64,000 nt of DNA from Candidatus Melainabacteria bacterium (GTDB taxonomy: Bacteria > Cyanobacteriota > Vampirovibrionia > Obscuribacterales > Obscuribacteraceae). Both the position numbers and the translations under genes were made by a program. The notes beneath the pieces were generated by a model that saw only the letters and a program-made list of their open reading frames with translations, searched no databases and was not told where the DNA came from. The stretch is from assembly GCA_003963305.1 (NCBI GenBank), contig RXJR01000018.1, forward strand, positions 254,247 through 318,246, given 5' to 3'. Of this stretch, positions 1 to 64,000 are shown one piece after another; within the stretch, counting starts at the first letter, position 1, and each line of letters opens with the position of its first letter.

Positions 1-206
1 GGAGCCTGACTTGAAGCACCGCTCAAGCCGGGTGCTGCGGTCGCGGCGGTAGGAGCCGTAGCGGGCGTGGTCGATGACGGTAGAGTCACGTCAGGCGGAA
101 TCATATCGCTTGAAAGCTGTGCCTGTGCTTCAGTTCCGATGAATTCCAGTCCGGAAAGCAGGGAGATCGCAGATATCAGTGTCAGATATTTTGTCCGACG
201 AAGCAT
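1..206 (-). CDS. Exported protein, N-terminal part only (cut by window edge)
   Basis: Reading leftwards from an ATG at 204-206, an open frame runs off the left edge (68 complete codons, no stop). The translation begins MLRRTKYLTLISAIS and continues with a hydrophobic stretch and a small-residue region ending near EAQAQ, a typical Sec signal peptide with a probable cleavage site after AQA. The mature part seen so far is rich in Thr, Ala and Pro, like the linker of a secreted or cell-surface protein. Function cannot be judged from this piece. Confidence 0.6.
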   Translation of the reverse strand, partial: MLRRTKYLTLISAISLLSGLEFIGTEAQAQLSSDMIPPDVTLPSSTTPATAPTAATAAPGLSGASSQA

Positions 207-395
207 CGTGTTTTAACCGTAGTACCAGATCCCATTTTAAAACTCATATCCATTGTACGGTCAGTAGAAAAAAATTGCCGCATCCCACCTGACGCAGTCA
301 GTTGAGCGTTAAATCCGGGTCGGGTCTGGTCGAACTGGTTGCTTCGGTAGACGTCCTTCTCCGCACTGCATGTGGTGCAGGAAGGCTCTTTGATT

Positions 396-1250
396 CTAAA
401 ATTCGAAATCTGTGAGCACCGTCACGTGGGCATGCAAACTGAGATAAGAAGCTGGAATGTTAGGGTCGACAGAACCAAGCAAAGCCTTTTCCAGGATGCC
501 TTTCTTGTGAGCGCCGCTGGCAATCAAAATAAGTTTTTTGCTGTTCAAAATAGTTCTGATGCCCATGGTGACAGCACGATAAGGCACAGTCGTGCCGGCT
601 GCAAAATATGACTGATTAGCTTTGCGTGTAGACTCGGTCAGCCAGATGCTGTGAGTCCAGCTTTCAAGCGGTGTTCCGGGCTCATTGAAAGCTATATGGC
701 CGTTTGTTCCCAAACCTAATATGGTCAGGTCTAATCCGCCTTTCGACTCGATCAGCGCGTCATAGTCGTCGCAGCCGCCTGGATTGAACTTATTTTCGGG
801 TGCGACGTTCGTGTACTGGTACAGGTTGCTTTGCAGGAAGTGCTGAAAGGTAATGCTCTCATCGGCTTCGACGTACTCGTCCAGCTGAAAACAACGGGTC
901 TGCGACCAGTCGACTTGGTTGTTTTTGCTCCAGTCCGCCAGAAGTTTGTAGCAACCAAGGGGTGAATTGCCTGTCGGCAAACCAAAGCAGCTGTTCGGCT
1001 TGCTGCGAATCTGAGCAACTACCACCTCAGCGATTTCTGCGCTCAGAGTTTCATATCTTTCTACTATGACTGTCTTCTCTTTCTGCACGTCAGGTGCCTG
1101 TATTATCTGCCATTCGAATTGTCGCGCTGAGGATAGAATCGCTCCTAAGCCGGGTAGCTTACTGCTTAGGATATCCTGGATGCCGGGGCAGTCTTGACTG
1201 CTCAAACATTCTTGGATCTGAAAACATGTTTCTCGCAAAACATGTTTCAA
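396..1250 (-). CDS. nagB: Glucosamine-6-phosphate deaminase
   Basis: NagB converts glucosamine-6-phosphate to fructose-6-phosphate and ammonia in the cytoplasm, feeding amino-sugar (for example peptidoglycan-derived) carbon into glycolysis. Family motifs are clear: GLPTGNSPLGCY near residues 90-101, LDEY, GLGTNGHIAFNEPGT carrying the catalytic His and Glu, and PASYLSLHAHVTVLTD near the C-terminus. The listed frame opens with TTG at 1250 and is 284 residues. NagB normally has only about 42 residues before the GLPTG loop, whereas here there are about 89, and the first ~47 resemble nothing in the family. The true start is therefore probably internal, for example GTG at 1088, although no start there has a clear ribosome binding site. 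If so, the palindromes at 1218-1259 are promoter DNA. The gene is divergent from the metalloprotease gene. Confidence 0.9.
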   Translation of the reverse strand: MKHVLRETCFQIQECLSSQDCPGIQDILSSKLPGLGAILSSARQFEWQIIQAPDVQKEKTVIVERYETLSAEIAEVVVAQIRSKPNSCFGLPTGNSPLGCYKLLADWSKNNQVDWSQTRCFQLDEYVEADESITFQHFLQSNLYQYTNVAPENKFNPGGCDDYDALIESKGGLDLTILGLGTNGHIAFNEPGTPLESWTHSIWLTESTRKANQSYFAAGTTVPYRAVTMGIRTILNSKKLILIASGAHKKGILEKALLGSVDPNIPASYLSLHAHVTVLTDFEF

Positions 1251-1259
1251 TGTTTTCAG
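1218..1259. promoter_or_regulatory. Nested palindromes, candidate operator between nagB and the metalloprotease gene
   Basis: Two identical perfect palindromes AAACATGTTT lie at 1222-1231 and 1238-1247, 16 bp apart. An outer perfect 10-bp inverted repeat, CTGAAAACAT (1218-1227) with ATGTTTTCAG (1250-1259), encloses them. They sit where the control region of nagB would be if its real start is internal, and just upstream of the divergent gene starting at 1293. The arrangement looks like a tandem site for a dimeric regulator. The regulator is unknown. Confidence 0.45.
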
Positions 1260-1292
1260 TGATCATAAAACGAGTCGGGCGCGGATTTGATA

Positions 1293-2195
1293 ATGAAATC
1301 AAAAGCTCTAACAATTCTCGCAGCCGTTTCTTTCTTTTCGGGCTACTTAGCGATTGATTTTGCCTGTCCGGCTCTTGCTCAGTACGGAAGAAAGCTTCCC
1401 CGTGCCAGTTTTGGCGGTGGAACAAGTCAATATGCAGGCGGGACGACCGCGCTGCCCCGAGTCAATGGTGTCCATCTCATTGACGGGCTTGACCAGGGTC
1501 CCCAGCCTCCCCAGTCTGTGGGCGGTAATCAAGGCGACAATGGACCTTACAACCCCGGCGAGCAAGCCGTTAACTGGGAGCGGGTGCGTTGGGAAGCAAA
1601 GAAGATGCCATTACTGATCTGGATCAGTCCAGGTTTGAAGCTGCCCGAGTGTCCGTTTTCGCAGATTCAAAGCACGCGCGTCGACCAGGTGACGCAGATT
1701 CTATTCAGCCCGGACCCTTTCCCTGTGACGCAATGCCCCGGATGGACTCCCGAAGTAAACGATCAGGTTGCCGCAGGCATCGAGCAATGGCGTGAGTTTG
1801 AAAAGGAAGGCTTATTCAGTTTTGCCTTTACGGACGATCCTCGCAACGCTCACATATTGGTTTTCTTTACGGATAATTTCAAAGAGTCTGATTCGCCCGG
1901 GGGAATCTCTGTCGGTGGGATCACCTCTGCTCAGATTTATCCTATTGCTCAGGCCCAGAAGGTGAAGATTCGCCAGAAGCCGGTTGTAATCGAGCTTTCG
2001 ACTATGGTCAACAGTACTCCGGTAAAAATGCAGGGGGCTTCTGCTCACGAATTCGGTCATGCGCTGGGCATTAAGGCTCACAGTCAGGGCATGTGGGACA
2101 TCATGAATGTGAATCGCGTCACCAACGTGCTTTCACCGGCAGACAAAGCGACAATTCGCTATCTGTATCACAAGCCGGCTCAATGGGTGATGTGA
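1293..2195 (+). CDS. Exported matrixin-like zinc metalloprotease
   Basis: A secreted protein of about 300 residues. The N-terminus (MKSKALTILAAVSFF, cleavage near PALAQ) is a Sec signal peptide, followed by a Gly/Pro/Gln-rich linker. The C-terminal part carries HEFGHALGIKAHSQGMWDIM: the HExxHxxGxxH zinc motif with a Met a few residues later, the hallmark of metzincins of the matrixin (M10) group. A protein-degrading role outside the cytoplasm is expected; the substrate is unknown. ATG at 1293 was preferred over the in-frame TTG at 1287; neither has a strong ribosome binding site. It is divergent from nagB and convergent with the GT39-like gene 13 bp downstream. Confidence 0.8.
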   Translation: MKSKALTILAAVSFFSGYLAIDFACPALAQYGRKLPRASFGGGTSQYAGGTTALPRVNGVHLIDGLDQGPQPPQSVGGNQGDNGPYNPGEQAVNWERVRWEAKKMPLLIWISPGLKLPECPFSQIQSTRVDQVTQILFSPDPFPVTQCPGWTPEVNDQVAAGIEQWREFEKEGLFSFAFTDDPRNAHILVFFTDNFKESDSPGGISVGGITSAQIYPIAQAQKVKIRQKPVVIELSTMVNSTPVKMQGASAHEFGHALGIKAHSQGMWDIMNVNRVTNVLSPADKATIRYLYHKPAQWVM

Positions 2196-2208
2196 ACTTG
2201 CCTTTTTA

Positions 2209-3849
2209 CTAATTGGGCAATCTTGGTACTTTGGGGACGAACTTATAAAGCCGCCAGTGAAAGCCTCGCTGCAGGATGGTAAAAGCGTTTTTTACAGCGA
2301 TCTCTTTGGGTTCAATCTCTTTTACGATTTCGCTGTTATCGAACAGTTCTTTGAAAAACTTGCATTCGCGTGGATACTTTCGGGGTTCTGCAAGATAAAG
2401 AGGACAGTGATTGTCTGTCCAGATGAAGTACTTGTAGCCCTGTTCATAAATGTCGAATGGTGACTGATAGTTGCCACCACATGCGACATCAAAGTAGCTT
2501 GGATCCCAGAGCACATCCAGCACTTTGAAGTTGCTTTTGTGTGCTCCTTCCCACACTCCTACGAAGCAGACTTGTGTGCCATGAGGAAGGTGGTCATTTA
2601 TCCACTCATAGAAAATGATGTCTGTGCTGACAAACGCTCGAACGGTATTGTTGCGGCAGACTTGCAAGAAGGGGCTCTCTTCGATGTAGAGCATAAAGCA
2701 GCCCATAATCACCGTGTAGCAGATGAGCCCGAGTTTGGGATTGAGCCATGATTCTAACTTTCGATGTAGATATCCACCGCAGGTTGCCAGCGTGCTGGCT
2801 GCAAACAGTGCAAACATGGGCATTGCAGGAACGAGCCATTTAACAGCATGGAATACGTGCAAGCTTGTCCCCACTAAAATCGCCAGAGTGTAGACAGCTA
2901 GTGTGATCGCATAGAATTGTCGTTTCCACAGGGCCAGTGCGGCACCGACTAGTGCCATTGCCCATTGAGGTTGAAACAGTTCTTGCGGTATACCGAATGT
3001 CATGTACCACATGAAGTTCTCTGGTGGCGTAAGTCCATCGCAGCCCAGCCCGTGTGCCGCTTTTTCTTCGATCAAGTCTTTGTGCAGAGTGGTGGGATCC
3101 AGAAATACATAGGGTGAAGTGATTGCGAAAACAGCAAATGCCAGAAGCAATCCATACGCTGCCAGCAAGCCGGTTCGTCGCAAGGCCTGCATGTCTTTTC
3201 TGTTCTGGTACAACAAATATGCGGTCACGAAGACAAAGACTTGCAGCACCGCCAGTGCCGGCCATCTGCTGGATACTCCCAGACCTAGAGCCACTCCGAA
3301 CACAGTTTGTGTTGCAAATGTAGGTTTGCGGCAAAGCTTAAGGCTGGCAAAGATGGCGACGAGCGTGTAAAAGAGCGCACAAACATCAGAGCGAAGCAAC
3401 TGACTCCAGGAAATCACCAGGGGGCTGATTGCGAAGATCCATATTCCTATAGGTGCTGTTGCTTTGTTGAAAGCTAGTTTGCCAATCTGATAAATCAAAG
3501 GGATGCTGGCAATAAGCAGAAAGACATTCAGATAGCGCGGAATGTAGAAGAGCAGCCAGACATTGTCGTACTCGAATTTTGGAATGTCGAAGTCAGGGTC
3601 CGACATGGTGCCATGAAATAACACAGCATTGAGAAAGTGAAAGTATCCGGCCAGCGGATAGATCAAGGTCGAGCCCGGGTGCGCCAACCAGTGAGGGTTT
3701 AAGTCTCCGGTGTGGACCATGTTCAGTGCGGTTCGCACAGAAAGTACTTCATCGAATTCTGGTCTGTATGGGCAATCGCCTGTCAGCCCCCAGACCATAA
3801 AGGCAAAGGTAGCCAGCATACACGCAACGATTGCGATTCTTGTTCCCAT
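2209..3849 (-). CDS. Polytopic membrane glycosyltransferase, GT39/ArnT-PMT-like
   Basis: A 546-residue integral membrane protein with a first transmembrane helix at residues ~5-22 and about ten further hydrophobic segments. The first extracytoplasmic loop contains PYRPEFDEVLSVR, the acidic DE pair typical of lipid-linked-sugar transferases of the PMT/ArnT/GT39 type, and the next loop has HPGSTLIYPLAGY. Such enzymes move a sugar from a polyprenyl-phosphate donor to a lipid or protein on the outer face of the inner membrane. The C-terminal ~150 residues are a soluble domain. No polyprenyl-sugar synthase is adjacent, so the acceptor cannot be inferred. Confidence 0.7.
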   Translation of the reverse strand: MGTRIAIVACMLATFAFMVWGLTGDCPYRPEFDEVLSVRTALNMVHTGDLNPHWLAHPGSTLIYPLAGYFHFLNAVLFHGTMSDPDFDIPKFEYDNVWLLFYIPRYLNVFLLIASIPLIYQIGKLAFNKATAPIGIWIFAISPLVISWSQLLRSDVCALFYTLVAIFASLKLCRKPTFATQTVFGVALGLGVSSRWPALAVLQVFVFVTAYLLYQNRKDMQALRRTGLLAAYGLLLAFAVFAITSPYVFLDPTTLHKDLIEEKAAHGLGCDGLTPPENFMWYMTFGIPQELFQPQWAMALVGAALALWKRQFYAITLAVYTLAILVGTSLHVFHAVKWLVPAMPMFALFAASTLATCGGYLHRKLESWLNPKLGLICYTVIMGCFMLYIEESPFLQVCRNNTVRAFVSTDIIFYEWINDHLPHGTQVCFVGVWEGAHKSNFKVLDVLWDPSYFDVACGGNYQSPFDIYEQGYKYFIWTDNHCPLYLAEPRKYPRECKFFKELFDNSEIVKEIEPKEIAVKNAFTILQRGFHWRLYKFVPKVPRLPN

Positions 3850-3918
3850 TTAGAAATTTGCAGATCTTCTAATCGTCAACGAACGCACCCTGCTTGTGTT
3901 TCGTCACTAATATTCCCG

Positions 3919-5988
3919 CTAAGTGGTTTGTTTACTTGCCGCGCCCGAGGCTTTTTCTTTGCCGGTGCGTTTGGCACCATTTATAGGACCGTCCACGTTC
4001 AGTCCATGCCGTTGCCTGATTGCGGCTATGGCCTCCATTGTCCAGTAGTGATATTGCCTGTCTCCCGTCCAGTAATCACTGAGAGGCAGCAACTGAGCCA
4101 GATCTTGCGGCGTACCCATGCGAGTCATCGCGTTTAATGCATTTGTTTTAGCGATTGATTTGGAATTGATGATTTTGCGAAGAGTGGGCAGGCATTTTTC
4201 CTTTTCGATAGAACAGAGCACATCCACTGCGTTGCGGCTTACTTCATCATTGCTGAGCGCAAGCTTCTCGAGCTCATCGCATACATGTCTGCCACCGATT
4301 GATTGAAGTGCTTCGCCTGCGACATTGTAGTCGTACTGAAACTTCATTTCCTTGAGGTGTTCCAGGATCAAGTCTGCCGCGCCTGTCTCTTTTAAATCTC
4401 CCAGTTCAACGATGATCCAGTCTTTGGCTAGATGAGGTAACCCATTGCTTTTCGCGAGCATGCGGGTCAGCAAAGCTCCTCTGTTGAGGTTTTTGTCGAG
4501 CAGTGGTTTGAGGCTCGACCAGATACTCTGCGCTCCTGAGCCTTTCAGTGCTTCATCGACGGGGTGCAGATCTTGCTGGTCAGCTATCCAGATCAGTTCC
4601 AGCAAAGTGATCAGCTGACTTTGCTGATCGTTGCTACTTCTGAATTTTTCAGACTTGATTCTCTCGAGCAAATGTGACGCAGCCTTATGTCTGGCTTGAC
4701 CGTTCAGTTTGGATATACCGAAAGCCGCCATACGATTGGCTTTTCCGAAAAGTGGTTCGATCCGGTCCAGCAGTGTAATCATGCTGTCGAGGCAGTCTAT
4801 GTGCTTAAGCTTTTGCAGAATTTCGGCTGCGTCTGTTGCCTCCAGATAATTTCCCGTGAGAGCGTCTTCGGTAACGAGAGGCAAAATTGAATGGCGGATT
4901 TCATCCTTCTGGCGTGTCGATGCATATGGTATCGCTTTTAGTGCAGACCAGCGGCGCGCATATGGGTCGCTTTTGTTATTGAGGATCTCCTGAATATAAA
5001 ATGGTACGGCTTCATTGAATTTACCGGCAGCGTAAAGCTCTTCACCCTTTTGATAACTCGTCTTCGGACGCGCCTGGGTTGCCGTTTTGGATGCACCGCC
5101 GCGACGTTTGGAAAGATAGTCGAGAGCAACGTTTTTGGTATCGGCAAAACCGTGTTCGTAAGCATCTGAGATGCATTCATCTACGCCGACGTCACCCGGG
5201 TAGTAATAAATCAATCGGCTCAGTGCCAGGCTTCGCAAGGAACGATCAGGAGAGGGAACAGCTGCTATCAAGTAAGGCAGCGAGCGTCGATCTCCGCTGC
5301 ACGCCATCCAATCAAGCAGGGCGTGCCTGGTGTCGATATCCGCCTTCTCATATAGATTGGTGACAATCGAGAAGTTGCTTTTGTCGTGCATAGTTCCCAG
5401 TGCGGCGAGAAACTCCTTTCTGAAAAGCGTTTTTGCATCTTTCTTAAAAGGGCTCTGACAACGGCTGGACGGATCAAGAACCATCTCGCTGAGTGCTTGC
5501 AACGACTGCCTTTCGGACGTTGACTGGAAAATACTGGTCAGACATCTTGTGGCGGAAATTTTGTCAGCATCATCATAAAGTTCAGTTGCGACCAATACTT
5601 TCGATGACGGATCTCTCGAGAAGAGCGCAAGAGAAATCTTCTCGTTGCTGTCATTGGGAAAAATACCGGCTAAATAGCGATCGAGCGGAATCTCTAAGGT
5701 CGTTCCTTTCAGCTTTTGATCGCCTTTCAATACTTCTGTCACTGACAGTGTGGCACCAGTTGCGCCGTCAGCTCTGCGTAGTTTGCCTACGCAGACTGCA
5801 TCAGCCTTATGCCAATCTTCCGAAATTGATTGTGCCTGTCTCTTATCGGCGCCGCTGTGCATTTTTATCGTGGAGGTTGTAGCAGCAGCTGAAAGCGGCT
5901 TTACAAGTGAGAGAAGTAGCAATGCAATCAATGTTATACGACCAGGTCTCCCACAACAAGCTATTCTCGATAGTTTTCGATTGTGCAT
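3919..5988 (-). CDS. Exported HEAT-repeat protein
   Basis: About 689 residues from the ATG at 5986-5988. This start is preferred over the in-frame one at 6081 because GAGGAA lies 5 nt upstream and because it makes the next residues (MHNRKLSRIACCG, hydrophobic core, LSAAA) an ordinary signal peptide. After it comes a small beta-rich segment (ADAVCVGKL...VTEVLKGD...) like the NTR/TIMP-like module found in bacterial exported proteins. The rest is helical repeat of HEAT/armadillo type with motifs such as LPYLIAAVPSPDRSLRSLALSRL. It probably acts as a periplasmic or surface protein-binding scaffold. No catalytic motif was seen. The next gene upstream is a TPR protein on the same strand. Confidence 0.7.
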   Translation of the reverse strand: MHNRKLSRIACCGRPGRITLIALLLLSLVKPLSAAATTSTIKMHSGADKRQAQSISEDWHKADAVCVGKLRRADGATGATLSVTEVLKGDQKLKGTTLEIPLDRYLAGIFPNDSNEKISLALFSRDPSSKVLVATELYDDADKISATRCLTSIFQSTSERQSLQALSEMVLDPSSRCQSPFKKDAKTLFRKEFLAALGTMHDKSNFSIVTNLYEKADIDTRHALLDWMACSGDRRSLPYLIAAVPSPDRSLRSLALSRLIYYYPGDVGVDECISDAYEHGFADTKNVALDYLSKRRGGASKTATQARPKTSYQKGEELYAAGKFNEAVPFYIQEILNNKSDPYARRWSALKAIPYASTRQKDEIRHSILPLVTEDALTGNYLEATDAAEILQKLKHIDCLDSMITLLDRIEPLFGKANRMAAFGISKLNGQARHKAASHLLERIKSEKFRSSNDQQSQLITLLELIWIADQQDLHPVDEALKGSGAQSIWSSLKPLLDKNLNRGALLTRMLAKSNGLPHLAKDWIIVELGDLKETGAADLILEHLKEMKFQYDYNVAGEALQSIGGRHVCDELEKLALSNDEVSRNAVDVLCSIEKEKCLPTLRKIINSKSIAKTNALNAMTRMGTPQDLAQLLPLSDYWTGDRQYHYWTMEAIAAIRQRHGLNVDGPINGAKRTGKEKASGAASKQTT

Positions 5989-6147
5989 GTGTTCCTCTTC
6001 AAGTCCCGGTCTGAGACGACTAAGAACAGACTCGATCGAGCAGGTTTGATAGTTCGACGTTAGCACTGTCGAATCACTCAAGTAACAGGAAAAGCCCTGA
6101 AAGATTCAGGCGTTATTCCTATCAATGCGGAATTTATACGCGGTTGT

Positions 6148-9144
6148 CTACTTGAGCGAGATTGGTACAGTCAGGTGCAAGTCGCGTTCGCTGCCCTGAC
6201 CTGGCAACATGTTCGGTATGTAGAGATCGGCTGAAGGGCTCAAGTTGTGACCGGGCACCTTGATGACGCCGTGTATTTCACCGTTTGGTGGCACATTTTT
6301 GGATGGGAAGTTGATTTTGACTATGCGTTGAGGTTGACCGGTCATGTTGATTACGGCATTCGCGGGCGAAGGCACTGCCAGAGCGATTTTTTGATCGTTG
6401 TGGAGGACCACATTAAGCTTGATATCGAGCGGAGATGGTTTTACTCCTTCAAGTTCGAGACGCACAGCACCCGACGATGAACTATGGTTCGTCGGAATCG
6501 GTGGCTTGAGCGCCGCTTGCAGCGCACTCTGTGTTTCCGGTGGCAGATTGGCGGCAAAAGACTGCAGTGCTGCCGCGGAGTTTGGCAGATTCGCGAGAGC
6601 TGACTGGAATCCTTCCGAGCTTGTTAACGAGGCAGGCAGTGATTGCAGAATTGTTTGCATCGATGCGCTAGCACCGTTCGGCGTCAGTGACAGAGCCTGT
6701 GCGGAGGCCTCAGATGCCTGACTGGGAAGTTGACCTGCTGCATTTTGCGGCATCATGGCCGTGAGCTGAGACAAAGGTACCTGCATAGAAGTGAAACTGG
6801 GTGCATACGGACCGGTAGTCGGCGGGGCGGACGAAGCCATCCCAATTGCTGGTGCAATAGACTGCGGGGATGCCATTCCCGTCGTCGGAGACATGTAAGG
6901 AACCGGGCTGGCGATCGGGGTTTCCGCTTGCAATGTTGGCTGCGACTTAAGGGCGTTAAGCTGTTTCTGCGCTTCTTGCAGTTGCGATTGCAGCAATTTG
7001 TTTTGTTCTGCCAGGCTCTTGCCCTTTGCTATCGTGCCGGTTTTAGTGACTGGTTTTTTGGTTTTCAGAGCGGCCCTGGCTTGCGCCGAAAGGTTGGCCA
7101 GGTTCTCCGATGTGGCTGCCTGCGCGACGAGGGCGCCGGTCGAATCGGGAACGGCTGCTGCTGCAACTGTCTCTGTCACAGATTTTGGTGCCACTGCGGC
7201 ACTGGCGGTGGAGCCGGCCGACTGTGATGAGGTGGTCAGTGCGCCGGAACCTGCGCCGGGCAGACTTTTCGCTCCGATGCTGCCAAGCAGGCTGTTGACG
7301 CTGGCTAGATTAGAACTGGCGGACGCTAAAACCGGGCTCTGCGCGACCATGTCAGCCGGAGCTGGTCCTGACCCTGTTGCCGGTTCGGTCAAGCCTTTCA
7401 GCGCTGCATGCGCAGCATCTTCCATTTGCTGCGATTGTGCTTTTTGCTGCACGCTGTAATTTCTCAGACTGGTAAGGAAGCCCGACATGCTGGAAACTTG
7501 CGTCGTTGTGGATAATGGTGCCGGCTTCGGTATGCCTGGCAGTGACATCGCTGGCGGTGCCTCGGCGACGCCGCCGTTGAAAGCCTGCCCGGCGGTGACT
7601 GTCGTGTTTCTGAATGCTGGTGCCACTTGTGGTGTCAAGCCCGGCAAGAGCATCGCGGGAGCGGCTGCTGCCAATCCTCCTGCTGCCGCTGCTGCAGCCA
7701 CGAGCCCGTTGGCACCGCCTGTGCCTGCTCCGGCCATAGCATTCATTTTTTCGCTCAGTTGAGCTTGATAGAGCTTGAAAGAACTGTCGCCAGGGCAGAG
7801 TTTGACGGCCTCTGAGACTTTGGCATGGGCTTCCTGCAGAGCCCCTGCCGCTTCCAGGTTATGCGCCGCATCAACAGCATGATGGGCTTCCTGCCTGGCT
7901 AGTGCCAGTTTAAAGCTCTGTCTTGCCGCGGGAAGATTGGCATTGTTCGGGTCTATCTCCACGACTTTTCTATACTCGGCCTGGGCTGATTGCAGATCGC
8001 CGCTCAACTGATGGGCTCTTGCCAGACCCAGGTGGCTGTTGGCGCTGTGTGGATTAGTTGTAACCTGCTTCTGCCACAAGTCGATCAGATGTTGTGACGC
8101 CACTTTGTCATTCGGGTTAACTACGAGCGCTCGGCTCAAGTCTGAATTTGCCCCGACGATATCGCTTTGACCAAGGCGGATGATGCCCATCTGCCTGAGC
8201 GCTGCGCCAGAATGCGGCTCCAGTTCGAGTGCCTTTTGATATTCGAGCCTGGCCTTCTCTTTATTGTTGTTTTTCATGGCGACGTCGCCCAACCCGACAT
8301 AGGCGTCAGCCGACGGCTTCAGCCTGTTGGCGGCGTTGAATTCCATCTCTGCGTCTGAGGTTTTGCCTTTCGCCAGCAGCGCATGAGCTGTTTTAAGCCT
8401 GTCTGGTGCGCTTTCGGCGCTCATACCCTGCTTCTTCATCACCTCAGCCAGAACCGTATGCGCGGCCTGGTTCTGGGGTTGCACCGACAGAGCCTCACGT
8501 GCCATACGACCCGCGGCGTCGATGTTCTGATCTGAGAGCAGCTGCTGGGCTCGCTGCACCGATACTTTGGCGAATTCGTTTTTCAGAGCGGTGTCGCGAG
8601 GCAGAGATTTGACATAGCTCTTGAGGAGTTCTTGAGCCTGATCCAGCTTGCCTTCTTTGATTAAATTCTGCGCCTTAACCTGTGCTTGATCCAGAAATGA
8701 AGCGACTTTAGGTGATGTTGAAGCACGTTTCAGCGTTTTCTGAACCGAGGTCGACCAGCGCTGTGGTTTCGCTGCGCCTTCTCCGCTCGTCTGTGCCGAC
8801 ATGTGCAAGAGGCTGGGCGGAAGCAAAGTTGGTGTGAGAGGTGGCGGTGGAGGAACCAGTCCGGTTTTGCCTGAAATTCTGCCCGACTTGTACGACGACG
8901 GCGTCGTGTAACCAGGATCACCGTATGAGTCACCCTCGGTGCTGGCTGACTCGGCGTCGAAACGTCGGGGAATGCGTGTCGGGGGCACAAAAACTTTCTT
9001 GGCTCGGGAAAAGTCTGCCGCCCGGCACGGCTGCATCACATGTAGTGGCGCCAGTTGCGACACGAATGCCAATCCAAGCAAAAGCGATAAAGATTTCGCC
9101 AGGTCAATTTTTGCTGCAGGAGGTGAGATGGGTGCTTTTGCCAC
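6148..9144 (-). CDS. Exported TPR-repeat protein with Ala/Ser-rich middle
   Basis: A 998-residue protein. It starts with GTG at 9144 and has an N-terminal hydrophobic segment (SLSLLLGLAFVSQLAPLHV) consistent with export. TPR repeats lie at residues ~150-430 (A..GLGDVAMKNNNKEKARLEYQ, ALELEPHSGAALRQMG). A low-complexity Ala/Ser/Gly/Pro region with a short Gln-rich coiled coil (LQSQLQEAQKQLNALK) spans ~440-880. The last ~110 residues form a beta-rich domain (VRLELEGVKPSPLDIKLNV). TPRs suggest a scaffold for a multiprotein assembly at the envelope; the partners are unknown. No clear ribosome binding site precedes the GTG, so the start is less certain. Confidence 0.7.
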   Translation of the reverse strand: MAKAPISPPAAKIDLAKSLSLLLGLAFVSQLAPLHVMQPCRAADFSRAKKVFVPPTRIPRRFDAESASTEGDSYGDPGYTTPSSYKSGRISGKTGLVPPPPPLTPTLLPPSLLHMSAQTSGEGAAKPQRWSTSVQKTLKRASTSPKVASFLDQAQVKAQNLIKEGKLDQAQELLKSYVKSLPRDTALKNEFAKVSVQRAQQLLSDQNIDAAGRMAREALSVQPQNQAAHTVLAEVMKKQGMSAESAPDRLKTAHALLAKGKTSDAEMEFNAANRLKPSADAYVGLGDVAMKNNNKEKARLEYQKALELEPHSGAALRQMGIIRLGQSDIVGANSDLSRALVVNPNDKVASQHLIDLWQKQVTTNPHSANSHLGLARAHQLSGDLQSAQAEYRKVVEIDPNNANLPAARQSFKLALARQEAHHAVDAAHNLEAAGALQEAHAKVSEAVKLCPGDSSFKLYQAQLSEKMNAMAGAGTGGANGLVAAAAAAGGLAAAAPAMLLPGLTPQVAPAFRNTTVTAGQAFNGGVAEAPPAMSLPGIPKPAPLSTTTQVSSMSGFLTSLRNYSVQQKAQSQQMEDAAHAALKGLTEPATGSGPAPADMVAQSPVLASASSNLASVNSLLGSIGAKSLPGAGSGALTTSSQSAGSTASAAVAPKSVTETVAAAAVPDSTGALVAQAATSENLANLSAQARAALKTKKPVTKTGTIAKGKSLAEQNKLLQSQLQEAQKQLNALKSQPTLQAETPIASPVPYMSPTTGMASPQSIAPAIGMASSAPPTTGPYAPSFTSMQVPLSQLTAMMPQNAAGQLPSQASEASAQALSLTPNGASASMQTILQSLPASLTSSEGFQSALANLPNSAAALQSFAANLPPETQSALQAALKPPIPTNHSSSSGAVRLELEGVKPSPLDIKLNVVLHNDQKIALAVPSPANAVINMTGQPQRIVKINFPSKNVPPNGEIHGVIKVPGHNLSPSADLYIPNMLPGQGSERDLHLTVPISLK

Positions 9145-9545
9145 GAATTGTTTTCGCCCCGGAGGGGTTACTGGGTTGAACCTTGAAAATCGGCATCGCC
9201 TGAGCTATTTTAGTCACAACTTATTTACATTCCAAGGGGTAAATTACGTGTTCCACCTGGAATGTGGGTGGACTGAATTCATTCCTTGATATTCTAATAG
9301 AAGCCGCGCCAAAAGCCTCTTCAGCTACGCTGGAGTGTCAGGAATTTCGATTTTCCTTCCCGTATAAGAATATTAGGTTTATTCCATATTTGTAATCGGC
9401 CGGCACAAAAAAATGGAATTTCGCCTACACTTGGAAACGGTACGATGTGCAACTGCACGGTTTCTCCGGTGTTTTTTAGTAACCATCCGGTAGCCAGTTT
9501 CCCACTTAGCAGCCGTTGGAATCAGAAAAGACAAGGACTGAGCCT
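9145..9545. other. Intergenic control region between the TPR gene and adhE
   Basis: About 400 bp without a credible gene, holding the control regions of two divergent genes. It contains a perfect 8-bp inverted repeat, ACATTCCA (9227-9234) and TGGAATGT (9258-9265), nearer the TPR gene. Nearer adhE there is GTGCA-AC-TGCAC (9447-9458). No consensus -35/-10 pair could be assigned with confidence, and I did not recognise a Rex-type site, which would be a common adhE control element. Confidence 0.35.
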
Positions 9546-12167
9546 ATGACATCAACCATTAAAGACCATGACCAAGCCCTCATGGAGCGCGCAAATCATC
9601 TTGTGCGTCAGGCTCGGTTGGCGGCTGCCGTCTGGACTCAGTACACGCAGGAGCAGGTTGATGCCATCGTCAAAGCGATGACTGTAGCCGCTATTGAGAA
9701 CGTGCACAAGCTGGCCATCGCTGCTCACGAAGAGACGCGCATGGGCATGATCGAAGACAAAGTCTTGAAGAACTTTGTCGCATCAGAATTTCACTACCAT
9801 CAGATTCGCGACAAGAAGACTGTTGGCATTATTAACGAGTTTCCCGAAGAAAATATTGTGGAAGTCGCCGAACCTGTTGGCGTCATACTTGCCATCACGC
9901 CTGTGACCAATCCTACTTCGACAGTTATTTTCAAGAGTCTGGCGGCGGCTAAAACAAGAAACAGTGTTATTTTCAGCCCTCATTTGATGGCGGCAGATTG
10001 CAGCAATCTGGCAGCAAAAATTGTTTACGAGGCTGCTCTGGCGGCAGGTGCACCAAAAGGATTCATCACCTGGGTGGAAAAATCGCCCCGGCTGCGTCGT
10101 GAGACGGAGCTGATGATGGTGCATCCGGAAGTAGATTTGATCTTTGCGACGGGTGGAACGCAGTTGGTACGGGCTGCCGCCAGCTCAGGAAAACCTGCTC
10201 TGGGTGTAGGCTCTGGCAACACGCCGGTTTACATCCACAAATCCGCTTCATACGATTCGACGGCGATGGATGTAATTATCTCCAAGACTTTCGACAATGG
10301 CACAGAGTGCCCTTCGGAGCAGACTCTCGTCATTGATGCCGAAGTTGCACCAGCTTTGCTCGCTGAGTTTCAGCGCCTCAACTGTCATGTCTGCAGTCTC
10401 GATGAAGTGAAAAAAGTTGCTGATGCCGTGATCGACCCTCGCACCGGCGGCATGAACTACAAGCTGGTTGGTCAGCCTGCTGATTTAATTGCTGAAAAGG
10501 CCGGCATCACCGTCAATCCTAATACGAAGATATTGTTGTGCCCGCTCGAGGGTGATTTGCGGCATCACAAGCTGGCTGTCGAAAAGCTCATGCCCGTGCT
10601 TGGTTTCGTCATCGTCAACTCAGTCGATGAGGGCATCAATCGAGCCCTGGATATCAATTATGCGGGCGGCACCGGTCACACTGCCGGTGTATTTAGCGAA
10701 GACGACAGCGTCATCGAGCGATTTGCCGATGCGATAAACGCAGGCAGAATCATCGTTAATTCGCCCACTTCAATTGGCGGCTTGGGTGGTGTTTATAACA
10801 ATCTCAATACGACATTGAGTTTCGGCTGCGGAACCGGCGGCGGCAACATCACTACAGATAATGTCGGCATCAAAAATCTGCTCAACTACAAGCGTGTGCC
10901 GAGACGCAAAAACTATACCCTCACTTTCCAGACGACCAAGAACATTTACATAAACCCCGGCAGTATCGATCATCTTCGCAGCCTCAAGACTAAGTCTGCC
11001 ATTGTTATAACCTCGAGGTCCGCTGCTCGCCGTGGACATCTCTCCATGGTTCTGGAAAGACTGCCTGCTGATTGCAAAGTCGACGTCTTTGGAGACGTTG
11101 GTGTTGAGCCGGATATCTCAATAGTGGAAAAGGCTGTCGCTGTCATGCGCCAGAGTCCTGTTGATACTGTCATCGCCCTTGGTGGCGGATCGGTTCTGGA
11201 TGCGGCAAAAATAATTCGTCTCTTCTATGACAATCCCGGTCTCAAGTTACAAGAGTTGGCTGTTAACTTCCTCGACTTCAAGCAGAGAATCTCTGTTTTT
11301 CCTCAGGTGGTTCCAACTCAGCTGGTTGCCATTCCGACTACCTCTGGCACAGGTTCAGAAGTGACTCCTTTCGCTGTTTTGAAAGATAATGAATCGAAGC
11401 GCAAGCTCTCTCTGGTGGATGAATGTTTGTTGCCGAACATCGCCATTATTGATGCCAATCTGACTAAGAGTTTGCCTAAGGAAATAACTGTTGATACCGC
11501 ATTTGATGCGCTCACTCATGCGCTGGAGGCTCTGGCATCAACATTCTCGTCTGATTACACTGACGGGTTGGCACTGGAGGCGATGCGCCTGATCTTCGAA
11601 GCCTTGCCTGAAACTTTGAAAAACCCAACTCAGGTATTGTGGCGGCATAAATTGCACAACGCTGCTTGCCTGGCCGGCATGGCTATCGGAAACGCATCCG
11701 TCGGCATCAACCATGCACTTGCTCACAGCCTGGGCGCCATGTTCGATATTCCGCATGGTAAGGCTAATGGTGTCTTTTTGCTTTCGACGCTGGAATACAA
11801 CTCCAAAATTCCGCGCAAGTTCATGCCCACCTCGACTTATCCGCTCTGGGTGGCAGATCAGAAGTACGCCCGGGCTGCACAATTCCTCGGTCTCACCGAT
11901 GAAGATGCGAAAAATGGCGAAACTCCATCGCGCGAAAAAATGTGTGTCCTTCTAAGACGTGCTGTTTACGATCTGGCTCGTTTAGCCGGGCAACCACTTT
12001 CTGTTGCTGAGCTAGGGATCCCTCAGGATCAGTATGAACAGCGAATGGTTGAGCTTGTTAGAGGCAGTTTCGAAGATATGAGCATGCGCACAAATCCGGC
12101 TCTGCCACTGATTCCTGAGGTGCTCAACTTGCTTATGACTGCATATGCGCCGCGGCAACGTCCTTAG
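9546..12167 (+). CDS. adhE: Bifunctional acetaldehyde-CoA/alcohol dehydrogenase
   Basis: AdhE reduces acetyl-CoA to acetaldehyde and then ethanol, re-oxidising two NADH; it is the main ethanol-fermentation enzyme and forms spirosome filaments in other bacteria. The protein is 873 residues, normal for the family. The N-terminal aldehyde dehydrogenase half has the catalytic Cys at about residue 255 in FDNGTECPSEQ. The C-terminal iron alcohol dehydrogenase half has the nucleotide loop ALGGGSVLDAAK (~545) and iron-site histidines in DALTHALEA (~656), GINHALAHSLG (~723) and IPHGKANG (~735). ATG 9546 was chosen over an upstream in-frame TTG (9516) because AAGGA lies 8 nt before it. The gene indicates capacity for anaerobic or microoxic fermentation. 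Confidence 0.96.
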   Translation: MTSTIKDHDQALMERANHLVRQARLAAAVWTQYTQEQVDAIVKAMTVAAIENVHKLAIAAHEETRMGMIEDKVLKNFVASEFHYHQIRDKKTVGIINEFPEENIVEVAEPVGVILAITPVTNPTSTVIFKSLAAAKTRNSVIFSPHLMAADCSNLAAKIVYEAALAAGAPKGFITWVEKSPRLRRETELMMVHPEVDLIFATGGTQLVRAAASSGKPALGVGSGNTPVYIHKSASYDSTAMDVIISKTFDNGTECPSEQTLVIDAEVAPALLAEFQRLNCHVCSLDEVKKVADAVIDPRTGGMNYKLVGQPADLIAEKAGITVNPNTKILLCPLEGDLRHHKLAVEKLMPVLGFVIVNSVDEGINRALDINYAGGTGHTAGVFSEDDSVIERFADAINAGRIIVNSPTSIGGLGGVYNNLNTTLSFGCGTGGGNITTDNVGIKNLLNYKRVPRRKNYTLTFQTTKNIYINPGSIDHLRSLKTKSAIVITSRSAARRGHLSMVLERLPADCKVDVFGDVGVEPDISIVEKAVAVMRQSPVDTVIALGGGSVLDAAKIIRLFYDNPGLKLQELAVNFLDFKQRISVFPQVVPTQLVAIPTTSGTGSEVTPFAVLKDNESKRKLSLVDECLLPNIAIIDANLTKSLPKEITVDTAFDALTHALEALASTFSSDYTDGLALEAMRLIFEALPETLKNPTQVLWRHKLHNAACLAGMAIGNASVGINHALAHSLGAMFDIPHGKANGVFLLSTLEYNSKIPRKFMPTSTYPLWVADQKYARAAQFLGLTDEDAKNGETPSREKMCVLLRRAVYDLARLAGQPLSVAELGIPQDQYEQRMVELVRGSFEDMSMRTNPALPLIPEVLNLLMTAYAPRQRP

Positions 12168-12230
12168 CGCGCTAGTAATGTTTTGAGCAGTATTGTTGAG
12201 TTCGAGTGAGATTAAAGAAGGAGTTTAAAG

Positions 12231-12560
12231 ATGAGTGGCGAGAACGCCGAACAAGCCGTAGAGGCGCGACGCAACGAAGTGCTGCAAATTGAAGGACCAC
12301 TCGAGCGCGGCATCGATCATATCGATCGAACTTTAGCAACAGGTGTAAATTTAACCCTCGATTTCGCCAACTGCAAATTCATCACAGTTGACGGTCTGGA
12401 ATGGCTTGAAGAGCTGCTTCTGCGTTCCGACTCACTTGGCAGTAAAGTGGTGTTCATCAATCTTGTACCGTCGGTCTACAAAGTGTTCAAAGTCGCTCAC
12501 ATCGATAGTCTCTTACGAGCCTGCGGCGCGCCGAGTCAGCCGACTCAGCCTTACTGTTAA
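12231..12560 (+). CDS. STAS-domain protein (MlaB / anti-sigma-antagonist-like)
   Basis: A 109-residue single-domain protein with an excellent ribosome binding site (AAGGAG, 7 nt before ATG). The pattern LTLDFANCKFITVDGLEWLEELL...VVFINLVPSVYKVFKVAHIDSLL is the STAS beta-alpha core. In SpoIIAA-type proteins a phosphorylatable Ser precedes the conserved Gly-Leu; here that position is Asp (VDGL), so classical Ser phosphorylation is unlikely. It lies upstream of an ABC ATPase, an ABC permease and an MlaC-like gene on the same strand, which favours an MlaB-like role on an ABC ATPase over anti-sigma control. About 200 bp separate it from the ATPase gene, so co-transcription is only probable. Confidence 0.75.
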   Translation: MSGENAEQAVEARRNEVLQIEGPLERGIDHIDRTLATGVNLTLDFANCKFITVDGLEWLEELLLRSDSLGSKVVFINLVPSVYKVFKVAHIDSLLRACGAPSQPTQPYC

Positions 12561-12758
12561 TATGAACTTTCTCGATTGCCGTACGTCATTTCTTTAGACC
12601 AATCGATCAGATGCTGTCCCGGGCAGCGCATAATAGAATCTGCTGCACTTGTGCATTAGATCAGTCGGCAGCATGCTGCTTTATGACCTTGGGTAGGTCG
12701 GGTGGTTTTGCCCAGACTCACTCTCGAATATTGGTAACTTTGGATCTCGGACATCGCA

Positions 12759-13787
12759 TTGAACACAAGTGAAATTCGCCAACCGGCGCTGCAGACAGTT
12801 AACCTCACCAAAAAATTTGGTGATAGAACTTCGGTCAACTCGCTCAATCTAAGTGTTTATCCCGGCGAACTTTATGCGTTGCTGGGGGATAACGGTGCAG
12901 GTAAGACAACCACCATTAATATGCTCACAACTTTGCTCACACCCACATCTGGTGAGTTTTTTATATGTGGATTGAACGGTGTTAAACAGTCTGAAAAGAC
13001 CAAAGGTGCTTTTGGGATTGTGTCGCAAGACGTGGCCATTTACAACGAACTGACTGCCTATGAGAATCTGAGCTTTATCGCGGATCTTTATAAGATTCCA
13101 AAAGTTAAAGCCAGGGAGCGCATCAAAATATTATTGGAAGACGCCGGACTCACCGATCGTGCTAACGATCTGGCTGGCAGTTTTTCTGGTGGCATGCAGC
13201 GCAAACTCACCATTGCCGGTGCTCTGTTGCATGAGCCGAAGGTGTTGTTTATGGACGAGCCTACGGTGGGTCTGGATCCTGCTTCCAGGCGACAGATCTG
13301 GACTTCGCTGAAGGCTCTGAAAAATCAAGGTGTGGCAGTTCTTTTGACGACGCATTATCTTGAAGAAGCAGAATTGCTCTCGGATCGTATCGGCATCATC
13401 AGGCGCGGAACGCTTGTGGCAGAAGGGACGATTGACGACTTGCGGCATAAGATTCAGGGGATTCGCAGCATCGCGATTCGATTGACTCGTGATATCGATG
13501 AAGATCAATTGCTGTCTAAACTGGAAAAGTTGAAAATGAAGTTTCCGGTAGAAGTTAAGCGGGACGTATTGCGCAACACCATATCATTTGCTCAGCCGCA
13601 AGATGGAAAGCTTGTGCGCAGCCTTTACCAGGTGCTGAGCTGGTTGGAAGAAGAGGAAGTTCCATTCTCCAGATTTGCAACGAGCGAACCTAATCTTGAG
13701 GAAGTTTTTCTTGCCGTTGCTTCTACAAAAGATGACATTGATACTGAAAAGCTTGGTGAGGAAGAAGCCGATGAAGACTTCAATTAA
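12759..13787 (+). CDS. ABC transporter ATP-binding protein, DrrA/ABC-2 type
   Basis: Cytoplasmic ATPase subunit of an ABC-2 exporter, 342 residues. Walker A is GDNGAGKTT (residues 43-51), the signature is FSGGMQRKL, and Walker B is VLFMDEPTVGLDPASRRQ, with a switch His in LLTTHYLEEAELL. A ~120-residue C-terminal extension after the nucleotide domain resembles DrrA/CcmA-type exporters, and the protein ends in a very acidic tail (EKLGEEEADEDFN). The start is TTG at 12759 with only a weak ribosome binding site. The permease partner starts 100 bp downstream after a purine-rich tract. Confidence 0.9.
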   Translation: MNTSEIRQPALQTVNLTKKFGDRTSVNSLNLSVYPGELYALLGDNGAGKTTTINMLTTLLTPTSGEFFICGLNGVKQSEKTKGAFGIVSQDVAIYNELTAYENLSFIADLYKIPKVKARERIKILLEDAGLTDRANDLAGSFSGGMQRKLTIAGALLHEPKVLFMDEPTVGLDPASRRQIWTSLKALKNQGVAVLLTTHYLEEAELLSDRIGIIRRGTLVAEGTIDDLRHKIQGIRSIAIRLTRDIDEDQLLSKLEKLKMKFPVEVKRDVLRNTISFAQPQDGKLVRSLYQVLSWLEEEEVPFSRFATSEPNLEEVFLAVASTKDDIDTEKLGEEEADEDFN

Positions 13788-13811
13788 GCGAACGTTTTGT
13801 CGACGCAGGGC

Positions 13812-13875
13812 ACAGAGAGCCACGAGATAAGAGCAAAGAGCAAGAGCAGAGAGCAAAGAGAAAAGAGAAAAGAGA
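13812..13875 (+). repeat. Purine-rich imperfect tandem repeat between ABC ATPase and permease genes
   Basis: A ~64-nt stretch made of variations of AGAGCAAAG and AGAGAAA, almost entirely A and G with a few C and T. It fills most of the 100-bp gap between the ATPase stop and the GTG start of the permease gene. It contains several AGAG/AGAGA elements that could act as weak ribosome-loading sites. Slippage could change its length between strains. No function is established. Confidence 0.6.
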
Positions 13876-13887
13876 TTAAAATCAAAC

Positions 13888-14931
13888 GTGCGACAGATAC
13901 TGGCTATCATCAATAAGGATATATTGCAGTGGACGAGGCGTCCGCTCTATTTCATTTCGAGCATCTTGCTTGCCGTCTTGATCATCGCCGTGGTTGGTAA
14001 CACGCTGTCGGGTGCTACGAGCATTCCCTTTGGTGTATATGATCCTGCCGGCATCAGTGATTTGAGCAAAGGTCTTGAAGATACCCATCAATTTATTGTT
14101 TCCAATTATGATGACCTGGAAAAGGCCAAACAGGATATCACTACAGGCAAAATCGTCGCCCTGGCAAACGTCTCGCAGGACCCGCTTGAGGATTCAGTGC
14201 AGATTTTGACGGATGGACACAATCCCTTTGTCGACAACCAGATTTCGATGGGGCTTTTGAAGGTCCTGACACAGAAGAATAAAACTCTCAGCATCCCGCT
14301 TAGGACGTCTGCCTTGTTTCCTCTGAACATTACTTTGAGAGACTTTGTTACGCCCGGATTGGCTGCTTATCTCTGTTATGTTCTTGCGTCCATGAATCTT
14401 GGATTTTCATGGATTTATGAATGGATGGAGAAGACTTATCGGCAGATTATTCTGGCGCCAAACGGTCTGCAATCTGCCATTATCGCCAAAAGTTTGACTG
14501 TAACGATTGAAGCTTCTGTTGTTTTATGGATCGCCCTCTGCCTGACCGCTCCATTCAGCGGTTTCACTCTTGGCTCTAATTTCGTCGGGCTTGTCGCCAC
14601 AACCCTGGTTTCTGTTTTTTCCTTTACTTGTCTGGGACTGGCGGCAGCCTGTTTGCTCAAAACTATTCGCATCTACACGATGACGGTTTCAATCGCTGGT
14701 GTGGCGCTTATGTTCGCCAGCGGTATCATTATTCCATTAGAGGCGATGCCAAAATGGGAACAATTTTGTGCGCTAGCTCTTCCAATGTATTACTCCGCTG
14801 ACGCCTTTAAAGGCGTGATGTTGGGTATCCCGGCAGATTATTTACGAGATGTCGGTGTTTTGCTGGGATGGGCAGTAATAGGACTGGTTTTCTCTTCGAT
14901 ACTTCTGTACCAACGCAAAGCCGCACTCTAA
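13888..14931 (+). CDS. ABC-2 type transporter permease
   Basis: A 347-residue membrane subunit that pairs with the preceding ATPase. It has one N-terminal transmembrane segment (FISSILLAVLIIAVVGNTL), a ~130-residue extracytoplasmic domain (residues ~45-155), then about five helices, ending VGVLLGWAVIGLVFSSILLYQRKAAL. This is the standard ABC-2 export permease layout. The start is GTG at 13888; the only upstream ribosome-binding candidate is AGAGA, about 12 nt away, so translation may depend on the upstream purine tract. The gene is 19 bp from the MlaC-like gene, very likely the same operon. The substrate is unknown; the MlaC neighbour hints at a lipid. Confidence 0.88.
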   Translation: MRQILAIINKDILQWTRRPLYFISSILLAVLIIAVVGNTLSGATSIPFGVYDPAGISDLSKGLEDTHQFIVSNYDDLEKAKQDITTGKIVALANVSQDPLEDSVQILTDGHNPFVDNQISMGLLKVLTQKNKTLSIPLRTSALFPLNITLRDFVTPGLAAYLCYVLASMNLGFSWIYEWMEKTYRQIILAPNGLQSAIIAKSLTVTIEASVVLWIALCLTAPFSGFTLGSNFVGLVATTLVSVFSFTCLGLAAACLLKTIRIYTMTVSIAGVALMFASGIIIPLEAMPKWEQFCALALPMYYSADAFKGVMLGIPADYLRDVGVLLGWAVIGLVFSSILLYQRKAAL

Positions 14932-14950
14932 TCGGAAGGAGCTTCAATAA

Positions 14951-15568
14951 ATGCTGAATCGAACGGGCAAACCGGCAGGAGTGTTGGGAGCTATGCTTGC
15001 CGCCGCCATTGTTTCTGCAAGCCCCGCATCCGCGCTCGAGCCGGCCTTTTTATCCGTTCAAAATATCGTCAATGTTTTCTCCGCGCCTGCAGCGAACTCG
15101 TTCAAGAAGGCGGAAAATTACATCGATTATGACGCAATGTCCCAGCGCTCTCTTGGTTCCTCGCAGTGGTCTAAATTGACTGCCAAGCAGAAACATGATT
15201 ATGTGGCGGCACTGAAATCCTTAATGGAGCAGCGGTATTACCCGCGATGGCATCGGATCTTCTCCCGAGCGAAAGTGGAGTATCTTTCGAAGTCGACTGA
15301 TGGCGGCGATCTGCTTGTTAAGACCAATCTGGTCGTAGGCAAAAAGCGAGACGCTATGACCTGGCGGCTTAATGATCACAACGACAAAGTCGTCAGTCTG
15401 GCAATTGGAGAGAAGGATCTTCTTGATCGGTTAACTCATAGGCTACAACCAAAATTAAAGAAAAACGGATTCCAGGCAATGTTGGCTTGGATGCAGAACC
15501 ACGCACAAGGTGAGGAGTCGGCAACCCAGACCAGTTCAGCAGAATCAGTGCTGGGTGAGTCTCGCTGA
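14951..15568 (+). CDS. MlaC/Ttg2D-like exported lipid-binding protein
   Basis: A 205-residue protein with a signal peptide (hydrophobic GVLGAMLAAAIVSAS, cleavage near ASA-LE). The mature part matches the MlaC pattern: YIDYDAMSQRSLG, SKWSKL-type Trp followed by LTAKQKHDYVAALKSLMEQRYY, a central beta region, and C-terminal NGFQAMLAWMQ. MlaC proteins ferry phospholipids through the periplasm. The ribosome binding site is strong (AAGGAG). It follows an ABC-2 ATPase and permease instead of the MlaFE pair, and no MCE (MlaD) gene is present nearby. This combination is unusual for the family. Identification of the fold is fairly secure; the cargo is inference. Confidence 0.8.
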   Translation: MLNRTGKPAGVLGAMLAAAIVSASPASALEPAFLSVQNIVNVFSAPAANSFKKAENYIDYDAMSQRSLGSSQWSKLTAKQKHDYVAALKSLMEQRYYPRWHRIFSRAKVEYLSKSTDGGDLLVKTNLVVGKKRDAMTWRLNDHNDKVVSLAIGEKDLLDRLTHRLQPKLKKNGFQAMLAWMQNHAQGEESATQTSSAESVLGESR

Positions 15569-15704
15569 TTGACAGTCGGTGCTTCTGGTTTGACAAATTT
15601 GCACTGTCCGCAAAATTTATATTGTAGTAACATAGGCAGCATTAGCAGTAAGTGCCGCGCATCTTTAAGCGCTGAATTCTGCCGCAAATAACGAAGGAGC
15701 AAAA

Positions 15705-16256
15705 ATGACAGCAGTAAATGACACTAACGAGTTTGCCGCGGACATCGCAGAAATCAGACGCCGCGCCCGTGAACACATGGAAGATGGACCGGTGACCAAT
15801 GCTTATGGTGCAGACCGCATTAAAGTTGTAAAGCTTTTGAACGAGGCTCTGGCGACTGAGCTTGTCTGCGTGCTTCGCTATAAACGCCACCACTTCATGG
15901 TTCGCGGTATCAATTCTGAGTCTGTAGCAGAAGAGTTTCTCGAACATGCCAACGAAGAGCAAGAGCATGCTGATCAGATTGCTGAGCGCATCACGCAACT
16001 CAACGGTGAGCCTGATATGAATCCTGATGTTCTCAGCAAGCGAAGTCATGCGCAATATGTCGAAGGCAAGGATACGCTCGATATGATCAAGGAAAACCTC
16101 GTGGCCGAGCGCATAGCTATTGATTCATACAAGCAGATGATTCTCTACATTGGTGAGAAGGATCCGACAACACGACGCTTGCTCGAGTCGATTCTGGAGA
16201 AGGAAGAGGAGCACGCCGATGACATGGCTAACCTCCTCAGTTCGCACAGCAAGTAA
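15705..16256 (+). CDS. Ferritin-like / bacterioferritin-type protein
   Basis: A 183-residue four-helix-bundle protein with iron-site motifs: an early Glu in NEALATELVCVLRYKRHH, then EHANEEQEHADQIAER (ExxH), AERIAIDSYKQM, and EKEEEHADDMANLL (second ExxH). These supply the carboxylate and His ligands of a di-iron ferroxidase centre. Ferritin-like proteins of this kind oxidise and store iron or protect against peroxide. The ribosome binding site is AAGGAG. It is monocistronic, separated from mlaC by ~136 bp. A TTGACA (15590) is present upstream, but the best -10-like TATATT is 22 nt away, too far for a normal promoter. Confidence 0.85.
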   Translation: MTAVNDTNEFAADIAEIRRRAREHMEDGPVTNAYGADRIKVVKLLNEALATELVCVLRYKRHHFMVRGINSESVAEEFLEHANEEQEHADQIAERITQLNGEPDMNPDVLSKRSHAQYVEGKDTLDMIKENLVAERIAIDSYKQMILYIGEKDPTTRRLLESILEKEEEHADDMANLLSSHSK

Positions 16257-16373
16257 GGCGCAACATATAGCGGCTTTCCCTCGTTTTCGGTCGCGGCACT
16301 TGCTCGCTTGCCTTTTTGCAGGTTGGCTCGAGCATTGTGCTTGCCGAGCTTCGTTTTTGGGTATTATGGAAAC

Positions 16374-16712
16374 ATGGATAGCATCGCATCAGAAGAAACG
16401 CAAGTATCCGCTCGAGACAACCTCGTGCAGCATTTGCGTTACTACAAGTCCAAGCATCGCAGCAGGGGCTGCAAGATCACGCACATGATCGGTATCCCTA
16501 TGATAGTGCTTGCCTGGTTGAGCCTTCCGTTCAGTCGCAAAGCATTTTTTCAATTGCACACCGGTGGCTGGATTTTGCAATTTATCGGGCACTTCGTTTT
16601 CGAGCATAATAAGCCTGTAATTCTTGAAGTTCGAGATCCAAAAACGGTGGTGTCTGCTCTTATCTTTGTGTGCGAAGAGTGGCGTCGTCTGCTCAATGGC
16701 GAAGATCTCTAA
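16374..16712 (+). CDS. DUF962 / Mpo1-like membrane protein
   Basis: A 112-residue protein. The sequence LVQHLRYYKSKHRSRGCKITHMIGIPMIVLAWL and ILQFIGHFVFEHNKPV matches the DUF962 family (yeast Mpo1/YGL010w), whose conserved HxxGxP and GHxxFExNxP motifs hold metal-binding His residues. Mpo1 is an Fe-dependent dioxygenase acting on 2-hydroxy fatty acids; bacterial members are assumed to be related but mostly untested. There are two predicted hydrophobic helices. ATG 16374 was chosen because the upstream extension in the longer frame has no family similarity. It may be leaderless: TATTAT lies 6 nt before the ATG. Confidence 0.75.
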   Translation: MDSIASEETQVSARDNLVQHLRYYKSKHRSRGCKITHMIGIPMIVLAWLSLPFSRKAFFQLHTGGWILQFIGHFVFEHNKPVILEVRDPKTVVSALIFVCEEWRRLLNGEDL

Positions 16713-16719
16713 TGGTAAA

Positions 16720-16747
16720 AGGGAAGAACGCCTGAGCGCCCTTCCCT
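16720..16747. terminator. Inverted repeat between convergent genes, possible terminator
   Basis: AGGGAAG (16720-16726) and CTTCCCT (16741-16747) form a perfect 7-bp stem with a 14-nt loop between two convergent genes. There is no run of T after it on the + strand, so intrinsic termination is only possible, not clear. Confidence 0.3.
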
Positions 16748-16768
16748 GCTATGCGGATTTGTTCTCAC

Positions 16769-17551
16769 TTAAACCCGCGATAACGTTTTTCCTTCCCTTG
16801 GTCGCGTTTCGCCATCTGTCATGTCTTTGAAAAGCTTGTGGCGGTGCTTATAAATCAGTACAGCTGCAATCGGAGTGCCGATAGCCACTGCCACAGCGGC
16901 GATTACAATGGCGAAGAGAATGGTGGCGAGCAAAGCTTTCAATTCCGTCAACTCTTGATGCAACTGCCGTAGCGGTTGAGCTACGCTTTGTAAGGGCTCC
17001 TGTAACTCGTGAAGCGGTTTTTGCAGTTGACGAATCGGCACTTCCAGTTGCCCGATCTGGCTACGCATTCCGGCAATATCACTGCGCACTCCATCCATCT
17101 TTGTGCCAACCTTGTCCATGCCTGTGCCTACATCGCCAACTTGTTTGGACATCGAGTTGAGTTGTCCCTGCATTGACCCCATGCGATTGTCGACGCTATC
17201 CATCTTGTTATGCAGTCCAAGCATGGCTGGCTGCAAATTTGAGATCGGTCCGGTCAGCTTCATAATCTGCTTTTGCAGCTGAACAGAATTTTTTTCCAGG
17301 CGCACGACAGGTGCAAGTGCTTTCTTGATGGGATGAAAGCCCTTAATTGGCGGATCGTCGGCCGGCGGTTGGAGATCGCTTGATTTGAGCTTCTCTTCCT
17401 GTGTCTTATCATTGGCGGGGACAGCCTGGGCGGTCTTTTGCTCCGGAGCATCGGCTGCGACGGGCTCAGCCGCATAGGCTGCCGATAAACCGATTGAGCT
17501 CGCTACTAAAAACGCCGGAAGCAGCGCCTTAAGGGGTTTGTTCGTTGCCAT
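16769..17551 (-). CDS. Exported coiled-coil protein with C-terminal membrane helix
   Basis: 260 residues, no family recognised. It begins with a signal peptide (LKALLPAFLVASSIGLSAAYA-AEP), followed by an Asp/Glu/Lys/Pro-rich linker. Residues ~90-205 form a continuous heptad-like helix (LHNKMDSVDNRMGSMQGQL, QLEVPIRQLQKPLHELQEPL), recalling phage-tail tape-measure-like or apolipoprotein-like helices. A transmembrane segment at ~207-232 (TILFAIVIAAVAVAIG...) is followed by a short basic tail. The topology suggests an envelope-spanning rod anchored in the inner membrane. AGAGG lies about 10 nt before the ATG. Confidence 0.6.
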   Translation of the reverse strand: MATNKPLKALLPAFLVASSIGLSAAYAAEPVAADAPEQKTAQAVPANDKTQEEKLKSSDLQPPADDPPIKGFHPIKKALAPVVRLEKNSVQLQKQIMKLTGPISNLQPAMLGLHNKMDSVDNRMGSMQGQLNSMSKQVGDVGTGMDKVGTKMDGVRSDIAGMRSQIGQLEVPIRQLQKPLHELQEPLQSVAQPLRQLHQELTELKALLATILFAIVIAAVAVAIGTPIAAVLIYKHRHKLFKDMTDGETRPREGKTLSRV

Positions 17552-17627
17552 CGTGCATTTACCTCTTCTCTAACCGTGTTGATGACGCGGCTTGTCAGAT
17601 TCGGTTCCGGGCAACAGTAGCTATGTT

Positions 17628-18455
17628 TCAATCACTAACAGAGAGTACGAGGCTGGGAGAAGGAATTTGATGATCAGCGCGAATTGGGATTATTGCTGTG
17701 CCAACGCAGAAAAACTCAATCACATTTGTGCTCCATCCATATGATCCCTCGTGGATGTCGACGCCTACAATTCCTTCTGCTTTCAGGTTCTCAGCCTCAG
17801 TCTGCATTCGTTCCATGGCCAGCTCGCGAGCATCGTATAGTCCTTGAGTGAAATTTGTCATCTCCACATTCTGCCCGACATTCTTGAACCATTGTCCAAA
17901 GGTTTGATGAGCGATGTGGTAGACGCAGTTACCCATGACCATTCCAACCGGTCTGTAACCTGACTTTAGAAGAGTCCAGAAGTCTTGACCTGACAAATCG
18001 CTCGTGAAAGGTTTGTCGTCGTGCGTGCGAAACGGGCTTCTGCTACCGTTTTTTGCGCTTTCGCGATGGTAGACTGCGGTTCCAAGCGCGACGAACTCTG
18101 CCAGATCCGAGTTCCAGCTCATGTGTTTGACGCGCAGTCTGACGCCGATGACACCATCTGCACCCAGCTCGTATGCTTCTTCTTCCATTCTCGTCATAGC
18201 CAGCTCGCGGGCATGATAGAGAGCTTGTGTGAGTGTTTGCATCTCTTCATTTTTTGTCCACTTCGCCTGCTGAAAGCCGATGTGATAAATGGAGCTGCCG
18301 ACGACGAACCCAGCCGGCTCGAAGCCTGCTTCTTTGACCAGCAAAAATTCATTGACTGAGAGATCGCTTGTGAATAGAGTTCGATTGGCACCGGTGCCCC
18401 GCATCTCTTTCAAGCGTTCCTTGGCGTGCTCAGGAATTTCCGGCAAGTCTGGCAT
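17628..18455 (-). CDS. Tandem YbjQ-type (heavy-metal-binding domain) protein
   Basis: 275 residues made of two copies of the YbjQ/DUF74 domain (about residues 25-130 and 150-260). Each has TSDLS...G, VxGNCxYH or VGSSIYH, then ARELAMxRMxxEA..LGADGVIGV and a closing EFxxxGTA. The family is called heavy-metal-binding from structural work but its biological role is unclear; it forms pentameric rings. The ribosome binding site GGGAG is 7 nt before the ATG. It is the last gene of a three-gene minus-strand operon with a paralogue 14 bp upstream. Confidence 0.8.
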   Translation of the reverse strand: MPDLPEIPEHAKERLKEMRGTGANRTLFTSDLSVNEFLLVKEAGFEPAGFVVGSSIYHIGFQQAKWTKNEEMQTLTQALYHARELAMTRMEEEAYELGADGVIGVRLRVKHMSWNSDLAEFVALGTAVYHRESAKNGSRSPFRTHDDKPFTSDLSGQDFWTLLKSGYRPVGMVMGNCVYHIAHQTFGQWFKNVGQNVEMTNFTQGLYDARELAMERMQTEAENLKAEGIVGVDIHEGSYGWSTNVIEFFCVGTAIIPIRADHQIPSPSLVLSVSD

Positions 18456-18469
18456 AACATTCTCCCAAA

Positions 18470-19483
18470 TTAGTCATCATCATCATCGTCTTCAATGTCA
18501 AAATCATCGTCGCTGCTCGTCGTGCCACCGTATACGGTGTCGATTTGGACTGAGCTGCGGCTCAAGCTGTTTAAGTCAAGAATCAAATTGGGCGAAGGTA
18601 AACGGTCCAGGCGCTCTTCCTTGCTGCTAATTACTGTGCCCACGACAGTCCAGTGAACAAGCATGTCGTGATAAGTGTAATTGTTTACTTCGTATGCGAT
18701 GTCTTCAATTTCGTAATCTGCCGCCACTCCGATCAGTCCATCGCCACCGTTCTCGTGAATGTGACTCTGGGCACGCGCCATAGCCAGATTCCTCGATTGG
18801 TAGAAACCTTGCGTGTAGGACAAGACCTCCTGGTTGGGGGCGAGATTCAAGCCGAACAACTGTTTGTTGACAATCGACTGTGTGCGAGAGTCTGAGTAGA
18901 TGTAGTACGAACAAATGCCAAAGGCCAGGGCCAGCGGTCGATACCCGGCTTGATAGAGCTTCCAGAAATCTTGCCCGTTTAGAGCACTGGTGAAGGGTAA
19001 TTCACTTTCCGGGTAGCCTGGAATTTTGACGGCCGTGCCGATTGCCGTGAATTCCGTCTGTCGAGAACTCCAATCGTGACTTTTGATGACCAGCCTGACA
19101 CCGATCACGCCTGAGGCGCCGAGCAATTGAGCTTCGTGCTGCATGCGGCTGATTGCCATTTTGCGAGCTTCCAGCTGGGCATGGGTGATATTGGTCAGCT
19201 CTCCGGTGCTGTTCCATCTCGATTTGTAGAAGCCCCAGAAGCTGACGTTAAAAAATGATGTGCCCATTACCTGGCCCAGGGTCTTAAAGCCAGATTGTCG
19301 GCACAGCAAATACTCTCGCGTGCTCAAATCGCTGGTGAAAAAATTACTGCCGATCGCCTGCTGGCGTTCAATGCGTTCACGCGCCGTCGGCGGCACTTGC
19401 CCGCTGCTGAGAGCCTGTAGCGTAGCCGCTTCTCGCTGCTTGCGGCGTTCATCATCTTTATTGTTTTTGTTCCAAAAGAACAT
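18470..19483 (-). CDS. Tandem YbjQ-type domain protein with acidic tail
   Basis: 337 residues, paralogous to the downstream gene, again with two YbjQ/DUF74 domains (about 50-155 and 170-290): FTSDLSTREYLL, ARKMAISRMQHEAQLLGASGVIGVRL, TEFTAIGTA; then FTSALNGQDFW, ARAQSHIHENGGDGLIGV, HWTVVGTV. The N-terminus is charged (FFWNKNNKDDERRKQ) and the C-terminus ends in an Asp-rich tail (DDDFDIEDDDDDD). Proteins of this architecture probably assemble with the neighbouring paralogue. The start lies 3 nt from the upstream gene's stop, giving tight coupling. No signal peptide was seen, so a cytoplasmic location is expected. Confidence 0.8.
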   Translation of the reverse strand: MFFWNKNNKDDERRKQREAATLQALSSGQVPPTARERIERQQAIGSNFFTSDLSTREYLLCRQSGFKTLGQVMGTSFFNVSFWGFYKSRWNSTGELTNITHAQLEARKMAISRMQHEAQLLGASGVIGVRLVIKSHDWSSRQTEFTAIGTAVKIPGYPESELPFTSALNGQDFWKLYQAGYRPLALAFGICSYYIYSDSRTQSIVNKQLFGLNLAPNQEVLSYTQGFYQSRNLAMARAQSHIHENGGDGLIGVAADYEIEDIAYEVNNYTYHDMLVHWTVVGTVISSKEERLDRLPSPNLILDLNSLSRSSVQIDTVYGGTTSSDDDFDIEDDDDDD

Positions 19484-19486
19484 CGC

Positions 19487-19897
19487 TTATCCCAGCACGA
19501 ACTTGTTCAGGGCTCGTCGCGTTTGAGCATTTTTTTCTGACATATCTTTCAATCCGGCAAGAATTTTTTCGATGCATTCCTCAACTGATATGTCATTTGT
19601 TTTGAGTACTACGCCCTTGACCAGTTTTTTGGCGCTGGCGGTGACAGAGCCGTGCTTCTGTCTGACGATTTGATATTGAAAATCGTCGAATCTGACATTT
19701 AGTTCTTGCAGCGGTCGTTCCTTTGACATGAACCATCCGCCTCGCTCGATTGTCACTGCTTCCGGCACGGCGGCCTGGAGCATTTTGGCCAGTTGCTCGA
19801 GCATGTCAGTCGATTGAGCTGTATCCGAGCGCAGCGACGCGGCAAGAACGTCGAGCTGAAGTGCTTGATCGAAATCATCAAAATCTGGTGCGGACAC
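19487..19897 (-). CDS. Small protein of unknown function, first gene of the YbjQ operon
   Basis: About 136 residues. GTG at 19895-19897 is preferred over the in-frame GTG at 19909 because GGAG (19904-19907) sits 6 nt upstream of it. No family recognised. The N-terminal part is acidic and helical (FDDFDQALQLDVLAASLR); the middle (AVTIERGGWFMSKERPLQELNVRFDDFQYQI) looks beta-rich; the C-terminus is helical and Lys-rich. There is no membrane segment. Its stop is 3 nt before the next gene, so it is presumably made with, and may bind, the tandem YbjQ proteins. Confidence 0.65.
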   Translation of the reverse strand: MSAPDFDDFDQALQLDVLAASLRSDTAQSTDMLEQLAKMLQAAVPEAVTIERGGWFMSKERPLQELNVRFDDFQYQIVRQKHGSVTASAKKLVKGVVLKTNDISVEECIEKILAGLKDMSEKNAQTRRALNKFVLG

Positions 19898-19983
19898 AAT
19901 CGACTCCACGATGAAAACAGAACAAAATTAGAACATGCTTGACCAGATTAAGTGTGCAGCTTTTACACAGCCGGGGTTAATTT

Positions 19984-22236
19984 TTAAACTTGCTGTTTAC
20001 AAGTGCTGAGAATAGTTTTGCGAAATGAGTCTGCGCCTCGTCTTACCCATGGATCGTTCTGGATCGTCTTTCGGCACGAGGAGCTGATTTCGTACATGTT
20101 AAAAATGATCTCGTCCAGTTGCTTTTGAATTGCTGCTTCATCATCTGCCCATCGTTGACATTGCTTTTGATGCAAGTCTTGACTGAGTTGGACATCGCGA
20201 TTATATCGGCCGGCCGCCGCTCCCTCGAAGCTTGGAGAGCCCGGATCAAAGCTTTCCACCTGCCGGGCAATTTCTATTGCCTGCGCGCTCAGTGATGCGA
20301 CGATCCGCTCTGTATCCGGGTCTGGAACCAGAAATGGAAGGCGCCTGATGTCACCAATTTGGAAATTAATTGTCGGATTTAGAACGCCGAGAATAGAACG
20401 CACCAGTGATGAATTTAGATACCCGAGTATAAACAAGATGTCGATTCGAGAACTGAAAATAGCCGAGCTGGCAATGTCGAAAACCGCACCGGGTGTCAAC
20501 AGTCGTGCCTTGAAGCCTTTTGTGCCTATATAAGAGTATGTGACGCCTCTCTTGAAATAGAATGGTTCCCCTGGCAGCCTGGCTGATTGTCCACGGTTTA
20601 CTCGATATTCGCGAATTTGCTGCCCGTCTGTTTTCCAGTGCAGCATCAGTGGGCTGGTGTAATACCATTTATGACCGCCGCCTTTGTCATATGGTACGTA
20701 TTCATGCCGTACCCGCTCGTCAATTTTGTCGAACCTGGTTACGAATTTTTGGTTGTTGCACGTGAAGAGACCATTTGTACAGGTTATGGCATGGTCCGGA
20801 GCGACGATGGTTGGGTGTCTGTTGAACAAGCGTAGTATCTCAGGTGGTGCCCAGAATGAATATGGTGCTTGTGGCAAATATTGAGCCTGTGCATCGGCTT
20901 CTGCGCGTGAGACAATGCGGGGAGCGATATTACTGAGCCCGTTCGATTCGGCGAGCGCTTTTTCCTCTCTTGTCAGCAACTGCCAGCAGCGTACATCTGA
21001 AGCCTGCTGATTGTCTTTCTTTCGAAGCGTGATAATTGCGGTGTTGGTCTTTTCACCACCTTTGGTGGCAAATACACCCGAGCCAAGTTGCGCGATTGCT
21101 TCAACATTCGCTGTTTGCATCATCGTTTCGCGCAGACTCTGGTATCTCTGAATCGTCAGTACGCTCTGCTGGCAAATTGCTGCCAATCGGCCTCCTGGTT
21201 TGAGCAGTCTCAGGCCAAGCTCCAGAAATGCGGCATAAAGGTCGTATTGGCTGTCGGGAAATTCTGCTTTGAGAAAATCTCGGATCATTTGAGGCATGAG
21301 GCGATGCCCAAGATAAGGAGGATTCATGGCGATGGCATCGAACTGTTGTGGAATGCCGGGGAGTTGCACTGAGGCTCCGAGCAAGAGGCTTCCGATAGTG
21401 CAGGCTCGTTCCGAGTCTCCAGCCAGGCTGATTTTAGCTGGGGCTATCTCGATAAAGCTTGCGCAAGAATCTCGAGCTTCCAGATAGAGCGCCAGTTTGG
21501 CCAGGTCTACGAGGCCCGAGTCCACATCCAGCCCGAAGAGCTGTTGTTCAAAAATTCGCTCTAACGCTTCTTCCTGACTGGTTTGGCTTTGTTTTGCCAG
21601 CAGTGAACGCAGAGCCGGCACGAGCAGATGCCCCGCGCCGCAGGCTGGGTCGAGAAACCGGGCCGCTTTGTTGCTGCTGAGCGCCTCTTCGACGAGGAAA
21701 TCTGCAATCCAGTCAGGTGTGAACCATTGTGTCAGAGATGGTATATCGCCAGTCTGAGCCCGTGTGCGGTGACCATCGACGATGTTTTTGCGTACGCCTG
21801 CAGATTTGATAGCGCATTGCCAGAACCAGCCGGCTGCCAGCGATTCGTCTAGTGCCGCGCTGCTGTGAAAACTGCTGATTGCCTTGACAAGCCGGTGCAA
21901 TCGTTTTTCTATAAATGATTGTCCGTAGTCTCTCTGGCAGTGCTGAAATACGCCTGAGCTGGTCACCGAAAAGGCAGTACTATCCAGGTGCATTGCCGGT
22001 TTGCCTATGGCCGCGCCGTATTCCTTTATAAATTGAGTCATGATGCTGTCGCCAAGCGCCACGGGCAAAATTCCGCGTGCCGCCAGCCCGGCCGCTGCGA
22101 CCAGTTCAAGGAAGACACGGTCTGAATGCTTGAGTTCGGGATCCTCTTTGCGCAAAAGGCGCAGCAACTTCATCATGGACGCGTGCCGATCCTGCTTAGT
22201 GCAGTCACGATGGGCATTTACAGTGATGGGACTCAT
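19984..22236 (-). CDS. Solitary N6-adenine DNA methyltransferase, Eco57I/PglX-like
   Basis: A 750-residue protein. Motif I is FLDPACGAGHLLVPAL (~residue 195), motif IV is AMNPPYLGHR (~305), and the methylase core is DLYAAFLELGLRLLKPGGRLAAICQQS. The C-terminal ~250 residues (KGGGHKWYYTSPLMLHW, LGYLNSSLVRSILGVLNPTINFQIGDIRRLP) match the target-recognition part of type IIG and BREX PglX enzymes. It should methylate adenine in a specific DNA site. There is no nuclease PD-(D/E)XK motif that I can see at the N-terminus, and no BREX or restriction genes lie beside it (neighbours are YbjQ proteins and gltA). It is either an orphan regulatory methylase or a type IIG enzyme with an unrecognised nuclease part. 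No clear ribosome binding site precedes the ATG. Confidence 0.85.
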   Translation of the reverse strand: MSPITVNAHRDCTKQDRHASMMKLLRLLRKEDPELKHSDRVFLELVAAAGLAARGILPVALGDSIMTQFIKEYGAAIGKPAMHLDSTAFSVTSSGVFQHCQRDYGQSFIEKRLHRLVKAISSFHSSAALDESLAAGWFWQCAIKSAGVRKNIVDGHRTRAQTGDIPSLTQWFTPDWIADFLVEEALSSNKAARFLDPACGAGHLLVPALRSLLAKQSQTSQEEALERIFEQQLFGLDVDSGLVDLAKLALYLEARDSCASFIEIAPAKISLAGDSERACTIGSLLLGASVQLPGIPQQFDAIAMNPPYLGHRLMPQMIRDFLKAEFPDSQYDLYAAFLELGLRLLKPGGRLAAICQQSVLTIQRYQSLRETMMQTANVEAIAQLGSGVFATKGGEKTNTAIITLRKKDNQQASDVRCWQLLTREEKALAESNGLSNIAPRIVSRAEADAQAQYLPQAPYSFWAPPEILRLFNRHPTIVAPDHAITCTNGLFTCNNQKFVTRFDKIDERVRHEYVPYDKGGGHKWYYTSPLMLHWKTDGQQIREYRVNRGQSARLPGEPFYFKRGVTYSYIGTKGFKARLLTPGAVFDIASSAIFSSRIDILFILGYLNSSLVRSILGVLNPTINFQIGDIRRLPFLVPDPDTERIVASLSAQAIEIARQVESFDPGSPSFEGAAAGRYNRDVQLSQDLHQKQCQRWADDEAAIQKQLDEIIFNMYEISSSCRKTIQNDPWVRRGADSFRKTILSTCKQQV

Positions 22237-22368
22237 TTATTTGCAATTGACTGGGGAGAAATCGTGTTTTTGATCCATGAAAGAAAGGCTATGAACGGAA
22301 GATTCCAGTTGTCATTTAGTGTATAAATCCAGTTATTCCAATGAATCCAGCGAAATCGGGAGCACCTT

Positions 22369-23487
22369 ATGGTCAAGGCAGGGCTTGAGGACATAGTAGC
22401 GGCATCTTCATCCATTTGCGATGTGAATGGAAAAGAAGGGCGCCTCGTTTATCAGGGTTACGATATTCACGATCTCGCCGAACATTCAACGTACGAAGAG
22501 ACCGTATTTTTGTTGTGGAATGGCAGATTGCCCCACAAGCAAGAGCTCGAGACGCTGTCGGCAGCATTGCGTAGCAATGCCGCAATTCCCGCTGAAGTGG
22601 TGAAGGCGATGAAGGCATTTCCCAAAGATGCCAACTCGATGGAAGTGCTCCGTACTGCAGTTTCTATGCTGTCTATGTATGATCCCGATGATGAGCTCAA
22701 CGATCGCGATGCCAACGTACGCAAAGCCACTCGTCTAACTGCTCAACTGCCGACTATCGTTGCTTACTGGGATAACATTCGCAACGGTAAAGAGCCCGTC
22801 GCTCCCAATCCGAATCTCAGTGTTGCAGCCAATTTCCTTTATCTGCTTCACGGCGGCAAAGAGCCAGATCAGCTGAGCACGAAATCTCTGGACATTGCCC
22901 TCATCCTTCACGCCGACCATGAACTCAATGCGTCGACATTCGCCGCTCGTGTGGCCGCTGGAACTTTGACCGACATTCACTCTGCTATTGTCGCTGCCAT
23001 CGGCACCTTGAAAGGACCGCTGCATGGTGGTGCCAACCAGGAAGTGATCAAAATGTTGATCAAGATCGACAAGCTGGAGAATGTTCAACCATACATCAGC
23101 AAGATGTTCGAAGAGCGCAAGAAAGTTATGGGCTTCGGTCACCGTGTTTATAAAACTGAAGATCCAAGAGCTTCTCACCTGCGTAAAATGTCGGAAGAGC
23201 TGGGCAGGACAAACAATGAGTTGAAGTGGTTCCAGATGTCTCGCAAGATCGAAGAGATGGTTCTGAATGACAAAGGTTTCTATGCAAACGTAGATTTCTA
23301 CTCTGCTTCTGTCTATTACATGCTCGGTATACCGACCGATCTGTTTACGCCGATTTTCGCTGTAAGCCGCATGGCTGGCTGGGCTGCTCATGTACTCGAG
23401 CAGTACGACAACAATCGCTTGATTCGCCCTCGTGCCGATTACACAGGTCCGAAAAACCTGACCTACGTATCGATCGACAAGCGCTGA
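22369..23487 (+). CDS. gltA: Citrate synthase (citrate/2-methylcitrate synthase family)
   Basis: A 372-residue protein that condenses acetyl-CoA and oxaloacetate to citrate, entering the TCA cycle. The three catalytic residues are in motifs GPLHGGANQEV (His), GFGHRVYK (His) and PTDLFTPIFAVSR (Asp). The length and the HADHELNASTFAARVAAGTLTDIHSAIVAAIGTL-type core are those of the short, Gram-positive/archaeal-like citrate synthases, a group that also includes 2-methylcitrate synthases; substrate choice cannot be fixed by eye. GGGAG lies about 6 nt before ATG. It is convergent with the RDD gene. Confidence 0.93.
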   Translation: MVKAGLEDIVAASSSICDVNGKEGRLVYQGYDIHDLAEHSTYEETVFLLWNGRLPHKQELETLSAALRSNAAIPAEVVKAMKAFPKDANSMEVLRTAVSMLSMYDPDDELNDRDANVRKATRLTAQLPTIVAYWDNIRNGKEPVAPNPNLSVAANFLYLLHGGKEPDQLSTKSLDIALILHADHELNASTFAARVAAGTLTDIHSAIVAAIGTLKGPLHGGANQEVIKMLIKIDKLENVQPYISKMFEERKKVMGFGHRVYKTEDPRASHLRKMSEELGRTNNELKWFQMSRKIEEMVLNDKGFYANVDFYSASVYYMLGIPTDLFTPIFAVSRMAGWAAHVLEQYDNNRLIRPRADYTGPKNLTYVSIDKR

Positions 23488-23502
23488 GTCTGAAATCCCG
23501 TC

Positions 23503-24264
23503 TTAGCTTTCAGCTCGCGCTTTGTAAGCGCAGTAGACTCGCTCGAGGAATTTTTCGGACGGCTCGGTCGAGCTGTCATCAAGCTTCTTCCTCATGTAAG
23601 AGGCGAGGTTGCCTGCAATCAGTGGACGCTGCGATTTAGCGAGATTGGCGCGGCGCTTCAGGAAGCTTTTGAGCAAGGCATATTCTTGCGGTGTGATTCG
23701 GCCTGCGTCTATCGATTCGATGTTATACGAATCTGTGAGCATGAAATCTTCGCTCAGCATCTCTGCCTTTCGTTCGCGCACTACGATGGTGCCGCCGGCA
23801 TAGTCCCCAAATCGTTTCTCGTTCTTGTCGATGATCATCGGCAGTAAACCGACGAATGCCAACCCTGTATCCAGCGTGCGAATCAAGTTGCGCAAAACTA
23901 CGCCAGACCAGCCTACCGGTTGACCGTTTGCTTCAATCACCCTGATTGACACGATTTTCTTGCCTGGTGTCTGACCCTGCCATGTCCCTTCGAAAAAAAT
24001 GAAGTAGCCGAAGTTGATGATAAAGATGATGAAGATAGCTGCCATGCCCAGAATGTTGCTTGCCAGTGCTCTGTCGGTCTCGGGCAGATCTGTAAGCCCG
24101 ATTACTGTGCTGCCTCCCCAGTAAACAAGCCCAACTATCAGTATCGCTGTGTAGGTAATCGCCGTATCGATAAGAGCGGCCAGCACGCGGTTGCCGATGC
24201 CTGCCAATTCCAGGTGTAGGTCAACGTTTTCCGGGGTAGAGATCGAATAGTTTGGTTGCTGCAT
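23503..24264 (-). CDS. RDD-family membrane protein
   Basis: A 253-residue protein. The N-terminal sequence NRVLAALIDTAITYTAILIVGLVYW carries the R..D..D pattern of RDD proteins; further hydrophobic helices follow (AAIFIIFIINFGYFIFFEG) with TPGKKIVSIRVI. The C-terminal ~100 residues are soluble and helical. RDD proteins are membrane proteins of poorly defined, possibly ion-transport-related, function. It is divergent from a SpoIIM-family gene with only 17 bp between start codons. This pair occurs together in many bacteria, usually within a MoxR/DUF58 cluster that is not seen here. Confidence 0.85.
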   Translation of the reverse strand: MQQPNYSISTPENVDLHLELAGIGNRVLAALIDTAITYTAILIVGLVYWGGSTVIGLTDLPETDRALASNILGMAAIFIIFIINFGYFIFFEGTWQGQTPGKKIVSIRVIEANGQPVGWSGVVLRNLIRTLDTGLAFVGLLPMIIDKNEKRFGDYAGGTIVVRERKAEMLSEDFMLTDSYNIESIDAGRITPQEYALLKSFLKRRANLAKSQRPLIAGNLASYMRKKLDDSSTEPSEKFLERVYCAYKARAES

Positions 24265-24281
24265 GAGAACTCTATTCCCCG

Positions 24282-25271
24282 ATGAATGTCGAACGCTGGC
24301 TGAGAATAAGAAGACCTGTTTGGGAGAAGCTGGAAGAACTTCTGAAAATAGTTGATAGCAAGGGACTTTCGGGGCTCGACCGTCAACAGTTACAAGAGTT
24401 GGGGCGAATTTATCGGTCGGTATCGGCTGACCTGTCTAGAGCCCGGGTAATGAACCTCAGTTCCGATATTCTGTCTTATCTGAACAATCTTCTGGTTCGC
24501 GCCCACAACCAAGTTTATCAAACCCGAAGAAACCGCTGGGCTGACTTTTTCGATTTCTTCTACAGGCAATTTCCCTGTCTGGTTCGCAAGCACATACTTT
24601 ACGTCAGTCTGGCCATCGTCATATTCGCCGTCCCCATGTGTATCAGCTATTTCATGACCCTGGAGGATATCCACTTTGCCCAGTTGGAGACGACGAGAGG
24701 ACAACCTATTGTCTCGGACGAAATGTGGAACATGATTGAAAATCGGCAGATGTGGACTGATTCCGTTCAACATTACAGTTCCACCGTCTCCAGTTTGATC
24801 GCCACCAATAACATTCGAGTAGCAATATTAGCCTTCGTACTCGGCATTACCTTCGGCATCGGTACAAGTATTGTTCTGTGCAATAACGGACTCATGCTTG
24901 GCACCGTGCTTGGTGCTTGCCAGACTTTCGGCATGGCGGGAAGATTGCTCGCCTTCATCGCACCGCATGGGGTGCTCGAGCTGACCGCGATATTTATCAG
25001 CGGCGGCGCCGGACTTTTGATGGGAAAGGCTCTGCTTTTCCCCGGGCAGCATAAAAGGCTTGATGCCCTGCGGCTTGCCGCTCGCGATGCCGGCGGCATG
25101 TTTGGCGGTTGCGTGCCTCTGCTGCTGGTGGCAGGCATGATTGAAGGATTTATATCTCCACGCACCGATTTGAGCGCTAATTTGAAAGTAGCTGTCAGCC
25201 TGGCTACAGCAATTGGTTTATTGCTATATCTTTTTGTACCGCGAGAAAAAAATCCTTCTCATCAGGCTTAA
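24282..25271 (+). CDS. SpoIIM-family (DUF95) membrane protein
   Basis: A 329-residue protein. A soluble, helical N-terminal ~95 residues is followed by transmembrane segments at about residues 105-125 (ILYVSLAIVIFAVPMCISYFM) and several in the second half. The family motif region is NNIRVAILAFVLGITFGIGTSIVLCNNGLMLG and PHGVLELTAIFISGGAGLLMG. In sporulating bacteria SpoIIM belongs to the DMP engulfment complex; in non-sporulators this family is widespread and uncharacterised. The start codons of this gene and the divergent RDD gene are 17 bp apart, so each promoter must lie inside the other gene unless transcripts are leaderless. Confidence 0.85.
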   Translation: MNVERWLRIRRPVWEKLEELLKIVDSKGLSGLDRQQLQELGRIYRSVSADLSRARVMNLSSDILSYLNNLLVRAHNQVYQTRRNRWADFFDFFYRQFPCLVRKHILYVSLAIVIFAVPMCISYFMTLEDIHFAQLETTRGQPIVSDEMWNMIENRQMWTDSVQHYSSTVSSLIATNNIRVAILAFVLGITFGIGTSIVLCNNGLMLGTVLGACQTFGMAGRLLAFIAPHGVLELTAIFISGGAGLLMGKALLFPGQHKRLDALRLAARDAGGMFGGCVPLLLVAGMIEGFISPRTDLSANLKVAVSLATAIGLLLYLFVPREKNPSHQA

Positions 25272-25313
25272 ATCGCGCATCTTTGAGTAGAATATAGTGA
25301 GCGTTCGCGAAGG

Positions 25314-25364
25314 CACCTGTTTTATTTGCTTAGCTCGTGAACTGCGCACTATTTAAAACAGGTG
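25314..25364. repeat. Perfect 11-bp inverted repeat upstream of serine hydrolase gene
   Basis: CACCTGTTTTA (25314-25324) and TAAAACAGGTG (25354-25364) are exact inverse copies separated by 29 nt and end 16 bp before the ATG at 25381. It could be an operator for a dimeric regulator or an RNA stem in the 5' untranslated region. The right arm would overlap the ribosome-binding area, so a stem could block translation. Confidence 0.5.
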
Positions 25365-25380
25365 TGGAGTCTGCATCCAT

Positions 25381-26481
25381 ATGACAAACGCTGTGCTCGA
25401 TCGAAAGAAAGAAAAAGCTTTTGCTGATAAAGTGATCAGAAAAGCGGTCAAGCGCAACCGTCGTAAACCGCCAGGCCAGCGCCTTTTGATCTATACAGGC
25501 ATTTCTGTGCTGGTGGCTCTGAGTGGCTTGTCGCCTTTCAAGTTCGGCCAGGCCGCTAAACAGCAAGCGGTCACTCCAGCGGTGACAGTGACACCACCTA
25601 TAGCGCTTACATATCCACTGGATGAGTTGCGCAAAAAAATCGAAGTGGTCGCCACCATGAAAGATTTGCGCGCCGGAGTTTTCGCCGCAGATTTGAAGAC
25701 GGGCAAGTTTGTTGACTACAATGGTCACGATGAATATGCAGCAGCCAGCATGATCAAGGTGCCTGTATATGTCTCGCTCCTTACTGCTCTTGATCGCAAA
25801 GAAGTTTCCTTAGACCAGCCTGTGGAAATTCGCCAGGATCTGGTAACAGGCGGCTCCGGCTGGCTGCAATGGCGCCCCGTCGGCACCAAAGTGCCGCTCA
25901 GGGAAGTGGCTGAGCTGATGATTATCATCTCCGACAACACCGCCACCAACATGGTTATCGATTTGCTGGGCGGCAAAGAGAAGTGCAATCGCGACTACGT
26001 AAGCTGGGGTCTTCAAAAGACGCGCATCAATAATATGTTGGGCGACTTCGAGGGCACCAACAAAACCAGCCCATATGACATGGTTTATTTGCTCAGCCGC
26101 ATCGACCGGGGCGAAATTATCAGCCCGGAGAGTCGTAAGTGGATGTATCAGACAATGGAGCGCACGAGAATTCGCACTCTCTTGCCACCCGGTCTTGCCC
26201 CAGGCTCCAGAATTCTCCACAAGACAGGTGACATCGGCACCATGGTTGGTGACGCCGGAATCGTCATCACACCGACAGGTCAAAGATATATCGTTTCGAT
26301 GCAGGTCGAGCGTCCGCACAATGACAGGCGGGCTAATCTGCTCATCCGTGCTCTTTCCAAAATGGTCTATCGCTGCTTTTCAGTTCCATCGCTGACCTGC
26401 TCAGATGCGGCAGCTGTACCGCTGGAATCTCTGAGCGGCCCGCCCGTGCACCACAAGCGGCATCATCACAAACACAAATAA
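25381..26481 (+). CDS. Membrane-anchored SxxK serine hydrolase (beta-lactamase/DD-peptidase fold)
   Basis: A 366-residue protein. The basic cytoplasmic N-terminus is followed by a hydrophobic anchor (LLIYTGISVLVALSGL), then the penicillin-recognising serine enzyme core: SxxK at Ser123/Lys126 (AASMIK), SDN at 184-186, and KTG at 281-283. In true class A beta-lactamases a Glu in an ExxLN omega loop deacylates the enzyme; here the matching segment (LGDFEGTNKTSPYDM) is shorter and has no ExxLN. A peptidoglycan-related hydrolase or unassigned esterase is therefore more likely than antibiotic resistance. The C-terminus is His/Lys-rich (HHKRHHHKHK). It is convergent with the DUF922-like gene 13 bp downstream. 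Confidence 0.8.
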   Translation: MTNAVLDRKKEKAFADKVIRKAVKRNRRKPPGQRLLIYTGISVLVALSGLSPFKFGQAAKQQAVTPAVTVTPPIALTYPLDELRKKIEVVATMKDLRAGVFAADLKTGKFVDYNGHDEYAAASMIKVPVYVSLLTALDRKEVSLDQPVEIRQDLVTGGSGWLQWRPVGTKVPLREVAELMIIISDNTATNMVIDLLGGKEKCNRDYVSWGLQKTRINNMLGDFEGTNKTSPYDMVYLLSRIDRGEIISPESRKWMYQTMERTRIRTLLPPGLAPGSRILHKTGDIGTMVGDAGIVITPTGQRYIVSMQVERPHNDRRANLLIRALSKMVYRCFSVPSLTCSDAAAVPLESLSGPPVHHKRHHHKHK

Positions 26482-26494
26482 ACGCCGGCAGTTC

Positions 26495-27169
26495 TCACTG
26501 TCTTTGTGACGACGCTGTTGATTGCATATCCGATTGTTCGACTTGCTTTATAGCTTGCATAGCCGCACTGTCTGAGTTTACTTCAGACTTTCTGCCGTGG
26601 TCGGTGAGTGAATCGTAGATTTGATTCGCTTTCTCGGCCGGCGTGAAGGTTTGCTCGCGATAGAGTGTCTGCACATCTTTGACTGTGATCGGCACGAGCT
26701 TCTTCTTGGCCTCTTCGTAATCGGCTGCTTCGATTGTGTATTCCTTGCCGATTACCGAACTGGCTGCCCTTTTGATGGCATTCTCGGCATACTGCTTGTA
26801 AAAGAATTCGTTTATACGCAGGTGCCCCTGCTCATGCTCTTTGAGTTTGTCGTTGGCGTCTTTTGGCAGTGTGATTACTATAGGAAGTGAGAGATCGCAG
26901 GCTGCAGACTTGATGACGAAGCGGAAAGAGTTGGGTGAATCATAGTGGACCCAGTTGAAGTGGCAGGAAAATTTCCAGCTTGGCTCGGTCAGGGCCTTCA
27001 TTCCGATAGGAATCTTCTCGGGCTTGGCTCCCTCGTAATACTGGTAGTCAACGGCGCTTGGCGCCATGTCGACTGTGATGTTCTCAGCCTGGGCGTGAGT
27101 AGACTGAATGCCTGAAAGCAGCGAGGCGCATAACAGCGACAGCAAAAAGTTCGGTTTCATAGCGAACAA
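26495..27169 (-). CDS. Exported DUF922-like putative zinc protease
   Basis: A 224-residue protein. The signal peptide is NFLLSLLCASLLSGIQSTHAQA. A mature domain follows with SWKFSCHFNWVHYDSPNSFRF and LKEHEQGHLRINEFFY: an HExxH zinc motif followed by a Glu-containing helix, as in DUF922 (predicted secreted Zn-dependent proteases). The start is TTG at 27167-27169 because GGGAG lies 7 nt upstream; the ATG three codons later is too far (16 nt) from that site. The extracytoplasmic role is unknown. Confidence 0.7.
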   Translation of the reverse strand: MFAMKPNFLLSLLCASLLSGIQSTHAQAENITVDMAPSAVDYQYYEGAKPEKIPIGMKALTEPSWKFSCHFNWVHYDSPNSFRFVIKSAACDLSLPIVITLPKDANDKLKEHEQGHLRINEFFYKQYAENAIKRAASSVIGKEYTIEAADYEEAKKKLVPITVKDVQTLYREQTFTPAEKANQIYDSLTDHGRKSEVNSDSAAMQAIKQVEQSDMQSTASSQRQ

Positions 27170-27216
27170 AAATTGTCTCCCAAGAAAGATTATTCTAGGA
27201 TAACAATTCTTCAGGT

Positions 27217-27248
27217 GTAAAACAAAAGCACGACCCGAAAGTCGTGCT
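27217..27248 (-). terminator. Intrinsic terminator of the coaD operon
   Basis: On the minus strand AGCACGAC (27248-27241), a 6-nt loop and GTCGTGCT (27234-27227) form a perfect 8-bp stem, followed immediately by TTTTGTTTTAC. It lies 34 bp past the stop of the coiled-coil gene at 27283 and is a textbook rho-independent terminator. Confidence 0.85.
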
Positions 27249-27282
27249 CATCCCTAACGCCAGTCAGAGACCTTTATAGTTG

Positions 27283-27954
27283 TTAATCGATGCGTGGAGC
27301 CAGAAGCGGGCTGCTCAGAGGTTGCCCTCCAGGCACTACACCACTGTGTCTTTTGACGCTGCCCAGCAAGCGCTGACCGTTACGAACGATCGATTGAGAC
27401 TCTTGCAGTCTGGTAGCCAGATTTTGCAGATCGGCATCGATTCTTGTCAGCACTGACTCAGCGTAGTGGTCGGCGCCTTCGCGTACGCGTGTAGCTTCTT
27501 CTTCAGCTTCGATTCTGATTCTGTCAGCTTCGGTAATGGCTTCGCGGCGCATCGCTTCTACTTCGGTAACGACTTGCTTTCTGATTCTTTCGACTTCAGC
27601 CTGCACAGCTTTGAGCAGTTCAGACTCGTGCAACATGCTTTCTGCCTGACGGCGAGCAGTTGAAATTACTTGTTCGGCACGACGTTGCGACTCGGCGATG
27701 ATCTCGTCACGCTGCTGCAAAATGTCTGACGCTTCACGCAGCTCTTCCGGCAAACGGGCGCGAGCTTTGTCTAGTACGTCAAGAAATTCGTCGGCGTTGA
27801 TAGCCTTGAATTTGTATATACCAACAGCATCATCAATTAAGTGCTCGAGCAAATCGAGATGCTTATAGATGGTCGTCTGCTTGAATGTAGCAGGCGCCTG
27901 CCCTTGTTGTAGGGGCTGCTGTTGAGTGAGTGGCGGTGCGGTTTGAGTAGTCAT
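27283..27954 (-). CDS. DivIVA-like coiled-coil protein downstream of coaD
   Basis: A 223-residue protein. A short N-terminal Gln/Pro-rich part is followed by a DivIVA-like start of helix (YKHLDLLEHLIDDAVGIYKFKAINADEFLDVLDKAR), then a long, highly charged helix (residues ~85-185) of the type seen in DivIVA or ATP-synthase b subunits, and a basic, Pro/Leu-rich tail. There is no transmembrane segment. Similar coiled-coil proteins sit beside coaD in some cyanobacteria-related genomes. A role in cell division or envelope scaffolding is plausible but not shown. The gene starts 3 nt after the coaD stop, so the two are co-transcribed and end at the terminator at 27217-27248. Confidence 0.65.
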   Translation of the reverse strand: MTTQTAPPLTQQQPLQQGQAPATFKQTTIYKHLDLLEHLIDDAVGIYKFKAINADEFLDVLDKARARLPEELREASDILQQRDEIIAESQRRAEQVISTARRQAESMLHESELLKAVQAEVERIRKQVVTEVEAMRREAITEADRIRIEAEEEATRVREGADHYAESVLTRIDADLQNLATRLQESQSIVRNGQRLLGSVKRHSGVVPGGQPLSSPLLAPRID

Positions 27955-27957
27955 CTA

Positions 27958-28443
27958 CTAGGTGCCTCTGCTGAAATGTTGTTTCAGATATTCGTTCACT
28001 GCTGGTGGAACAAACCTTGAAACGTCTCCCCCGAGCCGGGCGATCTCTTTGACCGTTGAGGAACTGATAAAAGAATACTCGGCTTTAGACATCAGAAAAA
28101 TAGTTTCTAGTTCAGGAAACAATTCCTTGTTAGCCTGTGCCATTCCTAATTCTGCTTCAAAATCCGATATAGCTCTTAGCCCTCTGATCAATATCGTGAC
28201 GTTGTTTTCTTTTGCATAATCAACGGTCAAACCCTGAAAACTATCGACGGTGACGCCATTCAGATCTTTGAGCGCGGCTGACATAAGCTCCATCCTTTTT
28301 TCCATAGGCAATAACGGCGATTTACCGGGATTACCTACAACGGCCATGATCACTTCATCGAAGAGCTTGCTAGACCTCTGGATAATGTCTAGATGGCCTT
28401 TGGTCATAGGATCGAAGGAACCTGGATAGATGGCGCGTACCAA
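27958..28443 (-). CDS. coaD: Pantetheine-phosphate adenylyltransferase
   Basis: The penultimate step of coenzyme A synthesis: ATP plus 4'-phosphopantetheine gives dephospho-CoA. At 161 residues it has the normal family length. The nucleotidyltransferase motif is YPGSFDPMTKGHLDII (TxGH type); conserved VVGNPGKSPLLPMEKRMEL, ILIRGLRAISDFEAELGMAQANKEL and a C-terminal ISSSTVKEIARLGGDVSRFVP follow. The cytoplasmic enzyme forms hexamers in characterised species. First gene of a two-gene operon. Confidence 0.96.
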   Translation of the reverse strand: MVRAIYPGSFDPMTKGHLDIIQRSSKLFDEVIMAVVGNPGKSPLLPMEKRMELMSAALKDLNGVTVDSFQGLTVDYAKENNVTILIRGLRAISDFEAELGMAQANKELFPELETIFLMSKAEYSFISSSTVKEIARLGGDVSRFVPPAVNEYLKQHFSRGT

Positions 28444-28723
28444 TCTCCCAAAATCCTCCGCTTGCGATCCGGCGCGCCTTCAGTTCTCTTTGGAATAAGG
28501 AATCAGTGGCGCGATTCCAGACCTTGTCAACGTAAGCATAATAACACGGTAGCTCTTGGTAATCGGTTGATTAACGGATGATCAACTGTGCCCTCGATGG
28601 ATATCGCAATGGCTCGCGGGTGGATATGCGGCGCTTCTGCGCTTGTATGGCGATTGGATTTTCTGGCTGGAGAGCCATTTATTTTGTAAATTTATGGGAC
28701 TGTAAGGTGCTGCCGGCGGCGGC

Positions 28724-30742
28724 TCAAGATGCGGTCAGGCTTGAGCTTTCAGTGTTTGCCAGATACTCGCTGCCTGCGTTACCTGACTGGCCTTCGTCCT
28801 TTTTTTCGTTCTCATCTAAATCTTCTGCAACAGGCAGGAAGAAGGAGAAGGTCGAGCCCTGCCCCAGTGCCGATGAAACGGATAATCTGCCGTGATGCTT
28901 TTCTACGATTTTTTTAACTATCGTTAATCCCAGCCCGGTGCCTTTGATTGTGTGAACCTTTTTCTCGACCCGGAAGAAGCGGTCGAAGATCTGTTCCAGG
29001 CACTCCTCAGGGATGCCGATGCCGTTGTCTTTGACGTCGACGCGAATTTCTCTTTCATCAGCAAGATGGTTGACGATGACTTCGATTTTGCCGCCCACTG
29101 GTGTGTATTTGATACCATTCGTGAGCAGGTTGATAATCACTCGTTCGATTGATTCCTGGTTGATATTAACCAGCGGAATATCCTCTTCTTCGCAGACCAT
29201 AGACAGTTCGATCTGACGATCTTTTGCCATCAGATTCAGTGCGCGCAGAGCATACTCGATGGCGCCGCGAATGTCGCCCGGTTCAAGTTCGAAATCGCGA
29301 TTGGCCTCTTCGACGCGGCTCAATTCAAGCACGTCGTTGACGAGGAACATGAGCCGATCTGCTTCGCTGTCGATGATCTGCAGAAACTCGCGGTAAATAT
29401 CGGGGTCGAGCTTTTCACCGTGATTGCATAACGTATCAACATAACTTTTGATTGACGTGATCGGTGTGCGCAACTCGTGACTGACGTTGCTTATAAACTC
29501 GCTCTTCATGCGCTCCAGCTCGGCTTGCTTGGTGATGTCGTGCATAATCAGAACCGAACCGAGAAATTCTTTGTTCAATATGATCGGTGCCATGTTGACC
29601 CGCACTACGAGCTCACCCAGATGCACTTGCTGGGCTACGGGCTCGAGGCTTCCTGGCGAGACTGTGTCGGTGAAGGCCTGGACAATCTGACAAATCTGCG
29701 GCGAATCGGGACCTTCCGTGCAAAAAACCAGAGGCTTGCCGAGCAGGTCTTTGGCTTCTTTGGCAAACAGTTGCGTGGCTGCAGCGTTGACGATTTGCAC
29801 TTTGTTGTCGCGGTCGCAGACGACGACGCCATCTGCAATAGACATGAGCACCAGTTCCAGCTTGTTTCTCTCAGAGATGTATTTGTTGCGTTCAGACATC
29901 AGGGTGTCGACATTCTGTTTGTCATACTGCTGCAAGCGGCTCGACATGTAATTGAAGGCGTTCACCACCTGGTCGATTTCTCGGCCGGCGCGCTGGCTGC
30001 GGATCTGGTGCCCGAAGTGTCCGGTGGCGATTTCGCTTGCGCCCTGAGAGAGGATACGCAACGGACGGTTGATCAGCGCATAGTTCGTCCACAGACCCAT
30101 GGCACCGAGCAAGCCCAGCAAACCAAAGATGGAGACGAGAAAGTTTTGCGTTTCTTTAGGGGAGCCGAGGATGGTGAATGATTGGTTGTCCAGTCCGACC
30201 CAGCAAATGCCGAGCTGCTCATTGTTCCGCACCATGGGCACGGCAATGTTGGTGAGCGACTTGTAGCCGGGTGGGCTGTGATAGACGCCTGGTATGGCGT
30301 AGCTCTTGCTCTGCTCGTAGATAGGGAATACGTCCGGACCCTTGCCGTGCGAATGCAGCATCTGGCTGTCCAGGAGCACTTCACCCTTTTCGTCGCAGAA
30401 GGCGATGTAGGCTATGGCGGGCGTCTGCACTCGCTCTGTGAGAATGTAGTACTTGAGCCCTTCCAGGTTGCCTGTGTTGGAAAGTGCCTCAGCGCCGCCT
30501 CGTGCCAGAGCTTGGGCCAGCGCCATGCCGAACTGCGAGACCGACTGGTCGATGATCGCCTGCGTTCTGGCCACCCACACCCATGCAGTGAACGTGACGA
30601 GCGCCGATATGGAAAGCAAACCCATCAACAGTAGTTGTTTCTGGGCTGAGATGCGACCCCACGACTGTCTAACCTTAGCCACGGTTCTCGTGAATGGCTG
30701 AAAGGTCGTCGTTTCCTGATTTGTAGGAGGCGATGAGGTCAC
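28724..30742 (-). CDS. Membrane sensor histidine kinase (HAMP-PAS-HisKA-HATPase)
   Basis: About 672 residues from GTG at 30740-30742, chosen because GGGAG lies 8 nt upstream; an in-frame TTG at 30787 lacks such a site. Two transmembrane helices (LLLMGLLSISALVTFTAWVWV and VSIFGLLGLLGAMGLWTNYAL) flank an extracytoplasmic domain of ~150 residues. HAMP, PAS (VVCDRDNKVQIVNAAATQLF), H-box VSHELRTPITSIKSY, N-box NLLTNGIKYTPVGG and G-boxes DNGIGIPEECL and GTGLGLTIVKKI follow. It resembles VicK/PhoR-type kinases. No response regulator is adjacent; the nearest in the window is at 38737. It is divergent from a sigma-factor gene. Confidence 0.93.
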   Translation of the reverse strand: MTSSPPTNQETTTFQPFTRTVAKVRQSWGRISAQKQLLLMGLLSISALVTFTAWVWVARTQAIIDQSVSQFGMALAQALARGGAEALSNTGNLEGLKYYILTERVQTPAIAYIAFCDEKGEVLLDSQMLHSHGKGPDVFPIYEQSKSYAIPGVYHSPPGYKSLTNIAVPMVRNNEQLGICWVGLDNQSFTILGSPKETQNFLVSIFGLLGLLGAMGLWTNYALINRPLRILSQGASEIATGHFGHQIRSQRAGREIDQVVNAFNYMSSRLQQYDKQNVDTLMSERNKYISERNKLELVLMSIADGVVVCDRDNKVQIVNAAATQLFAKEAKDLLGKPLVFCTEGPDSPQICQIVQAFTDTVSPGSLEPVAQQVHLGELVVRVNMAPIILNKEFLGSVLIMHDITKQAELERMKSEFISNVSHELRTPITSIKSYVDTLCNHGEKLDPDIYREFLQIIDSEADRLMFLVNDVLELSRVEEANRDFELEPGDIRGAIEYALRALNLMAKDRQIELSMVCEEEDIPLVNINQESIERVIINLLTNGIKYTPVGGKIEVIVNHLADEREIRVDVKDNGIGIPEECLEQIFDRFFRVEKKVHTIKGTGLGLTIVKKIVEKHHGRLSVSSALGQGSTFSFFLPVAEDLDENEKKDEGQSGNAGSEYLANTESSSLTAS

Positions 30743-30938
30743 GGAATACTCTCCCTGCGCTGTGGCCGGAAGGTTTTCGGCGCACAAACCAATATTAGCC
30801 CAATTACTCTAGATATTTACAAGTGAGCTGGCTTTCGGACACAGTTTGACAGTTTAAAGCCGGGTTGCCAAGGGAACAATTGTTTTTGAGGGCTGGGGCC
30901 TGGCGTACGGTGACGAGGCAAGTCTCGAGGAAAGATAA

Positions 30939-31718
30939 GTGGCACAAGTAGATACCGTTGGCTCAAAAGAATCTGCCGGCTCCTCCCCCACAGAGAAGCT
31001 CAACCCGGCAGATACACACGAAATCGTCGTCAAACATATGCCGCTCGTGAGGCAGATAGCCAGGCGGTATAGTCAATTCAACACAGACAGTTTGGAAGAT
31101 CTCGTGCAGGTCGGCTCGATTGGCTTATTGAAAGCCATCAAGTACTACGACCCCAACCGAGCTCGGTCTGCAAGCTTTAAGACGCTGGCAACTTGCTACA
31201 TTCGAGGCGAGATCAGGCATTACTTGCGCGACCATTGCTCGCTGGTGCAGGTGCCGCGCAAGTTGACCGAGATGAATGCCCAGGTCTCGCAACTGGAAGA
31301 GAAGTTGACCAAGCAACTGAGCCGCACACCGACAGTGCAAGAACTGGCTGAGCAGTCAGGTTTTTCAGTGCAAGAGATTCTTGAAGCCCAGCAATCGTGG
31401 GAAGCTCGCATCCACTACGAATCACTCGACTCGACCGGTGAAGACGAAGATCGTGATGACAAAAGAAGTTTGTCTGAAACGGTTCCAGACAGGCGCTATC
31501 AAGATTTGCTCATCGCTTCTGAGGAGAGAGAGCTGGTCAGTCAGGCACTGAGAAGACTGGGCGACCGCACCCGCCAGATTATCGAGTTTGTTTTCTTCTA
31601 CGATTTGTCGCAGAAAGAAACTGCCTCGGTGCTCGGTTTGTCCGAGATGGGTGTCTCGCGCGCCGTTCATAGTGCCGTCAAAAAACTAAAAGACGCCATG
31701 AAAGCCGAGGGCAAGTGA
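30939..31718 (+). CDS. RNA polymerase sigma factor, SigB/SigF-like (group 3)
   Basis: A 259-residue alternative sigma factor directing RNA polymerase to a specific promoter set. Region 2 is MPLVRQIARRYSQFNTDSLEDLVQVGSIGLLKAI...FKTLATCYIRGEIRHYLRD, region 3 is RTPTVQELAEQSGFSVQEILEA, and region 4 is LSQKETASVLGLSEMGVSRAVHSAVKKL with the helix-turn-helix. The order and spacing match SigB/SigF/SigG proteins. GTG start with GAGGAAA 7 nt upstream. The end overlaps pilT by 4 nt, so the two are translationally coupled. No anti-sigma factor is adjacent; the STAS protein at 12231 is distant. Confidence 0.92.
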   Translation: MAQVDTVGSKESAGSSPTEKLNPADTHEIVVKHMPLVRQIARRYSQFNTDSLEDLVQVGSIGLLKAIKYYDPNRARSASFKTLATCYIRGEIRHYLRDHCSLVQVPRKLTEMNAQVSQLEEKLTKQLSRTPTVQELAEQSGFSVQEILEAQQSWEARIHYESLDSTGEDEDRDDKRSLSETVPDRRYQDLLIASEERELVSQALRRLGDRTRQIIEFVFFYDLSQKETASVLGLSEMGVSRAVHSAVKKLKDAMKAEGK

Positions 31719-32824
31719 GCAACGACGGACTTTCTTCTCTAAGTTTGCCTGGTCCGGCTACATTAGAAGAGATAGTGCACGTCGCAGTCGAAAATCATGC
31801 TTCCGACATTCATCTCAAGGCGGGCATGCAGCCGATCTTGCGTATCGACGGTCAGTTGCGGGCGATTACTACAATGCCTCTTCTCGAGTCGCAGTCGTTG
31901 CGCTCGATGCTGATGGCGATTCTGACACCTGAACAGCGCAAAAACTTCGAAGAGAATTTCGAGCTGGATGCCTCTCTGGTTTTTGCCAATCACGCTCGCG
32001 TTCGCATCAATATGTATACCGATGTGCAATCAGTCGGATGCGCGATGCGTCTGGTGCCGCTGAAAGTTCCTACAATTCAGGAACTCGGTCTGCCACCCGT
32101 GATCGAGCAGCTCACTCATCTGAAATCAGGACTTGTGCTGGTGACAGGAGTTACCGGAGCAGGCAAGTCAACGACTCTGGCGGCGATGATCGATGAGATC
32201 AACAGACGCCAGACCTCTCACATTTATACGATCGAAGATCCCGTTGAGTTTGTGCACCGACCGATGCGCTCTGTCATCACTCAAAGAGAAATCGGCATTA
32301 CTACGAGGAATTTCGTCAGCGCTCTGAGAACGGCATTGCGTGCAGATCCGAATATTCTGCTGATCGGAGAGATGCGCGATGCTGAAACCATGGTAGCGGC
32401 ATTGAAAGCAGCCGAAACCGGATTGCTCGTCTTCTCGACCTTGCACACGAGATCGGCCACCAAAACCATGCAACGCATTCTCGGTATCTTCGAGCCTAAA
32501 GACCAGGAGGCGATTCGTATGCAACTGGCGTATGCCCTCAGGGCTGTCATTTGCCAGCAACTTTTACCGACGCTCGCAGGCGGAAGGCGAGCTTTCCACG
32601 AGATTCTCGTCAATACTTCGACTATTCAAGAAGCAATTCTGTTTGGAGAATTCGACAAGCTGAACGAGTACATGCGCAACGGTTCTTTTGACGGCATGTG
32701 CGTCATGGACGATTGCATCTACAAGGCTTATTCAGACGGCGTGATATCAGGAGACGTTGCTAATCAGTTCGCTCTCAACACCGATGAGATGGACCGCGCT
32801 TTGCGTGGCGCTTCGGTTTTGTAG
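31715..32824 (+). CDS. pilT: Type IV pilus retraction ATPase
   Basis: A 369-residue hexameric ATPase that powers pilus disassembly in twitching motility, surface sensing and DNA uptake. Walker A is GVTGAGKSTTL (residues ~145-155), the Asp box is IYTIEDPVEFVH, Walker B is ILLIGEMRDAETM, and the His box is GLLVFSTLHTRSATKTMQR. The N-terminal domain (ASDIHLKAGMQPILRIDGQLR) is typical of PilT/PilU. It starts with GTG overlapping the sigma-factor stop. No other pilus genes are in the window. The C-terminal AIRNLI-type motif of canonical PilT is not evident, so a PilU-like or divergent PilT is possible. Confidence 0.9.
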   Translation: MSNDGLSSLSLPGPATLEEIVHVAVENHASDIHLKAGMQPILRIDGQLRAITTMPLLESQSLRSMLMAILTPEQRKNFEENFELDASLVFANHARVRINMYTDVQSVGCAMRLVPLKVPTIQELGLPPVIEQLTHLKSGLVLVTGVTGAGKSTTLAAMIDEINRRQTSHIYTIEDPVEFVHRPMRSVITQREIGITTRNFVSALRTALRADPNILLIGEMRDAETMVAALKAAETGLLVFSTLHTRSATKTMQRILGIFEPKDQEAIRMQLAYALRAVICQQLLPTLAGGRRAFHEILVNTSTIQEAILFGEFDKLNEYMRNGSFDGMCVMDDCIYKAYSDGVISGDVANQFALNTDEMDRALRGASVL

Positions 32825-32856
32825 AAAATTGCAATTCTAATGGGGCAAGACGACCG

Positions 32857-33597
32857 ATGATCTTTTACCCAGAAACGCCAGGCTCTGTCTTAAATCTGTT
32901 TTTGCCAGTGGGGAGTCTATTTTGTTTTTCATTGTTGTGGGTTGCAATGGGCTGGTGCGCCTCTAACCTTCCGTTGAAGCTTGTTCGACCTCGACAGCTA
33001 CAGAAGAAAAGCGCATACGACCTCAATAAACCCCACCCTCAGGGCTGGATTTTTAGCTCCCTTTGTTATGTCGGTTCGGTTTATCTCATTGGCATTGCCG
33101 TATCCATGTTGATTGACTCGCTGACGAAGTACGATACGATGAGCCTCTCAAAGGAAAGAAGAATTCTTACCGTGCATTTTCTTCTCGCTCCGGACCAGTC
33201 ATTTAACCTCGATCAAATTGCGTCAATTGCAGTGGAGCAAGAGCAGCTGCCTGAAAAGTGGCTCAGTGTCTACGGACCCAAATTCGGTTGCAGAATTACT
33301 ATTATCAAAAAAGATGGTCAACGCATACATTCAAATGCAGTGGCGTACTGGCATAGCCGATTGCATCCGCAAAATGAAAAAGACATCTTGAATCGCTTCC
33401 CGTCTGAATCTCGCTCCGATCTGGAAGGTCGTTTGAGCGAAGAACGACAGTCGTTCTACAAGTTGCAGAATTTCCTCAATGAGTTAGAGGCGTTGGGCGC
33501 GCCAATACAATTCAGTTATTCCGATAGTTCAGGTAAAAGCCGATCAACGGAATCTCTTATCAATATCCCTGGTAGTTCTGAAAGTAGCTTTCCATAA
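32857..33597 (+). CDS. Hypothetical membrane protein
   Basis: 246 residues, no family recognised. Two N-terminal transmembrane segments (LNLFLPVGSLFCFSLLWVAMGW, residues ~12-34, and ISSLCYVGSVYLIGIAVSMLI-like, ~66-88) are followed by a soluble ~155-residue domain with alternating beta and helical segments (LTVHFLLAPDQSFNLDQIASIAVEQEQL, FGCRITIIKKDGQRIHSNA). The GRIT-like beta strands with an NGQ-type turn recall PH-like membrane-associated domains, but this is only an impression. It is 32 bp downstream of pilT, so possibly co-transcribed. Confidence 0.6.
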   Translation: MIFYPETPGSVLNLFLPVGSLFCFSLLWVAMGWCASNLPLKLVRPRQLQKKSAYDLNKPHPQGWIFSSLCYVGSVYLIGIAVSMLIDSLTKYDTMSLSKERRILTVHFLLAPDQSFNLDQIASIAVEQEQLPEKWLSVYGPKFGCRITIIKKDGQRIHSNAVAYWHSRLHPQNEKDILNRFPSESRSDLEGRLSEERQSFYKLQNFLNELEALGAPIQFSYSDSSGKSRSTESLINIPGSSESSFP

Positions 33598-33880
33598 ACC
33601 GCTCTTGAGGCTGATTTGTGGTTGCAATGATGTTTGGTGTAAATGAATTGTCTGCTGTGGTTGGGATGAGAAGGACCGATCAACGATAGGTTTTCTATAT
33701 CGATCAGGCTCTGGGTGCGGTTTTAGGTTAAATCGCATCAGATCCGAGTTGTCAAACGTTGCAAGGTGTTTAAGGTCTGCTAACATTCACCAGGTTTCGA
33801 GGTGAAGTTCTGTAACTCCCGCTTGCCGCCTCGATATTCGAAGAATATGCAAGCAATTAGTATTTTTTCAGAGAGGAAGC

Positions 33881-34144
33881 ATGTCTCCTTTTACTAGTGA
33901 AACAACGGTGTCCCTCGAACATTTAGATGACTACTTGAGAGCAATCGTTAAGCTCAAACTCAGAGAATTTGTACATCTAAGCCCCTGGTTTCAAGACATT
34001 CCTTCGATCGATGTAAACAATTACATGCGCTTCGAGTCGGTAGACAGACCAAATTATTCCGAGTATTTGCCGGACGAAGAGTGTCCAAACCGCTTTCATC
34101 TGGCTAGCGTTCGTCGCCGTCGAGCCAGAAATTTCGCGTTTTAG
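33881..34144 (+). CDS. Small hypothetical protein with strong ribosome binding site
   Basis: An 87-residue protein with no recognised family. AGAGGAAGC directly before ATG 33881 is a convincing ribosome binding site, and the frame has a balanced amino-acid composition (LEHLDDYLRAIVKLKLREFVHLSPWF). The C-terminus is very basic (VRRRRARNFAF). There is no signal peptide or membrane helix. It is isolated between a 283-bp gap and the tRNA gene. The 283 bp upstream (33598-33880) show no convincing gene. Confidence 0.55.
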   Translation: MSPFTSETTVSLEHLDDYLRAIVKLKLREFVHLSPWFQDIPSIDVNNYMRFESVDRPNYSEYLPDEECPNRFHLASVRRRRARNFAF

Positions 34145-34252
34145 GTCCGGCTTTCGCCAGGTGCTTGAGGTCTCAGTTTGCGGTCAGCCCGTGCCAGCGG
34201 CTGGTATCTATTACCGTCACAGTGCCGTCTGCTCAGGCTCTTAGATTTCAAT

Positions 34253-34327
34253 TGGTCGGGACGAGAGGATTCGAACCTCCGGCCTCACCCACCCCAAAGG
34301 TGCGCGCTACCCCTGCGCCACGTCCCG
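34253..34327 (-). tRNA. tRNA-Pro, anticodon GGG, CCA encoded
   Basis: On the minus strand the acceptor arm CGGGACG (34327-34321) pairs perfectly with CGTCCCG, followed by discriminator A and an encoded CCA (34255-34253). The D arm is GCGC-AGGGGTA-GCGC. The anticodon stem is CACCT/GGGTG with loop TTGGGGT, giving anticodon GGG. The T arm is GGAGG-TTCGAAT-CCTCT with one wobble pair at its base. All four arms fold. It reads proline codons CCC and CCU. Confidence 0.95.
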
Positions 34328-34410
34328 ATAATTGGTCCTGAGACAGTCATTATATTATATGCACGCTGTTAGAATTAGCTTGGTAGCAACCAAAGCTTTG
34401 GCACTGGCAA

Positions 34411-36753
34411 TTGCAAGACTCTCTAAACGACATCAACGTTCACGATATATTCGGCTTCCAGTTAGACGACTTCCAGCTTGAGGCAATAAAGCACCTCGAA
34501 GAAAATCGCAGCGTCGTTGTCTGCGCTCCGACCGGGGCCGGCAAGACCGTGATTGCAGAATACGCAGTCGAGATGGCCCTGCGCAGCAATAAACGCTGCT
34601 ATTACACGACACCTCTGAAAGCTCTTTCCAACCAGAAGCTGAACGATTTCAAGAACAAGTACGGCGAAGACAAGGTTGGTCTTTTGACAGGCGACATTTC
34701 CATTAATCGGGAAGCGCCCATCGTTGTTATGACCACTGAAGTTTTTCGCAATATGCTCTATGGCACCATACTTGGTGACGTAACAAGGAATCTTCGCGAT
34801 GTAGCGTTTGTCATTCTCGATGAATGTCACTACATGAACGATGCTGAACGCGGCACGGTCTGGGAAGAGTCAATCATCTATGCACCGAAGAATATTCAAC
34901 TGGTAGCGCTCTCAGCTACTGTCGCTAACGCCGCTGAACTGACCACCTGGATTGATGAAACGCATGGTCCGACCGGGCTTGTGCTCTCAGACTTCCGACC
35001 GGTGCCTTTGCGTTTTCACTATTTTGGCGATCGCCACATCTATCCGCTTCTCAGCCCGGGCAAAGGTGTAAACACACTTCTGAAGGCTCGTTTTGGCAGC
35101 AAAAAATCGCAGCATAAAGACCGCAAACGCCGCTCTGGTCCAGTTCTTGGTGCCAGCCCGAATGATGTTCTGGCCGTGCTCTCCGGTCGTAATATGCTGC
35201 CTGCGATCTATTTTTTGTTCTCGCGGCGCGGCTGCGAAGAATCAATGAAGCGTGCACGAGGCATTCCTTTGATCAACTTGAGCGAACAAGCCGAGTTGAA
35301 GGAAGTGATTGCATCCTTCACTAAGGATTTCCCTAATCTTCTCAATCATCCGCATCTGCCTTACTTGCTCGAGGGCATGTCTGTTCACCATGCGGGTATG
35401 TTGCCCAGTTGGAAAGGTCTGGTCGAGAAACTGTTTCAGCGCGGTCTTTTGAAAGTTGTCTTTGCTACTGAAACTCTCGCGGCTGGTATCAATATGCCTG
35501 CACGCTCCACTGTAATAAGCTCCATTTACAAGCGAGCAGATGAAGGTCATCGTGAGTTGACCGCATCGGAATTTTTGCAGATGTCGGGCAGAGCCGGACG
35601 AAGAGGGATGGACGAGGTCGGTCACGTAGTGGTGCTGCATCATCCGTTTGAACCGGTCGAGGATGCAGCCAAGCTGGCTACTTCACCGGCTGACCCGTTG
35701 TCGAGCCGCTTCACGCCTTCTTATGGCATGGTTCTAAATCTGCTCGAACGGCACACTCTGGAAGATGCTCGTGATTTGATCGAACGCAGCTTTGGCCAGT
35801 TTCTTGTCAATCAGCAGCTGGAGCCATTGTACGAACAAAAAATGGGCTGGGAGCTTGAACTGGAAAGATTGCGCAGCCCACTTTGCCCGGCTGAACCAGG
35901 TGATCTGCCCCTGTATGGGCGGCGATTGGAGACAATTCGCAGCAAGCACAAACAACTTAAGCAGATGGAACGCGGCATGCGCGGTGGTGCAAAACAAGAC
36001 CCAGCTGCCGAATCAGCACTGGCTGCGGTGCATGATGAGATTCACAACTTGCTTGCCGAAGCCTATGGAATGCCCTGTCACGGTTGCCCGGTGCAAAAAC
36101 CTTGCAGCAAACAGACAGATAGAGTGGCTCAGCTAGAGAAGCGGATTAAAGAATTCGATCGCCGTATTCACAAAGAGACTACTAAGTACTGGCGCACATT
36201 CGAGGCTCTGGCCAACATATTGCGTTTGAAAGGTTACCTGGACGGCAATACTCCTACGGCGCTGGGACGCATGGCCACTGGTATCAGAGGAACTAACGAG
36301 TTGTTCTTGACTGAAGTGGCAGTGAGTGGGCTTCTCGAACATTTGGATCCGCCTCAGATGGCGGCCGTTTTGACCGCTCTGGTAACAGAAGACTCTCGCT
36401 CTTATGAGCAGTCGCGTTTCCGTGTCAGCCCTCAAGTGGAGCTTGTGCTCGGTGAAATCAATACACTTGCTCGCAAGCTCTATCGCACTCAGCGCGACAT
36501 GGACGTAGATATCTCGGTTTCCTTCAGTCCAACATTTTCAGGACTGACCGAGATGTGGGCTCAGGGCGCAACCTGGGACGATATTCGTATGGCTACTTCG
36601 TTTGATGAGGGTGATGTTGTGCGGGCCTTCAGACGCACTCTCGACCTTTGCCGGCAATTCATGCGCGCCCCTGGCATGAAGCCTGAGATTGTAGCGATCT
36701 GCACCGCGGCCGAAGGTCTTCTGGCGCGTGACGAAGTGAAAGAGAATTTCTAA
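34411..36753 (+). CDS. Ski2/Mtr4-like DExH-box RNA helicase
   Basis: 780 residues. The RecA-like helicase core has motif I APTGAGKTVIAEYAV (residues ~36-50), TTPLKALSNQK, motif II LDECHYMND (DECH), motif III ALSATVAN, and motifs V/VI FATETLAAGINMPARSTVISS and QMSGRAGRRGMDE. The C-terminal half has a helical region with Cys-rich CHGCPVQKPCSKQ and a Ski2-type DSHCT-like end. Homologues are typical of cyanobacteria and plastids (ISE2-type) and Actinobacteria and probably remodel structured RNA. The start is TTG at 34411 with a poor ribosome binding site. Confidence 0.9.
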   Translation: MQDSLNDINVHDIFGFQLDDFQLEAIKHLEENRSVVVCAPTGAGKTVIAEYAVEMALRSNKRCYYTTPLKALSNQKLNDFKNKYGEDKVGLLTGDISINREAPIVVMTTEVFRNMLYGTILGDVTRNLRDVAFVILDECHYMNDAERGTVWEESIIYAPKNIQLVALSATVANAAELTTWIDETHGPTGLVLSDFRPVPLRFHYFGDRHIYPLLSPGKGVNTLLKARFGSKKSQHKDRKRRSGPVLGASPNDVLAVLSGRNMLPAIYFLFSRRGCEESMKRARGIPLINLSEQAELKEVIASFTKDFPNLLNHPHLPYLLEGMSVHHAGMLPSWKGLVEKLFQRGLLKVVFATETLAAGINMPARSTVISSIYKRADEGHRELTASEFLQMSGRAGRRGMDEVGHVVVLHHPFEPVEDAAKLATSPADPLSSRFTPSYGMVLNLLERHTLEDARDLIERSFGQFLVNQQLEPLYEQKMGWELELERLRSPLCPAEPGDLPLYGRRLETIRSKHKQLKQMERGMRGGAKQDPAAESALAAVHDEIHNLLAEAYGMPCHGCPVQKPCSKQTDRVAQLEKRIKEFDRRIHKETTKYWRTFEALANILRLKGYLDGNTPTALGRMATGIRGTNELFLTEVAVSGLLEHLDPPQMAAVLTALVTEDSRSYEQSRFRVSPQVELVLGEINTLARKLYRTQRDMDVDISVSFSPTFSGLTEMWAQGATWDDIRMATSFDEGDVVRAFRRTLDLCRQFMRAPGMKPEIVAICTAAEGLLARDEVKENF

Positions 36754-36769
36754 GTTCAATCGGCTAAGT

Positions 36770-38569
36770 TCAATCGGGAATTTTTACCCAGAATGTGCTG
36801 CCGACTCCGACCGTACTGTCAACGCCGATTGTGCCCCCGTGCTGCTCGGCAATGTTTTTTGAGATGGCCAGACCGAGACCCGTGCCTTTGTGCTTTTTGT
36901 TAGCACCATCTGCTTGTTTGTATCTTTCGAAAATCGTCGACTGCACCTCGGGTGGAATGCCGCAGCCCTGATCTGCGATTTCGAAGACGACGTAATTGCT
37001 GCCTCGCACCACACGCAGACGCACTTCCGAGCCCGGTTCCGAAAACTTGACGGCGTTGGAGAGCAGATTGACCAGAACCTGAACGAAACGGTTGCGGTCG
37101 ACTACGACATTCAAACTGGTGGGCTCGATGATAATCGCCACCTTGTTCTGTTCGGCAAAACCATAAACTGATTGTTTTGCTTGTTCCAGCAAGGCGACCG
37201 CACCGATCTCATGCCGATCGAGTACGATTTCGCCTGCTTCCAGTTTTTCCAGGTCGAGCAACTCATTGATCAGACCAATCAAGCGGGTCACATCTTGCTC
37301 TGCTGCGGCCAGGCGCTTATGCCCTGTTTCGTTCACTGATCCATAAGCTTCTACCGACATCAATGTGAGCAGATTCAGCACCGAATTTAGTGGCGTGCGC
37401 AGATCGTGACTGACCATCGCGACAAAGTCTTTTTTCATGCGCTCAATTTGTTTTTCCACCGAAACATCATGCACCACGCAAAAGTAGCACTGCTGCTTTG
37501 GAGACCAGTTGGCCGTCCAGTGCATATCTGCCACTTCGCCATTTTTTCGCCTGATGCGCGTGTCGAAATTGCGTGACTCTTCTTTGCCTTTGACCAGGTT
37601 GCTTGTAATTTTTTCTGCATCTTCAGTGGCTATGATTTCGCGCACATTCAGCCCGAGCAAGTCCGCATCTGTGTATCCCCACTCCTGCTCGCAAGCCGGA
37701 TTGAGCGCAATGAAACGGTAGTTAGAATCGAGCGAGCAAATTACATCAGACACGTTGTCGGTGAGGGCTCTTTCCAGTTCAGCCGCTTCTTTCAGTGCAT
37801 CTGCCATCTCGTGCAGCGCGATGTCGAGGTCTGTGATTTCGTCTGTGCCTGGCACTATATCTGGTAGCGTTTCACCAAGAGCGATCTTGCGGCTGTTGGT
37901 ATAGAGCGTGTCGAGTCTCTTGACGATGTGTTTGCTGAAGAGTCTCCAGCCCACCAGAGCCAGAATGATGTTTCCGGCGATGCCTCCGTAGATTAGCCAC
38001 TTGAGTAGATCGGCATACTGCCTGGCTTTCTCAGGACCGCGCCTTTCTATTTCCATCTCCGGCTGGAGCATGCCGTCGACTTGTAATTTGATTTCCTTGA
38101 CAAGTTTGACTATTTGTTTCCGACGCTTACGCAATTGCTGGTATGAACCCAGGTCTTTACCCAGTTGACCGAATAATTTGTGGACGTCCGCGATCACATC
38201 AATGCCGTGATCGATTGCGTTGCCGAAGGTTCGGATGTCATCTTCTTCCTTAGGTGTTATTGCCAGCGCCAATAAGCTTTCATATTCACGGCGAATTGCT
38301 TGTAGTTTTTCGTTGAATTCTTCATCTTCCGACACCGCCTCTGAAGAGCCCAGGCTGGCTGGCGCCAAATCGCTGATGGCGTTGTAGACCATGACAATTA
38401 CTGAATTTGTATGTCCGATGAGCTGCCTGGCATGCTCGGCTTCGTTTCGTTGTCTTTCCGTCTCTTGTAAAAGGTATGTCAACGTGCCAAAGAAGAAAAG
38501 TTCCAGGATTAATGGAATGGCGACAAGTATCAGTCCTTTCTGCGTCAGGTTGAACTTACCGGCTACCAA
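36770..38569 (-). CDS. Membrane sensor histidine kinase with helical sensor, HAMP and PAS
   Basis: 599 residues. Transmembrane segments at ~12-34 (LILVAIPLILELFFFGTLTYLL) and ~190-208 flank an all-helical extracytoplasmic domain (~150 residues, CHASE3/4HB type). A HAMP-like linker, PAS (VICSLDSNYRFIALNPACEQEWGY), HisKA MVSHDLRTPLNSVLNLL, N-box NLLSNAVKFSEPGS and ATP-lid GTGLGLAISKNIAEQHGG follow. The start is TTG at 38567-38569 with GGAGAG 5 nt upstream. It is divergent from the OmpR-type regulator at 38737 across a 167-bp gap, its likely partner. It ends 16 bp from the convergent helicase gene. Confidence 0.93.
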   Translation of the reverse strand: MVAGKFNLTQKGLILVAIPLILELFFFGTLTYLLQETERQRNEAEHARQLIGHTNSVIVMVYNAISDLAPASLGSSEAVSEDEEFNEKLQAIRREYESLLALAITPKEEDDIRTFGNAIDHGIDVIADVHKLFGQLGKDLGSYQQLRKRRKQIVKLVKEIKLQVDGMLQPEMEIERRGPEKARQYADLLKWLIYGGIAGNIILALVGWRLFSKHIVKRLDTLYTNSRKIALGETLPDIVPGTDEITDLDIALHEMADALKEAAELERALTDNVSDVICSLDSNYRFIALNPACEQEWGYTDADLLGLNVREIIATEDAEKITSNLVKGKEESRNFDTRIRRKNGEVADMHWTANWSPKQQCYFCVVHDVSVEKQIERMKKDFVAMVSHDLRTPLNSVLNLLTLMSVEAYGSVNETGHKRLAAAEQDVTRLIGLINELLDLEKLEAGEIVLDRHEIGAVALLEQAKQSVYGFAEQNKVAIIIEPTSLNVVVDRNRFVQVLVNLLSNAVKFSEPGSEVRLRVVRGSNYVVFEIADQGCGIPPEVQSTIFERYKQADGANKKHKGTGLGLAISKNIAEQHGGTIGVDSTVGVGSTFWVKIPD

Positions 38570-38736
38570 GTTAACTCTCCGCTTTTGCTTGATGCGATAA
38601 TCCTAAGGCAGTCTGGGCGCGCAGCTGACCGGCTGGTCTCAGGTTAGCCTGTGCAGCAGGCTGCACGGCATAATTCTAGTCTGTCTGCGCATTTGTGGTA
38701 TGAACCTGTTTGAGGTCTGGGGCTAAGGGTTGGAAG

Positions 38737-39414
38737 ATGGCAAAAATTCTCCTTGTTGAAGATGACAAAAACATGGCCAATACTGTTGAGGATTGGCTGA
38801 AAACCCAGCAGTATGAAATCGACGTGGCTTATGACGGCGATGATGGTGCCGAACGCCTGGTCTTTTACCAATATGACGTTGTTATTTTGGATTGGAGCTT
38901 GCCGAAGAAGACAGGTCTGCAAATCTGTCAGGAGTTTCGCCAGAGAGGCGGCAAGACGCCGATTCTGATGCTGACCGGTAAAGATGCTGTCGAAGACAAG
39001 GAAACCGGGCTTGATTCAGGTGCCGATGATTATTTGACGAAACCCTTTCATCTGCGTGAGCTGAGCGCACGACTGAAGGCGCTTTTGCGTCGACCTGTGT
39101 CGACGCTGCCTGAAACGATAAGCTTCTGTGGAATCGACCTGGACACGAAGGCACGGCGCGTGCGTCGGGATAACGTCGATTTGAACCTGGCGCCGCTGGA
39201 ATACAAGCTGCTGGAGTTTTTGATGCGCAATCCCAACGAAGTTTTTGCCCCAGAGGCTTTGTTGAATCGCGTCTGGCCAAATGACTCGGATGCATCGAAC
39301 GAAACGGTGCGCACCTGTATCAAAAAGCTGCGAAAGAAAATTGATGTTGAGGGGCAAGAATCAGTAATTACGAATTTGCCCGGTGTCGGCTATCGTTTCG
39401 ATGCGGCCAAATAA
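38737..39414 (+). CDS. OmpR-family response regulator
   Basis: A 225-residue DNA-binding transcription regulator. The receiver domain is MAKILLVEDDKNMANTV with acidic pocket EDD, phospho-acceptor Asp in VVILDWSLPKKTG, the Thr in MLTGKDA and Lys in LTKPFHLREL. The winged-helix effector is LAPLEYKLLEFLMRNPNEVFAPEALLNRVW...RTCIKKLRKKI...VITNLPGVGYRF. ATG 38737 was chosen over the upstream in-frame ATG because the family starts at MAKILLV and AAGGG lies about 8 nt before it. It is most likely phosphorylated by the divergent kinase at 36770-38569. Confidence 0.95.
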   Translation: MAKILLVEDDKNMANTVEDWLKTQQYEIDVAYDGDDGAERLVFYQYDVVILDWSLPKKTGLQICQEFRQRGGKTPILMLTGKDAVEDKETGLDSGADDYLTKPFHLRELSARLKALLRRPVSTLPETISFCGIDLDTKARRVRRDNVDLNLAPLEYKLLEFLMRNPNEVFAPEALLNRVWPNDSDASNETVRTCIKKLRKKIDVEGQESVITNLPGVGYRFDAAK

Positions 39415-39422
39415 GGCTGCTT

Positions 39423-42400
39423 TTAATTTTCAGAATCGCGCTTGCTCTTTAGTTTGAAGAGCGTAATGTCGTTGTCTGACTGTGAAAAGTCGAGCAGGCT
39501 GGGCATTTGCAAGGCGCTGCTTCTGTTTTGAAATCCCGGGTCAAATTTTAAATCTCGTGACTCGGCAAGCCGTGACAGGCTTTCATCTGAGTCTAACCTG
39601 GGCACCTCGTCTCGAGCGAATTTCAGCCATTCTGTCAGAGTCACTATGGCATCTTTTGGCGCGCTATCGGCGCGTCCATCGTCGGCCAATCCTTCATTGA
39701 GCAGTGCGTAGGTCAGTAACCCGTGTCCGAGCGATTCGCGTTCTTGAGCAGTGCTGGCTGCCTGGCTGGCGAAGAGAAGTCGCATTTTTTTGTAGTAGGC
39801 GAGTTGTCCCAGACCCGGGCTATCCATCGGACCCGGCTTGAATTCTTTACCGGGAGCCGCGCCGGAGTGGCAGGCATCGATAATCATCGTCAGGTTCGAG
39901 ACGTCGAGATCTTTTAGCCAGTCTGTCATTTCGGCAGTGCTGATGCAGTGATTCTTCAAGTCGTCAGTCAACCCGGTACTTTGTGATTTGCCGATGTCGC
40001 TTGGAAATAAATAGAACTCCCCGGTCTCTTTGTCTGTTGTGCCGTGAGTGGCAAACGAGAGCAGTACGAAATCTTCTGCGTTTGCTTGATTGAGACCGGC
40101 TTCTTGCAGCAAGCGGGCAATTCGTGGATCTGTCGGCGACTTGCCGGAGAGGGCTTGAATAACTGCTTTTATACTGGCTTTTGTCGGGGTGAGGGCGCTC
40201 TCTTCATTATTGTCTGTGGTGACGCACACGGGGATTACCTCTTCGAAGTTTCCCGAATTCTCCAGGTCCGAGACCAGCTTCGATTTCGTGTGTACGTCGC
40301 CTGCGAATTCTCGGGCATCTGATGCGGCGAAATTGAGATTCAGTTGTTCATTCTCGAATTGATTGACACCAAATGCGATGACATAGGCGCGCCTTTTTCT
40401 CGCGGCAAGTGGTTTCGCCAGTTCGTATATCGTGGACTTTGTCTCGCTCTTTACTTTGTCACAATTGAACGCGAAGGCGCTAAAGACATATTTGGTTGAA
40501 CTGTTGTGTGGTAGTTTGATTTTGAAGGTGTGCGACTGCACAGTGTCCGAGCCACCGCTCACATCTGCTTCCGCACTTTTCGCATCGGTGCCGTCGGTGT
40601 GAGAAAGGTCCGACTGTGAAAGTGAGCCGACTAACTGTCCGTCTCGAAACAAGCACAGATCGTAAACTCCACTTCTGACTGTGCCTTTTAGAGAATTTGC
40701 GGAATTTTTTTGTGTGCTTAAGATTGGGCTCGCGTCTGATTTCCCGGACGTTCGGTTCTGGCTTGAACTTTTGAACGAAACTGTTACGGCAACTTGATCT
40801 GGTGAGCCTGGCACAGGCGCAATTTCTAGATTTGTAATTAGCGGTTGCACCGTAGTCAATTTTGTCAACTCAGGCAGGGGCGCAAAACTATCTTGATTGA
40901 CCAGGCGCGGTAGCAGATTCGGTTCAAAGAACTGTCTGAGAAAAATTTCCGGCGGCAGTGGTGTCATTGGTTCTTCCGGACGCAACCAGGCAAGAGATGA
41001 TATCTGCTCCAGGTTATTAGTGTCGAAGCGACCATCTTCTGTAATCACCGCCCAGCTGTCCTTCTCGCTCTCGGTTTGAGGGAGGGTGATCATCGAGCAT
41101 ATTTGTTTCTTAGCTGCGGGATTCCACAGGCTGATCAAACCGTTTTCGCAAGCACTGACAAGTTGCGTATCATTCTTGTTAAAACACAGTGAGTTTATTT
41201 TGCTCTGCAAATTTCCCAGTGCAGTTGATTTTTGCTGATCAGACAGATTGACTATTTTGATGTCACCACCGGAGGTGCCAAGGGCAATCCTCGTGTTCGT
41301 GCTGGAAAATGACAGCGCTGTGATAGCATCGTCTTGCTTATCGATGGTCTGGACCAGCTTGCCGCTGTCGACCTCCCAGATTTTAGCGTTGCCCAGGTCG
41401 TCACTGGCGGCGATCAACTTACCATCGTTACTGAAGGCGACTGCCCATAAGTAAATATCTGCCGCATCATTGAGATAATATGGCTGGAAAGCCTGGATCT
41501 TGCGGACTATTTTTTTTGTGTAGTTATCGTAAATCAGAATTGCGCCCAGCCCATCACCCAGTGCCGTTCTGGTGCCGTTGGAAGAAATCGTGACGTTGTC
41601 GCCTATTCCCGGCAGAAATTGTTCCGAGACTTTCTTCCCTGAGTTGATGTCGAATATGGATGCACAGTGCTCCTTGTTTGTGCCGACAATGACCCTTTGC
41701 GTTCCGTCGTCAAAGGCTACTGCACCTATAGAGTTGATCGTTTTGAGATTGCCTGGATGATTTTTCCTGTCCATCATTTCAGTAATATGAAGGTTGCCGT
41801 TGTTGCTGCCGCTGGCTAACTTCTTGCCGTCTGCCGAGAGGCGCAAGCAATTGATTGAGTCAGTGTCGATTTGAATACGTTGCGGTTGGCTGTCCTGTCC
41901 CGGTTTCCAGAAATAAAGAGAACCGTTTTCACTTCCAGCTATTATCTGGGACGAATCCGGACTGATAACGACGACGTTGACGGCATTGTTCGGGTGGCCG
42001 AGTCTTGCTTGTAATGCGCCGGTTGTCGCGTTCCAGAGTTTGACTGTCTTATCCTCGCTCGTGGTGGCAATAGACTTTCCGTCCGGGCTGTAGCTTACGC
42101 TTCTAATCGCCTCTGTATGTCCGGCGATTCTCGCTTCTACGGTGCCGCTTGTGGTATTAAAAATGGTGGCGCTTCGTCCGCCGTCGGCTGCCAGGCAGTC
42201 TGATACGACTATGTGCGAGTCGTCCGGGCTGAAGGCGCATGAAAAGCGATTTATGCCGTCGACACGATTGACTTGAGTTCTCTCGCGGAGCGCAGACACT
42301 TCTAAATCTGCCGGCTTTTGGTCTGCATTTTTCGATGCAGATATCTGTTCTGTCTGAGCAGACTTCGGAAGCTCGAGTAATTTTGTTTTCTGTCCCGTTG

Positions 42401-43373
42401 TCATATCGAACAGGTAGAGCTTGCAGTCGATTTCAATTGCTGCCATTGGCTTGCCGTATCCATAGGCAATTGGCGGGTGGAGCGCCTCGATATTTTTCAG
42501 AGTCCAATCTTTTGATGAGCCTTCCCGACTGAATGCGTTGCAGATCATCATGTGTTTTGCGGGGATGGTTAATGCCATGCAGCGCACGTCTGAAGCGAAC
42601 GAGGCGGTGGGAAACTGACCATCGAAAGTCTGCAGGAAGAGTCTTGCTTCCACGGGCTTCAATGTGTTTCCGTGTCTGGAGCCGTCAGTGCGTCCACCTT
42701 GAGTCTTGTGCATTTTCATCGGCAAGATATCTTCAGTTACTGTCAAGCCTTTCATAAGCGGTGGAATCTGCTCTGCGCTCGGCATCCAGGAGATCAAAGA
42801 AGCATCTGTATAGCGGGCAAAAATTGATTTATCCGGTGCAAAAGCGACCTGCTCAACCGCGTTGTAGCCGAATTTTTCTCGCCAGGTGCTGTCGAAAGTG
42901 TTGATATATTTGCGGATCGGCTTGCCATCTGTCAGGTTCCAGGTGATTACCAGATCGTCCATGCCACCACTTACGAGTTGGCTTCCGTCATCATTGAAAG
43001 CAATAGAAATGACAGGATCTCTGTGTCCGGAAAGAGTGCGAATCAATCTCCCCGTCTTCGTTTCCCAGATTCTGATAGCGTTGTCGCGACCGCCTGTGGC
43101 AATCAGTTTGGAATCAGGACTGAAGGCGCAGGTCAGGACTCCGTCGGTGTGACCTGATTGCACGACCAGTTGAGGAAGACGGTTTAAGTTGTTTTGCTTG
43201 CTGTTCGACTGTGTTGTGCTGTCGGCAGATGACTGCGCCAGAGCGCCCATGGGCAGAATCGTGGTTGTTAAAGCGGCAATCACCATCAACGAGGCGATGA
43301 ATTGATTATGTTTCTTCACTTGAATCCACGGGGCGACAAGTGACATTCTACTGTTTTTCGGCGACGAGCACAT
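39423..43373 (-). CDS. Exported WD40-repeat protein with C-terminal caspase-like (C14) domain
   Basis: 1316 residues. The N-terminal hydrophobic signal (FIASLMVIAALTTTILPMGALA-QS) comes after a short extension. WD40 repeats run from ~70 to ~800 (SGHTDGVLTCAFSPDSKLIATGG..IRIWETKTGRLI; AGHTEAIRSVSYSPDGKSIATTSEDKTVKLWN), enough for one or two beta-propellers. A beta-rich linker follows, then a caspase-fold peptidase (~1010-1260): RRAYVIAFGVNQF, catalytic His ~1110 in SFATHGTTD, catalytic Cys ~1168 in MIIDACHSGAA. C14 proteases of this kind act as regulated processing enzymes, often with WD40 or other repeat sensors. What is notable is the signal peptide, pointing to the periplasm or outside. It is convergent with the response regulator 8 bp away. 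Confidence 0.9.
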   Translation of the reverse strand: MCSSPKNSRMSLVAPWIQVKKHNQFIASLMVIAALTTTILPMGALAQSSADSTTQSNSKQNNLNRLPQLVVQSGHTDGVLTCAFSPDSKLIATGGRDNAIRIWETKTGRLIRTLSGHRDPVISIAFNDDGSQLVSGGMDDLVITWNLTDGKPIRKYINTFDSTWREKFGYNAVEQVAFAPDKSIFARYTDASLISWMPSAEQIPPLMKGLTVTEDILPMKMHKTQGGRTDGSRHGNTLKPVEARLFLQTFDGQFPTASFASDVRCMALTIPAKHMMICNAFSREGSSKDWTLKNIEALHPPIAYGYGKPMAAIEIDCKLYLFDMTTGQKTKLLELPKSAQTEQISASKNADQKPADLEVSALRERTQVNRVDGINRFSCAFSPDDSHIVVSDCLAADGGRSATIFNTTSGTVEARIAGHTEAIRSVSYSPDGKSIATTSEDKTVKLWNATTGALQARLGHPNNAVNVVVISPDSSQIIAGSENGSLYFWKPGQDSQPQRIQIDTDSINCLRLSADGKKLASGSNNGNLHITEMMDRKNHPGNLKTINSIGAVAFDDGTQRVIVGTNKEHCASIFDINSGKKVSEQFLPGIGDNVTISSNGTRTALGDGLGAILIYDNYTKKIVRKIQAFQPYYLNDAADIYLWAVAFSNDGKLIAASDDLGNAKIWEVDSGKLVQTIDKQDDAITALSFSSTNTRIALGTSGGDIKIVNLSDQQKSTALGNLQSKINSLCFNKNDTQLVSACENGLISLWNPAAKKQICSMITLPQTESEKDSWAVITEDGRFDTNNLEQISSLAWLRPEEPMTPLPPEIFLRQFFEPNLLPRLVNQDSFAPLPELTKLTTVQPLITNLEIAPVPGSPDQVAVTVSFKSSSQNRTSGKSDASPILSTQKNSANSLKGTVRSGVYDLCLFRDGQLVGSLSQSDLSHTDGTDAKSAEADVSGGSDTVQSHTFKIKLPHNSSTKYVFSAFAFNCDKVKSETKSTIYELAKPLAARKRRAYVIAFGVNQFENEQLNLNFAASDAREFAGDVHTKSKLVSDLENSGNFEEVIPVCVTTDNNEESALTPTKASIKAVIQALSGKSPTDPRIARLLQEAGLNQANAEDFVLLSFATHGTTDKETGEFYLFPSDIGKSQSTGLTDDLKNHCISTAEMTDWLKDLDVSNLTMIIDACHSGAAPGKEFKPGPMDSPGLGQLAYYKKMRLLFASQAASTAQERESLGHGLLTYALLNEGLADDGRADSAPKDAIVTLTEWLKFARDEVPRLDSDESLSRLAESRDLKFDPGFQNRSSALQMPSLLDFSQSDNDITLFKLKSKRDSEN

Positions 43374-43412
43374 CGCTGAAATCCGTAAAAGCGCTCCAGT
43401 TCGGACCTTAAG

Positions 43413-44141
43413 CTAAGAGCAGAGTTTGATTATGTGGGCGACGACTTCGTCAACCGTCATTTTGTCTGAAAGAATTGCTACCGCGTCATCGGCCATTCTC
43501 AACGGAGCAATTTCCCTGTTAGTGTCCATTTGATCGCGTTCGATAATGTCTTTCAACAACGTGTCATAATCAGGATTTTCTCCTGCCGCCTGCAGTTCCA
43601 GCAGACGTCTCTGGGCTCGCACCGCAGGTGATGCGGTGAGGAATATCTTGATATTGGCGTCAGGTAAAACCACCGTGCCTATGTCTCGTCCATCGAGTAC
43701 GACTCCGCCAGCCATGGCCAGATGTCGCTGCTGATTGACCAGTTGCTCTCGCACTGCACCAATTGCCGCCAGTTTACTGACCAGCTTGGTGATGTTTTGA
43801 GAGCGAATCAGTTTGGTCACTTCTTCACCATTGACGAAGACGAGAATTTTTTCTTCATCATGACCGGGCTTCAGTTCGATTTTCGATTCGGCCACAGCTT
43901 TAACGATTGCATCTCGATCGTCAAAACTGATTCCTTTTTGTACTACAAGCCACGTGGCGGCGCGATACATGGCGCCTGTGTCGATGTATAAGTAATGCAG
44001 CGCATCGGCGATTTTTTTGGCAACTGTTGATTTCCCAGCTCCGGCTGGTCCGTCAATGGCTATCTGCAAGGTTTTAGACACCCCTGCAGCAGCGTTCCTA
44101 TTGCGAATCTGGTCTTCAGAAATCACCATGCGGGTTACCAA
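43413..44141 (-). CDS. cmk: Cytidylate kinase
   Basis: A 242-residue enzyme that phosphorylates CMP/dCMP for nucleic acid and lipid precursor synthesis. P-loop AIDGPAGAGKSTVAKKIA, then YIDTGAMYRAAT, GGVVLDGRDIGTVVLPDANIKIFLTASP and RDQMDTNREIAPLRMADDAV are all characteristic. The first ~22 residues before TLQIAIDGP are longer than usual; the frame starts with TTG at 44141 and an in-frame ATG four codons later. It lies 59 bp after a DUF4388-like gene on the same strand and is probably the last gene of that operon. Confidence 0.95.
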   Translation of the reverse strand: MVTRMVISEDQIRNRNAAAGVSKTLQIAIDGPAGAGKSTVAKKIADALHYLYIDTGAMYRAATWLVVQKGISFDDRDAIVKAVAESKIELKPGHDEEKILVFVNGEEVTKLIRSQNITKLVSKLAAIGAVREQLVNQQRHLAMAGGVVLDGRDIGTVVLPDANIKIFLTASPAVRAQRRLLELQAAGENPDYDTLLKDIIERDQMDTNREIAPLRMADDAVAILSDKMTVDEVVAHIIKLCS

Positions 44142-44200
44142 GTCGTTTTGCTGTCCTTAAGGGATTTTACTCGACCTTGCTGACATTGGCGACCATAAAG

Positions 44201-45127
44201 TTATTTAGGTTTCTGAGATGTGCTTCGCTTTATGGTCGGTTGGCGGGCTGTGGTCGCTCCGGTTGACACGGGAGCGGGTCTGGCTCCCATGATTTGATGT
44301 TCTTCCAGGTAAACGCTCAGCGGTTTCCAGAAAATAATGGCCATACATTCCATGACAAAGAGGACTCCCACTGCTCCTATAATCAGCATGGGAGAAAGCC
44401 CGCCTGTGTTGCGTTTCCCCGGACGTATTTTAGTGTCGGAATCTTGATTGGTGCGCGGCAAAGTAAGGCTGGCCAGTTCTTCTGCGGAAATCGGCTCGAT
44501 TACTCTAGTGCTGGGCACTGCCGAAGGCTCAAGTTCAATACCTCCCGCAGGAGCAATACTGCCGACAGGAGCTATACCTGCAACGGGTGCGAAACTTCCA
44601 GCAGGAGCGATACCGTCTCCAGGCGCTACCAGCGGCTGCAGGAGCTGCCAGCTGGCATTGGGATTTTGTGGTTTTATGTCCACAACTTGCGGCTTGGTAG
44701 CAGCTCGTTCTTCCAGCGCATCGAAAGCATTGGCTCCAAAGACTTTGTCCAGAAGCGACTTCTCGTCATGAAGTCCGTTGGGCGATTCTGGCAGATTTGG
44801 AACCAGCGGCAATATTTTCTCCAGCTCGATGTTGAGAGAGTAAGGAATGCTCAGGCTGTCGTCAGAACTAGGTCTGAGACAGGCGAAATTTCCATCTTTG
44901 ATGCTGAGCAACTTCCGCACTGCCGGGTAGCCGCTTTCGCGGGTGTTGGAAATTATCGCGGCAGTAATAAATCTGCCGTCGACAATACAGATCTTTCCGT
45001 CACAATCACGAGTGCTGGTTGCGACCCGCAGGAGTAAATTTCCCGAGGGTCGCTTTTCCAGGACTTTCTGCAGCACATTTTTCAGCTGCACATCATCTGT
45101 CAGGCGACCCTCGAAAACAACATCCAA
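44201..45127 (-). CDS. DUF4388-like N-terminal domain protein with Ala/Pro/Gly repeats and a membrane helix
   Basis: 308 residues. The N-terminal ~110 residues (FEGRLTDDVQLKNVLQKVLEKRPSGNLLLRV, ICIVDGRFITAAI, GYPAVRKLLSIKDGNFACLRP) look like the DUF4388/PATAN-type domains often tied to type IV pilus or surface-motility regulation. Residues 171-197 are four copies of a G-[IS]-[IF]-A-P-[AV]-G-like heptad. One transmembrane helix at ~245-268 (LIIGAVGVLFVMECMAIIFW) is followed by a short basic tail. The start is TTG with AAGG 8 nt upstream. It sits 29 bp downstream of the selW-like gene. Role unknown. Confidence 0.6.
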   Translation of the reverse strand: MDVVFEGRLTDDVQLKNVLQKVLEKRPSGNLLLRVATSTRDCDGKICIVDGRFITAAIISNTRESGYPAVRKLLSIKDGNFACLRPSSDDSLSIPYSLNIELEKILPLVPNLPESPNGLHDEKSLLDKVFGANAFDALEERAATKPQVVDIKPQNPNASWQLLQPLVAPGDGIAPAGSFAPVAGIAPVGSIAPAGGIELEPSAVPSTRVIEPISAEELASLTLPRTNQDSDTKIRPGKRNTGGLSPMLIIGAVGVLFVMECMAIIFWKPLSVYLEEHQIMGARPAPVSTGATTARQPTIKRSTSQKPK

Positions 45128-45156
45128 TTGAACCGCCTTAGCCTCGCTGCTGTTTC

Positions 45157-45516
45157 CTACCGTCGTGCGGTGCTGCTACCTCGGTCCAGGAATCCTTTGA
45201 ACCATTCCATAAAAGGCATTGGCTTGTGGGCGTTCGCTCCGGCCTTTGCCTGAGATTCCTCAAGACCCATGCCTTCCGACATGTACCTGACTATCTCTAA
45301 TATTTCCCCGTCCTCGGGAAATCGTCCCAGTTCTTTTTTAGAAAAGATGAGAAAGTCACGATCTTGTACTTCGAAAACTCCGCCTGAAGACTGAATCAAT
45401 GTCGAATCTTCCTGCAGTTTTTCTTCGAGCTCAGCAGCCAACCTGACCGCTTTTTGCTTATAGCCTCACGCACCGCAATACGTGATTGTGAACCTGCTTT
45501 GTCTCTTGTCTGCCAT
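45157..45516 (-). CDS. SelW/Rdx-family selenoprotein, Sec encoded by in-frame TGA
   Basis: 119 residues, reading through one in-frame TGA (45466-45468) as selenocysteine. The start is ATG at 45514-45516, with GAGG 8 nt upstream. The N-terminus then reads MADKRQSRFTITYCGAUGYK, where U is residue 17: the CxxU redox motif of SelW (vertebrate SelW has YCGAUGYK). The rest is the Rdx thioredoxin-like fold: KAVRLAAELEEKL, SSGGVFEVQDRDFLIFSKKELGRFPEDGEI. If TGA is taken as a stop, only a TTG-started fragment from 45441 remains, lacking the active site and any good start signal. Family members are small cytoplasmic thiol/selenol oxidoreductases of uncertain substrate. It is 13 bp downstream of the coiled-coil gene at 45530 and shares an operon with the DUF4388-like and cmk genes. 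Proof needs the genome's selABCD genes. Confidence 0.88.
45434..45468 (-). promoter_or_regulatory. Putative bacterial SECIS element with the Sec UGA codon
   Basis: The UGA is at 45466-45468. Fifteen nucleotides after it, GCGGUC (45450-45445) and GGCUGC (45439-45434) pair over six positions (four Watson-Crick, two G-U) around the 5-nt loop AGGUU. Bacterial SECIS elements bound by SelB are short coding-region hairpins placed about 11-16 nt after UGA with GU in the apical loop; the E. coli fdhF element has GGUC there. Position, size and loop fit that model. Confidence 0.65.
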
Positions 45517-45529
45517 CTTGTTACCTCAT

Positions 45530-46213
45530 CTACTGTTGGGGCTTGCCTACAAAAATTCGTTTCCACCAGGGCATATTCAATACTTCTTGATACTGGTTTT
45601 TCAAGGCGATCAGATCCTTCTGAGCCGCTATAAGTTCCTCTTTCAGTTTTGCAGTTTCCTGAGCGTTGTCTTTCAAAAGGCGCATAGATGATTGCAATTC
45701 GCTGAGCAATCGCAAATCTTCCAGATGGGCGCGTCGCTCCTCGGAGAGTTCTTTGTGCGTGGCTGCCAGCTCGCGCAGCAAGTGCAGCTCCATCATTGGT
45801 TTAGCAAACGCCAGTTTAGATGCCGCTTTCGAGATGATCTGGCGGGTGGTGGATGGGGAAGACTGAGGCGTCTCGCGGTTGGCCTCCACGACGCTGTGCT
45901 CGGTCTCACGGTTGTGGTCGTACAGAGCTTGAAGATTGAACCCGAGCGGGGGAGTTATTTCCCACTCCTCATTGTCGTTGATGATTACCTTGCGGGCAGT
46001 CCAGCCATCCGGTAATTTGTTACCCCATTTGCCGGAAAGGCTGCGTTCCAGTGCACGCATCGACTTGCCCAAGGCAAAAGCAGCATCTTTCAAATTGAGG
46101 GTGACCGGTTGTTCCATGTTTCGTTCAACTGAGATTTGAGGCTCTGCCTTCATTTCATAGTCAGGGTAAATCTCGAATGGTTCTATTACTGGCTTTGTGG
46201 CGTCTTCGATCAT
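45530..46213 (-). CDS. Protein of unknown function with helix-turn-helix-like and coiled-coil regions
   Basis: A 227-residue protein. Residues ~38-80 (TLNLKDAAFALGKSMRALERSLSGKWGNKLPDGW) resemble an excisionase/MerR-like helix-turn-helix. Residues ~130-215 form a long coiled coil (LLRELAATHKELSEERRAHLEDLRLL, KLKEELIAAQKDLIALK), ending in a Trp-rich basic segment (MPWWKRIFVGKPQQ). There is no signal peptide. A DNA-binding or phage-type regulatory role is possible, not proven. It is the first gene of the apparent operon with the SelW-like selenoprotein (13 bp downstream). AGGA lies ~9 nt before the ATG. Confidence 0.6.
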   Translation of the reverse strand: MIEDATKPVIEPFEIYPDYEMKAEPQISVERNMEQPVTLNLKDAAFALGKSMRALERSLSGKWGNKLPDGWTARKVIINDNEEWEITPPLGFNLQALYDHNRETEHSVVEANRETPQSSPSTTRQIISKAASKLAFAKPMMELHLLRELAATHKELSEERRAHLEDLRLLSELQSSMRLLKDNAQETAKLKEELIAAQKDLIALKNQYQEVLNMPWWKRIFVGKPQQ

Positions 46214-46285
46214 TTCGCAATCCTGGAGTGGCTAGTTCATTGTAGCGGTTGAATCAGCATTGGTCTTGAATACGGCTTTATTTGT

Positions 46286-46319
46286 CACCTAAAGCAAAGC
46301 AGGTCCCGGGGGACCTGCT
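46286..46319 (-). terminator. Intrinsic terminator of the superoxide dismutase gene
   Basis: A perfect inverted repeat, AGCAGGTCCC (46298-46307) and GGGACCTGCT (46310-46319), with only GG between, sits 27 bp past the stop of the superoxide dismutase gene. On the minus strand it is followed by TTTGCTTTAGG. A strong stem with a T-rich tail. Confidence 0.8.
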
Positions 46320-46346
46320 CTGGTGAATGCTCTGTGAGAGCGTTTC

Positions 46347-46961
46347 TTACTTGATCAGGCGTGACTCTACAGCTGCCCAGTCGATGTTGCTGAAGAAAGC
46401 TTCGATGTACTTCGAGCGTTCTGCAGGTTTGTAGTCGAGAAGGAAGGCGTGCTCCCAGACGTCCATAACGAGAATAGGCGCGAAACCGGCAACGTTGCCT
46501 TCTTCGTGTGAGCTTATCCAGTGGTTGGAGAGAGTCTTGGTGAATGGGTCCTGGAACAAGATGGCCCAGCCCACACCACGCATTGCGCCTACTTTGCAGA
46601 AATCGTTCTTCCAGACTTCCAGGCTGGAGTAGACTTCCTGCAACTTGTTGCCGATGGCGCTCGATTCTTTCAGTTCAGAACCGCCAGACTTCATGTTGCC
46701 GAAGTAGTACTCGTGCAAGCGCATGCCGTTGTATTCCCAGCCGTAGCGGCGTTTTATTTCGTTATATTCAGGTTGTCCTGATTTGCCTGCTTCTGTCAGT
46801 TCAATGATTTTTTCATTCAAAGCATTTGTGTTTTTGACATAGCCGGAATACAAGCCAAGATGTATTTCGAGAGTTTTGTCGGAGATGCCGGTCAGATTCT
46901 TCAGGTGTGAGAAGTCTTTCTCCGCATATGGTTTGTATGAAATTTTTTGCTGTACGGTCAT
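46347..46961 (-). CDS. Iron/manganese superoxide dismutase, divergent
   Basis: A 204-residue enzyme that dismutates superoxide to oxygen and hydrogen peroxide. The four metal ligands are recognisable: His in TLEIHLGLYSGYV, His in GMRLHEYYFGNM, Asp and His in VMDVWEHAFLLDY. Compared with typical Fe/MnSODs, the segment after the first ligand is one residue shorter and lacks the KHH residues of the usual xHHxxYV motif; the second ligand is in LHEYYF, not NHxxFW. ATG 46959-46961 is preferred to the adjacent ATG 46962-46964 because AGGAG is 6 nt away. No signal peptide: cytoplasmic. Its own terminator follows at 46286-46319. Confidence 0.85.
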   Translation of the reverse strand: MTVQQKISYKPYAEKDFSHLKNLTGISDKTLEIHLGLYSGYVKNTNALNEKIIELTEAGKSGQPEYNEIKRRYGWEYNGMRLHEYYFGNMKSGGSELKESSAIGNKLQEVYSSLEVWKNDFCKVGAMRGVGWAILFQDPFTKTLSNHWISSHEEGNVAGFAPILVMDVWEHAFLLDYKPAERSKYIEAFFSNIDWAAVESRLIK

Positions 46962-47061
46962 CATGTTCTCCTATTCAGAACAGTAAGTTCCGGGGCGTTT
47001 GATAGTTAGCGTCAATAAATACCATAAATCTATTTTCAAGATGTTGAAAGCTAGATTAATC

Positions 47062-47081
47062 CCGCTTTGATGCGGTTTTTT
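47062..47081 (+). terminator. Short hairpin plus T run on the plus strand, no plus-strand gene upstream
   Basis: CCGC-TTTGAT-GCGG followed by TTTTTT. The stem is only 4 bp, so it is weak as a terminator. No + strand gene ends before it (the nearest + gene ends at 39414). Confidence 0.25.
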
Positions 47082-47154
47082 ATTACAGGTTAATGACACT
47101 GAGAGTCGACAGCCGAGCTTCTGGGCAGGGCGTTGTTGATACTACTTGCGGTGG

Positions 47155-50028
47155 CTAGATTTTTGGTCCGAGCTTGGGCATCAGGTCACTCAGTCGTTTC
47201 TTTGGCTTATCTTGCTGTTCGGCGTGCTCTTCTTCGCCGTCGGAGAACAGATCCATCGGACCCTGTGAGGCAGCCGGTTCAGCTTGAGGGGGTTGGGCCT
47301 CAGGCGGGCCTCCCTGCAACGACTGAGCTGCCTCCTGGAACATTTGTGCGGCCGGTGAATTGGGCATTGGTTGCCATGCTTCTTGATTGGTTGCAGATGG
47401 ACTCTGCCAGCCTGGAAGTGGGCTTGGTGCTGCGGCTTGCCAGTTTGGTTGAGCTGGTGCTTGTGCCGGCATATCCGGAGGCGCTCCCCAGGCTGATTCT
47501 TGCGGGGCTGCTGAAGTCGGTGGCTGCCATTCAGTCGGGGCGGGAGCGGCTTGCTGCTGCGGCTGCTGTTGCTGCGGCTGCTGCTGGTTTGCCCAGTCAG
47601 ATTGCATAGCGGGCATAGACTGCGAAGAGCTGGCGGCCCAGTCTCCTTGCTGTTGAGGAGGTGCCGGCTGTTGGGGGGCTTGCGGTGGCTGTTGTTGGGG
47701 GGCTTGTGGTGGCTGTTGTTGGGGTGGCGCAGCCCATTCGCTTGCAACTGCTGGTGCTGTTGTTGATCCCCACTCAGGTTGCGGCTGTGGCGCTTGAGCT
47801 TCCCACTCAGATTGAGAAGCAGGTTGCGGTGCCGCCCAGTCTGCTTGTTCAGAACTTTGTGCCCATTCATTTTGTGATGGCGCTGAAGGTGCTGGCGTGC
47901 TACCCGCCCACTCACCCGCTGCTGGTTGCGGCTGACCAGGCGCTGCTGGTGCCGCCCAGTCGGAGGCTCCGGCGGCCTGACTCCATTCAGCTGGCGCCTG
48001 ATTCTGAGCTGGTTGAGCAGCTTGCTCATGCACAGGCCACTCTTGCGAACTGGTTGATTGCCAGTCGCTCGCGGCTGATGGCACACCGGTGGCTGGTCCG
48101 GGCGTTGCTGGCGCGCTGAAGGCCGGCTGTTGCGCCTGTTGAGGTGGTTGCATCTGCGGTTGTGGTGCTTGTTGCGGTGGCTGAGGGGCTTGCGGCGGCT
48201 GTTGCCCTTGTTGTGCTTGCCCACTCTGCCATGCATCCGCTGTCATCTGGGCCTGGCCAACTGATTGCCACGTATCACTTTGTGCTGGTTGAGCCGCTTG
48301 AGCTGGCGGCGCTTCCGCTTGCTGTACATCGCTGGGCTTGGGCATCCATTCATCCGGAGACGGCGAGTGCCAGGCGTCTGCGCCTGCGTTCGTCAGGTCG
48401 GGCGCAGGTGCTGAAAATGCTGCTGGCGCCTGCTGAGGCTGTTGCTGCGCAAATTGTGGCTGATTGATAGATGAGCCAAATTCTGCAAGAGCATCTGCTT
48501 GTGCCTTTGCGTTGGCTGCCGCGCCCTGGTCGAATGGATTCGATGTTTGTGCTCCTGCATCGGGTGTTCCGGCGGGACTGAACGCTGGAGCAGTTGCCTC
48601 CGCGGCGCCTGTTTGGGCTGCCTGTGCAACCGGCTCTGCCGCGGGTATAGATTGCGCCGTGGTATCGGGATTCTCTGCCGTTTTGGGCTGACCGGCACCA
48701 GCCTGAGCTTCAACCATCTGGGCGGTTGTGTCGGTTGGTGTCTCAGCTGTACGTGGCTCCGGCGTCTCGATGAGCGCTTCCGGCACACCCGGATCTGCGC
48801 GCAGAGGAGCAGTATTCCAGCCAAGTTCATTGAATGCTTGTTCGAGAGTGAAATTGTTGCGCTCGCAGTTTTTGAGCACGATCATGCCTTGCTCATGGTT
48901 GAGGACTCCCGAGGTGATCAGGTCGTTGCATTTTTCTGCTGCATCAACCAGGGCCGAGTCCATAACACCTGACAGTCTGAGCATTTTCGCCATGATGGCT
49001 GTGTCTTTGGAGCCAACTCGAATCGCTTGCTCGATATCTTTGGCGGTGATGATGCCGGAGAGCTGCAAGAATTGATACAGATGCAGCGGCTCAATCGCCG
49101 GCATCGGCGGCTCTTCTGGTGGGGCCGCAGCAGCTGATTTCTTCTTGGATGGTTTTTGATGGCTGATGGCGATAGCTTCGCCAACTGACACCTTCTTTTG
49201 TTTAACCGTGCCGAGGAATTTTGCCGCCTCATCTTTTTTGATGGCGCCGGCACCAACCATTGCCTGCAGGTCAAGAGCTGCGTCAAGAAGTTCCTGGGTA
49301 ATCAGATTTGTCTGCAGAAGTACCTGCCCGACAGGTTGTTCTTGCAGCAGACCGACCTCAACAGCGCTCATCAGCGCTTGTTCGTCGACAAGTCCGGCCA
49401 TCACGAACAACTCTCCAAGGCGCACTGTTTCTGCAGTCGGCAGGCTCAATGCCCCGGTTTCGGCCAGATATTGCTCGATTGGAATTTGTCTCTCTTTGGC
49501 GGAACGCAGCCCCTGAATAGCTTGCTCGCGCGTCAGTTTTTTGTCGCGGATAAATACCTGTGCGTTCAGAACCGCTGTCAGCATCTGTTCTGTCAGATTT
49601 CCATTACCGACAAGCACTCTTCCCAGCGGTAATCCGATCGACTGGCACTGCAAAAGAGCTGCATTCAAGGCGTCAATAGGAACAATATCTGCCGCCAGCA
49701 GCAGTTCGCCCAGTTTATTCGTGACGGCGTCTGACTGTTGATTCCATTTCAGTCGTTTGAACGCCTCTTCCAGAGTGATGTCTTCAGTACCCACCATTGT
49801 CAGGGCTTTGATTACCAGATCGAACTCAATCAGTCCGTCTTTGAGTAGCGACTGTGCTTGCACGGCCGCTTGCAAGTGCTGCTCCGTCAGATAACCTGAC
49901 ATGATCAAGACACGTCCTACAGGCAGCCCCTGCTGCTTTGAAATCATCATCGCTTCGCGTAGGTCCGAAGCTTGCAGGAGCCCTGCTCCTGTTAGTAAGT
50001 CACCCAATCTGACGCCGTCGCTGGTCAT
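47155..50028 (-). CDS. Protein with four GspE-N-like repeats and a long Pro/Gln/Trp-rich tail
   Basis: 957 residues, no signal peptide. Residues 1 to ~400 contain four repeats of ~90 residues with pattern RLGDLLxxAGLLxxxxLxxAxxxxxxxGLPxGRVLxxxGxLTxxxLxxAxxxQ, like the N-terminal domain of GspE/PilB-type secretion ATPases (T2SSE_N/MshEN), but no ATPase domain follows. Residues ~430-900 are low-complexity (Gln, Pro, Ala) with regularly spaced Trp in SEW/ADW/EW contexts. It ends DGEEEHAEQQDKPKKRLSDLMPKLG. In MshE-type ATPases this N-domain can bind c-di-GMP, so a signalling adaptor for pilus/secretion is a possible role, as inference only. The low-complexity tail is likely disordered. Confidence 0.65.
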   Translation of the reverse strand: MTSDGVRLGDLLTGAGLLQASDLREAMMISKQQGLPVGRVLIMSGYLTEQHLQAAVQAQSLLKDGLIEFDLVIKALTMVGTEDITLEEAFKRLKWNQQSDAVTNKLGELLLAADIVPIDALNAALLQCQSIGLPLGRVLVGNGNLTEQMLTAVLNAQVFIRDKKLTREQAIQGLRSAKERQIPIEQYLAETGALSLPTAETVRLGELFVMAGLVDEQALMSAVEVGLLQEQPVGQVLLQTNLITQELLDAALDLQAMVGAGAIKKDEAAKFLGTVKQKKVSVGEAIAISHQKPSKKKSAAAAPPEEPPMPAIEPLHLYQFLQLSGIITAKDIEQAIRVGSKDTAIMAKMLRLSGVMDSALVDAAEKCNDLITSGVLNHEQGMIVLKNCERNNFTLEQAFNELGWNTAPLRADPGVPEALIETPEPRTAETPTDTTAQMVEAQAGAGQPKTAENPDTTAQSIPAAEPVAQAAQTGAAEATAPAFSPAGTPDAGAQTSNPFDQGAAANAKAQADALAEFGSSINQPQFAQQQPQQAPAAFSAPAPDLTNAGADAWHSPSPDEWMPKPSDVQQAEAPPAQAAQPAQSDTWQSVGQAQMTADAWQSGQAQQGQQPPQAPQPPQQAPQPQMQPPQQAQQPAFSAPATPGPATGVPSAASDWQSTSSQEWPVHEQAAQPAQNQAPAEWSQAAGASDWAAPAAPGQPQPAAGEWAGSTPAPSAPSQNEWAQSSEQADWAAPQPASQSEWEAQAPQPQPEWGSTTAPAVASEWAAPPQQQPPQAPQQQPPQAPQQPAPPQQQGDWAASSSQSMPAMQSDWANQQQPQQQQPQQQAAPAPTEWQPPTSAAPQESAWGAPPDMPAQAPAQPNWQAAAPSPLPGWQSPSATNQEAWQPMPNSPAAQMFQEAAQSLQGGPPEAQPPQAEPAASQGPMDLFSDGEEEHAEQQDKPKKRLSDLMPKLGPKI

Positions 50029-50501
50029 ATCTTTTCCCGCAAGTTCTAGCTATTAGAATATGCCCACTGAGGATCATAGCTAGCCAGACAACCGACAATA
50101 TTGGTTGAACAGCTTTTGCCGCAAATGCCCGGTCATAGATTCGCGGTCCATAATCCCAGCCCCTGGAAGGCTCGGGCTATCCTGGATAGTCTACACGAAG
50201 CTTACTTCACGTTCTGTAAAAACATGCCTGCTCTTTGCAATGGAGCCTCTCCGCCTTGGGCACTGTATATGGTGGCATCGAAAAGTGCCCTGGATTTGTC
50301 TTTGAATCTCTGCAACTGGCTGTAGGTGTGGTTCTATTGAACACTTGATGGCGAGTTACTGATCATTTTAGTACTTGATGGAAGCCAAAAGTCTCGACCG
50401 GGCCATTTCAAGATTTGACCTTAAATATTCGCCGGGGCAATATTACGTATATACAAGCCGGAGATCCCATGTACTATCAGTGTTGACAAGAGAAGTGTCT
50501 A
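50029..50501. other. Gene-free stretch between divergent genes
   Basis: About 470 bp separating two divergent genes. A 74-codon open frame with TTG start at 50101 exists but lacks a ribosome binding site and looks random. A small inverted repeat, CAACC...GGTTG (within 50088-50106), is visible. No confident promoter, RNA gene or repeat was seen. Confidence 0.4.
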
Positions 50502-51656
50502 ATGGATAAGTTTTTTCTCTCTATCAATAACCGTATATTGCTGCCGGTGGTCTTTCTGGGCGGCGTCATTGTCTGGCTGATACTTTGCGAAGCCCATTAT
50601 CAGAGCTATTGGAACGCCACGATTTATCGCGTTCAAACAACCGATTTCAACCTTTTGCATCACACGCTGCCGACTACGCTTTCGGAGCTTATCATCGCCG
50701 GGCGCGACGACGAGGTGCAAAACGTTCTCGATTCGACCTACGGCATTTTTGGACTGGTGGTCACTGATCCCTCCGGCGAAACCATTCTTTATAAAACGAA
50801 TAAGGAATATCACCGCAAGTCATGGCAGGCTAAGGCAACTCCTGAAGGGCTTTTAGAGGAAGGGAAGAAAGAGCCTTTTGATGTTTTGACTGACCCACCG
50901 CCACTTGAACCGGTATGGCAGCATGAGTCGCCGCGTGCCCAGGCCGCTGTGCGTGACCAGAATGCACTGAATGCCGGCACTCGTGTTATCGGTCACCTGT
51001 ACTATGTTCGTCCAGATCCACCGCCTTTCCTGGAAGACCTGGCCGGATTCATCACGACCAACCCGGCAGAGCTTTCCGGTGCTAAACGAGGCTACCTATT
51101 TATTACGTTGACAACGATCGGGTTTGGATTGGTTGTGATCTTGCTTGTTATGTTGCGCCAGCGCATGGTCGAGATGCGGCAGATTGAAATTGATCACATT
51201 CAACGCGAGCTCGACATAAGGAAGAAAGCACTCGAGCACCTTTCGTCTGAATTGGTAGCCCAGAAATCTCGAAAAACCTGGCTTGAACGAGAAGCCGACG
51301 AGTCTTACAAGCGCGCCCTCAGTCTCAAGCAATCTCTTGAGAAATTACGCGATTCGCTCGCCCTGGTTAACGCCAACGCCAACAACAATAACGGCGTCGT
51401 CGGGCAAGGCGCTCAAAATTCGCAAGCCATCAAGATTCGCCCGGCAGTGCATCCGCCCTCGGCTTTGCTTGAAGAAATAGAGCAGTTGATTCCTGCTTTG
51501 ACCGACAATGCTGGATCATTAAAATCACAGGCTACTTTGCTACATGATTATTGCGCCATTCTTGAACAAAGGCAGACAGAAATGAGAACAATTGTGGAAC
51601 ATGCTTCTACAAGGGCACAACAACTGCCAGATGTTCTGGATATGTCGCCCCGATAG
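50502..51656 (+). CDS. Two-helix membrane sensor-like protein with cytoplasmic coiled coil, no kinase domain
   Basis: A 384-residue protein. Transmembrane segments at ~11-29 (ILLPVVFLGGVIVWLILCE) and ~199-219 (YLFITLTTIGFGLVVILLVML) flank an extracytoplasmic domain of ~170 residues with LNVLDSTYGIFGLVVTDPSGETILYKT-like PAS/Cache features (VQNVLDSTYGIFGLVVTDPSGE). The cytoplasmic part is a long coiled coil (QRELDIRKKALEHLSSELVAQKSRKTWLEREADESYKRAL) followed by a second helical stretch. No HisKA, ATPase, GGDEF or MA domain was seen. It could pass a signal to a partner protein by coiled-coil interaction. Confidence 0.6.
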   Translation: MDKFFLSINNRILLPVVFLGGVIVWLILCEAHYQSYWNATIYRVQTTDFNLLHHTLPTTLSELIIAGRDDEVQNVLDSTYGIFGLVVTDPSGETILYKTNKEYHRKSWQAKATPEGLLEEGKKEPFDVLTDPPPLEPVWQHESPRAQAAVRDQNALNAGTRVIGHLYYVRPDPPPFLEDLAGFITTNPAELSGAKRGYLFITLTTIGFGLVVILLVMLRQRMVEMRQIEIDHIQRELDIRKKALEHLSSELVAQKSRKTWLEREADESYKRALSLKQSLEKLRDSLALVNANANNNNGVVGQGAQNSQAIKIRPAVHPPSALLEEIEQLIPALTDNAGSLKSQATLLHDYCAILEQRQTEMRTIVEHASTRAQQLPDVLDMSPR

Positions 51657-51837
51657 GCCAGTTGGCGGATTTCCCCGTTCAGCTGGTTAGTGAGCATCTT
51701 TAATCACATTTGTAGGTGACTGGGGTGGCTGCTAGCCGTGATAAGCTTAACTACTAAGGGAAATTGGACCCGTGCCGCCGCTTGTCTGGAAGGTGCGGCT
51801 AATTGTTGTTTTGGACGTGGGTAAGATTTAGGAGCCT

Positions 51838-54800
51838 ATGAAACCTGCAACCGGCAAACGCAAAATGCTCTCGCTACAGGCTGTGCAAGAAGCCAGCAGC
51901 GAACCAGTTTATAGACGGGGCGTGCAATATTATCGCCGCAAGAAAGTTCTCAAATACGAGGAGCTCGAGGGTGGAACCAAGATCGAGGCTCTTGTAATCG
52001 GTTCGGAGCCGCAGCCCTACAAGGTTGTCGCCACTATCGACGACTCGGGAACGTTCAAAGCCGAGTGCTCATGCCCATACTTCGAGGAAGTATGCAAACA
52101 CTCCGTAGCAGTTTTGCTCACCAGCATTGCCAAAGCCAATCCTGGTATTCGCTTCGACCTCAATGACGACCGCCCTGCTCGTGAACCTGGAGAGCGTGGT
52201 CCTAAAGCAAAGGAGTTGCTTGATGACCCGCGTGTGCCGGGAGTTGTGCGAGAGGTCGATGATTTCACGCTTGGTCTTTTAGTTCTGGAGAAACCACTGG
52301 CCTTGATTGTCGGCACTCTTCCCGAAGAAGTGCAGGGCAAGGTCAATATTCTCAAAGTTCCGCCTGAGGTCTTAAACATTCTCGAGCCTGAATCGCGAAT
52401 GCATAAGCTGGCCAAATATCTCACCAGTCTTCCGCAGAGCACAAAGGGGACGGCTGGCGGTCATCGCATACCGCGCGGGGAAGAGGGCGTCGTGATTGGA
52501 CACCTCAGTCTCTGCGCCAATCTCGTTAATGCCGCTGACGGAAAGCCAATTACATTTTCGCCCACTCCGCTCAAACCTCGCATTGTTCTTTCCGAAACTG
52601 AAAGCGGCGAGTTGCTTTTGCGCATCGAGGCGCTCGATGATAGCGGCGAACCCGTGACACATCCGGTTTTCTTCTTTGGCACGTCTTGCTGGGTGCTTTC
52701 TCAAAATGTTTTGTACAACATCGACGTCAGCGCCTTGCATAAGCTGTTTCCGTTTTTCGATGCACATGGGCAGATGACGGTTAAGCTGGAGGTCGTTCCC
52801 AAGTTCCTCGCTGTCGACCTGCCGATTTTTCTAAAGCGGCTCAACGTCCGCCTTGATGAAGCATCTGCGCCGTTCCCGATCTCGGTTGTTGAGCCACCAC
52901 GCGTGGTGATAAAAGTTTCGGAGCGCAAAGCACCGTCGACGCAACCGGGCGGAACCCATACAACTACTCTGGAAGTCTGTCTCGGATTTGGCTACGGTAA
53001 CCTCGTCATGCCTTCTCGTGATGAGACCAGTGCCGTGGAAGCGGAGCAGTATACTCGCACCATATCCGATACCGGGCAGAGCGTCTGGGTGAAAAGGCTC
53101 TGGGAGCAAGAGAGTCAGGTGCGCCGATTCTTATCCAACTTGCAGCCGCAGCGCACCATCGCCGACAGGTTCTTCTTTGTGGAAGAACCGGCACTGGACG
53201 TGCTTTATCACTTGCAGTCCGAGCAATATGCCGATTGGGATATCACCGGGCTTGATACTCTCAAGCATTATCTGGTCAACAAAGATCCTCTGAGATTAGA
53301 AGCCAAGCTTTCTCTCAAGAAAGACTCCTTTAAGTTCGACTTCGACTTGCAGACCTTTGCGGGCGCTGAGCCTGTGCCGTTTGGATTGGTCATTGAATCG
53401 CTTTTCCGCAATCGCAATTTCCTTAAAGTTGAAAATAAGAACGTCAAGCTGCCTACCACAACACTGCTTAGCTTGATGAAGTCGATCGGTCAGAGCAAGG
53501 ATGCCTCGCGTCCTTTGTACCAGGCGTTGCCCATAGCCCATGCACTGGAGACGCACGATATAACAATCGACGCCGATAAGGGCTTCCAGGAATTCATTCA
53601 TCGCATTCACAACTTCAAAGAGTTGGAACCGATGAAACTCGATCCTAACTTCAAGGGCGAGCTCCGCGACTATCAAAAGGAAGGTACGAACTGGCTTTCA
53701 TTCCTTCGCGAATATGGACTGGCTGGTATCCTCGCTGACGACATGGGTTTGGGAAAAACTATTCAGACCCTGGCCCTTCTGCTCACCCATCATAAGAAAG
53801 GAAAACGTCCGCCGTCACTGGTTGTTGCCCCCACTTCGGTTGTCTACAACTGGCTCAGTGAGGCTGAGAAGTTTGCCCCCACCCTTAATACAGCTTTGTT
53901 CTTAGGACGTGACAGAGGCGAGCTTTTAAAAACTCTTTCCAAAGAGAATGCTAAAAAGCCGGATGTTATCTTCACTACATACGGTATCATTCGCCGCGAC
54001 TACGAAACGCTCAAGAATATCCAGTTCGAATTTTTGATTCTCGATGAAGCGCAAAACATCAAGAATCCGGAGTCGGTTGGTGCGATTGCAGCCAAGGCTT
54101 TGAAGTCGTTCCATCGTCTGGCTCTCTCTGGTACACCAGTAGAAAACAGACTGAAAGAATTGTGGTCTTTGTTCGACTTCTTGATGCCGGAATTTCTCAG
54201 CACTTACAAAGATTTCAACGAAGTATACGAGCGTCCAATCGAAGCCGGTGTCGAGGGAGCGGGGCAGAAGCTGCGTAAGATCGTGCATCCGTTTATTTTG
54301 CGCCGCTTGAAGAGCCAGGTCGAAACTGAATTGCCGGAACGCACCGATATCATCAACCTGTGCGAGCTGGAAGACGATCAGCGCTCACTTTACCTCGACG
54401 TTCTCGACGAGTGCCGTCAGAAAGTGTTCAGCGAAATTGCCAGCCGTGGTATCAAGCGCTCCTCTATATCTGTGCTTGCCGCTTTGCTCCGGTTGCGGCA
54501 GGTCTGCTGCGATCCGCGCTTGTTGAAAGATCACGAAGGTGCAGTGCCGGGTTCTGCGAAGTTGAACTCTCTCGTGCATATGATCTCCGAAGTTGTAGAC
54601 GAAGGGCACAAGATACTTATCTTCAGTCAGTTTGTCGGCATGCTTACGCTGATTCGCGCCGAGCTGGAGAAAGTCGGTTACGATTACGAGTATCTTGATG
54701 GTCAAACGCCTGCCCAGGAACGTCTTGAGCGCGTCAATCGCTTCAACGCCGATGCGAAGATTCCAATCTTCTTGATCAGCTTGAAGGCTGGCGGTACCGG

Positions 54801-55068
54801 TTTGAACTTGACTGGCGCGGATTATGTCATTCACTACGATCCGTGGTGGAACCCAGCCGTGGAAAACCAGGCAACAGACCGAGCTCATCGTATCGGGCAG
54901 ACTCGACATGTCTTCAACTACAAATTGATCACGCGCGGAACTGTAGAAGAGAAAATACTTGCATTGCAGCGTAAGAAAAAGGAGTTGGCTGACCTGATCA
55001 TAGGCGGCGACGACAGTGTGGCTAAGGAACTGACCCAGGAGGATCTGGAGTTCCTCTTCTCGTTCTAG
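51838..55068 (+). CDS. SWIM zinc-finger SNF2-family helicase
   Basis: A 1076-residue protein. Residues ~60-105 hold a SWIM finger, AECSCPYFEEVCKHSVAVLL (CxC...CxH). A ~500-residue middle region is family-specific. The SNF2 helicase lies at ~600-1060: LRDYQKEGTNWLSFL, Walker A LADDMGLGKTIQTL, LVVAPTSVVYNW, box II FLILDEAQNIKNP (DEAQ, as usual in bacterial SNF2), ALSGTPVENRLKELWSLFDF, then the C-terminal helicase part FSQFVGMLTLI, GGTGLNLTGADYVIHYDPWWNPAVENQATDRAHRIGQ. It probably translocates on duplex DNA to remodel protein-DNA complexes, as bacterial RapA/HepA-like proteins do. AGGAG lies 4 nt before the ATG. Monocistronic. Confidence 0.93.
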   Translation: MKPATGKRKMLSLQAVQEASSEPVYRRGVQYYRRKKVLKYEELEGGTKIEALVIGSEPQPYKVVATIDDSGTFKAECSCPYFEEVCKHSVAVLLTSIAKANPGIRFDLNDDRPAREPGERGPKAKELLDDPRVPGVVREVDDFTLGLLVLEKPLALIVGTLPEEVQGKVNILKVPPEVLNILEPESRMHKLAKYLTSLPQSTKGTAGGHRIPRGEEGVVIGHLSLCANLVNAADGKPITFSPTPLKPRIVLSETESGELLLRIEALDDSGEPVTHPVFFFGTSCWVLSQNVLYNIDVSALHKLFPFFDAHGQMTVKLEVVPKFLAVDLPIFLKRLNVRLDEASAPFPISVVEPPRVVIKVSERKAPSTQPGGTHTTTLEVCLGFGYGNLVMPSRDETSAVEAEQYTRTISDTGQSVWVKRLWEQESQVRRFLSNLQPQRTIADRFFFVEEPALDVLYHLQSEQYADWDITGLDTLKHYLVNKDPLRLEAKLSLKKDSFKFDFDLQTFAGAEPVPFGLVIESLFRNRNFLKVENKNVKLPTTTLLSLMKSIGQSKDASRPLYQALPIAHALETHDITIDADKGFQEFIHRIHNFKELEPMKLDPNFKGELRDYQKEGTNWLSFLREYGLAGILADDMGLGKTIQTLALLLTHHKKGKRPPSLVVAPTSVVYNWLSEAEKFAPTLNTALFLGRDRGELLKTLSKENAKKPDVIFTTYGIIRRDYETLKNIQFEFLILDEAQNIKNPESVGAIAAKALKSFHRLALSGTPVENRLKELWSLFDFLMPEFLSTYKDFNEVYERPIEAGVEGAGQKLRKIVHPFILRRLKSQVETELPERTDIINLCELEDDQRSLYLDVLDECRQKVFSEIASRGIKRSSISVLAALLRLRQVCCDPRLLKDHEGAVPGSAKLNSLVHMISEVVDEGHKILIFSQFVGMLTLIRAELEKVGYDYEYLDGQTPAQERLERVNRFNADAKIPIFLISLKAGGTGLNLTGADYVIHYDPWWNPAVENQATDRAHRIGQTRHVFNYKLITRGTVEEKILALQRKKKELADLIIGGDDSVAKELTQEDLEFLFSF

Positions 55069-55232
55069 CAGTTTCTCGATATTTAACGGCGATCAATCGC
55101 TGCACCAGGGCGCAAAATTCCTCACTGATTGGCTAACATCGCGCGTGATGCCTACTCAATCAGCAATTCGAGTATCTGAAGATGGTTGCTAATCAAAGTA
55201 TTCAAGTCTTTAAAACTTAAGTGGAGATGATC

Positions 55233-55454
55233 GTGCGTTATCGCATCTGGTCAATCTGTGTGGTTATCATTCTGTGTTCGCTGATCTGGTTTTCTCAGCC
55301 TGAAGGTAGTAAGCGAATCCAGATCGTGTCAGCTATTGGGATTATTTTTGCAGTAGGTTGGGTTGGAACGTTTGCGGCAGTGCCGATGTTGAACAGCGCC
55401 ATTGAGAAGATGGAATTGGAAGATAAGCGACGCGATAAAAGTGGTAAGCGTTAG
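55233..55454 (+). CDS. Small membrane protein with two transmembrane helices
   Basis: About 73 residues. GTG 55233 is preferred over the in-frame GTG at 55221 because GGAG (55223-55226) lies 6 nt before it. Two hydrophobic segments (IWSICVVIILCSLIWF and VSAIGIIFAVGWVGTFAAVPML) are separated by a basic loop (QPEGSKRIQ), and the tail is charged (EKMELEDKRRDKSGKR). No known family. It is convergent with the TPR gene at 55488. Confidence 0.55.
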   Translation: MRYRIWSICVVIILCSLIWFSQPEGSKRIQIVSAIGIIFAVGWVGTFAAVPMLNSAIEKMELEDKRRDKSGKR

Positions 55455-55487
55455 AGACGCTCTACCAGAATTCTTTTCTGTACTGAA

Positions 55488-56285
55488 TCAATTGTCTGTT
55501 TGGGCAATCTCTACTTTAGTAAATAGATCGTAGACTCTGGCTCCGCTGGACTTACGTTTGGTTTCGGGAGCGAGAATCTCCAATTTTTCTTTCATGTCGA
55601 TCTGCTCCATTGCCAGTCCTCGATTGTGCACAGCTTCTTCGCACTGCGGTTGCAATTCCAGCGTTTGATTGTAATCAGCAATTGCCTTCTCATACTGACC
55701 CGTTTTGTGATACGCCAGAGCGCGACTGAAAACCACTGTGGCGTCTTGAGGGTTGAGTTTCAGAGCCTGCGAAAAGTCTTCGATTGTTTTATCGTATTGT
55801 CCTAGTTCATCGGATGCAACGGCGCGGCAAATATAACTGTTCGGGTCTTTGGGATCGATTTCTATGGCTTTGCTTAAGTCTGTAATCGCTTGTGCAAAAT
55901 CGCGCAAATCGCATCGCGCCGAAGCCCGCTCTGAATAGGCGATTGCCAACGTCGGGTTTAATGCGATTGCCCTTGTGCAGTCTTCAATAACATTCTCGGG
56001 CTGATTTAGTTCGGAGAAAATCAAGGCGCGATGAATGTAGCACCAGGGATCGGAGGCATCAAGCGTGACTGCTTCGTTGCAATCAGCAAGAGCTTCTTTG
56101 ATGTTTCCGAGCATGTTGTGAGTGAAAGCTCGCTGGTATAAAACCCTGGCAATGTCTGGTGAGAGGCTGAGCGCATAGTTGAAGTGCTTGAGAGCTTCTT
56201 CAGGTTGCCGAAGTTTCAGGCATAATAAACCTGTTGAATAGGCGCTTGCTGCTTCAGCTGCTGATTTAGTCATTGCGGGAATCAT
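55488..56285 (-). CDS. TPR-repeat protein
   Basis: 265 residues, almost entirely tetratricopeptide repeats (about six, residues 10-235), for example YSTGLLCLKLRQPEEALKHFNYALSLSP and FSRALAYHKTGQYEKAIADYNQTLELQP. There is no signal peptide or transmembrane segment, so a cytoplasmic scaffold is expected. AGAGG abuts the first ATG (56285), so the ATG four codons later could be used instead. No functional link to its neighbours is evident. Confidence 0.85.
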   Translation of the reverse strand: MIPAMTKSAAEAASAYSTGLLCLKLRQPEEALKHFNYALSLSPDIARVLYQRAFTHNMLGNIKEALADCNEAVTLDASDPWCYIHRALIFSELNQPENVIEDCTRAIALNPTLAIAYSERASARCDLRDFAQAITDLSKAIEIDPKDPNSYICRAVASDELGQYDKTIEDFSQALKLNPQDATVVFSRALAYHKTGQYEKAIADYNQTLELQPQCEEAVHNRGLAMEQIDMKEKLEILAPETKRKSSGARVYDLFTKVEIAQTDN

Positions 56286-56336
56286 CCTCTGCCTGCGATC
56301 TTAATTTTAGCGTAAATGGTTGCTGTAGACTATTCG

Positions 56337-58391
56337 TTACCTGGTGATGGTGCGGTACAGGCTTTCGGCAAATTGAGAACGCGTTACAACTGCAGTTTCG
56401 TTATCTTCGGACTCCTCAAACATATGTTTTGTTGTTTTGCATAACTGGCGAATGAATGCTTTTGTGGCCTGTTTATTCAGCTCGTATTCTTTCAGTTTCT
56501 CGGTGGGGTAAATTTTAGCAATTGCAGCGCACACCTCTTCCTCTGTCACAGGCTCGTCTGGTCGGAAGCTCAGTTCTTCTGTGCTGCCCTGAAAGACTCT
56601 GGTTGCGGCTAAATATTGTATGGCGGCGAAGTTCTGATGGTCAGTCGATACATCGTCAAACCAGTAAATGGGAGCGCCGCGTTCGACCAGTTCTTTCTGC
56701 AGATTGCGCAGCTTATTGATATCGTTCAGGTAGTCTTTGGCTTCATCACGCTCTTTGCACATGTGCGCCGCCAGTACACCCTGCGCTTCACCGATTGCCC
56801 ATTCGATCGGATGCAGGCGATAGGCACCATTTGTGATGTGGGTCACCCCGAGATTCTTGCACGCCGGCAACAAATTCACTGCATCGTTTGGAATCAATGC
56901 CGATAGCGAAATTTGAAAGGGCGAAGTTTGCTGCGCGGCGCCAGGCACTTCCTGATGCCCGTGAATGTCGACCGGGTAAAGCCCGATGCCAACTGTGTCT
57001 TCAAAGGAGGTGGCGCGGGGCAGGTCGTTTGAACTGGCGACGATATCCTTTTCGACGATTTGCTTTATCGGTTTGATGCGGCGTGATTCTCTGATGTAGG
57101 GAAATTTCGATAAACCATCTTGAGTAGCCAGAACATCAGTACGTAGCATCAATTCGGGATATCCCTTACCGCCGTCGTCACGATCGACCTCAGTCTGCAG
57201 CCAGTAGAGAAATCCGAGACTGAGCAATTTTGCTCGCGCTAAGCGCTCTGCCTGTGTCTGGGCGGATTTGTCTATTATGTTTTCGCCGCGCAGATCGTTG
57301 CTGTCCCAATTGATCATGGAAAGATCGACGGGATAGTGAGGATCTTCGAAAAATGTTTTGTCGATCAAACGTCGATATGTCCAGAACGGCAGTAATTCCG
57401 TCTCCGAACCGTCTTCGTTTTTACGAAAGGCTGATTCGAACATTTTCCAGCCTTGTAGAGAGAACTTCCCTTTTTCATTGAACTGATCATAGAATTTCGG
57501 TTTTTCGATAACATGGTGCTCGCCGGGGCGGTATTCGATTACAAAAGGAAAGACGAAATCCTGTACGTTTTCAGGGTCGCCTTGCGCCGGCGCGTGAGCT
57601 TCATTTGTAGCGCCGGCGGAGTCGGAGCCGCTGGCGTAACTCAATCCGCATAAAGGCAGCATGTCACCGAGTTCGGTGGCATCAATAAATACTTTTGCTT
57701 CGAACCTCGTGATCTCTCCGCTGATAAGGTCGATCGTCTCGATGGCTTCGACTGTCTTGCGACCATCTTTGTTTATCTTGCATTCGGCAGAGACAGGCTT
57801 GTGTCTCAAATACGTGGAAAGTCTGCCTGCTGATTCAGCCGGTTCCAGCCGTTTCTTCAAGAGGTCCAGGCAAACTTCAGGCTCGAAAGCCAACCTGCTT
57901 ACCCAGCAATTTCCTGGATCCAGATATTTCTTCGATGCACCAGTCGGCGAGAGTTTTCTGCTCGTTTTGTAAAATTCTCGAATATCGCGTCTGAGATCCT
58001 GATATCGCTTGCAAGCACCGCTTGTTTCGACCAGATAATTTTCATCCAGCGCAGAAACACCCTGGGCGGTCATTTGCCCGCCCAGCCAGTCTGTTTCCTC
58101 AGTCAGGCATATTTTTAAGCCCTTGTACTTTGACTCCAGCGCGGAGATTGCTGCCGCCGCTCCGCCTGTGCCACCACCTATGATGACTATGTCGCATTTG
58201 ACCGTATAGTCAGGTCTGGATGTTGATACTTTTCGAATCGATTGAGCAGGTTTCTCCGTTGATATGCTCTGCACGTCCACAACTTCTGTGAGACGGGCTC
58301 GTGTCTGATCTTGGTGCGCTGCCATGGCGAATTCCCCGGAAAAAATTAAAAATGATACTGTCAAGCCTACCGAAAGTGAACGCCGAATCAC
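56337..58391 (-). CDS. Exported FAD-dependent oxidoreductase with SLH-like C-terminus
   Basis: A 684-residue protein. The signal peptide is SLSVGLTVSFLIFSGEFAMA. The FAD-binding Rossmann motif VKCDIVIIGGGTGGAAAAISALE is at ~residues 63-85, followed by CLTEETDWLGGQMTAQGVSALDE, and family-typical FIDATELGDMLPLCGL and LLPACKNLGVTHITNGAYRLHPIEWAIGEAQG. It belongs to the FAD_oxidored (PF12831) type. The last ~90 residues (YLAATRVFQGSTEELSFRPDEPVTEEEVCAAIAK... VTRSQFAESLYRTI) resemble S-layer-homology segments. Substrate unknown. GTG start with GGAGG about 10 nt upstream. The promoter region lies in the gap to the divergent kdsC gene. Confidence 0.85.
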   Translation of the reverse strand: MIRRSLSVGLTVSFLIFSGEFAMAAHQDQTRARLTEVVDVQSISTEKPAQSIRKVSTSRPDYTVKCDIVIIGGGTGGAAAAISALESKYKGLKICLTEETDWLGGQMTAQGVSALDENYLVETSGACKRYQDLRRDIREFYKTSRKLSPTGASKKYLDPGNCWVSRLAFEPEVCLDLLKKRLEPAESAGRLSTYLRHKPVSAECKINKDGRKTVEAIETIDLISGEITRFEAKVFIDATELGDMLPLCGLSYASGSDSAGATNEAHAPAQGDPENVQDFVFPFVIEYRPGEHHVIEKPKFYDQFNEKGKFSLQGWKMFESAFRKNEDGSETELLPFWTYRRLIDKTFFEDPHYPVDLSMINWDSNDLRGENIIDKSAQTQAERLARAKLLSLGFLYWLQTEVDRDDGGKGYPELMLRTDVLATQDGLSKFPYIRESRRIKPIKQIVEKDIVASSNDLPRATSFEDTVGIGLYPVDIHGHQEVPGAAQQTSPFQISLSALIPNDAVNLLPACKNLGVTHITNGAYRLHPIEWAIGEAQGVLAAHMCKERDEAKDYLNDINKLRNLQKELVERGAPIYWFDDVSTDHQNFAAIQYLAATRVFQGSTEELSFRPDEPVTEEEVCAAIAKIYPTEKLKEYELNKQATKAFIRQLCKTTKHMFEESEDNETAVVTRSQFAESLYRTITR

Positions 58392-58494
58392 TGAACTTCG
58401 ACCTCCTGACAGCGGCGAAAATTTTATCGACTAGTCTAGCGATAATTCGAGTCAATTGCCCGGTACAATGCACATGTTCACTCTAAGGGTAACA

Positions 58495-59082
58495 ATGTCG
58501 ATGAATAAACTTACTATTACTGATATCAAGAATCGAGCCGCTAACATCAAATTGCTTTTGATGGATGTTGATGGCGTCTTCACCGACGGCACCCTTTACT
58601 ATTTCCCCGGCCCTGACGGTAAGGTGGTTGAGTTCAAGGGGTTCAATTCGCATGACGGTCTTGGTTTTCACATGCTCCACGATGCCGGTCTTAAGTCTGG
58701 GCTGATCAGCGGCAGAGAGTCTCCTGCGGTTGTGGAAAGGGCAAAAATTCTGAATATCGCCTATGTCTATCAAGGACATTTGGAAAAGGAAGCCTCGTAC
58801 AACGAAATTCTCAAAGATGCCAAACTGAAAGAAGAACAGGTGGCTTTCATTGGTGATGATTTTACTGATGCACCGCTTATGGTGCGCAGTGGGCTGTCGA
58901 TTGCAGTCGCTAATGCGCGGCAAGAACTCCGTGCCATGGCGCATTACACGACTGAGGCACCAGGCGGGGATGGCGCTGTGAGAGAGGTGATTGAGTTGCT
59001 GCTCAAGTCTCAGAATCTCTGGCAAGGCGTGCTGGAAAAATATAAGCTTAGCGAAACCAAGAAAAAGACCATCGGTTTGTAG
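58495..59082 (+). CDS. kdsC: KdsC-like 3-deoxy-manno-octulosonate-8-phosphate phosphatase (HAD)
   Basis: 195 residues, matching KdsC. The HAD motif I is LLLMDVDGVFTDGTLYYFPG with two catalytic Asp; FNSHDGLGFHMLHDAGLKSGLISGRESPAVVERAK, YQGHLEKEASYNEIL and AFIGDDFTDAPLMVRSGLSIAVANA follow, with C-terminal GGDGAVREVIELLL. It hydrolyses Kdo-8-phosphate in lipopolysaccharide biosynthesis. ATG 58495 was chosen because AAGGG sits 7-8 nt upstream. No other Kdo or lipid A gene is in the window. Related HAD phosphatases also act on sialic-acid-type substrates, so the exact substrate is not proven. Confidence 0.85.
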   Translation: MSMNKLTITDIKNRAANIKLLLMDVDGVFTDGTLYYFPGPDGKVVEFKGFNSHDGLGFHMLHDAGLKSGLISGRESPAVVERAKILNIAYVYQGHLEKEASYNEILKDAKLKEEQVAFIGDDFTDAPLMVRSGLSIAVANARQELRAMAHYTTEAPGGDGAVREVIELLLKSQNLWQGVLEKYKLSETKKKTIGL

Positions 59083-59112
59083 AAAACAGCTCTATCGGTT
59101 TTTGCTTCTTTA

Positions 59113-61230
59113 TCAGGCAGCACGCTGTGATCGCAAAAAGGCGTACTTATTGACGTCAATACCGGCTGTATTGGCAGACAGATTGGTTTTAATCGTTTTG
59201 CTGGACAGGCTTCTGTTGGCGGTTTCAAGAGCTGCATCGAGGCTTGCTCCAGTCTTCATCAGCGATTGGGCGACTTCCAAATTGCCGTTTGCCATGCAGT
59301 TTCCGACTAATGACTGTACATCGCAGATGCTGGACTGCAGCAGTGCTATGTCGTCAAAGGTGATGGTGCCACTGGCTGCTTTTCCGGCCACTGCGCTGGC
59401 GATGGTCAGGGCGGCAGCGAGCGCGGACGATGCCTGCTGCTCGATTGATTCGTGATTGGTCGCTGAACGCGCTACGGTTCCGTCTGCCAGTGTGACGGTG
59501 CCATCATGATTGAATTTGGTTCCGTCTGCGAATTGAATATCATTGTTGGCTGAGACCTTGATGCCGTTGCTGGTGGCAATACTTCCATCTCTGCCGATGA
59601 AGTCGTGTGTGACTCTATCAGTGGTGCCTTCTTTGGTTGTGATTACGTCGTCGGTGGTAACTGATTTGTCGTCGATTGTTACGATCGGCTTAGGCTGTTC
59701 GCCTGGTTTTGCGTCAGGCTCAGCAAGAGTGCTTTTGTGTGATTGCCATTCGTAAGTTGATTGGTAGCCTCCGAGCAAACGCGATGTCGATGAATCGTTG
59801 CCGGTAGTGACCATGGTCACTTCGACTTTTCTTGGTGCGATTTGCAATACTGTGTTGGAGCCGTCTGGCGCAGGAACTGGCTCGTCGACTATTTCGTCGG
59901 TTCCGCCTACGACTTTGCCGTTGCGCACGGTTAAAAAGGCGCCGTCTCCAAGGTGCAACTTGTTGTCTTGATCGATGCCGCTCAGCATTGTCACCGCTCG
60001 TTTCACTGGAGCAGTCAGTGTTTCGCTGTTGACTTCAATCTCTTGCGAGACTCCATTTTCGATCAGGTAGATCTTGTGGTCTTGCGCTTTGCGCACAACA
60101 GTTGTTTGACCGATTTGAACGAACGCATCGCTGGATGCCATCATGCCAACGGTTTCGCCCGATGCCAGTGTTCTGGACACGCCGTCGCTGTAGACGTCCC
60201 ACTCTTTTCCAGATGGGACTGTTCTGTTTCTGCCGCAGCGGACATGATCCATAATGCGACCCGACAGGTGCCGTCTCATCTGGTCACCATTTGCCAGGGT
60301 CTGGTCTTCTTCTTGAACTTCGCTGGCGATGACGGATACTGGTCTTGTGCCTATTAATGTGCCGTCTTTGTTGTAGATTTTGTATTCGCCGTTCTCTTCA
60401 ACAACTCGCACGCCTTGCTTCGTATTCCATTCCTGGGTCTGGGTGTTGCTGTTCTGTTGATAAGCTATCCGGTCGCCAACTTGCTCTTTGACGGTTCCGG
60501 TTTCTGTATCCTTCACTATTTTGCGATCGCCACGCTGAATCTCTGTATGACCGCCTGTTTGCGTGGTTACGGTACCATCCGATTCGGTGTGAGTGGCGGT
60601 ATCGCCTTCAATCTTTGTTTGACCTGCCTTAACGGGCTCTCTGGTTGTGTCGGCAGAGTTTGCCAGTTTTGTGTCGAATGAGGTGCGCTGAAATTCAACT
60701 CCGTTTGCATCAATCTGTGCCGCTGGGATGGTTGCTTCGGCTGGTTTGGATGTGGGCTGATTGTTTTCGGTCTTTGTGGCTCCGCCCTTGAGCAGGATCT
60801 CTTTCCATTCGTCTTTTGAAACTACGTTGAAGATTTCGTCTTTTTTGTGTGGTTGAACTGCGCTTTCTACTGCGGTAGCTGCGCCGACAAGTGCGCCCAG
60901 CCCGGGAATCATCGAGGCCAGGCTTGTCGTGGTTGCGACTTTGAAAATGTCTCCTGATATGCTGCTTTTGAATACGTTTTCTCCGACTGCAACCAGTGAC
61001 TTGGCTTCTGCGATGCCTGGCAGAAGCGATGCCACGGGAGTGTGCAGGAAGACTTCGGGAAGGTGGGCAGTCGTGTCGAGTACTTTCTTTCCGGCGCTGG
61101 CCAGTGTGCCCAAGCCATTTTCTGCAACTTTTTCGACAGAACTAGCCAGGTTCAAACCCTCGTTGGCGGCAGAGCCAGCCAGGTTTAACCCTTCTGAGGC
61201 TACGTTTTTGATGCTGTCGAGGATGCTCAT
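59113..61230 (-). CDS. Large protein of unknown function with 'DGT'-type repeats
   Basis: 705 residues, no family recognised. The N-terminal ~60 residues are an amphipathic Ala/Leu/Ser helix region with a repeated SEGLNLAGSAANEGLNLASS motif. A hydrophobic helix with GLGALVGAATAV follows. The central part is Thr/Asp/Gly-rich with beta-turn repeats (GDTATHTESDGTVTTQTGG; YNKDGTLIGTRP; FADGTKFNHDGTVTLADGTVA), resembling parallel-beta or YD-like surface proteins. The C-terminal ~130 residues are helical. There is no classical signal peptide. The repeats suggest an extended surface or effector-like protein, but no function can be assigned. It ends convergent with kdsC. Confidence 0.6.
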   Translation of the reverse strand: MSILDSIKNVASEGLNLAGSAANEGLNLASSVEKVAENGLGTLASAGKKVLDTTAHLPEVFLHTPVASLLPGIAEAKSLVAVGENVFKSSISGDIFKVATTTSLASMIPGLGALVGAATAVESAVQPHKKDEIFNVVSKDEWKEILLKGGATKTENNQPTSKPAEATIPAAQIDANGVEFQRTSFDTKLANSADTTREPVKAGQTKIEGDTATHTESDGTVTTQTGGHTEIQRGDRKIVKDTETGTVKEQVGDRIAYQQNSNTQTQEWNTKQGVRVVEENGEYKIYNKDGTLIGTRPVSVIASEVQEEDQTLANGDQMRRHLSGRIMDHVRCGRNRTVPSGKEWDVYSDGVSRTLASGETVGMMASSDAFVQIGQTTVVRKAQDHKIYLIENGVSQEIEVNSETLTAPVKRAVTMLSGIDQDNKLHLGDGAFLTVRNGKVVGGTDEIVDEPVPAPDGSNTVLQIAPRKVEVTMVTTGNDSSTSRLLGGYQSTYEWQSHKSTLAEPDAKPGEQPKPIVTIDDKSVTTDDVITTKEGTTDRVTHDFIGRDGSIATSNGIKVSANNDIQFADGTKFNHDGTVTLADGTVARSATNHESIEQQASSALAAALTIASAVAGKAASGTITFDDIALLQSSICDVQSLVGNCMANGNLEVAQSLMKTGASLDAALETANRSLSSKTIKTNLSANTAGIDVNKYAFLRSQRAA

Positions 61231-61427
61231 CGGGTCATGAACCTTGGTCGGGCGGCATAATTAGCTGAGTGCCGACCGTATATATGCGAATTGGCGGACA
61301 TTTGGACAAAAGTTCGCGGCGTTACGGCGAACGTTTCTTTTGCGCCGCACTGTGAGGCTTTGGGCACATTAAATAAATCACGGTTGGATATACTGATTGC
61401 AGAACCTTCAGGTATAGGACCGAACTG

Positions 61428-62531
61428 ATGAGCCCTTCCGACAACTCAGAGGCCGAACCGACCGGAGTACCCGGCCGATACTGGCATTACGTAGAAGAGG
61501 GCAGCAAAATTTTTTGCGACCTGTGCCCCCGCGCTTGCGTGTTAAAAGCCGGAGATCGCGGCTTTTGCTTCGTGCGCAAGAACGTGGATGGGCAAATGAT
61601 GCTAACCACTTACGGTCGCAGCACTGGCTTCTGTGTCGATCCCATTGAAAAGAAACCGCTTAATCATTTCTTGCCGGGCTCGAGTGTACTTTCATTTGGA
61701 ACCGCTGGATGTAATCTGGGCTGCCAGTTTTGCCAGAACTGGTCCATCAGCAAGTCGCGGGAAATCGAACAACTTAGTGAGGTGGCTACACCAGAGGATA
61801 TCGCTACCGCCGCTCAGAGACTGGGTTGCAATAGCGTCGCATTCACTTACAACGATCCCGTTATCTGGGCTGAATACGCCATTGATACAGCTAAAGCTTG
61901 CCACCAGGTCGGCATTAAAACAGTTGCCGTGACGGCTGGATATATCACCAGGGAGGCCAGACCTGAGTTCTATTCCGTCATTGATGCCGCTAACGTTGAC
62001 CTGAAAGCATTTACGGAACGCTTTTACGAAAAGTTGACTCTGTCTGCGCTCGAGCCTGTGTTGGATACGCTCAAGTGGCTCAAACATGAGTCAGATGTCT
62101 GGTTCGAAATTACAAATCTGATGATTCCAGATGAAAATGACTCTTTCGATGAAATTGAGCGGATGTGCGACTGGATAGTCACGAACATTGGCGATTCCGT
62201 TCCCATTCACTTCACGGCGTTTCATCCTGATTATCGTGTCAAACATCGACCGCCCACTCCGCATCAGACTTTGATTCGTGCACGCGACCAGGCTATCAAG
62301 GCTGGAATCAAATACGCATACGTTGGCAATGTTAACGATGCTGAGCGGCAGAGCACCTATTGTCCGAACTGCTCAAAGTTGCTGATTGAACGTGATTGGT
62401 ATGAGCTGGGTCGTTACGACATTAAGAATGGTTGCTGTAAGCATTGCAAGACTGCCATTGCCGGTGTTTTTGATAAGAACAAAGGCACCTGGGGGCGCAA
62501 GAGAATGCCCGTTATATTCGACCGTGCCTGA
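61428..62531 (+). CDS. amrS: AmmeMemoRadiSam-system radical SAM enzyme
   Basis: A 367-residue protein. The N-terminal Cys pair is FCDLCPRACVLKAGDRGFC, the radical SAM cluster motif is CNLGCQFC (CxxxCxxC, ~residues 97-104) following LSFGTAG, and FTYNDPVIWAEYAIDTAKA is typical of this family, which is related to pyruvate-formate-lyase activase. The C-terminal Cys pairs STYCPNCSKLL and NGCCKHCKTA probably bind another metal. AmrS normally occurs with AmrA and AmrB (Memo-like); neither is in this window. The natural substrate is not known. The start is ATG 61428; no strong ribosome binding site is visible. Confidence 0.9.
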   Translation: MSPSDNSEAEPTGVPGRYWHYVEEGSKIFCDLCPRACVLKAGDRGFCFVRKNVDGQMMLTTYGRSTGFCVDPIEKKPLNHFLPGSSVLSFGTAGCNLGCQFCQNWSISKSREIEQLSEVATPEDIATAAQRLGCNSVAFTYNDPVIWAEYAIDTAKACHQVGIKTVAVTAGYITREARPEFYSVIDAANVDLKAFTERFYEKLTLSALEPVLDTLKWLKHESDVWFEITNLMIPDENDSFDEIERMCDWIVTNIGDSVPIHFTAFHPDYRVKHRPPTPHQTLIRARDQAIKAGIKYAYVGNVNDAERQSTYCPNCSKLLIERDWYELGRYDIKNGCCKHCKTAIAGVFDKNKGTWGRKRMPVIFDRA

Positions 62532-62615
62532 AGCTTTTCCCGAAGCCGACAAAGGTTTTGTAGCAACGAGCTCAATTGCATTTACAATTGAAAGATTAAC
62601 CATCCTCAGCTCGCG

Positions 62616-62822
62616 TTGATACCAGACATAGTGCAACAGATAATAATTCTACGAATAATGATGTTTATCGTCGGTTCCGTGTTTCTCGGCGGTGGTCTAC
62701 TTTTTGTTAAGCAATCGCTCGACGACGCAAAAAACGTGATTGAATCTGTTGTGTTCGCCCTGATGGGTGTGATGACAGGTCTGCTACTTTGCTTCTGGGC
62801 TATTGCAGGCATTCCGGACTAA
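62616..62822 (+). CDS. Small two-helix membrane protein
   Basis: About 68 residues from a TTG at 62616, with no ribosome binding site before it; in-frame ATGs at codons 15-16 are alternatives. Two hydrophobic segments (IILRIMMFIVGSVFLGGGLLFV and VIESVVFALMGVMTGLLLCFWAI) surround a charged loop (KQSLDDAKN). No known family. It is 14 bp upstream of the TPR gene, so probably co-transcribed. Confidence 0.5.
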   Translation: MIPDIVQQIIILRIMMFIVGSVFLGGGLLFVKQSLDDAKNVIESVVFALMGVMTGLLLCFWAIAGIPD

Positions 62823-62836
62823 TTGAGGATTAAGAC

Positions 62837-63472
62837 ATGAATTTGATGCGCTCTACCTTGCGAGCTGGACTGCTGGTCAGCCTGGCGTTGTCGTTGGCTC
62901 CTATCGTTTGCAGCCCCGCGATGGCCAAAGATAAGGAAGGCAGGGCAGGCAGCTGGAAGAGTGGCGCACAAGGGGCCCCTGACCTGAACGCCTGTAAGAA
63001 ACGTGTGCAGGAGCATCCAGATGACGCGGAAGCTCAGAATGACCTCGGCTGGGCCTGGCGTCAGAACGGTGATTTAAAGTCGGCCGAATCATGTCTTAGA
63101 GAGTCGATTAAGCTCAATCCGAATCTCGGCTATTCGCATTCCAACTTGAGTGTCGTTTTGCTCGATGGCGGACAGAAGGCGGAAGCGTTGACAGAGGCTC
63201 AAAAGGCCGTTGCGCTTGATGCAAAACAGGCTATTTATCAGGCTGTGCTGGGTAATGCTCTGTCGGCAAACGGCGACGCTAAAGGTGCAATCAATGCCTA
63301 CAAAGCTGCACTGGCAATCAGACCCGATTATGAAAATGCGATGTACAACCTTGGTCGCGTGCTCGATCAAGACGGGCAGCAAAACGAAGCGAAGGCCGTT
63401 TTGAGTCAGGCTCTGGCGCTTGATCCAGGCGACGATAGAGTCGTGAAACTGCTTGATCAATTGATGAAGTGA
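62837..63472 (+). CDS. Exported TPR-repeat protein
   Basis: A 211-residue protein. The signal peptide is LRAGLLVSLALSLAPIVCSPAMA-KD. Four to five TPR repeats follow (DAEAQNDLGWAWRQNGDLKSAESCLRESIKLNP, YQAVLGNALSANGDAKGAINAYKAAL, AMYNLGRVLDQDGQQNEAKAVLSQALALDP). There is a good ribosome binding site (TTGAGGATTAAGAC before ATG). It is expected to be periplasmic or lipid-attached and to act as a protein-binding scaffold, as in assembly factors such as PilF/PilW or BamD, but it lacks the features that would allow either assignment. Confidence 0.75.
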   Translation: MNLMRSTLRAGLLVSLALSLAPIVCSPAMAKDKEGRAGSWKSGAQGAPDLNACKKRVQEHPDDAEAQNDLGWAWRQNGDLKSAESCLRESIKLNPNLGYSHSNLSVVLLDGGQKAEALTEAQKAVALDAKQAIYQAVLGNALSANGDAKGAINAYKAALAIRPDYENAMYNLGRVLDQDGQQNEAKAVLSQALALDPGDDRVVKLLDQLMK

Positions 63473-63665
63473 GAATCGGTCGCAACAACTCGCGACGCCC
63501 ATGATTTAATCTGCTCAATTTCCAAAAGTCTTTAGATTCGCACAGGAACTAGGTTTTCCAGTGTTTCTCTCCGGCATTGACGAAGAAAAAATTATGGCTT
63601 TATCAGGTTGCGAACTCCGTTGTTAGTATGTAACTCAGGTAAGCCGAACGAACATTGGAGCCGTC

Positions 63666-63854
63666 ATGAGTTGCGCAAAACTAGCAATAGATGTGACTGA
63701 ACTGGAAAAGTCTTTCGCCCTCAGCCCTGCACCAGGTGCTGTTGCTGCTGAAACCGTGGCACCGCCAAAGAAACGAAGATTTCGCGAGTGCGCCGATTTG
63801 CGTAACTTCTGGGATGAAGATTGCGAGCGCGATTGTAAGAGCGTCTCTGCATAA
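63666..63854 (+). CDS. Small hypothetical protein with good ribosome binding site
   Basis: 62 residues. GGAG lies 6 nt before ATG 63666. The sequence has four Cys (one near the N-terminus, then RECADL...DEDCERDC) and a basic patch (PPKKRRFRE). No known family, no membrane helix. A strong terminator follows at 63893-63923, which supports a real transcript. Confidence 0.5.
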   Translation: MSCAKLAIDVTELEKSFALSPAPGAVAAETVAPPKKRRFRECADLRNFWDEDCERDCKSVSA

Positions 63855-63892
63855 CGTGCGCAATTTGTAGAGTTGTGCCTGAACTTTTAAAC

Positions 63893-63927
63893 GAAAGAGG
63901 AGCAATGTGAGTGCTCCTCTTTCATTT
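63893..63927. terminator. Strong hairpin terminator after the small ORF
   Basis: GAAAGAGGAGCA (63893-63904) pairs perfectly with TGCTCCTCTTTC (63912-63923), a 12-bp stem with a 7-nt loop, followed on the + strand by ATTTG and on the minus strand by GTTTAAAAG. It ends the transcript of the 62-codon ORF and may work in both directions. The 64000 edge is 77 bp further and shows no gene. Confidence 0.75.
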
Positions 63928-64000
63928 GTGCGCTGGGCATGTTCAACAACTCGGAGGTGAAAGTCTTCTACACAGTTTGATGGCAACGAAGTGTTAGTGA

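What the first reader, a model, noticed from the sequence alone, without database searches (positions are those of the whole stretch)
45157..45516. SelW-type selenoprotein with in-frame UGA, mis-read as a truncated ORF by standard calling
The SelW/Rdx frame extends upstream through a single TGA to an ATG with a GAGG ribosome binding site. The TGA falls exactly at the second redox position: TYCGA-U-GYK, identical in layout to the CxxU motif of SelW. Without readthrough the protein lacks its active site and begins at a TTG with no start signal. Seen directly: frame, TGA, start and ribosome binding site. Known: SelW CxxU. Inferred: selenocysteine insertion.
Basis: partly seen in the sequence, partly recalled or inferred. 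Interest (0 to 1): 0.93.

Follow-up and report, generated by a model that had tools for sequence, protein, structure and literature searches.

The report
Hidden selenoprotein W in non-photosynthetic cyanobacteria
A small redox-protein gene that standard gene calling cuts short carries an in-frame UGA followed by a conserved RNA hairpin, in a genome that holds the selenocysteine-insertion genes, so the UGA is likely read as selenocysteine, in a branch of the cyanobacterial phylum, a phylum that reviews list as lacking this amino acid.

Summary
On the minus strand (45157-45516) one frame runs from an ATG with a GAGG site through a single TGA (45466-45468) into an Rdx/SelW domain; with TGA read as a residue the motif is CGAU. 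The genome has tRNA-Sec, selA, selB and selD. Of 56 homologous places in 38 genomes (own included), 39 have TGA at exactly this codon, 15 Cys, one Ser, one a small insertion. The 39 share an 8-pair hairpin beginning 14 bases after the TGA, with near-fixed codon choice (GTC 33/33, AGG 21/21, AGT 17/17) that the Cys copies lack: a bacterial SECIS. The two genomes with only non-UGA copies have neither strong tRNA-Sec nor selA, and carry Cys or Ser in the same gene neighbourhood (sod, X, selW, cmk). Of 120 listed database homologues 62 start after the UGA, 56 show Trp there (probably UGA mistranslated) and 2 Cys. SelW-type bacterial selenoproteins are known, one confirmed by proteomics in Campylobacter. 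New: this member, its conserved C-terminal extension, its neighbourhood, and Sec decoding in non-photosynthetic Cyanobacteriota. Selenium itself was not measured.

The parts
45157..45516 (-). selW-like coding sequence with TGA read as selenocysteine, 119 aa, TAG stop
   Evidence: Pfam Rdx 65 bits (cut-off 22.6); TIGR02174 55.6 bits (cut-off 34.2)
45466..45468 (-). in-frame TGA, codon 17, second redox position of CxxU
   Evidence: TGA in 39 of 56 homologous places, Cys in 15
45433..45451 (-). SECIS-like hairpin, 8 pairs with loop GGU; the mis-called TTG start begins in the loop
   Evidence: 95.3% of cells paired, double-sided changes at column pairs 21/33 and 18/36; not kept in 15 Cys copies
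45524..45527 (-). GAGG ribosome binding site 7 bases before the ATG
   Evidence: among 39 UGA copies ATG in 38 and an SD-like word in 38, by my permissive pattern
45160..45276 (-). C-terminal extension beyond the Rdx domain (residues 81-119)
   Evidence: Rdx match ends at residue 77; F102 and W105 nearly invariant in A3; helices 85-92 and 103-111 in the model, low confidence towards the end
45530..46213 (-). upstream gene X (227 aa, no Pfam or NCBIfam family), likely co-transcribed
   Evidence: found beside 25 of 26 long UGA copies
46347..46964 (-). Fe/Mn superoxide dismutase family gene
   Evidence: Sod_Fe_C 79.2 bits (cut-off 20.9); in the fetched flank of 12 of 26 long UGA copies
44201..45127 (-). 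downstream 308-aa gene without a Pfam or NCBIfam family
   Evidence: beside 13 of 26 long UGA copies
43413..44141 (-). cmk, (d)CMP kinase
   Evidence: TIGR00017 256.3 bits (cut-off 135.55); beside 23 of 26 long UGA copies

Best explanation
This gene encodes an Rdx/SelW-family protein whose in-frame UGA is likely decoded as selenocysteine, a step that the conserved hairpin just downstream would direct. Shown: the frame, the UGA at the position where homologues have Cys, the hairpin conserved at the nucleotide level in UGA copies and not in Cys copies, and selA, selB, selD and tRNA-Sec in the genome. Inferred from the well-studied bacterial pathway: SelB brings Sec-tRNA(Sec) to the hairpin and the ribosome inserts Sec at codon 17, giving a CGAU thiol/selenol redox pair on a thioredoxin-like fold. 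Inferred, weaker: the protein would serve thiol redox or oxidative-stress chemistry, given the CxxU motif and the neighbouring superoxide dismutase gene.
For: Frame, TGA, start, RBS. Rdx and TIGR02174 above cut-off. tRNA-Sec 71.8 bits, called tRNA-SeC with anticodon tca by ARAGORN; selB 336.6 bits; selA 529.8; selD 366.8 followed by yedF. TGA at the same codon in 39 of 56 homologous places, Cys in 15, Ser in 1, insertion in 1, TGG in none. Hairpin in the 39 (37 distinct): 95.3% of cells paired, 25 cells with double-sided changes against 9.0 in shuffles, 0 of 500 shuffles as high, slid versions 14-56% paired; 55.0% paired in 15 Cys copies, no better than shuffles. Codons in the hairpin against codons from residue 28 on: Val GTC 33/33 against 48/186, Arg AGG 21/21 against 12/118, Ser AGT 17/17 against 19/291, Leu TTG 36/39 against 55/296. 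Among 50 genomes of the family, UGA copy and tRNA-Sec of at least 60 bits: 34 both, 2 UGA only, 5 tRNA only, 9 neither (nominal p 3.5e-5). The two genomes with only non-UGA copies lack strong tRNA-Sec and any selA match. TGA is a normal stop here: 12 of 42 mechanical ORFs of at least 150 aa in the window end in it. Fold: SelW-related PDB entries lead the Foldseek list.
Against: A single hairpin is not more stable than shuffles of itself (z -0.66, -0.04, 0.16), and RNAalifold's covariation term is small (-0.55): six of eight pairs have no double-sided change, pair 18/36 fails in 9 and 21/33 in 4 of 37 rows, so much of the support is codon constraint, and rows are related. G129 (88% complete, has selA) and G111 (75% complete, selA not over the cut-off) have the UGA copy but no strong tRNA-Sec. 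Five genomes have tRNA-Sec but no SelW found. Of the 58 listed database homologues that reach codon 17, 56 have Trp there and 2 Cys; I take Trp for UGA translated by another code, but their DNA was not seen. The Campylobacter-type equivalog NF041051 is missed (80.4 of 88 bits). No bSECISearch run; no selenium, peptide or activity data.
Confidence: 0.94

Rival explanations
1. The UGA is a true stop and translation restarts at the TTG 45441, giving a 94-aa protein without the CxxC/U site.
For: Standard calling reads it so, and 62 of 120 listed database homologues start after codon 17, 55 of them at the residue of this TTG.
Against: The restart TTG has no spaced ribosome site and begins in the hairpin loop; ITYC or ITFC precedes codon 17 in 56 of 56 places, and ATG and an SD-like word are each present in 38 of 39 UGA copies; the Cys copies in the same gene neighbourhood are one uninterrupted frame.
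Confidence: 0.03
2. The TGA is an assembly error for TGC/TGT.
For: The window is one draft assembly.
Against: Same TGA in 39 places of 36 genomes. The named records L025 and L026 hold the same DNA as G055 and G142 of that set, so they are not extra cases.
Confidence: 0.005
3. UGA is reassigned to Trp or read by general suppression.
For: 56 of 58 listed database homologues that reach codon 17 have Trp there.
Against: In the 56 places whose DNA I saw, none has TGG: 39 TGA, 15 Cys codons, 1 Ser codon, 1 insertion. 12 of 42 large ORFs in the window end in TGA. The Sec genes and the hairpin fit Sec. I take the database Trp for UGA read by a caller that used code 4 (inference; the DNA of those entries was not seen).
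Confidence: 0.015
4. The Sec machinery inserts Cys rather than Sec at this UGA for part of the time (thiophosphate route at low selenium; recalled, not tested).
For: Same UGA-SECIS decoding would be used.
Against: No evidence here either way.
Confidence: 0.03

Closest known systems
Bacterial SelW-like selenoproteins (TIGR02174/PF10262), e.g. Campylobacter jejuni SelW on CJnc60
   Same: CxxU-type SelW with a UGA read by tRNA-Sec; missed in annotation; C. jejuni SelW full-length translation supported by Ribo-seq and proteomics (PMC11955535, passages)
   Different: About 80 aa in C. jejuni; here 119 aa with a conserved C-terminal extension; below the NF041051 cut-off; different phylum
Minimal bacterial SECIS hairpin of Epsilonproteobacteria
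   Same: Short hairpin a few bases after the UGA with an invariant G in the loop (PMC4607533, passages)
   Different: There 5/6 pairs; here 8 pairs with loop GGU or GUU (one copy GUC) and an almost fixed sequence
SelW-related proteins of Pseudomonas, Agrobacterium, Vibrio (PDB 2obk, 2fa8, 2p0g)
   Same: Same fold, TM-score up to 0.82 by target length
   Different: That these are Cys forms is recalled; sequence matches end at query residue 77 or 78, before the extension
Human MIEN1 (C17orf37, 2ljk)
   Same: Best sequence match in the PDB, residues 8-87, E 4.3e-8; Rdx membership recalled
   Different: Matched stretch has CEPC; eukaryotic protein

Membership tests
Rdx / SelT-SelW-SelH (PF10262, TIGR02174) | Profile score above the curated cut-off | tested here: met
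   65 of 22.6 bits and 55.6 of 34.2 bits, with C for U
Rdx / SelT-SelW-SelH (PF10262, TIGR02174) | CxxC or CxxU at the first strand-helix turn | tested here: met
   CGAU at 14-17, between strand 9-14 and helix 20-34 of the model
Rdx / SelT-SelW-SelH (PF10262, TIGR02174) | Thioredoxin-like SelW fold | tested here: met
   AlphaFold2 model (mean pLDDT 78.1; block means 86-92 over residues 11-80); SelW-related PDB chains first, E 1.3e-5
NF041051 SelTWH_Campy equivalog | Score above 88 bits | tested here: not met
   80.4 bits
Bacterial selenoproteins | In-frame UGA aligned with Cys of homologues | tested here: met
   39 TGA, 15 Cys, 1 Ser, 1 insertion of 56
Bacterial selenoproteins | SECIS stem-loop with G in the apical loop close after the UGA | tested here: met
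   contrast. Thermodynamic z-score of the single element not significant; bSECISearch not run
Bacterial selenoproteins | selA, selB, selC, selD in the genome | tested here: met
Bacterial selenoproteins | Selenium in the protein | not testable with these tools
   needs 75Se labelling or mass spectrometry

The most novel reading that the evidence does not exclude
Selenocysteine decoding is an old trait of the cyanobacterial phylum that survives only in its non-photosynthetic branches, and in this family it is kept largely for one or two SelW proteins: an extended SelW fixed in a sod-X-selW-cmk oxidative-stress locus, where Sec gives way to Cys or Ser once the trait is lost or a second UGA SelW can take over.
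Probability: 0.25. Interest if true: 0.7.

Novelty: new member of a known kind. Interest (0 to 1): 0.5.

Why it matters
Papers of 2006, 2015 and 2022 say that Sec decoding was not detected in, or is lacking from, Cyanobacteria (passages). Here the trait and a selenoprotein in a conserved locus are spread through a family of the phylum; the window's own genome shows no reaction-centre gene. The locus is a natural experiment: the same gene neighbourhood with Sec, Cys or Ser in relatives, and no strong tRNA-Sec or selA in the two genomes that have only non-UGA copies. It also shows an annotation fault: 62 of 120 listed database homologues are cut off after the active site and 56 bear Trp in it.

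Tried and rejected
Single-sequence folding of the hairpin gave no significant stability; only the comparison across copies was informative. Rfam's own 47-bit cut-off for tRNA-Sec was too lax (187 of 289 genomes passed, many in the printed part of the list at 47-50 bits, and 5 of 14 control genomes); I used at least 60 bits and E <= 1e-11, where of the 14 controls only E. coli and M. jannaschii remain. A covariance model of the hairpin (R1) found only this gene clearly in the own genome (E 2.7e-17; next 0.142); the ten weak hits showed, by my eye, no convincing TGA-interrupted protein. The model is trained on SelW codons, so this does not exclude other selenoproteins. Formate dehydrogenase alpha: two matches, neither over the cut-off, neither with an internal stop. 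Genome contigs gave only two loci. Rows dropped: A2 leaves out the Ser copy L071 and the insertion copy L069 (15 of 17 non-UGA rows). The structure alignment A3 holds 36 sequences: P0001, two named loci and 33 of the 120 listed database proteins. A first count of mine (119 of 120 database homologues without CxxC) was too coarse, since it missed full-length rows with Trp; the recount is, and I raised the Trp rival from 0.01 to 0.015 for it. A first wording of the novel case (Cys whenever a second UGA SelW exists) was mended: G072, G075 and G127 keep UGA in both copies. Papers: search listings; passages only of PMC1794560, PMC2398784, PMC9312934, PMC1088965, PMC9529120, PMC11955535, PMC4607533, PMC5029168, PMC5322559.

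Full report
Observation. On the minus strand, 45516 to 45157, a single frame runs from ATG through one TGA (codon 17) to TAG. GAGG lies 7 bases before the ATG, and 13 bases separate the upstream gene's stop from it. Standard calling begins at TTG 45441 and loses the active site. The read-through protein scores 65 bits against Pfam Rdx and 55.6 bits against TIGR02174; the Campylobacter-type equivalog NF041051 is just missed.

Machinery. The assembly (G000, 95% complete, 4.7% contamination) has one tRNA-Sec over the cut-off (71.8 bits; anticodon tca), selB, selA and selD. tRNA-Sec sits about 500 bases from a gene that I recognise as rpoB (recalled, not scanned), so it is unlikely to be a contaminant. 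SelD has Cys at the usual Sec/Cys place (GGCAAK; place recalled) and is followed by yedF, a selenium-metabolism gene.

Homologues. In 289 genomes of the class, 38 have a match, all in the window's own family. I fetched all 56 places. The codon at position 17 is TGA in 39, Cys in 15, Ser (AGC, G089) in one and disrupted by a small insertion (G117) in one. The named records Cyanobacteria bacterium SZAS-4 (L025) and Candidatus Melainabacteria palsa_1080 (L026) have the TGA; their DNA contains the fetched stretches of G055 and G142 letter for letter, and both of these are same-genus genomes of the window. SZAS-4 is Cyanobacteriota in NCBI taxonomy. The family name Obscuribacteraceae is my recollection, not a result.

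SECIS. In the 39 UGA copies (37 distinct rows), columns 18-25 pair with 29-36 (TGA = columns 1-3), with loop GGU or GUU in most. 95.3% of cells pair; cells with double-sided changes are 25, against 9.0 in shuffles and at most 5 in slid versions. Column pair 21/33 runs through UA, CG, UG, GU, AU and GC and fails in 4 of 37; 18/36 fails in 9. In 15 Cys copies the same columns pair in 55.0% of cells, no better than shuffles. Codon choice is nearly fixed inside the hairpin and free further on: GTC 33/33 against 48/186, AGG 21/21 against 12/118, AGT 17/17 against 19/291, TTG 36/39 against 55/296. Rows are related, so the nominal p values (9e-17 to 5e-20) overstate the strength, but the freedom of the codons further on shows that relatedness alone does not fix them. 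A single copy folds no better than its own shuffles.

Trait association. In the 50 genomes of the family, 34 have both a UGA copy and tRNA-Sec of at least 60 bits, 2 UGA only (G111, G129), 5 tRNA-Sec only (G083, G115, G121, G125, G144), 9 neither. selA passes its cut-off in 35 of 50; G129 has selA, G111 does not. The two genomes whose only copies are non-UGA (G089 Ser, G097 Cys) lack both strong tRNA-Sec and selA.

Neighbourhood and history. The extended form lies in a conserved run sod - X - selW - (308-aa gene) - cmk: of 26 long UGA copies, 25 have X, 23 cmk, 13 the 308-aa gene and 12 sod within the fetched flanks (about 1.2-1.5 kb, shorter at contig ends); ten non-UGA copies lie beside cmk too (X 8, sod 5, 308-aa gene 0); the 13 short UGA copies and 7 other Cys copies have none of the four. 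On the protein tree with codon 17 masked the UGA label needs 3 changes against 14.8 in shuffles. In genera g9 and g10 the long copy in this place has Cys (or the G117 insertion) while a separate short copy keeps UGA; G059 of g9 shows only the short UGA copy. Against a simple take-over rule, G072, G075 and G127 have UGA in two copies each.

Fold and function. AlphaFold2 gives strand-helix-strand-strand-strand-helix with block-mean pLDDT 86-92 over residues 11-80 and low confidence at the C-terminal end. Foldseek puts SelW-related PDB entries first; by sequence human MIEN1 is best. A thiol/selenol redox role follows from family knowledge; partner and substrate are unknown.

Known and new. [quoted passage not shown] jejuni (PMC11955535, passages). 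Three papers say Cyanobacteria lack the trait or that it was not detected there (PMC1794560, PMC5322559, PMC9312934; passages). In the passages of a 2016 survey of 5200 genomes (PMC5029168) I saw only orphan SelD in Prochlorococcus for this phylum. One paper mentions a single Sec-bearing database protein of Candidatus Melainabacteria, PWT95605.1, whose identity I did not see (PMC9529120, passages). I found no paper on selenoproteins of this lineage beyond that in the searches (20 of 47 papers listed). In 386 genomes drawn across the phylum, 8 have tRNA-Sec at E <= 1e-11, the own genome included; none of the 8 has a match to the photosystem reaction-centre family PF00124, which the Synechococcus control shows. 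I did not search PF00124 in the other 378, so the link between the trait and the lack of photosynthesis is suggestive only.

Databases. The large protein set gave 170 homologues, 120 listed. Of the 120, 62 start after codon 17 (55 of them at the residue of the hairpin's TTG), 56 reach it and show Trp, 2 show Cys; 29 of the best 30 are of the first, cut-off kind. In the 56 places whose DNA I read, TGG never occurs, so I take the Trp for mistranslated UGA, unproven.

Noticed in passing
G289, G293, G299, G305, G307, G317, G323: Seven further genomes of the phylum, in three other families, have strong tRNA-Sec and no PF00124 reaction-centre match: Sec decoding may be confined to non-photosynthetic branches.
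   Followed up: partly
L071 (G089), L069 (G117): Long SelW copies whose active site is changed (Ser at codon 17; insertion giving CTSLIDC); G089 has no strong tRNA-Sec, G117 has one.
   Followed up: partly
L066, L067, L068, L070, L072, L073, L074, L075, L077, L078, L080, L082, L085: Thirteen short UGA SelW copies in relatives with the same hairpin; in L072 and L077 the gene precedes one that looks like ferrochelatase (recalled, not scanned).
   Followed up: partly
L028:1468-3193: selD overlaps yedF (TIGR03527) in the own genome, a likely selenium operon.
   Followed up: yes
P0010, P0047, P0059 and 53 more of P0002-P0121: Database homologues with Trp at the Sec position, probably UGA read by code 4 in the source; their DNA was not seen.
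   Followed up: partly
window 39423-43373: Large protein that looks like WD40 repeats plus a caspase-like domain (motifs recalled, not scanned).
   Followed up: no
window 47155-50028: 957-aa protein with a long Gln/Pro-rich C-terminal half.
   Followed up: no
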